Of a stretch of 54,560 bases of DNA, positions 1-54,560 are shown in pieces. Location of the stretch: NCBI GenBank assembly GCA_938083135.1, contig CALLKY010000008.1, forward strand, positions 1-54,560, written 5' to 3'. The translations under genes were made by a program, and so were the position numbers. The notes beneath the pieces were generated by a model that was given only the letters and a program-made list of their open reading frames with translations, was not told where the DNA came from and made no database searches. Source of the DNA: an uncultured Alphaproteobacteria bacterium (GTDB lineage Bacteria > Pseudomonadota > Alphaproteobacteria > Bin95). The first letter of the stretch is position 1; each line of letters starts with the position of its first letter.

Positions 1-124
1 CGGCGGCTGAGCGCGCCGTCGAACCTGCAACGAAATACTTGATCAGCTCAATCTGAATACTTCGCGGAAGCCTACTCCGCCGACGCATGCTAACCATATG
101 ACCTGCATAGCCTTTCTCAGCTAT

Positions 125-1525
125 CTAGGCCAGCCCCTTAAAGAATAAATCACGCATCGCAGCCCCTTCCGGCATCAATACAGCACCATCTTCACCTCGC
201 TGTATCCCCAGCGCTTGCCAGAGCGGCCTGATGTCGAAATCAGTAGGGGACGCGTAGCGCCGGTAAAGGTCCGACATGATGGGTTTACCCAGCGCCTGGT
301 CACAGATGTGCATTAAGTTCCGCACGCTTGTGCGCTGGGACGCATCGCCCAGCTGTCGGCGGAATGCGCGGAAGCACGGTGCCAGACCATCCGAGCGACC
401 GAGCTTTGCCGTCTCATATTGCGCCAGTAGAAAAAACAATGCGCCGGACCAATAAGGATGGCCGCGCCCATCCAGACCTTCGGTATTGAGCGCTGCAGCC
501 CCCGTGGGCATCGCGCGCAGCCATTCATCCCATACGGCACGGTGCGGAATGGCACCGCCAAGGCCACGTATCAGCGGCTCCAAATATGTCGCCATGCCTT
601 CCATAAACCAAGGCCGCCGCGCAGGGGCGAATGGCGCCCCCACATGGACCAGTTCATGGGTCAGCACCCAATCTTTCTCATGTAGGAATTTTGGCGCGTC
701 TTGCTTGGAAATCCGCATCAGTAATGTCGGTCCACCGCCACCGCGCACGCGCCCGAACGGATCATTCACACGGCGATGGGGTGTGACCGCGACCAACAAT
801 TTATCTGCCGGGAATCCACCCCAGTAGCGGCCAACAAGCCCGGCAAAGCGCGTGATCCAAGCCGTGATCGCCGTATCATCCATGGCGAACCCGTCATCCA
901 GAACGGCGACAGTGATTTCTGCCTGGCGCGCGCCTGTGCGACCGGGGGCCGTGAAAGCGCCGGGGCCTGGCGTCATAACCTGCATCGGCTTGCGGTCCGT
1001 GAAGACAGTGTAGCCGCCAAATGCCCAATCTTCCCGGGTGATAGCGCCCCTGGCATGGGGCAGGCGCTCAGCGGTGAGGTTATGCAAGAACTGTATGCCA
1101 GATGTGTTTTTGGGGTCTTCAATAATAGGAAGCGGAACCCTTCCATCCCTCGTCATCGGGATGCCAAGCCAGGCGTCCACCGGTGCCATCACACCACGGG
1201 GCGTTGCAGTGAAATCAGCAGAACTGGCCGCGCGCGCCAATGCACCGAGACGGGCTGCATAAGTCAGCCGACCATCATCAAGCCGTCGCCAGTCTGCGTA
1301 ATCCTCACCGCCATAGGCGAAGGCGAAATCCTTGGGCAGCATATTTTCCGTGCATCCGATTGTGACGTCGACCACAAGCGAGCGCAAGTCATCGGCCATC
1401 CGGGGTGAGATGATATAGGCGCATTCAGGCTGTGCGGCCTGAGCCGAGCCAGCTTGAGAGAGGGCCACAGGAAGCAGCAATCCGAGCCCCGCCACCATGC
1501 GGCCAAGACGTTGGCGCCAATTCAT
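125..1525 (-). CDS. Secreted zinc metallopeptidase-like protein (gluzincin type)
   Basis: A 466-residue protein with an N-terminal signal peptide (basic start, hydrophobic stretch to about residue 25, then SAQA-A), so probably periplasmic. Residues 290-294 read HELVH, a zinc-binding HExxH helix. The sequence WFMEGMATYLEP follows about 20 residues later and supplies the second glutamate expected of gluzincin or peptidase-MA-like enzymes. The first half has no motif I recognise. The start codon overlaps the stop of the creatininase-family gene by four bases (ATGA), so the two are cotranscribed. The fold call is sound from the motifs, but substrate and pathway are unknown. Confidence 0.7.
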   Translation of the reverse strand: MNWRQRLGRMVAGLGLLLPVALSQAGSAQAAQPECAYIISPRMADDLRSLVVDVTIGCTENMLPKDFAFAYGGEDYADWRRLDDGRLTYAARLGALARAASSADFTATPRGVMAPVDAWLGIPMTRDGRVPLPIIEDPKNTSGIQFLHNLTAERLPHARGAITREDWAFGGYTVFTDRKPMQVMTPGPGAFTAPGRTGARQAEITVAVLDDGFAMDDTAITAWITRFAGLVGRYWGGFPADKLLVAVTPHRRVNDPFGRVRGGGGPTLLMRISKQDAPKFLHEKDWVLTHELVHVGAPFAPARRPWFMEGMATYLEPLIRGLGGAIPHRAVWDEWLRAMPTGAAALNTEGLDGRGHPYWSGALFFLLAQYETAKLGRSDGLAPCFRAFRRQLGDASQRTSVRNLMHICDQALGKPIMSDLYRRYASPTDFDIRPLWQALGIQRGEDGAVLMPEGAAMRDLFFKGLA

Positions 1526-2301
1526 CCGTTTTCTCCCAGCATGCCGGGCGCATCTGCGAAGACACGCCGGATTTCAGTGGTCAGGTCCGCCATCGTGGCA
1601 TCCAAAATGGCGGCACCTTTGGCTGCGGTGGCCAAAGTCGGATTCCCCGTTGCACCCTCATTGGACTGCTCACCAGGCCCAGGTGGACGGCCATTTGCGA
1701 GACGGATTGGCTGCGAAATGCGTGCGCCGCTGGGCGTTCCTTTAGCAGCCGGCGGATCTGCCGGGGCGGGGTGCGCTTTCGCCAAATCCACCAGATCGGG
1801 CCGGAGGGCCAACATCACGGATGTTTCGCGCTCATCCGCATGTCCGCCAGACGCATCATCCAGCACGGCATCTGCGCTCCGCCCGAACAGCCGAAGATGC
1901 GCCATTGCTGGGCGAACCCCGGTTTCTGCATAAATCACATGGCTGGCGACAGTTACCGGTGCTTCTGTCGATACGCCGCCGTTCATCATTAACAAACGCG
2001 AGGTGCCGTGATCGATCAGGCCGCGCATCAGCGTGACCAGCAAATCCTCAAACTGACGCGCAGGGATATGCTGGCTTGCAGGAAATTCAACGAATGCCGG
2101 ATAGAAGCCGAAGCCCAATGTCGGCGCGACCAACAATGGCAATGCTTCCGCCAACCGACGCCCAAGCGCTTCAACGGTGATTGCGTCTGTGCCGAGCGGC
2201 AAATGTGGGCCATGGGCCTTCGCCGCAGCCCCAATCGGCAGCACGACCGGATGCCCCGCGCGGATGCGATTTGCGGCCTCCGTCCAGGGCAAGTCCGCCA
2301 T
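1522..2301 (-). CDS. Creatininase-family protein with altered metal-site motifs
   Basis: The protein shows the creatininase-family signature HGPHLPLGTD near the N-terminus and the later ADERETSVMLALRPDL segment, so it belongs to this family of metal-dependent amidohydrolases. I chose the ATG at 2301 (MADLPWTEAANR, 259 residues), because the reading frame upstream to 2379 encodes an unconserved leader. Two motifs are unusual: the residues before the first HG are KA rather than the usual glutamate-containing EQ, and the usual HGGN loop reads NGGVSTEA. Metal binding may be altered or lost. It is translationally coupled to the downstream metallopeptidase-like gene. The true substrate cannot be inferred. 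Confidence 0.72.
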   Translation of the reverse strand: MADLPWTEAANRIRAGHPVVLPIGAAAKAHGPHLPLGTDAITVEALGRRLAEALPLLVAPTLGFGFYPAFVEFPASQHIPARQFEDLLVTLMRGLIDHGTSRLLMMNGGVSTEAPVTVASHVIYAETGVRPAMAHLRLFGRSADAVLDDASGGHADERETSVMLALRPDLVDLAKAHPAPADPPAAKGTPSGARISQPIRLANGRPPGPGEQSNEGATGNPTLATAAKGAAILDATMADLTTEIRRVFADAPGMLGENG

Positions 2302-2381
2302 GATGGCACCCGGCCCGCCTGCTCTGTCTCTTAACCCCAAGTTAACGCCTCCATTGGGAAGGATTAGACCGTAAAGCACTG

Positions 2382-2423
2382 ATAACGGCTAATGACACAC
2401 GCGTGACCTCACGCAGCCGTTAT
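2382..2423. promoter_or_regulatory. Nested inverted repeats upstream of bufA1
   Basis: The outer arms ATAACGGCT (2382-2390) and AGCCGTTAT (2415-2423) are perfect inverted repeats. Between them lies a second perfect one, GCGTGA-CC-TCACGC (2401-2414), touching the right outer arm. The block sits between the divergent creatininase and bufA1 genes, a natural place for an operator, but no bound regulator is known and no regulator gene is adjacent. It could equally form an RNA hairpin. The inverted repeats are seen directly; regulatory function is inference. Confidence 0.4.
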
Positions 2424-2564
2424 TGGCGGGTTACCGGTATTCGCCCTTATCTCATATCCAGAGCGAGGGGCAGAATGCTCGCTGCGCTTTCCAACTCGGC
2501 TCAGAATGAGCCACACTGACGAACTGCCGCACTGGCAAACTGAATAAACCCAAGGAGACTTCTT

Positions 2565-2819
2565 ATGAATAAGCCACAACTCGTCGCCGCCGCTGTCGCT
2601 GCCGCTGTTGGCATGTCTTTCGCTGCTGGCCAGGCCGTTGCCGCCGACAAGAAAATGGAAAAGTGCTACGGCGTTGTTAAAGCTGGCGCCAATGATTGCC
2701 AGACTGCAACCAGCTCCTGCGCTGGCACGTCCAAAGTTGATGGCCAGAAGGATGCTTGGGTTCTCGTACCAGCTGGTCTTTGCGATCGCCTTTCCGGCTC
2801 CGCTAAAGCCGCCAGCTAA
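2565..2819 (+). CDS. bufA1: Bufferin precursor peptide, BufA1 type (DUF2282)
   Basis: An 84-residue precursor with a cleavable signal peptide (residues 1-26, AVA-A site) and a short mature part with four cysteines at 34, 45, 52 and 73. The segments EKCYGVVKAGANDC, SCAGTSKVDGQ and DAWVLVPAGLC match the DUF2282/BufA1 family. In this family the cysteines are modified by the adjacent DUF692 (MNIO) enzyme and its DUF2063 partner. The exported product chelates copper in the periplasm (known from Caulobacter bufferins). A strong AAGGAG lies just upstream of the ATG. It is first in a bufA1-B-C-D cluster. Copper binding here is inferred from the family. Confidence 0.88.
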   Translation: MNKPQLVAAAVAAAVGMSFAAGQAVAADKKMEKCYGVVKAGANDCQTATSSCAGTSKVDGQKDAWVLVPAGLCDRLSGSAKAAS

Positions 2820-2854
2820 CGCTGACGCGCTGACAGACTAACCGGACGCACGCG

Positions 2855-3730
2855 ATGACACTTTCGCAGCATCCGGCGCCAACGGGGCCGATTCCAGCAA
2901 AAGCTGGGATCGGCCTCCGCGCGCCGCATTTCGAACAGATCGTCGAAGAGCGGCCTGATATTCCCTGGCTGGAATTCCACCCGGAGAATTATTTGGGCGG
3001 CGGCGCGCCTTATCTGTACCTGGAGCGCATTCGCCAGGATTATCCGATGTCGATGCACGGCGTTGGCCTGTCACTAGGCTCCGTCGGCGGCCTCGACAAA
3101 GAGCACTTGGCCCGGCTGGCAGACCTGGCCGACCATATCGAGCCCGGCCTGATCTCCGAACATTTATCATTCGCCCGCGTCGGCGCTGATTACCTGAACG
3201 ACCTCCTGCCGCTGCCCTATACGGAAGAAGCGTTGGCCCAGGTTGTCAGCAATGTGCAGCAAGCCCAGGACGCGTTCAAACGCCCGATTCTCGTCGAAAA
3301 CGCCTCCGCCTATATGACCTTCGCCGCCTCAACCATGCCCGAGCATGTGTTCATGGCCGAAGTTTGCCGCCAGGCTGGATGCAAAGCGCTGCTCGACGTG
3401 AACAATGTTTATGTGAATGCGCGCAATCATGATTTTGACGCCAGCGCCTTCATCGCCGAAACGCCAGCAGATATTATCGGCGAGATCCATCTTGCCGGTC
3501 ATGCCGTCAATTTGTTCGATGATGGCCAGGAAATTCGCATCGATGACCATGGCTCCCACGTGGACGCCGCCGTATGGACGCTGTTCGAACAGGCCATCAC
3601 CCATGCCGGCCGCGTTCCAGCGCTGATCGAATGGGATACGCGCATTCCAGCCCTAGAAGTCCTGCAGGATGAGGCCGCCCGCGCTGAAGCGATCTTGTCT
3701 GCCCATAGTGATGCTGCTGATGCAGCCTAA
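2855..3730 (+). CDS. bufB: MNIO (DUF692) bufferin-modifying enzyme
   Basis: A 291-residue DUF692 protein, now called multinuclear non-heme iron-dependent oxidative enzymes (MNIO). Likely iron ligands follow the family pattern: His68 (SMHGVGLS), Glu102-His103 (SEHLSF), Glu148 (VENAS), Asp181 and Asn183 (LLDVNNVYV), His192, His212 and His216 (IHLAGHA), His232 and Glu259-Asp261 (LIEWD). Family members oxidise precursor cysteines to thiooxazole-type heterocycles. The gene lies 35 bases after bufA1 and overlaps bufC, so BufA1 is the obvious substrate. There is no signal peptide, so modification should be cytoplasmic and precede export. The identity is firm; the exact product chemistry is inferred. 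Confidence 0.88.
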   Translation: MTLSQHPAPTGPIPAKAGIGLRAPHFEQIVEERPDIPWLEFHPENYLGGGAPYLYLERIRQDYPMSMHGVGLSLGSVGGLDKEHLARLADLADHIEPGLISEHLSFARVGADYLNDLLPLPYTEEALAQVVSNVQQAQDAFKRPILVENASAYMTFAASTMPEHVFMAEVCRQAGCKALLDVNNVYVNARNHDFDASAFIAETPADIIGEIHLAGHAVNLFDDGQEIRIDDHGSHVDAAVWTLFEQAITHAGRVPALIEWDTRIPALEVLQDEAARAEAILSAHSDAADAA

Positions 3731-4535
3731 CCTTTCCACCCTACAAGCAGATTTCCGCGCGACTGTGTTGGCGGATACCGGCGCGGATGGGGCTGAACCA
3801 GCGCCACCCGCAGCCCTGCTGGCGGCAGTGAACGCGAACGGCATTCCGCCAGAACGCCGGCTCGCCATTCACAGAAATCATTTCGCCACAACGCTGATAG
3901 ACGCGCTCGGCGGGATCTTTGAAGCGACACGGGCATTGCTTGGGCCGGAATTCTTTGATGCCTTCGCCAAATGCTATGTCAGGGCGCATCCGCCTTCCAC
4001 ACCGGGATTGTTCGAATATGGTGAGGCATTCCCGGATGCACTTGCCAATACGCCCGGATTAGCAGATCACGGATATGTGATAGATGTGGCGCGGCTTGAA
4101 TGGGCCATGCATGAAAGCTTCCATGCGCCCGCTGCCCCAGCGCTTCAGCCAAGCCGGTTGACAGCCTTGCCAGCGGACCAAATTGGCGACGCCCTTCTGG
4201 AAGCGCATCCAACTGTTCGCCTGATCCAAGCCACGTTTCCCGTTCATGCGCTTTGGCGTGGGGCGCTGGATAACGCGGTCGATGGCGACATGCTGCACGG
4301 TGAGCCAGCGCATTTGATCCTATCCAGGCCGAACCTGGATGTAGAATTGGCACCGCTGGCACCTGCAGCATATGCTTTCGTGAACGCATTGTTTGCTGGC
4401 CAATCCATCGGTCAAGCCGCAGGCACAGGTGCGAGCGCAAGCACGACCACGGGCGAATTCGATCTCGGCGAAACATTGGGGGCCTGCCTTGCGCAGACGG
4501 TCTTTGCCGACGTAGTGAACACCGGAAACATTTAA
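3720..4535 (+). CDS. bufC: DUF2063 partner protein of the bufferin enzyme
   Basis: A DUF2063-type protein of about 271 residues. The N-terminal region ([13 protein letters not shown], then [18 protein letters not shown]) and the [13 protein letters not shown] segment resemble the DNA-binding-domain-like and partner regions found beside DUF692 enzymes. In MNIO systems this partner recognises the precursor leader and presents it to the iron enzyme. Start choice: ATG 3720 (MQPNLSTLQ) overlaps bufB by 11 bases; ATG 3711 is nearly as good, and neither has a clear Shine-Dalgarno, which suggests translational coupling to bufB. It differs strongly from the second DUF2063 protein at 6379-7170, so each probably serves its own precursor. 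Confidence 0.82.
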
Positions 4536-4546
4536 CGGAGGGCGAT

Positions 4547-5020
4547 ATGTACGAAACGGGGCGCGTTCCACGCGAAGGCGTGTTGGGCATTTGGGACCGG
4601 CTGGTCAATCTGTCTGAACAGATTCCTATGTGGTTGATCCTGCTGACGACGCGAATTGGCATCGCCATGATCTTCTTGAAGTCTGGAATGACGAAAACAA
4701 CAACGGGGCTCAATCTCGCGGATGGCACATTCACGCTGTTTGAGTATGAGTATGCCCTGCCCATCATCCCATCAGATATCGCCGCATATTTAGCGACATA
4801 TGCTGAACATATCTTCCCGATTCTGCTGATCGTCGGCCTGTTCGGGCGTCTTTCTGCGCTGAGCTTGCTTGGGATGACGCTGGTCATTCAGATCTTCGTC
4901 TACCCCAATCTCTGGGACATTCACTTGTTCTGGGCTGGTGCGCTCTTACTGCTCGTGGCCAAGGGTCCTGGGGCGGTTTCGCTGGATGCGATTATCGTCA
5001 AATTCATGGACCGAAAGTGA
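4547..5020 (+). CDS. bufD: DoxX-family membrane protein of the bufferin cluster
   Basis: A 157-residue integral membrane protein with about four hydrophobic segments. The opening region ([20 protein letters not shown]) and the [20 protein letters not shown] segment are typical of DoxX proteins. It starts with a good GGAGG seven bases before the ATG and only 11 bases after bufC, completing a bufA1-B-C-D operon. DoxX proteins are frequent last members of DUF2282/DUF692/DUF2063 clusters. A role in redox balance or in handling the modified peptide is possible but unproven. The second cluster lacks this gene. Confidence 0.82.
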
Positions 5021-5162
5021 ATAAACTGTAATTCACGGGGATGTGATAAGACTTTAATCATCTAATCCGCTCCATGATCGTTCATTACGTACAGCCTTTT
5101 AGCGGGTGGTCCGCTAGGGGAATGTGAGACCAAGTTTCGAAATCAAACACGGAGGATTAAAT

Positions 5163-5417
5163 ATGAAAGTTTCTAAAACAACGGGCCTGATGGTTGCCGC
5201 TGCAGCCGCCGCAATGTTCGCAGCCGGTACGGTCGTCACGACCCCAGCCGCTGCTGGCGGTGGCGTCAAATGCGTTGGCGCCAACTCTTGCAAGGGCTCC
5301 AGCGCCTGCGCCACTGCGACAAGCGCCTGCAAAGGCCAGAACGCATGCAAAGGCCATGGCTGGACAAAAGCGGCTTCTGCCGATGCTTGCACGAAGGCCG
5401 GCGGTAAGCCTGCCTGA
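5163..5417 (+). CDS. bufA2: Bufferin precursor peptide, BufA2 type
   Basis: An 84-residue precursor with a signal peptide (residues 1-31, ending TTPAAA) and a mature core with six cysteines at 37, 43, 49, 56, 62 and 76 spaced in short repeats (SCKGSSAC, SACKGQNACKG). This is the BufA2-like arrangement that accompanies DUF692 enzymes, distinct from the four-cysteine BufA1. Start is the ATG at 5163, preceded by GGAGGA seven bases upstream; an in-frame upstream ATG at 5124 would spoil the signal peptide. The 142-base gap before it suggests its own promoter, though I see no convincing consensus. A strong hairpin follows the gene. Metal binding is inferred from the family. Confidence 0.85.
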   Translation: MKVSKTTGLMVAAAAAAMFAAGTVVTTPAAAGGGVKCVGANSCKGSSACATATSACKGQNACKGHGWTKAASADACTKAGGKPA

Positions 5418-5441
5418 TCCAAGCTTCACGCTTGATTGATG

Positions 5442-5477
5442 CGGCCGGGCCTGGAAACAGGCCCGGCCGTATTGTTT
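5442..5477 (+). terminator. Strong GC hairpin between bufA2 and bufB2
   Basis: Twelve-base perfect arms (5442-5453 and 5458-5469) enclose a GAAA loop and are followed by TATTGTTTTC. This is a good intrinsic terminator or attenuator. Because bufB2 begins only 38 bases later with no obvious promoter of its own, partial read-through would give much bufA2 mRNA and less enzyme mRNA. Confidence 0.75.
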
Positions 5478-5506
5478 TCTGGATCAGAGTTTCCAATATC
5501 TAAGCC

Positions 5507-6379
5507 ATGACACAGCAGCCCACACAGCCTGAACGCAGCCGCCCCTATCTCGGATTCGGCCTTGGCCTCCGCCCGCAGCATTATGCAGACTTGCTGGAGC
5601 GCCCCGACGATGCGCCAGACCCGCGCGTCGACTGGTTCGAGATCATCTCTGAGAATTATATGAGCGCTGGTGGACGCCCGCTGATCAACCTGGACCGGGT
5701 GCGTGAACGCTATCCGATGGTGATGCACGGCGTGTCGCTCTCCATCGGCTCCGTCGATCCGCTGGACCGGGATTATCTCGACAGCCTGAAAGCACTGGCG
5801 GAACGGGTTGATCCCGCCTGGATTTCCGATCACCTCTGCTGGACCGGCGTTGATGGCGTCAACCTGCATGACCTGCTGCCGCTGCCTTACACGGAGGAAG
5901 CGCTGGCTCATGTGGTCGACCGAATTGGCCAGGTGCAGGACCATCTGGGCCGCCGCATCGCACTCGAAAACGCCTCGACCTACGTGACCTTCACGCATTC
6001 TGAGATGAGCGAGTGGGATTTTCTGGCGGAGATGGCGAAGCGCGCTGATTGTGACCTGCTGCTGGACGTCAACAATATCTTTGTCTCCGGCTTCAACCAC
6101 GGCTTTGACCCGATTGATTTCATCGAAGGCCTGCCAGCGGAGCGGATCGTCCAGATCCACCTGGCCGGGCACGAACATAACGAAACCCACATCGTCGACA
6201 CCCATGATGCGCCAGTGATCGAGGCCGTATGGTCGCTTTATGGCGAAGCAATCAGCCGCCTTGGCCCCATCACAACCATGATCGAACGGGACGCTGATAT
6301 CCCGCCGCTCGCCGATATGGAGACGGAGCTTGATCGCGCCCGCACCATTGCAGCCAAAGCTTTAGAGCGGGCAGCCTGA
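5507..6379 (+). CDS. bufB: Second MNIO (DUF692) bufferin-modifying enzyme
   Basis: A 290-residue DUF692 enzyme homologous to the one at 2855-3730 but clearly diverged. The likely iron ligands are kept: His74 (VMHGVSLS), His109 (SDHLCW), Glu154 (LENAS), Asp187 and Asn189 (LLDVNNIFV), His198, His218 and His222 (IHLAGHE), His233 and Glu260-Asp262 (MIERD). One family position differs from the first copy (SDH here, SEH there). It follows bufA2 and overlaps the next gene by one base (TGATG), so it should act on BufA2 with the DUF2063 protein that follows. Cytoplasmic; no signal peptide. Confidence 0.87.
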   Translation: MTQQPTQPERSRPYLGFGLGLRPQHYADLLERPDDAPDPRVDWFEIISENYMSAGGRPLINLDRVRERYPMVMHGVSLSIGSVDPLDRDYLDSLKALAERVDPAWISDHLCWTGVDGVNLHDLLPLPYTEEALAHVVDRIGQVQDHLGRRIALENASTYVTFTHSEMSEWDFLAEMAKRADCDLLLDVNNIFVSGFNHGFDPIDFIEGLPAERIVQIHLAGHEHNETHIVDTHDAPVIEAVWSLYGEAISRLGPITTMIERDADIPPLADMETELDRARTIAAKALERAA

Positions 6380-7170
6380 TGCGCTTGCCCGAATTACAGC
6401 GCGCCTTCGCCGCCCGGATGCTGACCGGCGATGACGCCATCATGGCGCTGGTTCAGGATAGCCGCTTGGAACGCCGGGATGTGCTGATGGGCGTGTATGA
6501 ACACGCTTACGGTGCCCGCCTCGCGGAAGTTCTGGAAGGCGATTACGAGAAACTGCATGCTGCCATTGGGCCAGATGCATTTCTTCAGATTGCAGCGGAT
6601 TACGTAGCGGCGAACCCATCGCGCCACCCCAATGCCCGCTTCTTTGGCGCTGGCGTCCCTGCATTCCTGCTGCAAACCGCACCGTGGTCCGCAACGCCCT
6701 GGCATGGCGAGCTGGCTATGCTCGAATGGGCCATGGGCGAAGTGTTCCTGGCAGAAGATGCCGCACATCTTTCCATGGAAGCCATGGCGGCACTGCACCC
6801 GAATGATTGGCCGAACCTGACATTCACGCTCGCGGACGACATCCGGCGGATCACAACGCGCCATGGCGGGCCGGAGGCTTGGCTGGCCATCCATGATGAT
6901 ACAGACCCAGCCCCCGCCGCGGCAGCCGCGGATGGGGACGCGCAAGCCTGGCTGATCTGGCGGGATGACTTCCAAGCGAACTTCCGCGCCATGGACCCAC
7001 CGGAAGCCTGGGCGCTCAACGAAGCCGATGGTGGTGCGACCTTCGCTGAACTATGTGAAGGCCTGATGGAATGGGTTCCGGCAGAGGAAGCCGCCGGACA
7101 CGCTGCGGGCTATCTCCGGGGCTGGATTGAAGCGGGCGTGCTAGCAGGGTATGAAATTAAGGAGGCATAG
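6379..7170 (+). CDS. bufC: Second DUF2063 partner protein
   Basis: A 263-residue protein opening with LPELQRAFAARML and RRDVLMGVYEHAYGARLAEVL, the N-terminal pattern of DUF2063 partners of DUF692 enzymes, followed by AMLEWAMGEVFLAED. Its ATG overlaps the stop of the preceding MNIO gene, indicating tight coupling and a stable complex. A low-complexity alanine- and aspartate-rich linker (about residues 176-187) separates the N-terminal part from a C-terminal domain ending in a helical segment (RGWIEAGVLAGYEI). Precursor recognition is inferred from family knowledge. Similarity to the first copy is limited to the family pattern. Confidence 0.82.
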   Translation: MRLPELQRAFAARMLTGDDAIMALVQDSRLERRDVLMGVYEHAYGARLAEVLEGDYEKLHAAIGPDAFLQIAADYVAANPSRHPNARFFGAGVPAFLLQTAPWSATPWHGELAMLEWAMGEVFLAEDAAHLSMEAMAALHPNDWPNLTFTLADDIRRITTRHGGPEAWLAIHDDTDPAPAAAAADGDAQAWLIWRDDFQANFRAMDPPEAWALNEADGGATFAELCEGLMEWVPAEEAAGHAAGYLRGWIEAGVLAGYEIKEA

Positions 7171-7252
7171 CGGCGCCTGGGTTCTGCTTTTAGAATCTCG
7201 CTAGCGAAGACCGCGCCCTGTTCCTTGGTCCGCTCGCGTACTGGCTTCCCAA

Positions 7253-8461
7253 ATGGCTCTCCGCCCACTGCTGCTTCTGATGTGCGTCTACCTTGGGCTG
7301 ACGCTCACAGGCTTGCATGCCATGGGCGCGCTGTTGCCCCATTTCATTACCATCTGGAGCTTATCTGAAACCGAAGCCGGCATGCTGACCAGTGCGATGT
7401 TCGTGGCCTATATCGGCACGGTGCCATTGATAGCGCTTTCAGAGAAGATTGACGCAAAGCCGATCCTGCTGGTCGGCGTGATCTGCAATATCGTTGGCTA
7501 TTGCGGCTTTGGCCTGCTGGCGGATGGGCTTTGGAGCGGCATGGCTTACCGGGTGCTGCAAGGCATTGGCTTCGCGCTGACCTATATGCCGGGCGTCAAA
7601 GCAATCAGTGACCGGGTGGATGCAAGCCAGCGTGGGCGGTCCGCATCCATCTATGTCTCCAGCTTTGCGACAACGACCAGCTTCTCCTTCGTTCTGGCCA
7701 TTCTGATTGCCGACGCCTGGACCTGGCGCGCGGCGTTCCTGCTGCCTGCAATCACCAATGCCATCGCCTTTGTGTTGATCCTGCTCGCATTGCCCGCCGC
7801 CAAACCAGAGGCCGCCCCTGACGGGCCGCGCCGGGCCGTTCTGGATTTCCGTGATGAATTGCGGGACCCCGAAATGCGCGGCTATTTTATCGCCGCCACC
7901 ATGCACACGGTCGAATTACTTGGCGTCCGCGCATGGTCGGTCGCGTTCTTCGTGTTCGCGGCGGGCGTTTATGGGTTTGAGCCAAGCTTGTTTATCGCAG
8001 CCTGCCTGGCCGGATTCCTAACTTTCATCGGCATGCCGACCAGTATGGCCGGCGGCGAATATGGCCATACGCGCGGGTTCGCCTATGCCTCTGGCATTGC
8101 CATGGCCTGTTCTGCGATTGCGTGCGCCGCCGTTGGATTTTCTGTGATGGGGCCGCTGCTGCTGTTCGCAGCCCTGGTGCTGATCCACAATTGTTTCGTG
8201 CTGGCGGATTCAGGCGCGCTGAATGGCGGGGCGGCTGCAGCGGCGCTACCAGGAAGGCGCGGGGCCGCCATCACGCTCATGGCCTTCGCTAACGCCATTG
8301 GCAGCTTTATCGGGCCGCTGCTGTTTGGCTTCGTGTTGGATATATCGGGCGGACGCCAGGACCCCTACGCCTGGGGCCTTGCGTTCATGAGCCTGAGCCT
8401 CTGCGTCATCATCGGTGTCGCCGCGCTCAATAGTGGCATGCGCCATAGCGGCAAGCGCTAA
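7253..8461 (+). CDS. MFS permease of unknown substrate
   Basis: A 402-residue, very hydrophobic protein with about 12 predicted transmembrane segments, an MFS-type loop after the second helix (ALSEKIDAKPILLVG) and a central cytoplasmic loop (about 180-200). It begins 82 bases after the second bufferin cluster on the same strand; there is no strong terminator in the gap, so cotranscription is possible. Substrate unknown: import of a nutrient, or efflux linked to the bufferin locus, cannot be told apart from sequence. No Shine-Dalgarno is evident at the ATG. Confidence 0.75.
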   Translation: MALRPLLLLMCVYLGLTLTGLHAMGALLPHFITIWSLSETEAGMLTSAMFVAYIGTVPLIALSEKIDAKPILLVGVICNIVGYCGFGLLADGLWSGMAYRVLQGIGFALTYMPGVKAISDRVDASQRGRSASIYVSSFATTTSFSFVLAILIADAWTWRAAFLLPAITNAIAFVLILLALPAAKPEAAPDGPRRAVLDFRDELRDPEMRGYFIAATMHTVELLGVRAWSVAFFVFAAGVYGFEPSLFIAACLAGFLTFIGMPTSMAGGEYGHTRGFAYASGIAMACSAIACAAVGFSVMGPLLLFAALVLIHNCFVLADSGALNGGAAAAALPGRRGAAITLMAFANAIGSFIGPLLFGFVLDISGGRQDPYAWGLAFMSLSLCVIIGVAALNSGMRHSGKR

Positions 8462-8493
8462 AGCCAAACGCCTAGATCAACGGTTAGAACAGA

Positions 8494-10566
8494 TCAGGTA
8501 TCGAGGAAGCTGCGGAGTTTGCGGCTACGGCTTGGGTGCTTCAGCTTGCGGAGCGCTTTCGCCTCAATCTGGCGGATACGTTCACGCGTAACAGAGAACT
8601 GCTGGCCAACTTCTTCCAGCGTGTGATCTGTGTTCATACCGATACCGAAGCGCATACGCAGCACACGCTCTTCACGAGGCGTGAGCGTGGAGAGCACGCG
8701 GGTTGTAGATTCGCGCAGGTTTGAGAGGATGGCGCTATCCAGCGGTTGGATGGCGTTCTTGTCCTCAATGAAGTCACCCAGATGGCTGTCTTCCTCGTCA
8801 CCAATCGGCGTTTCGAGGCTGATCGGCTCCTTGGCGATTTTCAGAACCTTGCGGACCTTCTCAAGCGGCATGCCAAGCTTCACAGCAAGCTCTTCCGGCA
8901 TCGGCTCACGACCGATTTCGTGGAGCATCTGGCGGCTGGTGCGCACAAGTTTGTTGATCGTCTCGATCATGTGAACAGGGATACGGATCGTCCGTGCCTG
9001 ATCCGCGATAGACCGCGTGATCGCCTGCCTGATCCACCATGTCGCGTAGGTGGAGAATTTATAGCCACGGCGATATTCGAACTTATCGACCGCTTTCATC
9101 AGGCCAATATTGCCTTCCTGGATCAGGTCCAGGAACTGCAGGCCACGATTGGTGTATTTTTTGGCGATGGAAATCACGAGACGGAGATTGGCTTCCACCA
9201 TTTCCTTCTTCGCCCGCGCAGCTTCACGTTCGCCCTGCTGGACGATGGTGACGACTTCGCGGAATTCGCCGTATGGCAGCTGGATTTTCCGGCAGATTTC
9301 CCACATTTCTGCGCGAATTTCTTTCACCTCATCCTGGTGATTCTGGCAGAAACGCTTCCATTCACTCTTCTGGCTGATGGAGCGGAACCAGCGTGGGTCC
9401 GTCTCCCGGCCACGCCATTCAGCGATGAACTTGTCCCGCTTCACGCCGGACTTCATCGCCAGACGCAAAACCTGGCCTTCTAACGCCACGGCTTCACGGT
9501 TCAGCTCATAAAGCTGCTCGATCAGCTGCTCAATCCGCTGGTTATGCAAGCGAATTGGCGTCACCGTCTCAACCAATTCCTTGGCGGTACGCAGGTATTT
9601 CTTCTCCAGCGTCTGATCCGGATCTTCGCTGGCTTCGATGCGATCCATCCGCTCAATGCGGGTTTTCTCTAGCCGCTTGTGGACGCGGGATAGTTTGACA
9701 AACGCTTCCTCGGACAGCGGCAGCAGCACCTTTTCCATGGCTGCGAGGGAAAGGCTGACGGCCTCATCCGCATCATCGTCATCATCATCGGCTGCGGTGC
9801 TGGATGAACTTTCATCGTCAGATGTATCTTCGCCGTTTGCAGCGGCGGCAGCTTTCGCTTTCGCCTTCTTCTCATCATCATTGGCGGCAGCAGCTGTGCT
9901 CGCGGCCGTAACGACGGTTGGCGCTTGATCAGGCGCCATGGTGTTTATTGTGCCGTCAAGATCCAGGATATCCCGGAGCAGGATACCGCCATCCTTCAAA
10001 GTATCGCGCCAATCCAGAATGGCCAGCGTGGTCAAAGGGCTACGCATCAGCGCGGCGATCATTTTCTCACGGCCAGCTTCAATCCGCTTGGCGATCGCGA
10101 TTTCGCCTTCACGAGACAGCAGCTCGACAGAGCCCATTTCGCGCAAATACATGCGCACCGGGTCATCGGTGCGGCCAATGTCGTCATCATCAATATTACC
10201 GGCGACGCGCTTACCGGGCGCTTCGGCGTCATCATCGTCAGCAGCGGCCTTTTCAGCGGGCTCGTCGTCAGCTTCTTCAGCCTCAACGACATTAACGCCC
10301 ATTTCCGACAGGGCGGCCATGACGTCTTCGATCTGCTCGGAGGACACTTCCTCTGGCGGCAGCGCGGCGTTCAGTTCGTCATAGGTGACAGAACCGCGTT
10401 CCTTGGCAGCGGCGAGAAGCTTCTTGATCGCAGCGCTATCGTCCAGCTGCAGGCGATCAGCCGCCTCTTCACCAGGCTTAGCGGCCTTGGCGGTTTTGTC
10501 TGTCTTGGCTTTTTTCGGCGCGGATTTGGTTGCCGCCGCCGTCGCTTTTTTTGCTTTAGTCGCCAT
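8494..10566 (-). CDS. rpoD: RNA polymerase primary sigma factor sigma-70
   Basis: The protein has the full set of primary sigma regions: region 1.1 at the N-terminus, region 1.2 ([20 protein letters not shown]), the non-conserved insert, region 2 ([40 protein letters not shown]), region 3 and region 4 ([20 protein letters not shown]). I chose the ATG at 10566 (MATKAKK, 690 residues), preceded by GGCGGAGAGAG. The N-terminus is lysine- and alanine-rich. About residues 220-275 are a long acidic, alanine-rich low-complexity stretch inside the insert. It follows dnaG, as in many alphaproteobacteria, with 123 bases between them that may carry its own promoter. Confidence 0.96.
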
Positions 10567-10689
10567 TCTCTCTCCGCCTTCTCCAGCCAACGCCAGATGC
10601 CGAATCGCGTAAACGGCCCCAATCATGCTCTATAAGGGCGTATTGGTTAACGCATTATTTTCAAATTTTTCAAGAGGACGGCTGTTTGA

Positions 10690-12507
10690 TTACCGTTCTC
10701 GGAAGACTGCCTGCATTTCTGAATCAAGTGCCTGCAGCGCCCTATCATCCTGCATGTTCAATGATCGCGCGCGCCGCTGAATCTCCTGATTGACCTCATC
10801 CCGTTCCATTGCAGAAATGGCTTGGTTTAGCCAAATAGCAATGTCCGCCTCGTTTTCCTGCAAAACTCCAGGCGGGCGTCGGCGCTTTATATCTGCATCC
10901 AGCAAAGACAAAGTCCGCGTCAGACCGGCATTCGTTAGATGGTTGCGCAAGGCCCCAGCGTCAATACCAGGAGCATGCACAATATTCTGTACGAGCGCCG
11001 CCCGGAGACTGTCAAGCGCCGGATCTGCGAATCGGACCAACGCCAGGCGTTCCGCCAAAGGCTCCGCCAGATCCGGCCGCTGCAACAATACATAGACCAA
11101 CCGGCCTTCACCGATAGAGCGCGCAGCAACACGCGCCCCCGCTGCCGGGCGTGGCAAACGGCGCGCTGGCGGGCCTTGGTCGCGCTTCTTCCAATGATCG
11201 CCCCGACCGTTGTAGCGATCATAGGTGCGCTGCTGCGGCTCCTCCAAACCAAAGGCTTGGCGCAGGCGGTTGCGGATTTCATCGGTGAAGTAGCGACGGA
11301 CCGTTTCATCCTGGATACCGCGCGCCAGGTCATGCAGGCGTTTGTCGAACGCCGCGCGCTGTTCTGGCTGGGTTGCGTCGATTTCAGACAGCGCATCTGC
11401 CCAAATGATATCCGCCAGGCTTTCGGCGTTCGCAAACGCTTCGTTCAATGCTTCAGCGCCGTTTTCCCGCACCATTTCATCCGGGTCCTGGCCACCCGTC
11501 AGCAGCGTGAATTTGAGGCTGCGCCCCGGAACCAGGATCGGCAAACACCGAAGGGCGGCCCGGCCTGCAGCGCGACGGCCAGCGGCGTCGCCATCCATGC
11601 AAAGCGTTGGCCTGGCCGCAATTTTCCAGAGCCGCTTGATCTGATTTTCCGTGATGGCGGTGCCCAGCGGTGCGACGGCGTTCGGGATGCCCGCTTCGCT
11701 AAGCGCGATCACATCCATATAGCCCTCAACGACAATAATCTCACCCGCCTTGTGCCCAGGCTCCCGCGCCAAATCGAGGCCATAAAGCGTGTCGCCCTTC
11801 TGAAATAGCGGGCTGTCGGGTGAATTCAGATATTTCGGCTGCGCCTCACCAAGCGCCCGGGCACCGAAAGCGATGCAACGGCCACGCGCATCCATAATCG
11901 GAAAGATCACGCGGTCCTTGAAGTAGCCATAGACGCGCCCGTCATCGGATTTACGCGCCAGACCAGCTTCGACCAGCACATCATCCTCATAGCCTTCGCG
12001 GCGGAGATAGGCGATGACGGCCATGCGGTCCGCAGGCGCATATCCAAGCTGGAACCGACGCATGGTCGGTTCGGCCAATCCGCGCCGCTCCAGATAGGTC
12101 AGCGCTTCCGCACCATGGGGCATGCGCAATTGCTGCTCAAAGAAATGGGCCGCCGCTGTATTGGCCTCCCGCATGCCCTTGGCCTGCTCAGCCCGCGCAT
12201 GCTCTTCCGGTGTTTCCTGCGGCACATCCATACCGGCGAGACCGGCGCACGTCTCCACCGCTTCCATGAATGTCATGCCTTCGACATTCATCAGAAATGA
12301 AAGGATGTCGCCATGCTCACCGGATGAAAAGCAGTGATAAAAGCCTTTCTCATCATTCACGGTGAAGGATGGCGACTTCTCCGCGTTAAATGGCGACAGC
12401 CCAACAAATTCCCGCCCGCGCTTGATGAGTTTCACGCGCCGCTGCACGATGTCACTCACCGAGACGCGCTGCTTTAACTCTTCAAGGAAATGCGGGGGGA
12501 GGCTCAA
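10690..12507 (-). CDS. dnaG: DNA primase
   Basis: A 605-residue primase that makes RNA primers at the replication fork. Domains: N-terminal CHC2-like zinc domain (residues 1-100), primase catalytic core with the Toprim motif (IIVVEGYMDVIALSEAG) and DGDAAGR acidic motif, and a C-terminal helicase-interacting region. The zinc site is degenerate: by alignment with E. coli C40, H43, C61 and C64 it reads Ser, Asn, Cys and Ser (GLSPFNAEK, YHCFSSGEH), so it probably cannot hold zinc in the usual way. I recall similar loss in other alphaproteobacterial primases. Upstream of rpoD on the same strand. Confidence 0.95.
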   Translation of the reverse strand: MSLPPHFLEELKQRVSVSDIVQRRVKLIKRGREFVGLSPFNAEKSPSFTVNDEKGFYHCFSSGEHGDILSFLMNVEGMTFMEAVETCAGLAGMDVPQETPEEHARAEQAKGMREANTAAAHFFEQQLRMPHGAEALTYLERRGLAEPTMRRFQLGYAPADRMAVIAYLRREGYEDDVLVEAGLARKSDDGRVYGYFKDRVIFPIMDARGRCIAFGARALGEAQPKYLNSPDSPLFQKGDTLYGLDLAREPGHKAGEIIVVEGYMDVIALSEAGIPNAVAPLGTAITENQIKRLWKIAARPTLCMDGDAAGRRAAGRAALRCLPILVPGRSLKFTLLTGGQDPDEMVRENGAEALNEAFANAESLADIIWADALSEIDATQPEQRAAFDKRLHDLARGIQDETVRRYFTDEIRNRLRQAFGLEEPQQRTYDRYNGRGDHWKKRDQGPPARRLPRPAAGARVAARSIGEGRLVYVLLQRPDLAEPLAERLALVRFADPALDSLRAALVQNIVHAPGIDAGALRNHLTNAGLTRTLSLLDADIKRRRPPGVLQENEADIAIWLNQAISAMERDEVNQEIQRRARSLNMQDDRALQALDSEMQAVFRER

Positions 12508-12519
12508 GCCAACACGCTC

Positions 12520-12981
12520 CTACTTGGCAGCCAAGCGCTGTTTCACCAAACCGGCAGCCGCCTGCATATCCATAGCGGCGGCGTTGCCGGATTTAAGCAC
12601 ACCCATAACCTTGCCCATATCCTTGATCGATGCAGCACCCGTGTCCGCAATCGCCTTGTCGATCGCGGCCCCCATGGCGGCCTCATCCATCTGTTCTGGT
12701 AAGAACGTTTGGATGACCGCAATTTCAGCCTGCTCAGCCTCAGCGAGTTCAAGACGCCCGCCTTGCTCATACATTTTGATCGATTCGTTACGCTGCTTGA
12801 CCATCTTTTGCAGCAACTCTTGGATCTCGTCATCGCTGACGCCATCGCGGGAGCCATCGCTCCGATTGGCGATGTCACGGTCCTTAATTGCGGCTAAAAT
12901 CAAGCGGATGGTCGAAAGTTCAGCCGGGCGCTTATTGCGCATGGCGTCCTTCATTGCGGATTTAAGGTCGTCTCTTAGCAT
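12520..12981 (-). CDS. yqeY: GatB/YqeY domain-containing protein
   Basis: A 153-residue YqeY-family protein, related to the tail domain of the GatB amidotransferase subunit. Characteristic stretches: LRDDLKSAMKDAMRNK, LSTIRLILAAIKDRDI and, near the end, GKVMGVLKSGNAAAMDMQAA. The start at 12981 (MLRDDLK) has AGGAG six bases upstream, better than the upstream in-frame ATG. Its position between carA (divergent) and dnaG is the standard alphaproteobacterial arrangement. A role linked to tRNA-dependent amidation has been proposed for the family, but the function remains unclear. Confidence 0.9.
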   Translation of the reverse strand: MLRDDLKSAMKDAMRNKRPAELSTIRLILAAIKDRDIANRSDGSRDGVSDDEIQELLQKMVKQRNESIKMYEQGGRLELAEAEQAEIAVIQTFLPEQMDEAAMGAAIDKAIADTGAASIKDMGKVMGVLKSGNAAAMDMQAAAGLVKQRLAAK

Positions 12982-13070
12982 GTTTGGCTCCTGAAGCGCG
13001 GCGACTCGTCGCCCTTGGCGCTTTAGCGTCAACGTGTTGTAATTGCAGGATATTGTGATTTCCTGGCAGC

Positions 13071-13099
13071 TTGACGCTTGCCCCTCATTTGCCTATTAA
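13071..13099 (+). promoter_or_regulatory. Sigma-70 promoter for carAB
   Basis: TTGACG (13071-13076), a 17-base spacer and TATTAA (13094-13099) form a near-consensus sigma-70 promoter. It lies 78 bases upstream of the carA start codon, in the divergent gap with yqeY. Confidence 0.75.
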
Positions 13100-13176
13100 C
13101 AGGAAGTTTTGCAAGGGCTGCACGGTAACGACGCGAAGGCGCGCGCCACCGACATCCAAGAAGGTCTCCCAGAGGT

Positions 13177-14391
13177 ATGGCGGAATCATCCGGCAATAAG
13201 GCGTCTCCCACAGGGGATACGCCCGTTATTGATGCGCGCAATCCGGGTTCTGACCCCGTGCGCACAGGCGCGCTTGTGCTCGCCGATGGAACGGTATTTA
13301 GGGGCTTTGGCCTTGGTGCCAAGGGGGCAGCGGTTGGGGAGGTATGCTTCGTTACCTCTATGACCGGGTATCAGGAAACCCTGACGGACCCGTCTTTCGC
13401 TGGCCAGATCGTTACATTCACGTTCCCGCATATCGGCATTGTCGGTGCCAATCCTGAAGACATGGAAACAACCGTGCCCGCCAGTCGTGGCGCGATCATG
13501 CGGATGGATCCAACGGACCCATCCAACTTCCGCAGCGCCGAACGGATCGACGCATGGCTCGCCCGCATGAACCTCGTGGGCCTCGCCGGGCTTGATACCC
13601 GACGCCTGACCCGCCGCATTCGTGATTTGGGCGCACCCACCGGCGTTGTCATGAACGGCGGCGACGCAGCGCCTGACATTCAGGATGCCGTGGTCGAGGC
13701 CAAAGGGTGGCCCGGGCTTGAAGGTATGGACCTCGCCAAAGCTGTCACCTGCAGCGAAGCCTACAGCTGGACCCAGACAGTATGGGCGCTGGGTGAAGGC
13801 TATAGCGCGCAAACGGCCCCAAAGCGGAAAGTGGTCGCCATCGATTATGGTGCCAAACACAACATCCTCCGCCACTTGGCCGAGCGTGACTGCGACGTAG
13901 AAGTCGTGCCTGCAACGGCGACAGCTGAAGACATTCTCGCCCGCAAGCCAGACGGCGTGTTTCTATCCAACGGACCGGGCGATCCAGCAGCGACGGCGGA
14001 CTATGCCGTGCCTTGCTTGCAAGCGCTAATCCAGGCGGGCGTGCCGATTTTCGGCATCTGCCTTGGTCACCAACTTCTGTCCCTGGCGCTTGGCGCTAAG
14101 ACGGGAAAAATGGATATCGGCCACCGCGGTGCCAACCATCCGGTGAAGGAGTTGGCGACGGGCAAGGTGGAAATCACCAGCCAGAACCATGGGTTTGCGG
14201 TCCTGCGTGACAGCCTGCCAGACGGTGTGATCGAGACCCATTCCAGTCTGTTCGATAGCTCCGTTGAGGGCATTGCCGTTCAGGGCAAGCCGATCTTCTC
14301 CGTCCAATACCATCCTGAGGCCTCGCCAGGCCCTCATGACAGCCGCCATTTGTTCGACCGGTTTATCGAGGCGATTGACCAGCATGCCTAA
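13177..14391 (+). CDS. carA: Carbamoyl-phosphate synthase, small (glutaminase) subunit
   Basis: A 404-residue protein that hydrolyses glutamine and passes ammonia to CarB for arginine and pyrimidine synthesis. The N-terminal CPSase domain ([20 protein letters not shown]) is followed by a class-I glutamine amidotransferase domain with the nucleophile elbow [10 protein letters not shown] and the His-Glu pair in [10 protein letters not shown]. The first 25 or so residues extend beyond the usual start. An AGAGG just before the ATG supports this start. It overlaps carB by eight bases, so the two subunits are made from one message under the promoter at 13071. Confidence 0.96.
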
Positions 14392-17300
14392 ACGTACAGA
14401 CCTCAAGTCGATCATGATCATCGGCGCCGGGCCAATTGTTATTGGTCAGGCCTGCGAGTTCGACTATTCCGGTGCCCAAGCGTGTAAAGCGCTCCGTGAG
14501 GAGGGTTATCGCGTCATCCTGGTGAACTCTAACCCCGCCACCATCATGACGGACCCGGAATTCGCAGACGCCACATATATTGAGCCGATCACGCCGGAGA
14601 TGGTCGAAAAGATCATTGCCAAGGAAAAGCCGGATGCACTGTTGCCCACCATGGGCGGTCAAACGGCGCTGAACACCGCACTGGCACTGGCTGATTCCGG
14701 CGCGCTTGAAAAGCACGGCGTTGAGCTGATCGGTGCCCGCCAGGACGCAATCGCCAAAGCCGAAGATCGCCAGCTGTTCCGCGACGCCATGGACAAAATT
14801 GGCCTCGCCACGCCAACAAGCGCCGTCGTGCGCGATATGGCGACAGGCTTCAAGGAAATGGAGCGGATCGGCCTACCACTCATCATCCGCCCATCCTTCA
14901 CGCTTGGCGGTGCGGGCGGCGGCATTGCTTATAACCGTGATGAGTTCGAAGAGATCGTGCGCGGTGGCATTGATGCCTCCCCCATCGGCGAAGTGCTGGT
15001 TGAACAATCCGTGCTTGGCTGGAAAGAGTTTGAGATGGAAGTCGTGCGCGACCGCGCCGACAACTGCATCATTGTATGCTCCATCGAAAACGTTGACCCC
15101 ATGGGCATCCACACTGGTGATTCAGTGACCGTCGCCCCAGCGCTAACGCTGACGGACAAAGAATTCCAGATCATGCGGGACGCGTCTATCGCGGTCCTCC
15201 GGGAGATCGGCGTCGATACGGGCGGGTCCAATGTTCAGTTCGCAGTGAACCCAAAAGACGGCGCACTCGTTGTTATCGAAATGAACCCGCGCGTGTCACG
15301 CTCATCAGCGCTTGCATCCAAAGCGACCGGATTCCCGATTGCGAAGATCGCGGCGAAGCTGGCCATTGGCTACACGCTGGACGAACTCGACAACGACATC
15401 ACACAAGTCACGCCGGCAAGCTTTGAGCCGACGCTGGATTATGTCGTCGTCAAGATCCCGCGCTTCACGTTCGAGAAATTCGCGGGCGCTGATCCATACC
15501 TCACAACGTCCATGAAATCCGTCGGCGAAGCGATGGCCATTGGCCGCTCCTTCCCCGAAGCCTACCAGAAGGCGCTGCGGAGCTTAGAAACGGGTCTCGA
15601 CGGGCTGAATGAGATCGAGATCGAAGGGGCGCCAGATCGCGATGCCATCATCGCCGCATTGGCGAAGCCCGCACCAGACCGGGGCATCACCATCGCCCAG
15701 GGCTTCCGCCATGGGCTTTCGGCTGAAGAAATCAGGCGCGTCACCAGCTACGATCCCTGGTTCCTGGGCCAGATCAAAGCTTTGGTTGATGAAGAAGAAA
15801 ACGTGCGGGCGAACGGCCTGCCCCGAACGCGCATCGGCATGGCGCGCCTGAAGCGGCTTGGCTTCTCTGACGCACGCTTGGGCCAATTGATTGGCCAGAC
15901 GGCACTTCAAGTCCGGGCGCACCGCCATGATCTGAAAGTGAAGCCGGTCTATAAGCGCATTGATACCTGCGCGGCGGAATTCGCGTCCTCAACGTCATAT
16001 CTCTACTCCTGCTACGAGGATCCGGGGGCGGCGGAACCTGAATGCGAAGCGGATGTGTCCGACGCCCGGAAGATCATGATCCTAGGCGGCGGTCCGAACC
16101 GTATCGGCCAGGGCATTGAGTTTGATTATTGCTGCGTCCACGCCGCCTATGCGCTGTCTGAGGCCGGGTATGAGACTATTATGGTCAACTGCAACCCGGA
16201 AACGGTATCAACCGACTATGACACCTCTGATCGGCTCTACTTTGAGCCGCTGACGGCGGAAGACGTACTAGAAATCGCACAGTTGGAAGCCTCAAAAGGC
16301 GAGCTTCTAGGCGTGATCGTGCAGTTTGGCGGCCAGACCCCGTTGAAACTGGCGGCCGCACTTGAAGAAGCCGGCGTACCAATCCTTGGCACCTCCCCCG
16401 ATGCGATTGATTTGGCGGAAGACCGCCAGCGATTCCAGCAATTGCTGACGGACCTGAACCTGCGCCAACCGCCTAACGGCACTGCGACCAATACTGATGA
16501 AGCTGAAGCGATTGCTGAACGCATCGGCTATCCCGTGCTGCTGCGCCCATCCTACGTGCTTGGCGGCAGGGCCATGGAAATCGTCCATGACGCTGCCGAT
16601 CTCCGCCGCTATATGCGGACGGCTGTGCAAGCATCAGGCGATAACCCGGTTCTGGTCGACCGCTATTTGGCGGACGCCATTGAGGTTGACGTTGATGCGC
16701 TGGGCGATGGGGAGGATGTCCAGGTTGCGGGCGTCATGGAGCATATTGAGGAAGCTGGCGTGCATTCCGGTGACAGCGCCTGCGCGATTCCACCCCATAG
16801 CCTGGAGCCAGCCACGGTCGCTGAAATCAGCCGCCAGATCATCGCAATGGGCAAGGCGCTCAAGGTCAAAGGCCTGATGAACGCGCAGTTTGCCGTAAAA
16901 CCAGGTGGCGATGGCGAAGAAGACGCAATCTACGTTTTGGAAGTGAATCCTCGCGCCAGCCGCACAGCACCCTTTGTGGCAAAGGCGACGGGCGTACAGG
17001 TCGCCAAACTTGCCGCGCGCGCCATGGCTGGTGAGAAGCTTTCAGAGCTACCGCCGCTCAATGCAACGCCAGACCAGGTCTCGGTCAAAGAGGCCGTATT
17101 CCCGTTTGCGCGCTTCCCGGGTGTGGATATCTTGCTTGGGCCAGAAATGCGCTCGACGGGCGAGGCCATGGGCATCGACCAGGATTTCGGACGTGCATTC
17201 GCCAAATCTCAGCTTGGCGCGGGCGTTGTTCTGCCGCTTGAGGGGGCGATTTTCATCTCCGTTCGCGATCACGACAAACCCTTGATGGTCTCAGCCGCAC

Positions 17301-17638
17301 GCCGCATGAATGCGATGGGCTTCAAAGTGCTGGCGACCAGCGGCACGGCAGATTTCCTGACAGCAGAAGGGGTTACTGTTGATCGCGTGCACAAAGTGCT
17401 GGACGCCCAAAGGCCCCATATCGTCGATAAAATTAAATCTGGCGAAGTGCAGCTCGTGATCAACACGACGGAGGGCGCAGGTGCAATTCGTGACAGCTTC
17501 AGCATGCGGCGGGCAGCCCTTTTGGAGCGGGTTCCCTATTACACGACCGCTGCCGGAGCGATTGCCGCTGTGCAAGCAATTGCGGCAATGCGTGACGGCG
17601 CGCTTGAAGTTAAGCCCTTGCAATCCTATTTTGCCTAA
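14384..17638 (+). CDS. carB: Carbamoyl-phosphate synthase, large subunit
   Basis: A 1084-residue protein (E. coli 1073) using the start ATG at 14384 ([20 protein letters not shown]) inside the end of carA. It contains two homologous ATP-grasp halves (first about residues 1-400; second opening with [19 protein letters not shown]), an oligomerisation region between them, and a C-terminal MGS-like allosteric domain ([18 protein letters not shown]). It makes carbamoyl phosphate from bicarbonate, ammonia and two ATP in complex with CarA. A terminator hairpin follows 57 bases after the stop. No unusual residues noticed. Confidence 0.97.
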
Positions 17639-17695
17639 AGCGAGCATTCAGCTTGCCCTGCGTTTCTGGGAGAGCGCAGACCTGAATTAGGTGAG

Positions 17696-17732
17696 CCGCC
17701 GTGAACTTCCGTTCGCGGCGGATATTGTTTTT
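17696..17732 (+). terminator. Intrinsic terminator after carB
   Basis: Eleven-base arms (17696-17706 and 17711-17721, one G-U pair) with a TTCC loop, followed by ATATTGTTTTTG. This separates carAB from greA. Confidence 0.8.
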
Positions 17733-17780
17733 GTACGGACGGCGGAAAGATCGTCCGGCAAATTGGGATGGAGTAAGTTA

Positions 17781-18254
17781 ATGGACCGTGTGCCAATGAC
17801 CCCGGGAGGCCTTTTGACCCTCCAGGAAGAACTAAAGCGTTTGAAGGGCGATGACCGCCCCACAGTTATTCGGGCGATTGCAGAAGCGCGCGAACACGGC
17901 GATCTGTCAGAAAACGCCGAGTATCATGCTGCAAAAGAAAAGCAATCCTTCATCGAAGGCCGCATCGCGGAACTGGAAGATAAAACCAGCCGCGCCCATG
18001 TGATCGACCCTTCAACCATGTCTGGTGACACGGTTCGCTTCGGCGCGACCGTCAAGGTGGTTGATGAAGAATCGGACGAGGAAACTGAGTATCAGATCGT
18101 CGGTGCCGAGGAATCAGATATCGCCACCGGTCGGATATCTATCACCTCCCCAATTGCGCGGGCGATGATCGGTAAATCCAAAGGCGATCAGATCGAAGTT
18201 CAGGCCCCGGCTGGTGCGCGCTATTACGAAATCCTCGAAGTCGGGTATCGTTGA
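17781..18254 (+). CDS. greA: Transcription elongation factor GreA
   Basis: A 157-residue GreA that rescues backtracked RNA polymerase by stimulating transcript cleavage. The N-terminal coiled coil carries the acidic tip ([19 protein letters not shown]) with the conserved Asp-Glu pair, and the C-terminal FKBP-like domain ([18 protein letters not shown]) is complete. I chose the ATG at 17781 ([10 protein letters not shown]), which matches normal GreA length and has GGAG upstream; the longer frame from 17691 begins inside the carB terminator. It lies alone between carAB and the CoA-transferase gene. Confidence 0.96.
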
Positions 18255-18310
18255 TCATCTGAATCGGTTCTGTCAGTGCCTGGCGGAACCTGAAATAGAG
18301 GATTGATGCG

Positions 18311-19516
18311 ATGTTTGCGCCCCTTAAAGGCCGTAAAGTCATTGACTTAACCCAAGTCTTGGCTGGCCCTTACTGTTCCTATCAGCTCGGCCTTTTAGGC
18401 GCGGATGTCATTAAGGTCGAGCCACAGGACGGCGGTGACTGGGCGCGCATCGGGGGTCCGGACGCAGCATTGTCTGACGTGGGCCTTGCGTCTGGCTTCC
18501 TCACCCAGAACGCCGGCAAGCGCTCCATCGCCATTGATTTGAAACAGCCAGAGGGCGTGGCCCTTGTGCTGGATATGATCGGCCAAGCGGATGTGTTCCT
18601 GGAGAACTTCCGCCCTGGCACCGCTGCTCGGCTCGGCCTTGATGTGGCGACCGTACAAGCCCGCAATCCCAGCATCGTCTACGCATCGCTGTCCGCTTAT
18701 GGCCAGGATGGGCCGATGGGTGGCAGGCCAGCTTATGATCATGTGATCCAGGCTGTATCCGGGATCATGCAGCTGACGGGGGACCCGGAGACGCTGCCAA
18801 ACAAAGTCGGCGCACCCTATGTGGACTATGCGACCGGCATGAATGGCGCATTCGCCGTGTTGTCTGCGTTGATGGAGAAAGATCGCACAGGCAAAGGCCA
18901 GCGGGTTGATGTGGCAATGTTGGATTCAGCATTGCTGCTCATGGCATCGCATATGACGGGTGCGGCCACATCCGGGAACATTCCCCAGGCCAGCGGCAAT
19001 GAAGCCTTTAGCGGCAGCCCAACGTCTGGCGTATTCAAAACCAAGGATGGCGACCTGGCCCTTGCCGCTAATAATGAGCGCCAATACCCCCGCCTGCTTC
19101 AAGCCATTGGCCGTGAGGACCTAGCGACAGACCCGCGCTTTGCCGACCGCGGCGCCAAACAAGCCAACGCCTCCGCACTCCGTCAGGTTCTGGCCGAAGC
19201 ATTTCTGACGGACACTGCGGACGCATGGGAAGAAAAACTATCCGCGGCAGATGTCCCCGCAGGCCGCGTTCGTGATATCGGCGAGGCCATGAATTCTGCA
19301 CAAGTCCAGCAACGCGGATTAATGCAGGAATATGAAATCGCAGGCACCGACCGGAAAACCCAAGCCCCGACATTGGGATTCAAAGCCAACGGGTCCATGC
19401 CCGCCGCAAAATCCCCCGCCCCTCGCCTTGGAGCGGATGCGGACAGTGTGTTGAAGGATTTTGGTATGCGGGACGCCGCGATCGCCGCCCTCCGCACCAG
19501 TGGCATTGTGCTTTAG
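18311..19516 (+). CDS. CaiB/BaiF (family III) CoA-transferase
   Basis: A 401-residue family-III CoA-transferase. The opening LKGRKVIDLTQVLAGPYCSY and GADVIKVEPQDGGDWAR are the family signature, and YVDYATGMNGAF carries the expected catalytic aspartate region. Members move CoA between organic acids (formate/oxalate, carnitine, aromatic acids), and the substrate here cannot be named. It starts 56 bases after greA on the same strand and is followed by 109 bases before the sensor kinase, so it may be in either unit or alone. Confidence 0.88.
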   Translation: MFAPLKGRKVIDLTQVLAGPYCSYQLGLLGADVIKVEPQDGGDWARIGGPDAALSDVGLASGFLTQNAGKRSIAIDLKQPEGVALVLDMIGQADVFLENFRPGTAARLGLDVATVQARNPSIVYASLSAYGQDGPMGGRPAYDHVIQAVSGIMQLTGDPETLPNKVGAPYVDYATGMNGAFAVLSALMEKDRTGKGQRVDVAMLDSALLLMASHMTGAATSGNIPQASGNEAFSGSPTSGVFKTKDGDLALAANNERQYPRLLQAIGREDLATDPRFADRGAKQANASALRQVLAEAFLTDTADAWEEKLSAADVPAGRVRDIGEAMNSAQVQQRGLMQEYEIAGTDRKTQAPTLGFKANGSMPAAKSPAPRLGADADSVLKDFGMRDAAIAALRTSGIVL

Positions 19517-19625
19517 GGAATACGAAAATTAGACACTGCCCGCTGAATTAAGCCGTCTTTAGGACCAACAAGCGGACACTCCTAACCGGGGCGCGCACAA
19601 CGCGCAGGCCCGCTGGAGTTTTCAG

Positions 19626-21752
19626 GTGTTTGAGCGCTGGTTTATCGCCGGGTCTGATAGGGCATGGATCATAGAATCCTGCCTTGAGTATAGCCACGAC
19701 CTGAAGCTGGTTGGCCTCTCCGTCTTGATAGCAATTCTCGCCTCACTTACAGCATTCCATTCTGTTGGCAGCCTTGTTAGCGCGCCAACACGCACTGTCA
19801 GAATGATCCGCCTGCTTGTGGGTGCAACAGCCATGGGTGCGGGCATTTGGGCCATGCACTTCACTGGCATGCTGGCACTGGACATCCCGCAAACGGTCCT
19901 CTTTGAACCTGTATTGACCGTCACATCCATATTGATCGCGATTCTCGCAAGCGCCGGCGCTTTCCTCATCGCGGCGTCCGCACGGCAGAACATCGGCGCG
20001 ATGCTGAGTGGCGGACTGGTGCTTGGGGCCGGTATCGGCGGCATGCATTATGTCGGCATGGCGGCAATGCGGCTGGAAGCTGTCGTCAAATATGATCCGC
20101 TGCTGTTCCTGGCCTCAGTTCTGGTCGCCGTCGGCCTCTCAACAACCGCACTCTGGCTGCTCCTACAGGACCGTGATGGCCAGAAATCATCCTCACGCAC
20201 ATCATCAGGCTTGAAGCGCATTGGTAGTGCGATTGTGATGGGGATGTCCATTTCCGCCATGCATTTTACGGGTATGAGCGCGACTTACTTCGTCACAGCG
20301 CTCAATCCGTCCGCGCCCGTCGAAGGCCTCGATGGGGGCGTGATGGTAATGGCGATCTTGGGCGGCGCAATCCTGCTGACAATACTAGCCCTTGCAGCAA
20401 ACGCCATCAATCTATCGGCGTTGATGCGTGAGGCTGAGACCGCGACCAAGGCGAAGTCTGAATTCCTAGCCTCCATGAGCCATGAATTGCGCACCCCCAT
20501 GAACGGCGTGTTGGGATTGACAGCACAACTGGCGCGCACAGACCTCACGCGGGAACAGTTACAGATGGTGCATACCATCCGTGATTCCGGCCAGACACTG
20601 CTGAACCTGCTGAACGATATTCTGGACCTGTCCAAGGTGGAGGCGGGCCATATCGCACTGGAAGAAACTGATTTCTCCCTTTCCGAGCTGGTCCAGTCGA
20701 CAGAAGCGCTCTGGGGGCCAAACGCAGCGGAAAAGGGCCTGAAATTCAGTGTTTGTGCTGATACCGGAAATATCGATCATCTCAGCGGTGACAGCATTCG
20801 CCTGCGCCAAGTGCTGAATAATCTGATCGGCAACGCTATCAAGTTCACGAGCGAAGGCAGTGTTGCTGTCAAAATATCCGCAGCAATTCGGCCAATGGAC
20901 GGGCGCATCACCGTCCGTGCTGAAATTCAGGACACCGGCATCGGCATTTCAGCTGAGAACCAGCGGAGCCTGTTCCAACGCTTCACCCAGGCGGACGCAT
21001 CCATCACCCGGAAATACGGCGGCACAGGCCTTGGACTCGCGATCTGCCAGAACTTGGTCGCGCTGTTCGGTGGTGCCATCGGCGTTGAAAGCACGGATGG
21101 TCAGGGGTCCAAATTCTGGTTCACCGTGATCACAGACCCTTGCAAGGCTGGTACTACGAAGGCGGCGTCTCACAGTGCAATCCAACTGCCCACAGCCATG
21201 CTGCAGAACCGGCAGCTCCGCATCCTTGTGGCAGAGGATAATGTGACCAACCAGAAGGTCATTGAGTACATGCTGGAACCTTTCGACGCCGAGATTGAAA
21301 TTGTCGGCAATGGCAGGCTCGCGGTTGAGGCTGTCAGCCGCAGTGCCTACGACATGGTGCTGATGGACGTACAAATGCCGGAAATGGATGGCGTTACCGC
21401 CACCCGCCATATCCGCATGCTAGATGGCCCGGGCGCCGACACGCCGATCATCGCCCTAACTGCCAATGCCATGATCGGCGACAGGGAAGCCTACTTGAAG
21501 GCTGGCATGTCGGACTATGTGCCAAAACCTTTGGACCAGCATGTACTGCTGCGCACCATCGCCCGCGCCGCCAGTGTACCGGACCCGATCAGCCATATTC
21601 CAGAAGCTGCACCGCCCCCGCCGAAACCAGAAGCGACCGTTGAAGCCGAAAAAAGCGCCCTCGAAGCACTGGTTGCTGATCTCGATGCCTTCATGACGCC
21701 TGCTCCAGCAGACATTCCAGCTCCACCTGCCACCAGCAAGAAATCGGCCTAA
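19626..21752 (+). CDS. Hybrid sensor histidine kinase with MHYT membrane sensor
   Basis: A 708-residue protein starting at GTG with GGAG upstream. The N-terminal half is an MHYT sensor: about seven membrane helices with three motifs, AMHFTGM, GMHYVGM and AMHFTGM, that in this family are predicted to bind copper and sense oxygen, CO or NO. Next come the HisKA dimer domain with phospho-acceptor His286 ([12 protein letters not shown]), the ATPase domain ([25 protein letters not shown]) and a C-terminal receiver with phospho-acceptor Asp581 ([12 protein letters not shown]). The tail after residue 650 is proline- and alanine-rich. No separate response regulator or output domain is adjacent. Its end overlaps the convergent lysA by four bases. 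Confidence 0.92.
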
Positions 21753-23041
21753 ATCCAGTCTGGCGCTGATTGTTCGCGGATCAGGTCCTGGTATGTGCGC
21801 GGTTTGCGAGCGAAGTCCCAGTTCTGGCCTTGAACGACAGCCTCTGGCGTGCGCGGGCGGCCATTATATTCGCTTGCCATGACAGCGCCGTACGCGCCCG
21901 CCGCAAGGAAGGCGACCCGGTCACCAGCGGCCAAGGGCGGCATCATGCGGTTGTCGGCGAACTTATCGGTCGATTCGCAAATCGGGCCAACAATGTCAGC
22001 CGCCGTCCATTCCGCATCAGCATCCGGCAATCTCAGTGGCACGACCTCATGCCACGCTTTGTAAAGTGCCGGACGGATTAGATCATTCATGGCGGCGTCC
22101 AGGATGATGACACGGTGATCACCGGCCATCTTTTCGCCAATCACATTGGCGATCAGCACACCAGCCGGGCCAACAAGTCTGCGGCCTGGCTCCAGCATCA
22201 CTTCGCAATCAATATCCGCGACCGCAACGCGGATAGTATCGGCATAAGCTTGGATCGAGGGTGGTGTTTCATCCTTGTAGCGAATGCCAAGCCCGCCGCC
22301 GACATCAAACCGGCGGAGTGTGACGCCATCTGCAGCCAAGCGGTCCCAAAGCGCGCGGAGCTTGGCGCAGGCAGCTGCAGAATGGGCAACGTCCCCGATC
22401 TGGGAGCCAATATGCATGGCGATGCCCATGGGCTTCAGGCCCGGTGCCTGGGCAGCCTCCTGGTACAGGCGCTCAGCATCGCCGTAATTAACGCCAAACT
22501 TATCGGTCGCCCGCCCGGTGGAGATTGCATCCAGCGTGCCGGCATCCACATCCGGGTTCACCCGAAGCGCGATCGGCGCCTGGACGCCCTTGGAGACCGC
22601 AACCTGATTCAACCGCTCCAATTCCGCCTCAGATTCCACATTGATCTGCATAACGGCGGCGTCGAGGGCGTCTGCCAATTCCTGGTTGGTTTTACCAACG
22701 CCAGAGAACACGATTTTATCTGCGGACGCACCTGCAGACAGCGCCAATGCCAGTTCACCCCCGGATACGACATCCACCCCGGCGCCCTTCGCCAGCAGCG
22801 TCTTCAACACCCCGACGCTGTCATTGGCCTTCAATGCATAGCAAATGCGTGTCGGCTGGCCTGCAAAGGCGTCCGCGAAGTCCTGGTAGGCTTCCGCGAT
22901 GGCATTCAGCGCGTAGGCGTATACGGGGCCGTTGGCGGCGTCCGCGATGGCATCCAATGGTGTGGCGTCTGCGTGCAGGCGTCCATCGCGATAGGCGAAG
23001 GCGGGCGCAATGCCGGCGAGGGTCGCTTCAAGATCAGTCAT
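21749..23041 (-). CDS. lysA: Diaminopimelate decarboxylase
   Basis: A 430-residue PLP enzyme of the alanine-racemase fold that converts meso-diaminopimelate to lysine. The PLP lysine lies in ICYALKAND, the phosphate-binding glycine loop in [12 protein letters not shown], the family segment [11 protein letters not shown] and the active-site stretch [12 protein letters not shown] near residue 340. It is the last gene of a minus-strand set argH-lptM-lysA with ten bases between lptM and lysA. This arrangement is common in alphaproteobacteria. Confidence 0.95.
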
Positions 23042-23051
23042 GGGCTTCGCC

Positions 23052-23330
23052 TTAACGGGTCGGGTATGTGCGCGGATATACAGGCTTCACGCCTTCCCGC
23101 TGCTCTAGATCGCCTTTCTTACCGCAAGCAGAAAGGGCAAGTGCGGCGGCGAGGAGGCATACCGTAACTGCTGGCACCCCCCTCACCCTGCCCTCTCCCC
23201 CCGGTGGGGGGCGAGGGTTCCAAAAAAAACTGAGGGTGCTTTCGTGAGGGTCTCCTCGCCCCCCAACGGGGGGAGAGGGATCAGGGTGAGGGGGGAGGCC
23301 CGCAGTCATCCGTAACCGGCCGCCCATCAC
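23052..23330 (-). CDS. lptM: Small LptM/YifL-like lipoprotein with in-frame repeat
   Basis: The C-terminal 41 residues are a typical LptM-like lipoprotein: hydrophobic signal, lipobox LSAC, then [17 protein letters not shown]. This family helps assemble the LPS transporter LptD. The frame is open from ATG 23330, which overlaps the argH stop, but residues 11-52 are encoded by a palindromic repeat (23177-23295) and are proline- and glycine-rich. If that start is used, the signal peptide carries a large insert. A GTG at 23177, exactly at the repeat edge, would give a normal short lipoprotein. I list the full open frame; the true start is undecided. Confidence 0.65.
23177..23295. repeat. Long GC-rich palindromic repeat
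   Basis: Two arms of about 41 bases (23177-23217 and 23254-23295) are inverted repeats with only an indel and one mismatch, enclosing a 36-base loop with a run of eight A. Each arm is itself a near hairpin (CCCCCC...GGGGGG). This resembles dispersed palindromic elements of the CCCTCACCCTG type seen between genes in many proteobacteria. Only one copy is in the window. It interrupts the signal-peptide region of the lptM gene in frame. Confidence 0.85.
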
Positions 23331-24748
23331 GCCGCCTCCAACCGCGCCCGCGCCGCTTTCACTGCTGCACGCACGTTATCAGGGGCCGCACCGCCAAAGC
23401 TGGTACGGGACGCTGCTGAGTTTTCTACCTTCAGCACCTCATACACGCTGGCGTCGATACCGGCATGGACGCTTTGCATGACATCCAGCGGCAAATCCTC
23501 CAGCCCGCAGCCGCGCGCCTCTGCCTCAGAGACCAGTGAGCCGGATACATGGTGTGCTTCGCGGAATGGCAGGCCCTGGTTCTGCACCAGCCAGTCGGCC
23601 AGATCGGTTGCCGTGGTGAACCCCAACTTGGCAGCGGCGAGCATGCCTTCCCGGTTCGGCTGCATATCCCGCGCCATGCCAGACATGGCGGCAATGGCCA
23701 GCATCAAGGAATCAACAGCCAGAAAGACCGGTTCTTTATCTTCCTGCATGTCCTTGGAATAGGTCAGCGGCAGGCCTTTCATCATCATCAGCAAGCTGGT
23801 GAAAGAGCCCGCGATCCGGCCAATTTTGGCGCGGACAAGCTCTGCCGCGTCTGGATTGCGCTTTTGCGGCATGATTGAGGAGCCAGTGGTGAACGCGTCC
23901 GTCAGGCGGATGAACCGGAACTGCGCGCTCATCCACAGCACAATCTCATCCGCTAGCCGGGAGAGATGCATGGCGTTGATAGACGCCGCACCCAGAAACT
24001 CCAGCGCGAAATCCCGCGCCGATACCGCATCCAACGAGTTCGCCATTGGTCGATCAAACCCGAGCGCCTTCGCGGTCATATCCCGATCCACAGGATAAGG
24101 TGTGCCAGCCAGAGCGGCCGCACCCAGGGGCGATTCGTTCAACCGTTTGCGGCAATCCTCGAACCGGCCCCGATCACGGGCGATCATTTCTACGTAAGCC
24201 AGCAGATGATGGCCAAAGGTGATCGGCTGCGCGTTCTGCAGGTGCGTGAAGCCTGGCATAACCATATCGGCACCCGCCTCCGCCTGATCGATTAGAGCGG
24301 CTTCCAGGTCCTTCAATGCGGCCAACACCGTATCAATTTCATCCCGGAGCCAAAGCCGGAAATCGGTCGCGACCTGGTCATTGCGCGAACGGCCTGTATG
24401 CAAGCGTCCAGCGGCCCCGCCGATGATCTCAGACAGCCTGGCCTCCACATTCATATGAATGTCTTCAAGGGCATCTTTGAATGCAAAACTGCCAGCCGCG
24501 ATTTCCTGGCGCACTTGCTCCAGCCCACGCGTAATTTCCGTAGCGTCAGCCTCTGAAACGATGCCTTGTTTCGCCAGCATCGCCACATGGGCTTTGGAGC
24601 CAGCAATGTCTTGCGCATACATTCTTTGGTCGAAATGAATGGACACATTGATTGCGGCCATTATATCCGAAGCACCACCTTTGAAGCGTCCGCCCCACAT
24701 TGTGTTTGCTGCGGGACCGCCATTCGAACCGTCATTGGAGCCGGACAT
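23327..24748 (-). CDS. argH: Argininosuccinate lyase
   Basis: A 473-residue enzyme of the fumarase/aspartase superfamily that splits argininosuccinate to arginine and fumarate. Seen: [10 protein letters not shown] at the N-terminus, [37 protein letters not shown]-type segment and the catalytic signature [12 protein letters not shown]. The start at 24748 has AAGGA seven bases upstream; the frame is open to 24988, but that part is unrelated to the family. The ATG shares a CATG with the divergent tlpA start, so the two initiation sites overlap. Upstream of lptM and lysA. Confidence 0.95.
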
Positions 24749-25304
24749 GCGCCGATCCTTATCTGCCATTATTCTTGCCGCCGCCTTATGGAACATCCTG
24801 CCAGCCGCGTCCATGGCGGCAGATATCCCAAGACCGCCTTCAGACGCTTTTGTGATGGCTGAAGTCACCGCGATCGCGCCAGACACACCCTTCGCATTGC
24901 CGGACGGTACCCCAGCCACGCTCGCGGACTGGCGCGGTAAGGTGGTGGTCCTGAATTTCTGGGCGACATGGTGCGCACCTTGCGTCAAGGAGCTACCGTC
25001 GCTCGACAGGCTGGCGGCGGCACTTCCGGCGGATTCCCACGCCGTATTGGTCGTTTCAACAGATCGTGGCGGCCCAAAGAAAGTCCCGCCGTTCCTGAAA
25101 AAACTAAAGACCGAAAATCTAGCCCCCTATCTGGACGCCAAAAGCGCCCTTGGCCGCGCATTCGGCATGCGCGGACTGCCAACAACCTACATCATCGGCA
25201 AGGACGGCAACGTCGTGGCGAAACTTGAAGGTGCTGCCGAATGGGATAGCCCGGAAATCATAGAATGGCTGAAAGCGCTGACTGACTGGCAAAAGGCGTC
25301 CTGA
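24747..25304 (+). CDS. tlpA: TlpA-like periplasmic thiol-disulfide oxidoreductase
   Basis: A 185-residue thioredoxin-fold protein with a signal peptide (residues 1-22, ASMA-A) and the active site [14 protein letters not shown] near residue 80; the cis-proline loop is [12 protein letters not shown]. It is likely periplasmic and reducing, as for TlpA/ResA proteins acting in cytochrome c or CuA maturation. The start at 24747 has TGGAG six bases upstream; the longer open frame lies inside argH. The tlpA-argH divergent pair is frequent in alphaproteobacteria. Confidence 0.88.
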
Positions 25305-25319
25305 CCAACCACCCCCGGC

Positions 25320-25562
25320 CTAGTCCTCCGCATTCTCCAGCGAAAACTCGCCGTCCTTGATCCGGGCGGGCAAGTCTTCGAATAGGCTGGCGGTGAGTTC
25401 TTCGCCACGGTCCGCGACCAGGTCCGTGATCGCCAGATAGATCATCACTTCGCACAGTAGGTCGGCCTCGACGCCGTTTTCGCAGGCCTTGTCCCACGCC
25501 TCCAAGAACTGATCGAGGGCGAACTTCTTCTGCTGCTCTTCGCTTAGACGGCTTTCAGCCAT
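25320..25562 (-). CDS. Small acidic conserved-looking hypothetical protein
   Basis: An 80-residue acidic, mostly helical protein (SEEQQKKFALDQFLEAWDKA, VMIYLAITDLVADRGEE) with no signal peptide, membrane segment or motif I recognise. It lies nine bases downstream of the hotdog-fold gene on the same strand, so the two are probably cotranscribed. Its codon use resembles its neighbours, and the frame fills the gap neatly, which supports it being real. Confidence 0.6.
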   Translation of the reverse strand: MAESRLSEEQQKKFALDQFLEAWDKACENGVEADLLCEVMIYLAITDLVADRGEELTASLFEDLPARIKDGEFSLENAED

Positions 25563-25571
25563 GGTGCGGGG

Positions 25572-26450
25572 CTATCCCTTGTTGCGGAATTGAGAGCGAT
25601 TGGCGATGCGGCCATCATCTTTGACCGCGATGATCTCAAGCGCATTGTCCTGCTGGCGCGTCATCATCGTGATCGCGTCATCCCAGAACACGGGGCGCAG
25701 CAAGCGGACCTCGCCTTCAAACTGCTCTGCGGGGGCGGCCAGTTTTGCTGCTTCCAGGTGCCAGTTGATCATCTGATTGCCTGCCGTAATCGGCGCGCGG
25801 AACCCGAAGGTTTTTGCATAGGCCGGGTCCGTGTGGATCAAATTACGGGTGGCACCGCAATATCCAACCACATTCTCCGGCGTGCAGGTTTTGGATTTGA
25901 GGTCCTGCCATCCTTCTGCCGCCAAATCCGCCATGCGCTCGGCTGTTGTGGGCTGTGGGCCAGATTTCTTGGGCGGTGCTGCCGTGTTCCGCTCCGGGTC
26001 CGCCATCAGCGCGATTGGGGAGACGATCAGGGCGAGATCGCCATTTTCCAACCGAAATTCAAACCGCGCATGCATCAGCCATCCACGCGGATGGTCTTCA
26101 ATCTGCGTAAACTGGCCAGACATGGCGACCGGTGTATCCACATGGATCGGCAGGATCCGTTCGACCTGCTGGACCGTATGAACATAGCCCCGCTCCGGAT
26201 GATGATCGAACAGCGCCGAGCCAATAATGCTGATCGGGCGGCGCGCCAAAAGGCCTGGATCGACCTCATCGCCATAAAGGGCGGGGTCAATATCGCAGAA
26301 ATCCAGCATGTCATTCTGGAATTGGCGGCTAATCACCAAAGTCTCGTCCTGGAAATCGGCACCGGCTTCCACTTTTGGATACACGGCTTCGCCGCCGGCG
26401 ATCGCCTGCACGATGAAGTTTGGATCATAAAGGTCTTGCTTTGCGGGCAT
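25572..26450 (-). CDS. MaoC-like double-hotdog protein
   Basis: A 292-residue protein with two likely hotdog halves. The second half contains NLIHTDPAYAKTFGFRAPIT, close to the hydratase 2 / MaoC motif in which an Asp and a His act on enoyl-CoA. The first half includes ISIIGSALFDHHPERGYVHT. Such proteins hydrate or dehydrate acyl-CoA thioesters, or act as thioesterases. The substrate is unknown. No SD was checked beyond the AAAGGAC before the ATG. Head of a two-gene unit with the small acidic protein. Confidence 0.72.
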   Translation of the reverse strand: MPAKQDLYDPNFIVQAIAGGEAVYPKVEAGADFQDETLVISRQFQNDMLDFCDIDPALYGDEVDPGLLARRPISIIGSALFDHHPERGYVHTVQQVERILPIHVDTPVAMSGQFTQIEDHPRGWLMHARFEFRLENGDLALIVSPIALMADPERNTAAPPKKSGPQPTTAERMADLAAEGWQDLKSKTCTPENVVGYCGATRNLIHTDPAYAKTFGFRAPITAGNQMINWHLEAAKLAAPAEQFEGEVRLLRPVFWDDAITMMTRQQDNALEIIAVKDDGRIANRSQFRNKG

Positions 26451-26513
26451 GGTCTTCGGGTCCTTTTGTAGAAAGCGGATCGGGTGTGAACGTCTGGCGC
26501 CAGCGCTGATCCG

Positions 26514-27176
26514 TCAAGCAGACGTGGGATGCAACAGCGGCGCATATCCGCCACGAAGCGCTGCAAGGGACGTTGGCGGCGTTAATGTCGTGACAGTGCC
26601 CCTAGCCCGGCGGACTGGCTTGCCGTAGCCCGTGTGTGTCCAAGGCAGCAGCCTGTCACCCAGCACCAAGGCAGGCGCATCTGTATCCGGCATTCGGATG
26701 AAGGCGCCGTCGGGCAGGTCTTCCAGCTTGGCCTGGAGGGTTTGCATGGCCCTCGCTCCCGGAACCGCCCGTTCTGCGTGGAGTCGCTTATCGACATCTG
26801 GGGCTGAGGGTCTGGAGACCCCGGCACCGGTGCTCATCGCATCCATCCAGGCGTTATAAGCCTGCCTGCGGCATTCGGCGCAGGGGCGGTGACCGGCAGC
26901 CAATGCCACAGCTTCGTCTAGGAAAAATAGCTCTGTCCAGCGGTTTGGCGTCATCAGTTGTCGGTGGCGGCCTTTGAACTGAAGTGCGCAGATGATCCAG
27001 TTCTTATGCCGCCAAAGCGCCGGATTCAGCCGTTTATCCGGGCTATGCAGAACGCCGCGATTGCCCGTAAACAGGCCGCGCGCAGGCACGGCTTCGATTC
27101 GGCCATCCGGCGTCATGCGGTTTTGCAATGGCGATGGACGGGGATTAGGAAGATTCTTAGCCTCTAACGACGCCAA
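26514..27176 (-). CDS. Conserved hypothetical protein with CxxC motif
   Basis: A 220-residue soluble protein with the segments ARGLFTGNRGVLHSPDKRL, FKGRHRQLMTPNRWTELFFL and AAGHRPCAECRRQAYNAW. The PCAECRR cluster could hold a metal with other cysteines or histidines. I recognise it as a widespread hypothetical family but know no function. The C-terminal part (LPDGAFIRMPDTDAPALVLG, then RARGTVTTLTPP) is beta-rich. The first ATG is used; ATG 27116 is an alternative. It is divergent from the rplU promoter. Confidence 0.65.
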   Translation of the reverse strand: MASLEAKNLPNPRPSPLQNRMTPDGRIEAVPARGLFTGNRGVLHSPDKRLNPALWRHKNWIICALQFKGRHRQLMTPNRWTELFFLDEAVALAAGHRPCAECRRQAYNAWMDAMSTGAGVSRPSAPDVDKRLHAERAVPGARAMQTLQAKLEDLPDGAFIRMPDTDAPALVLGDRLLPWTHTGYGKPVRRARGTVTTLTPPTSLAALRGGYAPLLHPTSA

Positions 27177-27180
27177 AGCG

Positions 27181-27208
27181 TTGACCTTTCTGGCGGGATC
27201 GCTATAAC
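27181..27208 (+). promoter_or_regulatory. Sigma-70 promoter for rplU-rpmA
   Basis: TTGACC (27181-27186), a 16-base spacer and TATAAC (27203-27208) form a strong sigma-70 promoter 106 bases upstream of rplU, leaving a 5' leader of about 100 bases. That leader could host an autoregulatory L21 site, but I saw no clear structure. Confidence 0.72.
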
Positions 27209-27314
27209 TCCCGCTTCTCGCGACAACCCAGCAGATTTGCCGGGCCTGTGGCGTTGCATAGTTTCCTAGCTGTCGGACGGCGCTAAACCGCCCTCAGCCA
27301 ATGAGAGAAAACCG

Positions 27315-27626
27315 ATGTTTGCAGTGATCCGCACCGGCGGCAAGCAATATCGCGTCGCGGAAAATGACGTGATCAAGATCGAAAAGCTGGCAGGCGAGCC
27401 AGGCGACGCCGTTTCCTTTGGCGAAGTGCTGATGATTGGCGGCGAAGGCGACGCCAAGATCGGTGCGCCTTTGGTAGAGGGTGCCACCGTCCAGGCCGAA
27501 GTGGTCGAGCAGATGCGTAATAAGAAGGTGATTATCTTCAAAAAGCGCCGTCGTCAGAACTCTCGCCGCAAAAATGGCCATCGCCAGCACCAGAGCATCG
27601 TTCGCATCACTGGCATTTCTGCCTAA
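27315..27626 (+). CDS. rplU: Ribosomal protein L21
   Basis: A 103-residue bL21 of the large ribosomal subunit, starting [20 protein letters not shown], with the C-terminal basic tail [16 protein letters not shown] that contacts 23S rRNA. GAGAGA precedes the ATG. It is followed by rpmA after 18 bases, the universal L21-L27 pair. Confidence 0.97.
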
Positions 27627-27644
27627 ACACCGAGGTAAAGACCT

Positions 27645-27932
27645 ATGGCTCATAAAAAAGCAGGCGGCAGTTCACGTAACGGTCGCGATTCAGCTGGTCG
27701 GCGCCTTGGCGTCAAAAAGTTCGGTGGCGAAAATGTCATTCCGGGCAATGTGCTCGTGCGTCAGCGCGGCACGAAATTCCATCCGGGTGAAAACGTCGGC
27801 ATGGGCAAGGACCACACATTGTTCGCGCTCGTCGAAGGCAATGTAGAGTTCGCGCACAAAGCACGCGGCCGCACATATGTGCAGGTTGCGCCGCCGGCGA
27901 ACGAAGACGACGGAGCCGTCGCAGCCGAATAG
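27645..27932 (+). CDS. rpmA: Ribosomal protein L27
   Basis: A 95-residue bL27, which reaches the peptidyl-transferase centre. It begins [20 protein letters not shown], the standard N-terminus without a Firmicutes-type cleaved extension, and continues [25 protein letters not shown] is well placed before the ATG. Cotranscribed with rplU, and 93 bases before obgE. Confidence 0.97.
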
Positions 27933-28025
27933 GCGCTGCAGACGACGCTCCGACGCGGGCGTCAAGTCGGTTCAGTCAGGATCGCCGGACGCTCTTGGGC
28001 AGTTCAGCGGGACAGGGTTTGACCG

Positions 28026-29108
28026 ATGCGGTTTCTTGACGAAGCCAAGATTTTCATAAAAAGCGGCAATGGCGGCGGGGGCGCGATCTCCTTCCGGCGT
28101 GAGAAGTTTGTCGAATTTGGTGGTCCCGATGGCGGGGATGGCGGGCGCGGTGGCGACATTATTCTGCGCTGTGTCCCTAACCTGAATACGCTGATTGACT
28201 TCCGCTACACCCAGCATTTCCGCGCCGCCAGCGGCAAAGGCGGTGCCGGTCGCCAACGCACTGGCCCAAGCGCCGATCCCATCATCCTACAGGTTCCGCC
28301 CGGCACCGAAGTGCTGGACGAAGACAAGCGCTTTGTCCTGGCTGATATGACCGAGCCTGGCCAGGAGGTCGTGCTGGCCAAGGGCGGCGATGGCGGGTTT
28401 GGTAATCTCTATTACAAAAGCTCCGTCACACAGTCTCCCCGCAAAGCGATTCCCGGATGGCCCGGTGAAGAACGCTGGGTTTGGCTGCGCCTGAAGCTGA
28501 TCGCGGACGCCGGGCTTATTGGCCTGCCGAACGCGGGCAAATCCACCTTCCTTGCAGCCTCAAGCGCTGCCCGGCCGAAAATTGCGGATTATCCGTTCAC
28601 AACACTGGTCCCGAACCTTGGCGTTGTACGCCTGGACAACGAACGTGAGTTCGTATTGGCGGATATCCCAGGTCTAATCGAAGGGGCCCATGAGGGTGCG
28701 GGCATCGGTGACAGGTTCCTCGGCCATGTGGAGCGCTGCCAGGCGCTGGTGCATCTGGTAGACGGCGCTGGCCTGGGTGATCTTGGGCTGGAAGATGTCG
28801 CTGCCGCCTATAAGGTCGTGCGCGAAGAACTGATAGCCTATGGCGGCGATTTGGCTGACAAGACTGAGATCCTGGCGCTCAACAAAACCGACGCACTTGA
28901 TGATGAAACCGCAGCCCGCCAGCGCGAAGAACTTGCGGAAGCCGCCGGGTGCGCGCTCGACGATGTGCTCCTGATCTCTGGTGCCGCTGGCACAGGTGTG
29001 CGGGAGGTGCATGAGCGCCTTTGGAAAGCGATTGGCCGGGACCGGAACGCGCCCCTTGTTGACGATGTGCCTGAGGAAGACTCGGGCGGCACCTGGTCAC
29101 CCGTATGA
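28026..29108 (+). CDS. obgE: Obg GTPase
   Basis: A 360-residue ribosome-associated GTPase needed for large-subunit assembly and linked to the stress response. The glycine-rich Obg domain ([20 protein letters not shown]) precedes a G domain with P-loop [11 protein letters not shown], switch/G3 region [12 protein letters not shown] and NKTD. It ends without the third C-terminal domain of some Gram-positive Obg proteins. Its stop overlaps the proB start by four bases (ATGA), a common alphaproteobacterial link. Confidence 0.96.
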
Positions 29109-30265
29109 CAAATGCTGGGCCCTCCAGGCTGGCCACGGCGCGCCGGGTGATCGTCAAGATCGGCTCGGCCCTGCTCGTAGACGCAGCCACTGGCGAACTC
29201 CGCCGCGACTGGCTGGCTGGTGTTGCGGATGATCTGGCGGCCATGCGCGCCCGCGGCCAGGACGTTGGCATCGTCTCCTCCGGCGCCATTGCGCTTGGGC
29301 GGCGTAAGCTCGGCCTTCCATCTGGCGCGCTGCGACTTGAGGAAAGCCAGGCTGCCGCTGCCGTTGGCCAAATTGATCTGGCACACGCATACCGGTCCGT
29401 ATTCGCACCCCATGGCTTCAATGTCGCCCAATTGTTGCTGACCTTAAGCGATACCGAAGAACGCCGCCGCTACCTGAATGCGCGCGGCACGCTGGCCACT
29501 CTGTTCCGCCTGGGTGCCATCCCCGTCATCAATGAAAACGACACTGTGGCGACAGAAGAAATCCGTTTTGGCGATAATGACCGCCTTGCTGCCCGGGTGG
29601 CTGCCTGCGCCAGCGCAGATGCGCTTGTGCTGCTGTCCGATGTAGACGGCCTCTATACCGCAGACCCACGCCAGGACCCATCCGCGACAAAGCTGAAAGA
29701 AGTCACAGCCGTCACGGCGGACATTGAGGCGATGGCTGGCCCCGTTGGCAGCGACATGGCATCAGGCGGCATGCCGACCAAGCTTGCCGCCGCCCGCATC
29801 GCACTCGACGCCGGGTGCAGCATGGCGATCGCTTCTGGCGTTGCTGATCATCCTCTCCGCCAGCTTGAAACCGAAGATGACGCCACCTGGTTCGTCACGG
29901 ACCAAACGCCAGTCCAGGCCCGCAAGCGCTGGATCGCAGGCGGCTTGGCAGCGGAAGGCGAAGTATGGATTGACGCTGGTGCAGCCCGTGCGCTTGGGCG
30001 TGGCAACAGCCTGCTGCCAGCGGGTGCCACCCGCATCGACGGCAAATTTGAACGCGGTGCGCCGGTTATTGTGCGTGGCCCAGACGGGCGGGAAGTCGCG
30101 CGCGGCCTCATCGCCTATAGTGCCGAAGACGCCGCGCGTATTCTGGGCCTGCAAAGCGCTGATTTCGCTGACGCGCTTGGATATCATGGCCGGGCCGCAC
30201 TCATCCACCGCGACGACATGAGCATGACCGGCCGCGCCGGAACATTAAGCCGAGAGAAGGCATGA
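29105..30265 (+). CDS. proB: Glutamate 5-kinase
   Basis: A 386-residue two-domain enzyme, first step of proline synthesis (glutamate to gamma-glutamyl phosphate). The amino-acid-kinase domain contains [41 protein letters not shown] and the AGTGGM-like [13 protein letters not shown]. The C-terminal PUA domain starts near residue 290 ([13 protein letters not shown]). It overlaps obgE by four bases and is four bases from proA, so it is fully coupled. Confidence 0.96.
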
Positions 30266-30269
30266 CCCC

Positions 30270-31574
30270 ATGAGCCCTGATTCCACCAGCCTCAACACTC
30301 CGGAAACTCTGACGCCAGCAGACGCCGACGCCATGGTAGCCGAAACCGCCGCCCGCGCCCGCGCCGCCGCCCCAGCCCTTGCCCGTGCCAAACCTGCGGC
30401 CAAAACCCGCGCGCTCAGGTCGGCGGCAGATGCTGTCCGCACCCAAGCCGCGCATATTCTGGCGGCCAATAACAAAGACATGGCGGAGGCCGAGGCCAAA
30501 GGCCTATCCGGCTCGATGTTGGACCGGCTGAAGCTTGACGACGCCCGCCTGGAAAGCGTCGCCCAGGGCCTAGAGGCCGTGGCAGATTTGGCTGACCCCG
30601 TAGGCCGCATTCAGGCCGATTGGACCCGCCCGAACGGCCTGGTGATCCAGCGGATCGCTGTGCCTTTGGGCGTAATTGGCGTTGTCTACGAATCCCGCCC
30701 AAACGTCACCGCAGACGCTGGCGGACTGGCGCTGAAGGCCGGAAATTGCGTTATCCTGCGCGGCGGATCTGAAAGCGCTAATTCCTCCGCAGCCATCGTA
30801 GAGGCACTCCGCACCGGCATCGCAGCGGCTGGCCTACCGGCAGACGCCATTCAGCGGGCACCAACCCAGGACCGCCAATATGTCGGTGCCATGCTGCGCG
30901 CGCACGGCTTGATCGACGTGATGGTGCCGCGCGGTGGCAAAAGCCTGGTAGGCCGCGTGTTGGAAGAAGCGCGCATGCCCGTCATTGGCCACTTGGAAGG
31001 CCTCTGCCACGTTTATGTAGATGGCGCTGCGGACATCGACAAAGCCCGCGCCATCGCCGTCAACGCCAAGATGCGGCGCACGGGTGTGTGCGGTGCGGCT
31101 GAAACCCTGCTGGTGGACCGCGCCATTGCTGATACAGCCCTGTCGCCGCTACTGGATGACCTGATCACCGCCAGATGCGCCATACGGGGCTGCCCAGAAG
31201 TTCAAGCCGCTGACGCCCGTGTCACAGCCGCATCTGAAGAGGATTGGACGACCGAATATCTGGACGCCATCCTTTCCGTTCGCGTTGTGGACGGCATGAC
31301 TGGCGCGCTCGACCACATCGCCCGCTATGGCTCTGGCCATACAGACGCCATCGTCACCGAGGACAGAAACGCCGCAGCCCGCTTCACGGCAGAGGTCGAC
31401 AGCGCCATCGTCATCGTCAACGCATCCACCCAATACGCCGATGGCGGTGAATTTGGGTTTGGCGCGGAAATTGGCATCTCGACGGATAAGTTTCATGCGC
31501 GCGGCCCGGTCGGCGCGGACCAACTCACGAGTTATAAATATGTCATCGCTGGCGACGGTCAGACCCGGCCGTGA
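30270..31574 (+). CDS. proA: Gamma-glutamyl phosphate reductase
   Basis: A 434-residue aldehyde-dehydrogenase-fold enzyme that reduces gamma-glutamyl phosphate to the semialdehyde, second step of proline synthesis. Signature segments: [28 protein letters not shown], the catalytic cysteine in [13 protein letters not shown] and [20 protein letters not shown]. An alanine-rich N-terminal stretch (about residues 15-40) is longer than in E. coli. The 3' end overlaps nadD by about 35 bases. Confidence 0.96.
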
Positions 31575-32181
31575 ATCCGGGCGGATCGGCTTGCTGGGCG
31601 GGTCCTTCAACCCCGCTCACGCTGGTCATCTGCAGCTCAGCCTGGTCGCACTGAAGCGGCTGCGGCTGGATGCGGTGTGGTGGATGGTCTCGCCTCAAAA
31701 TCCGCTGAAAGCAGCAGCCGGGATGGCACCATTGGAAGATAGGATGAACGCCGCCCGCACAGCCGCGCGCCATCCACGCATCTATGTGACGGATATTGAA
31801 CGGCATTTGGCCAGCCGCTACACGGCAGACACCCTGCGCCAACTGCGCCAACGCTTTCCACAAGCCACGTTTGTTTGGCTGATGGGTGCGGATAATATGC
31901 TGCAAATCCCACGCTGGAAGCGCTGGGCCGAGATATTTGAAACGACGCCGGTTGCCGTAATTGCACGACCGGAATATTGTTGGAATGCTATGCACGGAAA
32001 AGCGGCGACGCGATTTCAGCGCTCTCGACTTGGTCCGCATCTGGGACCCCACGCAGCGGGAAGCCTGGCTACGCGCCGCGCGCCAGCATGGACTTACACG
32101 CCAATGCGATTGAACCCGACCTCTGCAACAGATATCCGCAGTGGTCGCCAATCACCCTTCGGAGGACCCTGGGCATCCTAA
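31540..32181 (+). CDS. nadD: Nicotinate-mononucleotide adenylyltransferase
   Basis: A 213-residue enzyme that makes deamido-NAD from nicotinate mononucleotide and ATP. It carries the nucleotidyltransferase motif [15 protein letters not shown], the [16 protein letters not shown] segment and the C-terminal SATDIRSG version of the ISSTxIR motif. The start at 31540 lies inside proA; there is no ATG, GTG or TTG just after proA in this frame, so a 35-base overlap is the simplest reading. Followed by rsfS. Confidence 0.9.
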
Positions 32182-32261
32182 GCGACGTCAACGAGACTGA
32201 AGATACACCGGAAACGGCAGACACCGTTCCCCCCCAACCCGCAGATGATAAAGCGCATGCA

Positions 32262-32630
32262 ATGCTGCAGCGCGTTCTGGAAAGCCTGGAAGAGGACAAG
32301 GCCCAGGACATCGTCACCATCGAAATGTCCGGTAAATCTGCCATGTGCGATTTTCTGGTCATTGCATCAGGCCGCTCCCAGCGCCAGGTTTCGGCCATGG
32401 CGGAGCATCTGCACGACGCGGTGAAGCCATCCTTACCGGCAGCACCCGGCATGGAAGGCCTGCCCCAGGGTGACTGGGTGCTGGTGGATGCCGGCGACGT
32501 GGTGGTGCACCTGTTCCGCCCGGAAGTGCGCGTATTCTATAATCTGGAGCGGATGTGGGGCCTGGAAGCCCCTGCCATCCCACCAAGCTACTTCGCCGAG
32601 GATGAAGGTGAAGGTGAAGACCTGAACTAG
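32262..32630 (+). CDS. rsfS: Ribosomal silencing factor RsfS
   Basis: The conserved RsfS core (LEEDKAQDIVTIEMSGKSAM, DFLVIASGRSQRQVSAMAEH, then WVLVDAGDVVVHLFRPEVR and FYNLERMWG) binds L14 and blocks subunit joining under starvation. I give the conservative ATG at 32262, which matches the E. coli start but lacks a Shine-Dalgarno. The frame is open upstream to 31977. A strong GGAGGA at 32161-32166 sits eight bases before an in-frame ATC (32175), which would add an acidic 29-residue extension just after nadD. In-frame ATGs at 31977 and 32088 lie inside nadD. Confidence 0.88.
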   Translation: MLQRVLESLEEDKAQDIVTIEMSGKSAMCDFLVIASGRSQRQVSAMAEHLHDAVKPSLPAAPGMEGLPQGDWVLVDAGDVVVHLFRPEVRVFYNLERMWGLEAPAIPPSYFAEDEGEGEDLN

Positions 32631-32640
32631 AATACCTGCC

Positions 32641-33084
32641 ATGCGCCTCACCATAATCGCCGTTGGCCGCGCCCGGGATGCGGATGAGGCGCGCATTGTC
32701 GCCCGCTATCTGGCCCGAATGCGCCCAAAGCCAGCGCTCATCGAAATCGACGGCCGCAAAAGCCGGGACGCCATAGATGAATGGCACCAGATCGAAGCCC
32801 GCATTCCATCAGGTGCCGCTAGAGTTTTGCTGGACGAGCGGGGTCGCGACCTCCCCAGCCCAAAGCTGGCCGCCCGGCTTGGCCAATGGCGGGATGACGG
32901 GCGCGACATTGCCTGCCTGATCGGCGGTGCCTACGGCTTCCCTGACGCTGCCCGCCAATCCGCCGATCTTATCCTCGCTTTCGGCCAAGCAACTTGGCCC
33001 CACATGCTGGTCCGCGCCATGCTGTCCGAGCAGCTCTACCGCGCCCAGGAAATATTAGGGGGCAAGCCCTATCACCATGGTTAG
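32641..33084 (+). CDS. rlmH: 23S rRNA pseudouridine-1915 N3-methyltransferase
   Basis: A 147-residue SPOUT-class methyltransferase. It starts MRLTIIAVGRARDADEA, has the SAM-binding knot LIGGAYGFPDAAR and the C-terminal signature WPHMLVRAMLSEQLYRAQEI ending PYHHG. It follows rsfS by ten bases, the usual order. Downstream genes normally expected here in related genomes (peptidase, ctpA) are absent because tRNA-Phe and the integrase island follow. Confidence 0.95.
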   Translation: MRLTIIAVGRARDADEARIVARYLARMRPKPALIEIDGRKSRDAIDEWHQIEARIPSGAARVLLDERGRDLPSPKLAARLGQWRDDGRDIACLIGGAYGFPDAARQSADLILAFGQATWPHMLVRAMLSEQLYRAQEILGGKPYHHG

Positions 33085-33105
33085 GCCAAGCGACCAATAT
33101 CCCTC

Positions 33106-33134
33106 TGGACACGCCGCACCCCCTCGCTTATAAA
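33106..33134 (+). promoter_or_regulatory. Promoter for tRNA-Phe
   Basis: TGGACA (33106-33111), a 17-base spacer and TATAAA (33129-33134) lie 31 bases before the mature tRNA 5' end, a good sigma-70 arrangement. Confidence 0.6.
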
Positions 33135-33165
33135 CCGCCGTCGCTACGCCATTTCCGTAGCCGTC

Positions 33166-33241
33166 GCCCAGGTAGCTCAGCTGGTAGAGCAGCGGATTGA
33201 AAATCCGCGTGTCGGTGGTTCGAATCCGCCCCTGGGCACCA
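33166..33241 (+). tRNA. tRNA-Phe (anticodon GAA)
   Basis: A complete cloverleaf with acceptor stem GCCCAGG/CCTGGGC, the D-arm TAGCTCAGCTGGTAGAGC, anticodon stem GCGGA/TCCGC around TTGAAAA (GAA at 33199-33201), T-loop GGTTCGAATCC and encoded CCA end. A tyrosine integrase gene lies just beyond the 3' end, so this tRNA is the likely attachment site of the island. Confidence 0.95.
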
Positions 33242-33309
33242 TTTATTTTCAATGACTTAGGCCGATTCAGGCAGCGCCCGAATAGCCCGTGTGTGTAATT
33301 CCTGTGTAA

Positions 33310-34488
33310 TCAGGTCGGTCTTTTTGCAGTGAAGTCTATGACCTTTGGGCGCTCAGCCGGATTCATGCGGCCTTCCAAGCGGTCCATTGCCGATTGGATA
33401 TGCGCGCCGTTCTGGTGAGCATAGCGAGCGACCATGGCCAAGGTTTTGTGGCCGGAGATGCGCTGCACTGTTGGAAGGTCAACGCCTGACTGTACGAGAT
33501 GCGTCACGGCGGTATGGCGCAGCGTGTGTGGCGTAATCTCGTCAGGGTCCATATCGGCGCGGGCGACAGAACGGCGGAAAGCCTTTCGTATGGTGTGGAC
33601 GTGGCCTTTAACGCTTGCTGGCGACGGGAAGAGCCATTCACAGCCCGGCGGTAGCATTTTCATGCGGTTCGCCAGATATTTGGCGAGTTCATGTGTGATC
33701 GGCTGCTCGCGGGCACCTGCCTTGGCTTTTGGAATCCAGATCACACGCTGGTCTAAATTCACATCTGCGCGTCGAACGGCGAGAATCTCAGAGTGGCGCA
33801 TGCCGGTGTGCAGGCCGACCATGATGAATGAATGGACATTTTCGTTAGGGTCGTGCGCCGCCGCTTCCAACAAAGCCGCGCATTGCTCATCCGTCAAATA
33901 AACGAAGCGCCCGTTCCGCTCCTTGAAGCGATTGATCTTCGCGCTTTTCGCTTTGATCAATCGCCATTCCACAGCCTTGTTTAGAAGATGCGACAGCACC
34001 GCCAGTTCGCGATTGACCGTTGCTGGTGCCGCGCCGCTGTTGGTGCGAGCTTTCTTGTAACGCTCAATGTCGAATGTCTCGATTTGGGCAATTGGCTTGC
34101 CCCTGAAAAACGGGGAAAGGTGTTGGCGAAGCTGGCGTTCCTTCGCAGAGATGTTCTTACCGCCCTCTTCGCCAAGCCGCGCAAGATAGAGCTTGGCGGC
34201 TTCTTCAAATCCAAGCGCAGTTTTGCGCCCGTCAGGTAGGTCCAGGCGGTTGCGTCGAGCATCGGTGCGGGCACCGGCGATAAAGTCTTCTGCCTGCTGC
34301 CGCGTCACGCCATCGGTTTCGCGCCCGATAACCCGGTGAATGCGTTGCCGGTCCACCATTACGTTTACAGAGAACACGCCATCGCCAGATGCATCGCGCC
34401 GAAAGATGATCCCGTGCTCGGTTATCGTAGCGCCTCTAGCAAGGGTGCGCATTGCAGGGCGGGTAAGTTTGGAAAAGCTACGGGCCAT
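33310..34488 (-). CDS. int: Tyrosine-type site-specific integrase
   Basis: A 392-residue phage-type integrase with an N-terminal arm/core-binding part (FEEAAKLYLARLGEEGGKNI) and a complete catalytic domain: Arg in LHTGMRHSEILAVRR, HTLRHTAVTHLVQSG, GHKTLAMVARYAH with the His and the nucleophilic tyrosine. All catalytic residues are present, so it may be active. It ends 69 bases from the tRNA-Phe 3' end and is transcribed toward it. The 68-base gap contains GTGTAAT twice, close to each other. Confidence 0.92.
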   Translation of the reverse strand: MARSFSKLTRPAMRTLARGATITEHGIIFRRDASGDGVFSVNVMVDRQRIHRVIGRETDGVTRQQAEDFIAGARTDARRNRLDLPDGRKTALGFEEAAKLYLARLGEEGGKNISAKERQLRQHLSPFFRGKPIAQIETFDIERYKKARTNSGAAPATVNRELAVLSHLLNKAVEWRLIKAKSAKINRFKERNGRFVYLTDEQCAALLEAAAHDPNENVHSFIMVGLHTGMRHSEILAVRRADVNLDQRVIWIPKAKAGAREQPITHELAKYLANRMKMLPPGCEWLFPSPASVKGHVHTIRKAFRRSVARADMDPDEITPHTLRHTAVTHLVQSGVDLPTVQRISGHKTLAMVARYAHQNGAHIQSAMDRLEGRMNPAERPKVIDFTAKRPT

Positions 34489-34496
34489 ACTTCACC

Positions 34497-34901
34497 TCAA
34501 AATGGGATATCGTCTTCGACCTCGTCATTTAAGGTGATGTAGGCTTTCAGCCTGGGAGCGTCTCTTGTAGGAGGCTCTGCACCCGGCAATGCGGAACGAT
34601 CAGCGTCACCAATGGTGACCTCACAAATTGTATTCCAGCTTTCGGCAACCCTCAATCGGATTACCGAATCTTCGACACAGTCCCAGCGCCATTCATCTTG
34701 CCCGCCCGCGGTATCCCAGCGCCCACGCCAGAAATAACCGTGCTCGCAAATCACCGCCCAAATCTCTTGCTCTTCAAAGGTCATGAAGTGGGGTGCCGAC
34801 AAGCCAAGCGATATCAACCTGTCACTCTCTCGGACGTTCCACAGATAATCTGTCAATCGCGGAGTAAAAAGGGGCCAGTTCCTGGTAGAATATAGGTCCA
34901 T
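34497..34901 (-). CDS. Hypothetical island protein, 5' end altered by IS21 end
   Basis: A 134-residue frame ending eight bases before the integrase start. The middle (EQEIWAVICEHGYFWRGRWD, WRWDCVEDSVIRLRVAESW) is tryptophan-rich, the end is acidic (NDEVEDDIPF). I know no family. The first 18 or so codons fall inside a sequence resembling the IS21 terminal repeat (34848-34880), so the native N-terminus was probably lost; ATG 34784 (MTFEEQEIW, 95 residues) is an alternative start. It probably was, or is, cotranscribed with the integrase and could influence excision, but that is a guess. Confidence 0.45.
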   Translation of the reverse strand: MDLYSTRNWPLFTPRLTDYLWNVRESDRLISLGLSAPHFMTFEEQEIWAVICEHGYFWRGRWDTAGGQDEWRWDCVEDSVIRLRVAESWNTICEVTIGDADRSALPGAEPPTRDAPRLKAYITLNDEVEDDIPF

Positions 34902-34918
34902 CTTGCTGGTTCAGGATG

Positions 34919-34962
34919 GCCCCTTGGCCTGCGTCAGCTATAGCTGACGCAGGCCAAGGGGC
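34919..34962. repeat. 44-base perfect palindrome beside istB
   Basis: Positions 34919-34938 and 34943-34962 are exact reverse complements around a TATA centre. No T-run follows on either strand, so it is not a classic terminator. It lies between istB and the left IS end. Confidence 0.85.
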
Positions 34963-35008
34963 GCTGTCTAAATGGCGATTTTATGGCTGTAGCTTGCGGC
35001 GGGTATGT

Positions 35009-35773
35009 TCAGGCTTTGCGTTTTCGGCTCTGATTAAGCCGATAGCTCTCGCCGTTCATTTCGAGGATGTGGACGTGGTGGGTCAGTCGATCGAGAATAG
35101 CGCCAGTCAGGCGTTCCGAGCCGAAGACCTCAGTCCATTCATCAAAAGGCAGGTTTGAGGTGATGATGATCGATCCGCGCTCATAGCGCTGTGAGATGAC
35201 CTCGAAGAGCAGTTCAGCCCCGGTCTTGCTGAGGGGAACAAAGCCGAGCTCGTCAATAATAAGTAGGTCCTGGGCGGCCATTTGCTTTTGATGACGTTGA
35301 AGGCGTCGCTCATCGGCGGCCTCAATCATTTCGTGGACGAGAGCCGCAGCCGTAGTGAAGCGGACCTTCAGTCCCTTTTGACAAGCTGCCAGTCCTAGCC
35401 CGAGGGCAATATGCGTTTTGCCGGTTCCACTTGGTCCGAGGGCGATCACGTTCTGACGCTTTGCAATGAACTCGCAGCGTGCCAGTTCCATCGTTAGAAC
35501 CTTGTTCAGCGACGGCATGACCTTGAAGTCGAAGCTATCGAGGCTCTTGGTTGCCGGGAACTTAGCGGTCTTAATCCGCCGTTCGACCATCCGACGCTCA
35601 CGCTCGATCAGCTCCAGCTCGCAGAGCCGCAGCAGATATTGCACATGGTCCTTGTTCTCGGTCGCGCATTGCTGGGCCAGCTTGGCGTACTCGCTCTGGA
35701 AGGTTGGTAGCCGGAGCTTGGTCAGGTGATGCTTCAGCAGGACCTGCGGGGTGTCAGTTGTTGTGTCGATCAT
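35009..35773 (-). CDS. istB: IS21-family helper ATPase IstB
   Basis: A 254-residue AAA+ ATPase related to DnaC that assists the IstA transposase. Walker A GPSGTGKTHIALGLG (about residues 105-119), Walker B DLLIIDELGFVPLSK and the arginine-finger region (QRYERGSIIITSNLPFDEW) are intact. Its ATG overlaps the istA stop by four bases. Full length for the family, so probably functional. Confidence 0.95.
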   Translation of the reverse strand: MIDTTTDTPQVLLKHHLTKLRLPTFQSEYAKLAQQCATENKDHVQYLLRLCELELIERERRMVERRIKTAKFPATKSLDSFDFKVMPSLNKVLTMELARCEFIAKRQNVIALGPSGTGKTHIALGLGLAACQKGLKVRFTTAAALVHEMIEAADERRLQRHQKQMAAQDLLIIDELGFVPLSKTGAELLFEVISQRYERGSIIITSNLPFDEWTEVFGSERLTGAILDRLTHHVHILEMNGESYRLNQSRKRKA

Positions 35774-37269
35774 GCTGCCACTCCTGACAGGAGCACCGCG
35801 TAGCTGGCTGGCTTTGTCGTCTCGACCACCGCTTTCGGCAGATAGGGGTAAATATCGAGATCCAGCCTGGGTGGCCGCCGCTCGATCCGACAGAGGACGA
35901 GGTGTTTGACGGCATCGTAGCCGATGGCACCCAGGTCGAGGGCCTGCCGGATGGCGCCGTGGACATGGTCCATCTCGAAGGTTTCCAGCAACCGCAGGAC
36001 CTGGACATATTCGCGCTTGCCAGGCTTTCCCATTCGCGCTTCCAGCAAGCGGCGCAGAGTTGCAAACTCACCGGGCAGATCCCACCCCTGGAGAGGGGCT
36101 GCCTGATCCAAAGCGCCGACCTTCTGCTCAAGTAGCGGCAGATAGTGCATTGGATCGAAGATCATGTCCGCCTTCTCATAAGACCGAACGTGTCGTGCGA
36201 TCACCGCGGCGCCGCAACCGATGACAACCTCATGGATATAGCCGCGGACCTGAACTTCATGATGGGCAAATGCTGTCGGCACGGAGTAATCGTTGGTGCG
36301 ATACCGGACCATTGAGATGGACGTTGCGCGCGTGCTGACCTTCTCACAGGCGTCATAAGGCGTCGGCGGCAAGGCCATCAGCGTATCAAGGTCGCGCATC
36401 AGACGTTCGCCGATCGTCTCACTATGTCCGCGGACAACATCATCCTGGCGTTTCAGGCATTGCGCCTCCAGCCAGGCGTTCAGTGCATCGAAGCTGTCGA
36501 ACCGGGGAGCCGGAACCAGGAAGTTCCGCCGGCCAAAGCCGATCACACCCTCGACATTGCCCTTGTCATTCCCTTTGCCAGGCCGCCCAAACTTGTCCTC
36601 GAACAGATAATGGGATTGCAGCTCTGAGAAGACCCGTGTCCGCACCCGCTTCCCGTCACCGAGGATCTTGGTGACGGCAATGACGGTGTTGTCATAAAGC
36701 ATCGACAACGGCACGCCGCCGAAGAAGGCAAAGGCTGCGGTGTGGCCATCGCAAAACGCCTCTGTCGTCTCTGCTGGATACGCCTTCATAAAGAACGCAT
36801 CCGAATGCGGCAGCGACAGCGCGAAGTAATGCAGCTTGCATTCGACCCCGCCGATGACCCCAAGCGTCTCGCCAAAATCCACCTGAGCATGGCCCGGCGC
36901 ATGAAACAGCGGCACAAAAACTTCCCGTGTCCGCCGCTGCCGCTCCCGAACATAGTCGGTCACAATCGTAAGGCCGCCAGTGAAGCCATGTTCATCACGC
37001 AGCCGGGCATGGATGCGCTTCGATGTATGCCGCTGTTTCTTGATAACCCGTTTGTCGTCTTCCAGGATCTGGTTAATGACCCCAATGAACGGATCAAGCT
37101 TCGGCCGAGAAGGCGCTCGCTCTCGTCGGTATCCTGGCGGAACCGAGTGCTTCAGGATCTTCGAAACGGTCTTGCGGTCTATCCCAAAATGCTGCGCCGC
37201 TGCTCGAGCACTCATTCCATCAACGTGGCAGGCCCGGCGAACTCGCCCATATAATTCCACAGTATACAT
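35770..37269 (-). CDS. istA: IS21-family transposase IstA
   Basis: A 499-residue DDE transposase. N-terminal HTH (SARAAAQHFGIDRKTVSKIL), then an rve-type core with AQVDFGE, LSMLYDNT and the last acidic residue in KGNVEGVIGFGRRNFLVP. The C-terminal part (about 320-499) is the usual IstA extension. Full length and uninterrupted; with istB it makes a complete element inside the island. Confidence 0.95.
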   Translation of the reverse strand: MYTVELYGRVRRACHVDGMSARAAAQHFGIDRKTVSKILKHSVPPGYRRERAPSRPKLDPFIGVINQILEDDKRVIKKQRHTSKRIHARLRDEHGFTGGLTIVTDYVRERQRRTREVFVPLFHAPGHAQVDFGETLGVIGGVECKLHYFALSLPHSDAFFMKAYPAETTEAFCDGHTAAFAFFGGVPLSMLYDNTVIAVTKILGDGKRVRTRVFSELQSHYLFEDKFGRPGKGNDKGNVEGVIGFGRRNFLVPAPRFDSFDALNAWLEAQCLKRQDDVVRGHSETIGERLMRDLDTLMALPPTPYDACEKVSTRATSISMVRYRTNDYSVPTAFAHHEVQVRGYIHEVVIGCGAAVIARHVRSYEKADMIFDPMHYLPLLEQKVGALDQAAPLQGWDLPGEFATLRRLLEARMGKPGKREYVQVLRLLETFEMDHVHGAIRQALDLGAIGYDAVKHLVLCRIERRPPRLDLDIYPYLPKAVVETTKPASYAVLLSGVAA

Positions 37270-37372
37270 CTCCCCGCCTTCAGCTCGTTGCTTCCAGCGT
37301 AAAGTGGCGGACTTTTAATCCGCGACGATCAGAAAATCCGACCACTTCTGTGGACCAATTTGCCTCCGGGAT

Positions 37373-38287
37373 TCACATTTTAAATTCGTATAAATTCTCC
37401 ATATCTTGATCATTAATATGCCAAGCGAGATATCTCACACGATCCTTATCTTTTAGTTTTTTCAATCCAATTTCGTGCTTTGGTTTCCGAATTTCCTGTC
37501 CATTATCGTCCAAATAACAAAAAACCCATTTATTTTTTACGAGATACGATTTCCCAGATGCATTGGCACTTATTGCGGAGCTAGAGACCTCGTGTTGAAA
37601 CGCAAACTCATCGGCATTTTTAAAGACCTTATCTGTTACCAGATTTTTGACCTTTCTCGCAAATTTACCGATAACTTTTTCTGAAGCATGTCCCGCTGTA
37701 AGTAACGGATTATCCTCTAGGTCCAACCAAGCGAAACGAGAACCGTTTTGAAGCATGGCTCCCGTATTACAACTCTTCCGTATATGGTCTTTTGTCTCAC
37801 TTTCCATCTTGCAGGCTTTGGTCATGGTTCTGTATTTTTGGCCCGTGACCAAGTTAATAACGGGTTTTAAAACTCCCGCTTCTCGACGAAATAGATCAGA
37901 AGTGGCATTGGGTTTTGAGGTTCTTTTTATCGGCCGGGCAAAAGTGGGTGACGGTTCTGGGTCTTTTTTATTGTGTACAGTATTCAGTAAATCAACGCTT
38001 ACAGCATGCAATTTTTCGATATAACTTTTCTCTACTTTAAATTGATTTCCTCGTTCACAAATTTCGAGAGTGATCCATTCCCAATTCGCAAATCCTGTAT
38101 TTATGAGGGTGTCATGAAATCTAGTCCCGTCACCCTTCCTCGCTGAATCTTCATGTTCCTTTTTGCGTTCCGAAAGTGCCCGCTCTGTTTTTCCAATATA
38201 AATTTCGGTTGTCTCAAGTGTGCTTTTGGCCATGTAGATGATTGACTCGTCATCACTGGGTTTGTAATCGCTCATTTTCGACTCCAA
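37373..38287 (-). CDS. GIY-YIG endonuclease with intron-nuclease DNA-binding repeats
   Basis: A 304-residue protein. Residues 15-100 form a GIY-YIG nuclease domain (ETTEIYIGKTERALSERKKE, then WEWITLEICERGN and EKSYIEKLHA with the catalytic glutamate region). Two later segments, VINLVTGQKYRTMTKACKM and KNADEFAFQHEVSSSAIS, look like the NUMOD/IENR1-type DNA-binding repeats of homing endonucleases. The gene is strikingly AT-rich compared with everything around it, so it came from elsewhere, possibly a phage. The stop lies within about 20 bases of the IS21 end; the C-terminus may have been trimmed. ATG 38275 (MSDYKPSDDE) is an alternative start. The target is unknown. Confidence 0.75.
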   Translation of the reverse strand: MESKMSDYKPSDDESIIYMAKSTLETTEIYIGKTERALSERKKEHEDSARKGDGTRFHDTLINTGFANWEWITLEICERGNQFKVEKSYIEKLHAVSVDLLNTVHNKKDPEPSPTFARPIKRTSKPNATSDLFRREAGVLKPVINLVTGQKYRTMTKACKMESETKDHIRKSCNTGAMLQNGSRFAWLDLEDNPLLTAGHASEKVIGKFARKVKNLVTDKVFKNADEFAFQHEVSSSAISANASGKSYLVKNKWVFCYLDDNGQEIRKPKHEIGLKKLKDKDRVRYLAWHINDQDMENLYEFKM

Positions 38288-38338
38288 AAATTGATAAAAT
38301 CGCCTGTGGGAGAAAATACAGTCTTTGGACGGAGATGC

Positions 38339-38650
38339 CTACCTGCTGATCGTTTCCGCCTCGTGTTCCTTCTTAGCTAATTTACCATTCAACCGCTCTG
38401 GTTTACCTAAAGGACCAATGGTTTCTGTTGATAAATCTGTGTAACAGACGGTGGTGAACCTCTGCCCTTCTCCTCGAATAGAAGTGACGCAATGCAGGGA
38501 CTTGGAATCAGCGATGCAGACGCTGTTGTCGGGGAGGTCAATTCCTATGCCCCATCGTGGAAATGCAAGGTATGCGCCTTCGTAAAGTCCATCACGGTGG
38601 CATGACATAGTAGTGTCTTCGACATCCTTACCATCGCTGTGAACGGACAT
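38339..38650 (-). pseudogene. C-terminal fragment of a 2OG-Fe(II) oxygenase-like protein
   Basis: A 103-residue open frame with a pattern like the C-terminal half of a 2-oxoglutarate/iron oxygenase: VHSDGKDVEDTTMSC, EGAYLAFPRWGIGIDLPDNS, VCIADSKSLHC and RFTTVCYTDLS. Upstream in this frame a stop is soon met and no N-terminal half exists; instead the DNA continues into a Sel1-type gene in another frame. I read it as a truncated remnant. The family call rests on pattern only. Confidence 0.45.
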
Positions 38651-38859
38651 CGCTTTGGTCTGGCCTGCGCTACTCCCGCTTTGTACTGGGATTCAGCATC
38701 CCCCTGTTCGGCAAGAGGCGTCCATTCCCGCAGAGCAGTTGCGAAATCACCACTTTGGAAAGCGGCAACACCCTTTTGCCAATCTTGGCTCCAAGACACC
38801 CCCGCACTTCCAAGAAGCACGGCAAAGGCAAGACAGATGGTGGCGGTCAGGTTTCTCAT
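38545..38859 (-). pseudogene. Truncated Sel1-repeat secreted protein fused to foreign sequence
   Basis: The first 65 residues are a signal peptide (MRNLTATICLAFAVLLGSAG) and the beginning of a Sel1/TPR-like repeat (DWQKGVAAFQSGDFATALRE, WTPLAEQGDAESQYKAGV). After AGVAQA the sequence stops resembling Sel1 and runs, out of frame, across the oxygenase remnant. So the native gene was cut near 38665 and joined to other DNA. The product, if any, is a 104-residue chimera. Confidence 0.5.
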
Positions 38860-39362
38860 ACGGAGAGTCTGGCAGAAAGTGAAAATGGAGCAAATACCCT
38901 TGTGAAAGACCCATCGATGTCAAGCAGCGTTGGAGGGTCAATGCCGGGCGTCAGTGACTAAAGGGCGTCTGCGATTGCGAAGGAACTGGGAATAGGCAGA
39001 GCGGCAGTAGCAGCCAGACACCGGCTTCGTCTGGAACGCCCAAAAAACATACTCAAACTGACTCGAACTATCGAGATGACGCCTGAAGAGCCATTGGCAG
39101 GAAATGGGTAGAAATGAATTAAGCCAAAAGTGTACCAAAAAACGTACCACTCAGAGTTAGTATTTTATAAATATGCCGAATAATCAACATGTTGTGTAGC
39201 TGCATATGGTGCGGGTGGGGCGTGCCAATGCCGACCCAGCCGCCGCGGCCATATTCCCGTTCCACCATCATGCATCTCCTTGGCCAATTGAACCATTGTG
39301 AGCCAGCAGGCGTCTATGCGACAGTCCCCTCCAGCAGCAATAATCCAGCGGAGCGGATCGGC
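38860..39362. other. Intergenic stretch at the right edge of the island
   Basis: About 500 bases with no intact gene. It contains a serine-resolvase remnant (38962-39111), an imperfect pair of GTACCA repeats (about 39132-39150), then AT-rich DNA up to about 39185. Sequence from 39189 is in frame with the next gene but unlike its family. Confidence 0.6.
38962..39111 (+). pseudogene. C-terminal HTH remnant of a serine resolvase
   Basis: Reading from 38962 gives ASAIAKELGIGRAAVAARHRL, close to the helix-turn-helix at the end of Tn3/Hin-type resolvases. A stop (TAA 38959) lies directly before it, there is no catalytic domain, and the frame ends at TAG 39109-39111. It is a remnant of a former transposon or invertase gene. 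Confidence 0.55.
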
Positions 39363-40376
39363 ATGCCCAAAGCAGAAACCTTCGCCCTTGGCGACTTCAC
39401 ACTGCAATCCGGCCGCGTCCTGCCGGATGCAAAGCTGGTCTACGCCACATATGGCGCGATGCGGGCGGACCGGTCCAACGTCGTGCTCTACCCAACATCC
39501 TACGGCGCGCAACACACGGATATTGATTGGCTGATTGGCCCGGATGGCATTCTGGACCCGAAGCAGTGGTTCGTGATTATCGTGAACAAGTTCGGCAATG
39601 GCCTGTCCACATCCCCATCGAATGTCGCGAGCCCCGTCGCCAAAGGCCGCTGGCCCCGCGTTAGCCACGTAGACAATGTGCGGGCGCAGGCACGGCTGTT
39701 GGATGAGGTGTTTAGCGTCGATAAGCTGGCGATGGTTTACGGCTGGTCCATGGGCGCGCAGCAGGCGTTCCATTGGGGTGCCTTAATGCCGGACCGGGTG
39801 GACCGCATCTGCGCGCTCTGTGGTTCCGCCAAAACATCCGTCCATAACAAAGTGTTCCTGGAAAGCGTGCGCGCAACGCTGACGGCAGATGAACATTGGA
39901 CTGGAACACACTTCCGCGCCCACCCCGAAACCGGCCTCCGCGCCATGGGGCGGCTTTATGCCGGATGGGCGATGAGCCAGGCGTTCTACCGCCAAGGCCT
40001 GCACATCACCGAAACCCACCCGACGCTGGAGGATTATCTGGTCCGCCAATGGGAAGGCAATTTCCTCCGCCGGGATGGTGATGACCTACTGGCCATGCTG
40101 GATACCTGGATGCATTCAGATATCTCAAACAATGAGATATTTGGCGGCGACCTGACCAAGGCACTAAACGCCATCAAAGCGAAAACGCTGGTGATGCCCT
40201 CCACGACAGATCTGTATTTCACGGTTGAGGACGGCGAGGCAGAAGCCAAGCTGATGCCGAACGCAGAATTCCGGCCGATCAAGTCCGTATGGGGGCATCG
40301 CGCTGGCAACCCAACGTCCAACCCAGAAGACCAAGCCTTCATCCGCAAAGCCGTGCAAGACCTGATAAAGAGCTGA
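39363..40376 (+). CDS. MetX-like alpha/beta hydrolase
   Basis: A 337-residue alpha/beta-fold protein of the homoserine O-acetyltransferase-like group. The segments LVYATYGAMRADRSNVVLYP, WFVIIVNKFGNGLSTSPSN and the nucleophile elbow YGWSMGAQQAF are typical. Near the C-terminus, TLVMPSTTDLYF and the histidine in VWGHRAGNP complete a Ser-Asp-His triad. I chose ATG 39363 (MPKAETFALGDF); the frame upstream to 39189 is in the island edge. Homoserine acetylation is unlikely without other met genes; it may be a hydrolase or acyltransferase in the catabolic set. Followed two bases later by the MDR gene. Confidence 0.8.
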   Translation: MPKAETFALGDFTLQSGRVLPDAKLVYATYGAMRADRSNVVLYPTSYGAQHTDIDWLIGPDGILDPKQWFVIIVNKFGNGLSTSPSNVASPVAKGRWPRVSHVDNVRAQARLLDEVFSVDKLAMVYGWSMGAQQAFHWGALMPDRVDRICALCGSAKTSVHNKVFLESVRATLTADEHWTGTHFRAHPETGLRAMGRLYAGWAMSQAFYRQGLHITETHPTLEDYLVRQWEGNFLRRDGDDLLAMLDTWMHSDISNNEIFGGDLTKALNAIKAKTLVMPSTTDLYFTVEDGEAEAKLMPNAEFRPIKSVWGHRAGNPTSNPEDQAFIRKAVQDLIKS

Positions 40377-40378
40377 CA

Positions 40379-41380
40379 TTGACCGAAAACCGCGTTATCC
40401 GCCTGAAATCCCGCCCGGTTGAACTGCCAGGGCCAGAGCATTTTGATATCACCGCAGATCCGCGCCCAGAACCCGGCCCTGGCGAAGCGCTGATCCAGAT
40501 CGAAGCCGCCGCCCTCAGCCCCTGGCAAGGGCAGCGCTTGAAGGATTTTAGGAACTACACGAAACCCTTCGCGATTGGTGAAGTCATTGACGGCGATACG
40601 CTTGGCCGCGTCATGCAATCCAATGCACCAGAACTGCCGGTCGGCACCATTGTCGCTGGACGGCTTGGGTGGCGCGAATGGGCAGTCACGACGCCGGGTG
40701 CCGTTGAAATCGTGCCAGAAGGGCAGAGCGCGGAAACAACGCTCGTCACCCTCTCCTCCCCCGGCCTCACCGCCTATGCGGGCCTGAATGCTGCCAAGCG
40801 GGGGATGCCGGGCGAAACGCTGGTGGTGACATCTGCCGCGGGCGGTGTCGGCAGCCATGTGGTGCAGCTTGGGTTGATGGCGGGCATGCGCGTTGTCGGC
40901 CTGGCAGGTGGTGAAGCGAAGCGGCGGATCGTTGCGGAAAAGCTCGGCGCCCATGTCGCGATCGATTACCGCGCGCCAGATATGGAGCAGCAGCTCGCCA
41001 AGGCATTGCCGGACGGATTCGACCTGTTCTATGACACCGTTGGCGGCGCGCTTGCTGACCAGATTTTCGAACACACAGCCAAGTTCGCGACCATCGTGCT
41101 TGTTGGCCGGACTGCCGCCAATAACAGCGCCAACCCTGGCGCCGACATGGCCAATGTCCGTGTGCCCTGGGGCCAGAATGCAACCATAATCGGCTTCAAC
41201 CGTTATGACCGTCCGCTGGAATGGGCTGAGGCCCGGACCCGCATGGAGCGGCTGGCAGCCGATGGCAGAATTAACAGCCTCGTCTCCTGGGCGGACGGCT
41301 TCGAAGCGGCACCGCAGGCCCTTCAAGATATGCTGGCTGGCCGTAATGTCGGCAAAACGCTCGTTCGCTTCCATTCCTAA
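40379..41380 (+). CDS. Zinc-less MDR-family NADPH oxidoreductase
   Basis: A 333-residue medium-chain dehydrogenase/reductase without the zinc ligands, similar to quinone reductases and prostaglandin/alkenal reductases. Seen: the N-terminal substrate domain (LPGPEHFDITADPRPEPGPG), LSSPGLTAYAGLNAAKRGMP and the cofactor loop VTSAAGGVGSHVVQLG. The likely start is TTG 40379, two bases after the previous stop; the only upstream ATG (40289) is deep inside that gene. It probably reduces an activated C=C bond. Same strand and close spacing with both flanking hydrolase genes. Confidence 0.82.
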   Translation: MTENRVIRLKSRPVELPGPEHFDITADPRPEPGPGEALIQIEAAALSPWQGQRLKDFRNYTKPFAIGEVIDGDTLGRVMQSNAPELPVGTIVAGRLGWREWAVTTPGAVEIVPEGQSAETTLVTLSSPGLTAYAGLNAAKRGMPGETLVVTSAAGGVGSHVVQLGLMAGMRVVGLAGGEAKRRIVAEKLGAHVAIDYRAPDMEQQLAKALPDGFDLFYDTVGGALADQIFEHTAKFATIVLVGRTAANNSANPGADMANVRVPWGQNATIIGFNRYDRPLEWAEARTRMERLAADGRINSLVSWADGFEAAPQALQDMLAGRNVGKTLVRFHS

Positions 41381-41398
41381 CTGCTTGGTTCTGTTCCC

Positions 41399-42190
41399 AT
41401 GAAAATCACCGTAAATGGCAACGATTTCTACTACCGCTTTGACGGCCCGAAGGATGCGCCAGTTGTCATGATGGCCCACGCCATGGGCACCAGCCACAGG
41501 ATATGGGACTGGCAGATGGCAGCGTTGACGGATCGCTGGCGGGTTCTGCGCTACGACTGGCTCGGCCATGGGGACAGTGCAGCCCCACCTGGCCCCTATA
41601 GCTTGGACGGCTTCGTGGCGGATGCTGTCGGCCTTATGGATGCGCTTGCCATCCCCAAAGTCCACTGGGTTGGTATTTCGACAGGCGGCATGATCGGCCA
41701 GGGCATGGGCATCGCCCATGGCGATAGGCTCCAGTCCCTCAGCCTCTGCAATACAACGCCGCAAGCGACACCGTGGTACCGGGAATGGGTTGCGGAACGG
41801 CAAGCGGTGGTGCGCCAGGACGGCATGCCGCCCGTATGGGACATGACCAAGCGTCTTTGGTTCACTGACGCGTTCGTTGACGCTGAAAGCCTTGCCTATT
41901 GCGTTATCCGCGATGTCTTTAACGCGACGCCGATTGAAGGCTATCTGGGCGGCACATCCGCCGTTGCGGATTTGGCCTACCGTGACAGCCTAGACCAAAT
42001 TACGACACCAACGCTGGTGCTCGCTGCTGGCGCAGACCCTGTCACGCCGCTCGATCATTCCAAAACCATTCGGGACCGCATTCCAGGGGCCAAGCTGGAA
42101 AGCCTGCCAGGCCAACGGCATTTCTCTAATGTCGAACAGCCTGATGCCTTTAACGCAATCCTGACGCCATTTTTAGAGAGCCAACGTTAA
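41399..42190 (+). CDS. Alpha/beta hydrolase (enol-lactonase / ester hydrolase type)
   Basis: A 263-residue alpha/beta hydrolase with oxyanion loop MMAHAMGTSHRIWD, nucleophile GISTGGMIGQ, acid residue in AAGADPVTP and histidine in LPGQRHFSNVEQPD. This matches 3-oxoadipate enol-lactonase-like enzymes, so hydrolysis of a lactone or ester is likely. That fits the Baeyer-Villiger monooxygenase encoded nearby on the other strand, whose products are esters or lactones. Its stop overlaps the convergent GMC gene by four bases. Confidence 0.82.
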   Translation: MKITVNGNDFYYRFDGPKDAPVVMMAHAMGTSHRIWDWQMAALTDRWRVLRYDWLGHGDSAAPPGPYSLDGFVADAVGLMDALAIPKVHWVGISTGGMIGQGMGIAHGDRLQSLSLCNTTPQATPWYREWVAERQAVVRQDGMPPVWDMTKRLWFTDAFVDAESLAYCVIRDVFNATPIEGYLGGTSAVADLAYRDSLDQITTPTLVLAAGADPVTPLDHSKTIRDRIPGAKLESLPGQRHFSNVEQPDAFNAILTPFLESQR

Positions 42191-43803
42191 GCTTGCGCAT
42201 CCGCCAATATCAGGTCCGCGCCCTTTTCGCCGATAACGATTGATGGAGCATTTGTGTTGGATGTCGGCATGTTTGGCATGATTGAGCTGTCGATGACGCG
42301 CAGATTTTCGGTGCAGCGCACTTTCAACTCAAAATCAACAACATCCATCGCACCGCGCCCCATGCGGCAGCTGCTGATCGGGTGCCAGGATGTCTGGCCA
42401 CTCCGGCGGGCATAGTCCATCAATGCCTCATCGCTTTCAGCCTCACTCCCTGGGCGGACTTCGCGCACGATGAGCGGCTTGATCGCGGGCTGCGACGCCA
42501 CTTTCCGCACCAACTTCAAGCCAGCAAGCGTTTTCTCCCGGTCTTGCGGGTGGCTGAGATAATTGGCGTGGATGAGCGGGTCAGCCGCTGGGTCCGGGCT
42601 GTTGATATGGGTTGACCCACGGGATTCCGGGTAAAGCGGAAATACGCCAATATTGAACCCGGGAAACTGATCAACGCCAAGTTTCCGGTTCCTGGCGTAA
42701 CGATCCTTGCCAGATACAAGCATGATTTGCAGCTTCAGGTCTGGATGCACCAAATCCGGCGTGCTGCGCATAATCGCGTGCACGGTCGCGGATGAGATTG
42801 ACAGCAGGCCATCCCCCTTCGTCAACCATTGTGCAAGTGCGGCAGCCCCCCGCCAGCGATTATTGATGATGTCATTGATGGTGACTTTCAGCGTCGCTTC
42901 AAAGGTGATGCGGGTCTGCAAATGATCCTGCAGATTCTCCCCCACTCCGGCCAAGTCTTGTAAGACCGGAATGCCATGGGACTGCAGCAAGGCACCGCCG
43001 CCAATGCCGGAAAGCTCCAGAAGCTTCGGCGAATTCATTGGGCCAGCTGATAGAACAACCTCACCACGGGCTTGTGCTTCGTGGACAACGCCATTCAGGC
43101 GGTAGCGAACGCCGGTCGCACGACGGCCCTCAAACAGGATTTTCTCTGTCAGCGCGCCCGTTTCAATTTTCAGATTGGTGCGGCTCTTGGCTGGCTTCAA
43201 ATAACCGACATGGGTCGAGTTCCGCCATCCGCGCTTGGTCGAGTATTGCAGCCATCCCGCGCCATCAAAATCGCCGGAATTGTAGTCATCATTCGGCTTG
43301 GCACCGGCCTGAATGCAGGCTTCGCGAAAAGCCGCTGAGAGTGGGTCCTGCACATTGCCGCTGGAAACACGAATTGGCCCGCCCTGCCCGCGCTCCTCCG
43401 ATTGGCTTTCGGGCCGGTCTTCGATTTTGCGGAAATAGGGCAGCAGTTCGTCATAGCCCCAGCCCGGCTCATTACCGTCCCGCCATTCGTCATAGCGATA
43501 GGGCGCGCCACGGGCGAAGATCATGCCGTTGATAGAGCTTGACCCACCGAGCATGCGCCCGCGCGGCCAGAACACTGTCTGGTTATGCAGTTCCGGCTCA
43601 GGTGCTGTATTGAACGGCCAGACGAAACGCGGATCCGTTAGCATGCGACCAATACCGAGCGGCATGTTAACCCAGGGATGCCGTGCCTTACCGCCGGCCT
43701 CCAGCAGCAAGACAGAGTATTTCCCGCTTTCAGAAAGCCTTGCAGCGCACGGCGCGCCAGATGACCCTGCGCCAACAACGATAAAGTCAAAGCTCTCCGG
43801 CAT
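42187..43803 (-). CDS. GMC-family FAD oxidoreductase (alcohol dehydrogenase type)
   Basis: A 538-residue GMC flavoprotein. The N-terminal FAD site is FIVVGAGSSGAPCAARLSES; PRGRMLGGSSSINGMIF is GMC signature 1 and VVLSAGPMNSPKLLELSGIG signature 2. The active-site histidine lies in SWHPISSCRMG and the final Asn in NTNAPSIVIGEKG. It resembles choline and alkyl-alcohol dehydrogenases. Last gene of a minus-strand set behind a Baeyer-Villiger monooxygenase, five bases away, so it may oxidise an alcohol to the ketone used by that enzyme. Confidence 0.9.
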   Translation of the reverse strand: MPESFDFIVVGAGSSGAPCAARLSESGKYSVLLLEAGGKARHPWVNMPLGIGRMLTDPRFVWPFNTAPEPELHNQTVFWPRGRMLGGSSSINGMIFARGAPYRYDEWRDGNEPGWGYDELLPYFRKIEDRPESQSEERGQGGPIRVSSGNVQDPLSAAFREACIQAGAKPNDDYNSGDFDGAGWLQYSTKRGWRNSTHVGYLKPAKSRTNLKIETGALTEKILFEGRRATGVRYRLNGVVHEAQARGEVVLSAGPMNSPKLLELSGIGGGALLQSHGIPVLQDLAGVGENLQDHLQTRITFEATLKVTINDIINNRWRGAAALAQWLTKGDGLLSISSATVHAIMRSTPDLVHPDLKLQIMLVSGKDRYARNRKLGVDQFPGFNIGVFPLYPESRGSTHINSPDPAADPLIHANYLSHPQDREKTLAGLKLVRKVASQPAIKPLIVREVRPGSEAESDEALMDYARRSGQTSWHPISSCRMGRGAMDVVDFELKVRCTENLRVIDSSIMPNMPTSNTNAPSIVIGEKGADLILADAQA

Positions 43804-43808
43804 AGTCT

Positions 43809-45443
43809 CTATGCTCTCTTTGCTGCGGCGGCCGTATCACTGAACAGGAACCCTGTGTAGCCGTTTGCAACGATCTCCAGGCATTTGCCGGCATAGTTCG
43901 CCATGCCGCCGATATACGGCATGAACACGCGCGGCTTGCCTTCGATATTCGCCCCCATGTACCAACTCGCGGCCTTCGGATAGAGCGTTTTGTAGGCAAC
44001 CTCGATGCCATGTTCGACCCATGCGGCTTCAGCCTCGGGGTCTGCCTCAATCACTTCCGCGCCGCGCGCCTGCATTTCACCCAAGCTATCGGCCACAAAC
44101 TCCACATGCTGCTCAATCGCGACCATCATGTTGCACAGTACCGATGGACTGCCAGGACCGGTGATCGTGTACATATTCGGGAATCCGGCCACCATAATGC
44201 CAAGATAGGATACTGGCCCGGCCTCCCATTTCTCGCGCAAAGTCAGGCCATCACGGCCCTGAATGTCAATCTTTAGCAGCGTGCCCGTCATAGCGTCGAA
44301 GCCGGTCGCGTAGACGATTGCATCAAATTCGAAATCTTCGCCGCCAGCCCGCACGCCGGTCTCTGTGATCTGGTCGATTCCGCATTTGCTGATGTCCACC
44401 AGCCGCACATTGTCCCGATTAAAGGTCTCGAAATAGCGGGTGTCGACACAGATGCGCTTGGTGCCGATGGGATAGCTATCCGGTGCGAGCAATTCCGCCG
44501 TTTCGGCGTTATCAACAATCTCACGGATGCGTTCACGCACGAACTCTGCGGCTGTGTCATTGGCGGCCTGATTTAGCGACAAATCCTTAAAGCCCGCCAT
44601 GAACTGCGTGCCGCCGGCCTCCCAATTTTCTTCATAGATACGGCGGCGTTCAGCGTCAGACACATCCATCGCACCTACTTTGGAGCGCTCGTAATAGTTC
44701 CCGTTCGGTGTTGTTCGCTGAATCTCACGGCGCTTTTGATATTCGGACTTCCACGCATTGGCATATTCCGGTGACATCGCACCGTTGCGCGATGGGATGG
44801 AATAATTGGGTGTGCGCTGGAAGACCGTTACATGCCCCGCTTGCTCCGCAATAACCGGGATCGCTTGGATGGCAGAGGAGCCAGTGCCGATAACGCCAAC
44901 GCGCAGGCCAGCTAAATCTACGTCCTCATGTGGCCATTCACCCGTGTGGTAAGTGGCCCCCTTGAAGCTATCCATGCCCTTGAAATCTGGCGCGCGGGGC
45001 GATGACAAGCAGCCTGTCGCCATAATGCAATATTGCGCATGCACGATTTCGCCGGAATCGAGCGTTACCGCCCAGCGGTTCGTCATCTCATTAAAATGGG
45101 CGGAGACAACGGTCGTGCTGAATTCGATATCATCCCGCAGCGCATAGCGGTCCGCCACGTGGTTGGCGTATTTCATGATCTCTGGCTGGCCCGCGAAAAC
45201 TTCAGACCATTCCCATTCCTGCTGCAGGTCTTCATCGAAGGAATAGGAATACTGCATGCTCTCAACATCGCAGCGCGCGCCCGGGTATCGGTTCCAATAC
45301 CAAGTGCCGCCAACGTCGCTCCCAGCCTCAAAGACGCGGAAGGACAGGCCAAGCTCCCGTAATTTCAGGATCAGATACAGACCGGAAAACCCTGCCCCGA
45401 CAATGACCGCATCAACATTCTTGGCATTTTGGTTATTCGCCAC
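43809..45443 (-). CDS. Baeyer-Villiger-type flavin monooxygenase
   Basis: A flavoprotein of about 544 residues with an FAD-binding VIVGAGFSGLYLILKLRELG, the Baeyer-Villiger fingerprint FKGATYHTGEWP and the NADPH-binding VGVIGTGSSAIQAIPVIA. It inserts oxygen beside a ketone carbonyl, giving an ester or lactone; the ketone is unknown. I prefer GTG 45443 (VANNQNAKN), 13 bases after the acyl-CoA dehydrogenase; the ATG at 45503 would overlap that gene by 47 bases with an unrelated leader. Confidence 0.9.
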   Translation of the reverse strand: MANNQNAKNVDAVIVGAGFSGLYLILKLRELGLSFRVFEAGSDVGGTWYWNRYPGARCDVESMQYSYSFDEDLQQEWEWSEVFAGQPEIMKYANHVADRYALRDDIEFSTTVVSAHFNEMTNRWAVTLDSGEIVHAQYCIMATGCLSSPRAPDFKGMDSFKGATYHTGEWPHEDVDLAGLRVGVIGTGSSAIQAIPVIAEQAGHVTVFQRTPNYSIPSRNGAMSPEYANAWKSEYQKRREIQRTTPNGNYYERSKVGAMDVSDAERRRIYEENWEAGGTQFMAGFKDLSLNQAANDTAAEFVRERIREIVDNAETAELLAPDSYPIGTKRICVDTRYFETFNRDNVRLVDISKCGIDQITETGVRAGGEDFEFDAIVYATGFDAMTGTLLKIDIQGRDGLTLREKWEAGPVSYLGIMVAGFPNMYTITGPGSPSVLCNMMVAIEQHVEFVADSLGEMQARGAEVIEADPEAEAAWVEHGIEVAYKTLYPKAASWYMGANIEGKPRVFMPYIGGMANYAGKCLEIVANGYTGFLFSDTAAAAKRA

Positions 45444-45456
45444 GGCCCAATTCCCC

Positions 45457-46659
45457 TTAAAGCCCAAGCACGTGTTTGGCGATGATGTCCCGCTGCACTT
45501 CATTTGTGCCGCCGTAAATGGTCGCCGCCCGGCGCAAGAGATGCTCTGTCATCACACCGCGCCCGTATTCTGGCTCCACCGGGTCCAGATTGGCGTCGAT
45601 ATTCAGGCCTTCAGGCTCATAGGGGGCGGCAAAATTGCCCAGCGCTTCGACGAAAATCTCGTTCAGTGACTGCTCAATCTCGGTGCCGTTGATCTTCAGG
45701 ATTGATGCTTCCGGCCCCACAGTCTTGCCAGCCGCTTCCGCCGCCAGCATACGGAGATTTATGTTCTCCAGCGCGCTCAGCTTGGAGGACACCGCTGAGA
45801 CTTTGCTGCGAAATTCCGGGTCGTCCCAAAGCCTGCCCTCACCAATCCCGCGCTCTTGCTGGGCGGCGGCAATGATCTTCTCAATCTTCTTCTTAGATTT
45901 GCCCACACCTGCAATGCCGGACCGTTCATTCCCTAATAGGAACTTTGCATAGGTCCAGCCCTTGTTTTCCTCACCAATCCGGTTGGTGACAGGCACCCGA
46001 ACGTCGGTGAAAAACACTTCGTTCAGGTAGTGCCCACCATCCATAGAAATGATCGGGCGGCGCTCGATGCCTGGTGCGTTCAGGTCGATCAGCAGGAAAC
46101 TGATGCCCTCCTGCTTTTTCACCTCTGTATTGGTGCGCACCAATGCGAAAATCCAATCGGCGTGATGGGCATGGCTTGTCCAGATTTTCTGGCCGTTGAC
46201 GACATACTCATCGCCATCAAGAACGGCGCGGGTTTTCAGGCTGGCAAGGTCTGAACCTGAACCTGGTTCGGAATAGCCTTGGCACCAGAAGCGGTCACAA
46301 TTCAGGATCTTCGGCAGATGCTCCTGCTTTTGCGCTTCGGTGCCGAAGGTGTAGATCACGGGGCCGACCATCATCAGGCCAAATGGGCTGAGACGCGGCG
46401 TGCTTACTGCCTGGGTTTCTTCCTCAAAAATATGCTTCTGCATCGGCGTCCAGCCGGTGCCGCCGTACTCGGCTGGCCAATTCGGTGCAATCCAGCCTTT
46501 CTTGTGAAGGATTTTGTGCCACGTCCGCGTATCTTCTTTGGAGACATATGACGGGGTCAGCTCGGATTGGCGCTGGATCTTTTCTGGCAGGTTCTCCGCG
46601 ATGAACGCCCGCACTTCCTCGCGAAATGCTGCGTCTTCTGGTGAAAATTGCGCGTCCAT
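45457..46659 (-). CDS. Acyl-CoA dehydrogenase
   Basis: A 400-residue acyl-CoA dehydrogenase with N-terminal helical domain (FSPEDAAFREEVRAFIAENL), the flavin-contact segment CQGYSEPGSGSDLASLKTRA and the C-terminal YGGTNEVQRDIIAKHVLGL. It introduces a double bond into an acyl-CoA with FAD. Starts at ATG 46659, preceded by GGAGAGAG. It sits between a terminator hairpin and the monooxygenase gene. The substrate is unknown; coupling to the neighbouring oxygenase suggests branched or cyclic carbon skeletons. Confidence 0.92.
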   Translation of the reverse strand: MDAQFSPEDAAFREEVRAFIAENLPEKIQRQSELTPSYVSKEDTRTWHKILHKKGWIAPNWPAEYGGTGWTPMQKHIFEEETQAVSTPRLSPFGLMMVGPVIYTFGTEAQKQEHLPKILNCDRFWCQGYSEPGSGSDLASLKTRAVLDGDEYVVNGQKIWTSHAHHADWIFALVRTNTEVKKQEGISFLLIDLNAPGIERRPIISMDGGHYLNEVFFTDVRVPVTNRIGEENKGWTYAKFLLGNERSGIAGVGKSKKKIEKIIAAAQQERGIGEGRLWDDPEFRSKVSAVSSKLSALENINLRMLAAEAAGKTVGPEASILKINGTEIEQSLNEIFVEALGNFAAPYEPEGLNIDANLDPVEPEYGRGVMTEHLLRRAATIYGGTNEVQRDIIAKHVLGL

Positions 46660-46680
46660 ATCTCTCTCCCTCATAACCCC

Positions 46681-46719
46681 AAACGAAAACGGGCGCGGCT
46701 CCGTTAGAAGCCACGCCCG
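46681..46719 (-). terminator. Intrinsic terminator after tctC
   Basis: On the minus strand, eleven-base arms (46719-46709 and 46700-46690, one G-U pair) with an eight-base loop are followed by TTTTCGTTT. It separates tctC from the acyl-CoA dehydrogenase gene, so the transporter can be expressed without the enzymes. Confidence 0.75.
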
Positions 46720-46735
46720 CTAGTCTAGCCGTAGT

Positions 46736-47701
46736 TTACTGCTTCTTATAGTCAATCGCGACCAGCATGTCGGCGATTGCTGCCGTCGAGCTGGTGACCA
46801 AGGCGCTCGCGTCCTTGGCATTCAGGTAAACGATCGGCATTTTGATCGCGTCGCTGATTTTCTTCATTGCAGGATCCATTGAAGCTGCCTTCAGAGCTGC
46901 CTCCATCTTGGCGATAATTGCTGCATCCGTGCCCTTGGGGAATGCGACAACGGTTGGCGCATCCATGGCGACGCCTTTGTAGCCAAGCTCATCCAGCGTT
47001 GGCGTATCGGGATAGTTGCCAAGGCGCTTGGAGGACACGGCTGCCAGCGTTTTGATCTTGCCCGGATATCGCGACTGGATGCCGCCGGAATAGGCGAAGT
47101 CGACCTGGTTAGACAGCACCAGCTGTACCATGCCACGGCCACCCTTGGTCGGGATGTAATCAACGTTGATGCCTTCCTGCTTGGCAATGGCCTGCATAAT
47201 GATCTTCGCCCCAGGGCTGAGCGACGCATACTTGATGCCGCCCTTTTCCTTCGCGAACTTCACAAGCCCAGCCATGTCATCATACGGGCGATCTTGTGGT
47301 GCTACCATGGACACCTGGAACTCTGTCAAAGCACCTGCATAGACATAGTCTTGGTTGGTGAATTTCAGCGCAGAATTGATCTGCGGGTTCAGCGTGATGC
47401 CAGTGACAGCGCCAAAGAAGAACGTGTCACCATCAGTTCCACTGCTCTTGAAGCTCTCCAGCGCGACGGCTTGACCGCCGCCTGGGCGGTTGATCACGTT
47501 GACCTGCTGGCCAAGTTCACGGGCCAGGATTTTGGAAAGCACACGGCCTTTCGTGTCCGTGCCGCCGCCTGCCTTGTAGCCGATCAGCATGGTGATTGGC
47601 TTCGTTGGCCAACTCGTGTCAGCCATGGCCGCGCTGGCAGCGATAGCGCCCGCTGCCGTCATTGCGACAGCAGCCGCAAAGCCTTTGAAAACATGTTTCA
47701 T
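46736..47701 (-). CDS. tctC: TTT-family substrate-binding protein (Bug/TctC)
   Basis: A 321-residue periplasmic binding protein with a signal peptide (residues 1-27, SAAMA-D). The start of the mature part, WPTKPITMLIGYKAGGGTDT, and VNVINRPGGGQAVA are the Bug/TctC pattern. It captures an organic acid for the TctAB permease encoded just upstream. The ligand cannot be named. Downstream of it lies a terminator. Confidence 0.93.
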   Translation of the reverse strand: MKHVFKGFAAAVAMTAAGAIAASAAMADTSWPTKPITMLIGYKAGGGTDTKGRVLSKILARELGQQVNVINRPGGGQAVALESFKSSGTDGDTFFFGAVTGITLNPQINSALKFTNQDYVYAGALTEFQVSMVAPQDRPYDDMAGLVKFAKEKGGIKYASLSPGAKIIMQAIAKQEGINVDYIPTKGGRGMVQLVLSNQVDFAYSGGIQSRYPGKIKTLAAVSSKRLGNYPDTPTLDELGYKGVAMDAPTVVAFPKGTDAAIIAKMEAALKAASMDPAMKKISDAIKMPIVYLNAKDASALVTSSTAAIADMLVAIDYKKQ

Positions 47702-47736
47702 CTTTGGTCTTCTCCCTTGGTCGATTTATTGTTGTC

Positions 47737-49254
47737 TCAGTTGGTTTCCGCTTTAGCCATCTCTGCCATTTGCTTTCGTTGCAGCACTGTCAGCCGCCAT
47801 ACGCCAACAACGGCGAGTACAGCGAATACAATGGCGACAGGATGGTCGAGCAGTTCAGGTAGGTCCGTCACTAAGCCCAGTGACTGGCGCAGCGATAGTT
47901 CAAATGAAGGCCCGATTACGAAGCCGATCAGGAATGTCACAAACGAAAAATCATACTTCTTAGAGAAGAAGCCGATGATCCCGAAAACGATCATCACGCC
48001 GATGCCAAACGTGCCGCCGCCTTGCAGATAGGCGCCAATGCAGCACAGGAACACGACAATTGGCATGATCAGCGCCGGTGATATCCGTACGATCCGCGCA
48101 AACATGTTCTGGCCAAAATACCCGATAAACAGCAGCATAACGCTAGCCGCGAGCATGGAGACATAAACACCAAGGATAAGGTCCTTGTTCTCTAGGAACA
48201 GCAGTGGCCCAGGCGTGATGCCCTGAATGGTAAAAGCACCGATCAGAATGGCGGCGATCACACTGCCGGGAATGCCAATAGCGAATAGCGGCACTAGGCT
48301 GGCTGGAACGACGGCGTTATCCGCACTTTCCGCTGCGGCCACACCTTCAATGGCACCTGATTCCTCAAAATCCGCTCCACGCCCTGATGCGCGTCGTTCA
48401 GCGCCGTAGGACAGGAAAGAACCAACACTGGCCCCAAGTCCTGGCAAAATGCCAACCACGGTGCCAATCAACGAGCCACGCACAATTGGGCGGATACAGT
48501 TTTTCCAGTCTGCCAGGGTGACAATCTGGTCTTCGCGCTTGGATGACCCTTTCAGCAGGTCTGCCTCATCCGCAAGCCGCTGCCGCTGTCCGATCTGGAT
48601 CATCATTTCAGAAAGCGCCAGCATGCCGATGGCGACGGGGATAAGCGGCAGGCCGTCGTAAAGCTCAATCAATCCGAATGTCAGCCGGGGTGATCCGGTT
48701 TCAATCTCCAGTCCCATACAAGAAATCAGGATCCCGAAGAGGCCTGCGATCAAGCCCTTGATCATGGAGCGCCCGGACAGACCAGCGATGAATACCATGG
48801 AGAAAGCCAGGATGGCCGTTAGTTCCACTGGCCCAATGCCCAGCGCATATTCCGCCAATTCTTGCGCGACCAGAATAAGCACGACTGTTGAGAACAGATC
48901 CCCCAATACGGACGCGAACAGGCCCATTTTCAGCGCCTTTTGCGCCTTACCTGCACGCGCCAGCGGATATCCCGCCATTGCCGTCGGCGTCGATGAAGGT
49001 TCGCCCGGCGTATTCAGCAGGATCGCGGATACAGCACTCCCCGCCGTGGAGCCTTTAGAGATGCCCACCAGGAATGCGATTGCCGACAAGGGCTCTAGGT
49101 AGAACGTTAGCGGGATCGCAACAGCCGTCGCCGTGCCTTTGCCTAGCCCAGGCAATGCGCCAACGAGATATCCAAGCGTCACCCCAAACAATATCCAGGC
49201 AATATTGCCGACAGCGAAGGCCGACCCAGCGACCGAATACAGCTCATCAAGCAT
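47737..49254 (-). CDS. tctA: TTT transporter large permease (TctA)
   Basis: A 505-residue membrane protein with about 11-12 helices. The opening GYLVGALPGLGKGTATAVAI and the conserved LLNTPGEPSSTPTAMAGYPLA are TctA hallmarks; GILPGLGASVGSFLSYGAER is the repeat in the second half. It uses an ion gradient to import a carboxylate with TctB and TctC. Six bases after tctB. Confidence 0.95.
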   Translation of the reverse strand: MLDELYSVAGSAFAVGNIAWILFGVTLGYLVGALPGLGKGTATAVAIPLTFYLEPLSAIAFLVGISKGSTAGSAVSAILLNTPGEPSSTPTAMAGYPLARAGKAQKALKMGLFASVLGDLFSTVVLILVAQELAEYALGIGPVELTAILAFSMVFIAGLSGRSMIKGLIAGLFGILISCMGLEIETGSPRLTFGLIELYDGLPLIPVAIGMLALSEMMIQIGQRQRLADEADLLKGSSKREDQIVTLADWKNCIRPIVRGSLIGTVVGILPGLGASVGSFLSYGAERRASGRGADFEESGAIEGVAAAESADNAVVPASLVPLFAIGIPGSVIAAILIGAFTIQGITPGPLLFLENKDLILGVYVSMLAASVMLLFIGYFGQNMFARIVRISPALIMPIVVFLCCIGAYLQGGGTFGIGVMIVFGIIGFFSKKYDFSFVTFLIGFVIGPSFELSLRQSLGLVTDLPELLDHPVAIVFAVLAVVGVWRLTVLQRKQMAEMAKAETN

Positions 49255-49260
49255 GTCTGA

Positions 49261-49707
49261 TCATCCAATCGCCGTGCCGAGTACTTCGTAGAAAAGCAGC
49301 CATGCACCGATCAGCAGAAAGGCCGGAATGCCAATCAGGAAATAAATGCGCCGTTCGCCCATAAAGAGCATGAGGCCCAAAATCAGTAGCCCAGCCGCCA
49401 CCGCCGGGTTCACATATTTGAATTGCAGCACTGCGACACCTACAGCCACAATAACGGCAACCGATGAGATCCACTCCGCCTTCGGCACCGCCTGGCCTGC
49501 CGCTTTGCCGCGCTTGAGCTTACCCGCAGCTTGCAACGTCAACAGGACCGCTAGGCCCGTTATGCACACGGCACAAATCTGCGGCAGCAAAGCCGGCGAA
49601 ATTGAAGCGTCGCCGCCATCGCTCGTTTGCGTAGGGATCAACACAAAGAGTGTGATGAGCCCAAACGCCATCAAGCCGATACCGGCATATAAGTCTGACT
49701 TTGGCAT
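49261..49707 (-). CDS. tctB: TTT transporter small permease (TctB)
   Basis: A 148-residue protein with four hydrophobic helices, the size and position of TctB. Sequence conservation in this family is low, so the call leans on context: it immediately precedes tctA and tctC. It heads the minus-strand transport unit and is divergent from the NIPSNAP-like gene across a 96-base gap. Confidence 0.85.
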   Translation of the reverse strand: MPKSDLYAGIGLMAFGLITLFVLIPTQTSDGGDASISPALLPQICAVCITGLAVLLTLQAAGKLKRGKAAGQAVPKAEWISSVAVIVAVGVAVLQFKYVNPAVAAGLLILGLMLFMGERRIYFLIGIPAFLLIGAWLLFYEVLGTAIG

Positions 49708-49803
49708 TCCCTGATATGTCCGCTGTTCTGGTTGTTGACCGAACTAGCGCAAAGCGTATCGTGCGACATTGCGGAATGTCCACAGTGGATGGAAAGGTGC
49801 CCC

Positions 49804-50409
49804 ATGAACCCAATCTATGAATATTGCCGCTTCAAGACAGCACCCCGTGCACTGCATTCGGCGCCCGCGGCTGCTCGTGAGCGCTTGGCCGAACGGGCAA
49901 GAGCCAGCGGCGGCAAGCTCTTTGGATGCTGGCGCAGCGTTGTGGGGCTTGGCTTAGCGAGAGACGAAGGCATTGCCGTTACAAGCTGGGCCAGTGTGGC
50001 TGCAGCCAAAGCTGCAACACCTGTAGCGGACGCAGAATGTACTCTTCTTAAGGCTACGGTGCGCCCGCTCACAGACGCCGCACCAACCTATGAAGGCGTA
50101 TATGTATTCCGGTGGTTCGATGTGGCGGAGGCCGAATGGCAAGACTTCTGCGATCTCTCCAACGCCGCGTGGCCGAACATGGAATCCGTTTTCGACGTCA
50201 ACATCTGCGGCTTCTGGAAAAGCCTCGATACCAAACCTCCCGCGTCAAAAACCCTGCTACTAACCCGCTATGCCGACCTCTCGGTCTGGGAAGCTTCGCG
50301 TTGGTGGAATAAGCCAGTTGCAGCGGCCGACGCCTCTATGAGTCGCTTTAAGGCGCGCAATGAAATGATCGATGCAACAGTCGCTTACCCAGCACTTCCA
50401 ATTTTCTAG
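49804..50409 (+). CDS. NIPSNAP-like hypothetical protein
   Basis: A 201-residue soluble protein, ATG at 49804 with GAAAGG upstream. The second half (YEGVYVFRWFDVAEAEWQDF, then LLLTRYADLSVWEASRWWN) looks like a ferredoxin-like alpha+beta domain of the NIPSNAP / dimeric alpha-beta barrel kind. The match is by pattern only. Divergent from the tct operon and 33 bases before a drug-type exporter; a role in the catabolic set is possible but unsupported. Confidence 0.5.
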   Translation: MNPIYEYCRFKTAPRALHSAPAAARERLAERARASGGKLFGCWRSVVGLGLARDEGIAVTSWASVAAAKAATPVADAECTLLKATVRPLTDAAPTYEGVYVFRWFDVAEAEWQDFCDLSNAAWPNMESVFDVNICGFWKSLDTKPPASKTLLLTRYADLSVWEASRWWNKPVAAADASMSRFKARNEMIDATVAYPALPIF

Positions 50410-50442
50410 TTCAACAACAAGAAGCAGCACACCCAGTTCGCG

Positions 50443-51939
50443 ATGGCCAGAAAGATCACGCCGAAGCAATGGCTGACGCTGCTAACGGTGCAGCTCTGCA
50501 CAGTGCTATTCGGCGCGACGGTCACCAGCGTCACGGTGATTCTGCCGCAGATGAAGGGTGCCCTTTCTGCCACAACAGACCAGATCGCCTGGATCCTCAC
50601 GCTGAACCTCGTCGCCACCGCTGCAGCCACGCCGCTGACAGGTTGGCTGGCATCCAAGCTTGGCTGGCGCAAGCTAATGCTGGGCTCCGTTATCGGCTTC
50701 ACTTTCGCTTCCGCTGCATGCGGGTTCGCGGATACGCTGGAAACACTGTTGGTTTTCCGGGTGATCCAAGGTGCATTTGGCGCACCAATCTTCCCGCTCG
50801 GTCAATCCATCATCCTGGCGCGATTCCACCGGGAACAGCATCCGATGGCGCTGATGATGTGGGGTGTCGGTGGCGTTATGGGGCCAATCTTAGGCCCGAC
50901 CTTCGGTGGCATGGTCGCGGATGCATTGGATTGGCGCTGGGCGTTTTTCATGATGGTTCCGCTTGGCTTAGCGGCCTGCGTTCCAATCATTTTATCTTTG
51001 AAAAACGAAGAGCAAGGCATTGGTAGGCGGTTCGATTTTATCGGATTCATCCTCATCGCTGTTGCCGTCGGCTCCATGCAATTGGTGTTCGATCGGGGGC
51101 AGCGGCTGGATTGGTTCGACTCGACCGAAATCATTATTGAGGCGTCACTCGCCGCCGCGTGCATCTACTTCTTCCTGGTCCACGCTAGTTTCGCGCGCGC
51201 ACCCTTATTCGAGGCAGCGACCTTCAAAGATAGGAATCTTGTGCTCGGCGTCTGCTTCGCTCTGATTATGGGCATGTTGCAATACACGCCGATGGTCCTG
51301 TTCCCTTCCCTGCTACAGGACCTGCGCGGATATCCGGATTCTATCGTTGGCTATCTGATCGCTACCCGTGGCGTTGGCAATTTCTTGAGCTTCTTCGTCG
51401 TCGCGCAATGCACACGGCTCAATCCACGGGCAACATTGGCGGCGGGGCTTCTGATCCAAGCCGGGGCTGGTGTGTGGATGGGCCAGTTGGATATGAACAT
51501 GACATCCGCCGATGTCATGTGGACCAATATCATCCACGGATTCGGATTCGGGCTGGCCTACACACCCATGGCCGTATTAGCGTTTTCGACGCTTGAACCA
51601 CGGCTTTTAACCCAGGGTAATGCAATTTTTAGCCTGCTCAGAATGCTTGGCAGCAGCATCTTTATTTCAATAACGCTGGTCATTTTCGTGCAGTCAAGCG
51701 CCGGCGCATATGCCAATCTCTCCAGCTTGGTGACACCCTTCGACAGCGGACGCCTGGCACCCTGGATCGCGCAGTTTGGTGAGATAACAAGCCGGACATT
51801 TCAACAGCTTGCGGGCGAACAGGTCCGCCGGGAAGCCGCAATGATCGGCTATCTGAACGCCTTCCATCTGCTAACAATCATGCCGGCTTTGGCTGCTCCA
51901 TTGGCATTCTGCTTCAAAGTCCGCCCTCGCGACGGATAG
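50443..51939 (+). CDS. DHA2-type MFS exporter (EmrB/QacA-like)
   Basis: A 498-residue protein with about 14 membrane segments. Motif TSVTVILPQMKGALSATTDQ with WILTLNLVATAAATPLTGWL, the loop SKLGWRKLMLGSV and the proline-glycine motif GPILGPTFGGMVADALDWRW are typical of EmrB-like proton-driven exporters. No membrane-fusion (EmrA) gene is adjacent, so it may work alone or with a distant partner. The exported compound is unknown. Confidence 0.88.
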   Translation: MARKITPKQWLTLLTVQLCTVLFGATVTSVTVILPQMKGALSATTDQIAWILTLNLVATAAATPLTGWLASKLGWRKLMLGSVIGFTFASAACGFADTLETLLVFRVIQGAFGAPIFPLGQSIILARFHREQHPMALMMWGVGGVMGPILGPTFGGMVADALDWRWAFFMMVPLGLAACVPIILSLKNEEQGIGRRFDFIGFILIAVAVGSMQLVFDRGQRLDWFDSTEIIIEASLAAACIYFFLVHASFARAPLFEAATFKDRNLVLGVCFALIMGMLQYTPMVLFPSLLQDLRGYPDSIVGYLIATRGVGNFLSFFVVAQCTRLNPRATLAAGLLIQAGAGVWMGQLDMNMTSADVMWTNIIHGFGFGLAYTPMAVLAFSTLEPRLLTQGNAIFSLLRMLGSSIFISITLVIFVQSSAGAYANLSSLVTPFDSGRLAPWIAQFGEITSRTFQQLAGEQVRREAAMIGYLNAFHLLTIMPALAAPLAFCFKVRPRDG

Positions 51940-52057
51940 TAACCGATGCACCCTTTCGGTGGAAAACGTGGGGATAATTTGTGCACAGATGATAAATAAT
52001 CCAGGAGCGTTTCAATCACCCTTGCGCTTACCCTATCGGTGAATTCATGGAGCGCGA

Positions 52058-52174
52058 ATGATGCACGGCGAGACCAAAACCAAAGCCCGGAAATCAAACT
52101 CATTGCGGCTTGGCTTGGCGCTGTCTGTGATTGTATTCCTGGCGGCTGCAGCCAGCATCGCCAACCTGCCCTAG
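52058..52174 (+). CDS. Possible 38-residue single-helix membrane protein
   Basis: ATG 52058 to TAG 52172-52174 encodes a basic N-terminus (HGETKTKARKSNSLR) followed by one hydrophobic helix (LGLALSVIVFLAAAASIANL). GGAG lies five bases before the ATG. Such small proteins often stabilise membrane complexes. The overlapping 165-residue frame on the same strand has no protein-like features. Unknown family. Confidence 0.45.
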   Translation: MMHGETKTKARKSNSLRLGLALSVIVFLAAAASIANLP

Positions 52175-52242
52175 CGGCTGATCGCGCGCAAAACCTCGTT
52201 CTATTACTAGATGCGACTCTGACGCTGGCTAGGCAGAAGCGC

Positions 52243-52728
52243 CTATTTTGCTGGCTTGAACCAGCGGTGCGTTACACGGTCGCCAAGCTCAAACGCGAGT
52301 CGGCTGGCCATGCCGGCGCGGAGTTCCAAAATACCTGTTGTTGGCAAATCTGTGCCGCGTGCCGTCGTCGAATAGGGCGTTGCGTGCTCAATGACGTGAA
52401 TGACACGGCCTTCCGCATCAATGAAAATCATATCAAGCGGTGCCGGGGTATTCTTCATCCAGAAGTACGCTGGGCCTGGCGGGACTTGCCGGAAGAGCAT
52501 GCCTTCAAAAGCGGCAAGCCGTGGTCGCTTCATTAGCCCGCAAGCCTTTTCCTCCGCAGTCGCAGCAAGTTCGACAGTGAATTCCGTAACACCGCGTAAG
52601 GTTTCCACCGTTAACTGCTCTGTCTTGAGCTGTGGCTGCGGAGGGTTCTTACAAGCATAGGCGGGCACCGCGCTGAGCATGACAGCCAGGCAGATACCAG
52701 ACAGGCTTAGGGATCGAAGTACTTTCAT
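52243..52728 (-). CDS. DUF192 family exported protein
   Basis: A 161-residue protein with a signal peptide (LSGICLAVMLSAVPAYA) and the DUF192 domain: FTVELAATAEEKACGLMKRP, MLFRQVPPGPAYFWMKNTPA and LDMIFIDAEGRVIHV. Function of the family is unknown. Start ATG 52728 is preferred over 52737, but either works. Alone on the minus strand between the exporter and glpK. Confidence 0.88.
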   Translation of the reverse strand: MKVLRSLSLSGICLAVMLSAVPAYACKNPPQPQLKTEQLTVETLRGVTEFTVELAATAEEKACGLMKRPRLAAFEGMLFRQVPPGPAYFWMKNTPAPLDMIFIDAEGRVIHVIEHATPYSTTARGTDLPTTGILELRAGMASRLAFELGDRVTHRWFKPAK

Positions 52729-52811
52729 AACAGGCATTATAGCAAAGCATGTGTGAAGAATCTTGCTGATCGGTAACGTCTATTGCAGGGTTGTGCATCG
52801 GAGAATCCCCC

Positions 52812-54302
52812 ATGACGACATTGCTCGCCATCGATGCTGGCACAACATCAACCCGCGCCCTCGCTTTTGACCTGACCGGTACGATTATCGGTGAGAGCCA
52901 GCGTGAGTTTACGCAGATCTACCCGCAACCGGGTTGGGTCGAACATGACGCTGAGGAAATCTGGCTGGAAACACAGCATTGTATCCGCGCTGTGCTCACC
53001 AGCCTGGGGCAGCAACCAGTCGCGATTGGCCTGACCAATCAACGGGAAACCGTGGTGATTTGGGAGCGTGCATCGGGCCGCCCCATCGCTAACGCAATCG
53101 TCTGGCAGGACAGGCGTACTGCAAGCCAATGCCGCAGCCTCGCCCAAGCGGGCCATGAGACGGAAGTGACTGAGAAAACCGGCCTCGTGCTGGACCCCTA
53201 TTTTTCCGCGACAAAGATTGCCTGGATTCTGGACAATACACCGGGCGCCCGCGCTAAAGCCGATGCTGGCGATCTGGCGTTCGGCACAATTGATAGCTGG
53301 TTGCTTTGGCGGCTGACGGCAGGCGGCGTGCATGCAACGGATGCAACGAATGCAGCCCGCACATCCCTCTACAAAATCCGCGAAGGTCGCTGGGATGAGG
53401 CGCTTTGCAGGATATTCAACGTGCCGATGGGCATGCTGCCGGAGGTACGCGACAGCGCTGGCGATTTTGGCCGGACGGATAAGGCTGCGATTGGTGCTGA
53501 GTTACCGATTCTAGGCATTGCCGGCGACCAGCAGGCCGCAACCGTCGGCCAGGCCTGCTTTGCTCCCGGCGATGTCAAAAGCACCTATGGCACGGGCTGC
53601 TTTGCGTTGGTCAACACTGGAACAACGCTTCAAACGAGCCAAAACCGGCTACTTGGCACAATCGCCTACAGGATCAATGGTGAGACGACTTATGCGCTGG
53701 AGGGCTCAATATTTGCCGCGGGCGCTGCCGTCCAATGGCTGCGTGATGGCCTGAAGGTTGTCCGGTCAGCACTGGAAGCCGAAGCCATGACAAAATCACT
53801 CGCAAGCAATCAAGGCGTTTATATGGTTCCAGCCTTCGCTGGCCTCGGCGCGCCATGGTGGGACGCAGAAGCCCGTGGAGCCATTTTTGGCCTGACACGC
53901 GATACAGGCCCAGAGCAGCTCGCCCGCGCCGCATTGGAAGCCGTTGGCTACCAAACAGCAGACCTGCTCGATGCCATTGGCGCTGACGGGGCTAAAGTCA
54001 TGGCCCTTCGGGTCGATGGTGGGGTGACCCGAAATGACTGGGCGATGCAGTTTCTGAGCGACATCCTGGCGATCCCTGTAGAGCGCCCGAAGGTGACCGA
54101 GACCACTGCTTGGGGTGCAGCCATGCTTGCAGGCCTTGCCGCCGGCGCATTTGAAAGCCTTGAAGATGCAGGCCACCGCTGGCGCGCCGACCACCGTTTC
54201 GAGCCAAACATGGATAAGGCGGACCGTATTCGCCTCCTCGCTGGATGGCGCGATGCCTTGGAACGCACGCTGACTGATGCAGCGGCCCGCAGGCCCAATT
54301 AG
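52812..54302 (+). CDS. glpK: Glycerol kinase
   Basis: A 496-residue FGGY-family kinase that phosphorylates glycerol to glycerol 3-phosphate. Seen: N-terminal phosphate loop [30 protein letters not shown], the family signature region [12 protein letters not shown] and the C-terminal ATP-binding [17 protein letters not shown] 52812 ([10 protein letters not shown]) is the correct start; an upstream ATG at 52791 adds seven unrelated residues. No glpF, glpD or regulator is adjacent. The stop overlaps the end of a minus-strand gene fragment. Confidence 0.95.
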
Positions 54303-54412
54303 TCGTCAATGATCACCTTCTCTTCGACGACGTAGGTTTTGATTGCGCCAATGAACTCAGCGCCATCTGCGAACAGGCGTTTTGCCTGATCAGACTGGAT
54401 CGCTTGTTCCAT
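54299..54412 (-). pseudogene. 3' fragment of a gene cut by the IS3 element
   Basis: The minus strand reads MEQAIQSDQAKRLFADGAEF, then about 17 residues ending KVIIDD and TAA. Upstream in frame the sequence runs straight into IS-like DNA near 54421, so the 5' part of the gene is missing or displaced beyond the window. ATG 54412 could allow a 37-residue product. No family recognised. Confidence 0.5.
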
Positions 54413-54420
54413 TGTCTCCA

Positions 54421-54560
54421 CAGAAGTGGCTCGGGAAATTTGAACAACGGGGTCTGGTTTTATAAGTGGATCCCAGCCCTTGTTATGCCGCCGCCTTGAT
54501 TGGCGTCAGCGCATTGAAGTAGGCCTGATCTGGTGTTTGTCCGTCAAGCGATGAATGTGG
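54421..54560 (-). mobile_element. End of an IS3-family insertion sequence (partial)
   Basis: From 54560 to 54484 the minus strand encodes HSSLDGQTPDQAYFNALTP and then IKAAA with a stop (TAA at 54486-54484), the typical C-terminus of an IS3-type transposase OrfB. The 60 bases after the stop, to about 54421, look like its non-coding end. The rest lies beyond the window; the exact end is a guess. Confidence 0.65.

Follow-up and report, generated by a model that had tools for sequence, protein, structure and literature searches.

Why would a bacterium keep two bufferin clusters side by side, each with enzymes of its own? The question is raised by 4.6 kb of DNA within the window, by which we mean the whole 54,560-nucleotide stretch that was analysed. 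The preliminary description had proposed dedicated enzyme-precursor pairs, perhaps with different modifications or metals. We consider it probable, at roughly 85%, that a Buf1 operon and a Buf2 operon stand here in tandem as separate, largely isofunctional lineages of ancient origin, which would share one chemistry and retain their own enzyme pairs.

Bufferins are grouped with oxazolin and fontiphorin as captophorins, copper RiPPs that carry thiooxazoles (PMC12668002). The window resembles these systems in combining an MNIO with PME1 (DUF2063), and its two precursors fall into the DUF2282 and Cys-Lys groups.

The locus and its surroundings

All seven genes of the preliminary description are confirmed on the plus strand. 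Positions 2565-5020 form a complete Buf1 cluster, bufA1-B1-C1-D, and positions 5163-7170 a complete Buf2 cluster, bufA2-B2-C2, also entirely on the plus strand. The features are as follows.

2565..2819, plus strand: bufA1, Buf1-type (DUF2282) precursor of 84 aa with an N-terminal Sec-like signal and 4 Cys
2855..3730, plus strand: bufB1, MNIO (DUF692) enzyme of 291 aa, in the Buf1-associated MNIO clade
3720..4535, plus strand: bufC1, DUF2063/RRE partner protein of 271 aa, its start overlapping the bufB1 stop
4547..5020, plus strand: bufD, DoxX-family membrane protein of 157 aa
5033..5046, plus strand: TCAC-N6-GTGA palindrome upstream of bufA2, a candidate operator
5163..5417, plus strand: bufA2, Buf2-type precursor of 84 aa with an N-terminal Sec-like signal and 6 Cys with Cys-Lys motifs
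5437..5474, plus strand: hairpin with a 17-bp stem followed by TTTT, between bufA2 and bufB2
5507..6379, plus strand: bufB2, MNIO (DUF692) enzyme of 290 aa, in the Buf2-associated MNIO clade
6379..7170, plus strand: bufC2, DUF2063/RRE partner protein of 263 aa, its start overlapping the bufB2 stop

The better start of bufC1 is the ATG at 3720, and bufB and bufC share a few bases in each cluster. Profile searches against Pfam and NCBIfam place every part above the cut-off in at least one library: BufA1 as DUF2282 (E 6.5e-23, 80.9 bits, cut-off 22.4), BufB1 and BufB2 as MNIOs (PF05114, 331 and 376 bits; NF050167 MNIO_BufB, 356 and 383 bits, cut-off 310), BufC1 and BufC2 as DUF2063 proteins (PF09836, 76 and about 57 bits, gathering cut-off 27.2), BufD as DoxX (56.7 bits, gathering cut-off 23.6) and BufA2 as Cu_RiPP_BufA2 (NF050166, 79.7 bits, cut-off 60). 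Coordinates and family models for all parts thus bear out the claim that an A1-B-C-D cluster and an A2-B-C cluster lie side by side.

The flanks are unrelated to bufferins, with a creatininase-family gene upstream on the other strand and an MFS transporter downstream. Elsewhere in the window, GC content is low at 35770-38287 (0.45-0.48 at 37-39 kb); genes for an IS21-type transposase-like protein and a GIY-YIG-like nuclease were read there by eye, and the stretch is likely a mobile insertion.

Conceivably, all seven genes are transcribed as a single 4.6 kb unit, its two bufferins belonging to one stress response and not being tuned separately; such a reading concerns control alone and is compatible with tandem operons. 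The genes share a strand and no terminator was detected in the 142 bp gap between bufD and bufA2. Yet this gap holds the palindrome, which is found upstream of bufA2 in the window and in three related genomes (G002, G003 and G006) and suggests a separate bufA2 promoter, and we regard the single unit as possible, with the odds somewhat against it.

Enzyme lineages and precursor types

Only two MNIOs are encoded in the whole genome, both at this locus. BufB1 and BufB2 are 45.6% identical, and BufC1 and BufC2 about 31% over 150 aa, confirming that each cluster has a diverged MNIO and DUF2063 protein of its own. A recent tandem duplication, which the preliminary description had named as a finding that would speak against it, is excluded by this divergence (46% and about 31% identity), and the two enzymes stand on opposite sides of the tree. 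Judged by their sequences, the enzyme pairs are anciently diverged paralogous lineages.

Two systems with separate enzymes in one genome are known from Caulobacter (PMC3511200) and Legionella (PMC12452194). Caulobacter vibrioides carries a Buf1 operon (CC3254-3257) and a Buf2 operon (CC2907-2905) (PMC3511200, PMC12452194) with the same internal orders as in the window, A1-B1-C1-D and A2-B2-C2, and with an MNIO and a DUF2063 protein in each. Identity between its paralogues is 43% for the MNIOs, similar to the 45.6% seen here, and 23% for the partners (PMC3511200). The Caulobacter operons lie apart, however, whereas those of the window are adjacent. Legionella pneumophila subsp. fraseri likewise combines several Buf1 and Buf2 precursors with several MNIOs in one genome (PMC12452194), yet it has seven MNIOs, whereas the window's genome has only two, physically together.

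Does the lineage of an enzyme follow the type of its precursor? The MNIO tree comprised 142 MNIOs, taken from 80 named loci and from genomes of the family and class. Each was labelled by the precursor directly upstream, a label that rests on gene neighbourhood, which gave 36 Buf1-linked and 89 Buf2-linked enzymes; resemblance to the window's BufB2 was the basis for choosing the Buf2 sample, and most of the Buf1 sample comes from Alphaproteobacteria. Precursor type switches 2 times on the tree of these labelled enzymes, against at least 26 in 100 label shuffles, and once on the DUF2063 tree (36 and 62 rows), against 23 or more in 60 shuffles. In both trees, the phylogeny that the preliminary description had proposed as a check, the window's proteins join the clade of their own neighbouring precursor, BufB1 and BufC1 in Buf1 clades and BufB2 and BufC2 in Buf2 clades. 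At two loci (L007 and L129) the enzyme is next to an A2-labelled precursor but does not fall within the Buf2 clade; the opposite strand of each locus also encodes a Buf1-type precursor.

These counts support dedicated enzyme-precursor pairs, as opposed to a recent duplication. Precursor-specific MNIO subgroups have already been reported in published work and are not new here. Co-segregation reflects shared history, not specificity in vivo, as a linked MNIO and partner could travel together non-exclusively; that each of the pairs acts specifically in vivo we infer.

Might the enzyme pairs instead be interchangeable, so that the second operon does no more than raise the amount of one copper buffer? 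MNIOs of the Buf1 and Buf2 types are regarded as isofunctional, and tandem precursors served by one MNIO, as well as stray precursors that have no local MNIO, have been reported (PMC12452194); captophorin MNIOs are highly tolerant of sequence change (PMC12668002); and at one locus (L034) the whole buf2 cluster separates bufA1 from bufB1, so linkage need not be tight. Cross-processing nevertheless appears rather unlikely to us, given that the lineage of enzyme and partner follows precursor type almost perfectly and that both pairs are intact even where the clusters touch (the window, G002, L036 and L051).

Peptides, active sites and modification

Published relatives of the dedicated pairs suggest how they would work. 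Each cytoplasmic MNIO-DUF2063 complex would recognise its own precursor, probably via the signal peptide, acting as leader, and residues around the cysteines, and would oxidise precursor cysteines to 5-thiooxazoles, the modification assigned to the whole captophorin group (PMC12668002). The modified peptides would reach the periplasm by Sec export and there bind excess copper.

Both precursors resemble their relatives. The four cysteines of BufA1 are spaced 11/7/21, as in 7 of 36 Buf1 relatives, and the six of BufA2 6/6/7/6/14, as in 29 of 85 Buf2 relatives; both spacings are among the common ones. The N-termini, judged from sequence pattern, have the charged start, Ala-rich hydrophobic stretch and AxA site found in relatives. 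A Buf1-type precursor elsewhere (L055, 9741-9998) has Tyr at the first conserved Cys (EKYYG) and is left with three cysteines.

Counterparts of all published MNIO iron ligands, mapped to TglH (His71, His107, Glu151, Asp184, Asn187, His216, Asp229, His231 and Glu258; PMC10880893), are present in BufB1 and BufB2, as is the Asp proposed as catalytic base (PMC12668002). Many alignment columns differ by MNIO type, some of them around the active site. One position is Cys in 89/89 Buf2 MNIOs and Ala or Ser in Buf1; directly before the catalytic Asp stands Arg in 87/89 Buf2 MNIOs as against Trp in 31/36 Buf1 MNIOs. BufB1 and BufB2 match their own type at these residues. After the catalytic Asp (IERDA), BufB2 has Ala, unlike most captophorin Cys-Lys MNIOs, where an Asp at this site is proposed to contact the Lys of the substrate (PMC12668002). 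Ala occupies this site in 14/89 Buf2 MNIOs, whose precursors retain Lys after Cys, and on that ground the idea that Buf2 MNIOs strictly require an Asp-Lys contact is rejected.

The further suggestion of the preliminary description, that the two peptides bear different modifications or serve different metals, could appeal to the type-dependent surroundings of the active site and to the six cysteines and Cys-Lys motifs of Buf2 set against the four cysteines of Buf1, where modification is reported for the central two alone (PMC12452194), but it found no support and is very unlikely, because iron ligands, identical in BufB1 and BufB2, and catalytic Asp are present in both enzymes and published work argues for similar modifications (PMC12452194) and gives the whole group one modification (PMC12668002), with preliminary data for C. 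vibrioides Buf2 giving the same mass loss per Cys, a 305 nm maximum and similar function (PMC12452194), and no metal-specific gene was seen directly beside either cluster.

The tandem arrangement and its control

Neither kind of bufferin is new; what stands out is only that the two lie so close together. Our sample of the class held 387 genomes, 37 of them with at least two MNIOs; both positions were listed for 24 of the 37, and in only three of these 24 are the MNIOs separated by about 2.7 kb, namely in the window's genome, in one of the same genus (G002) and in one of another genus of the family (G006), where the contig break falls inside bufB1 and the two contigs carry complementary halves. 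A further genome of the window's genus (G003), outside the 387-genome sample, likewise carries the pair, truncated by the end of a contig; in another genus of the family only Buf1 is present. Of the 80 loci closest to BufB2, seven have Buf1-type genes within 8 kb, in several gene orders (L034, L035, which is G006, L036, L050, L051, L055 and L106). The tandem is thus conserved in two genera of the family, rare in the rest of the class and recurrent in distant bacteria in other orders; gene order alone suggests that it arose more than once, by independent events.

Two of these loci differ in layout. At L034 (5340-9869, one strand) bufB1-C1 is followed by bufA2-B2-C2 and then by bufA1 and bufD, which leaves bufA1 away from its enzyme. 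At L036 (3407-6158) the Buf1 and Buf2 clusters are divergent, and the region they share contains one TCAC-N6-GTGA palindrome.

How are the clusters controlled? The ECF sigma factor SigF drives both operons in C. vibrioides. By contrast, NrsF is absent from the window's genome (the search control was positive in C. vibrioides), the SigF motif GTAACC-N16-CGAA has no exact site on the window's contig, and with up to two mismatches it is not above chance, with none upstream of bufA1 or bufA2. SigF control is rejected for this genome. No CueR-type site was found upstream of the bufA genes in any locus, and no EcfG-type site near the window; the latter occurs in 3/95 Buf2 loci against 0.6 expected.

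In 126 bufA upstream regions TCAC-N6-GTGA is the commonest of 2,560 four-base palindromes, with 21 loci against 11 for the next, a count that overstates independence since some of the 21 are close relatives; it never occurs together with a SigF-like motif (28 loci). A second copy in the window lies inside bufC1 (4067-4080). The longer form TCAC-N4-ATGTGA is found only three times in the genome, twice in the window's cluster and once upstream of an aminotransferase-like gene, which gives no clue to a regulator. No conserved regulator gene was evident beside palindrome-bearing loci, seven of which were inspected. At two loci (L070, 854-2576; L107, 4626-6378) inspection by eye shows, near buf2, a gene for a LytTR-like response regulator and one for a membrane protein, possibly a form of local control.

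It would be speculative, and in our view improbable, to take the tandem clusters as one co-regulated two-peptide copper buffer, its peptides differing for example in affinity or capacity, under non-SigF control by an undescribed regulator acting at TCAC-N6-GTGA as operator, with orthogonal enzyme pairs that selection keeps apart.

The hairpin between bufA2 and bufB2 combines its 17-bp stem with a T-run and has a fold z of -6.2. Comparable stems stand in 38/86 Buf2 and 10/36 Buf1 gaps between precursor and enzyme genes, where shuffles give 0.8 and 0.3. It likely acts as a partial terminator or attenuator, or forms an mRNA 3'-end, keeping the precursor above the enzyme.

The locus points to a second, non-SigF way of bufferin control. 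In the cases seen, adjacency of the two systems does not lead to enzyme sharing. Given that two cognate sets lie in one short locus that can be cloned as a unit, specificity is testable by swapping pairs within one species, and the locus is a good test bed for bufferin enzyme specificity.
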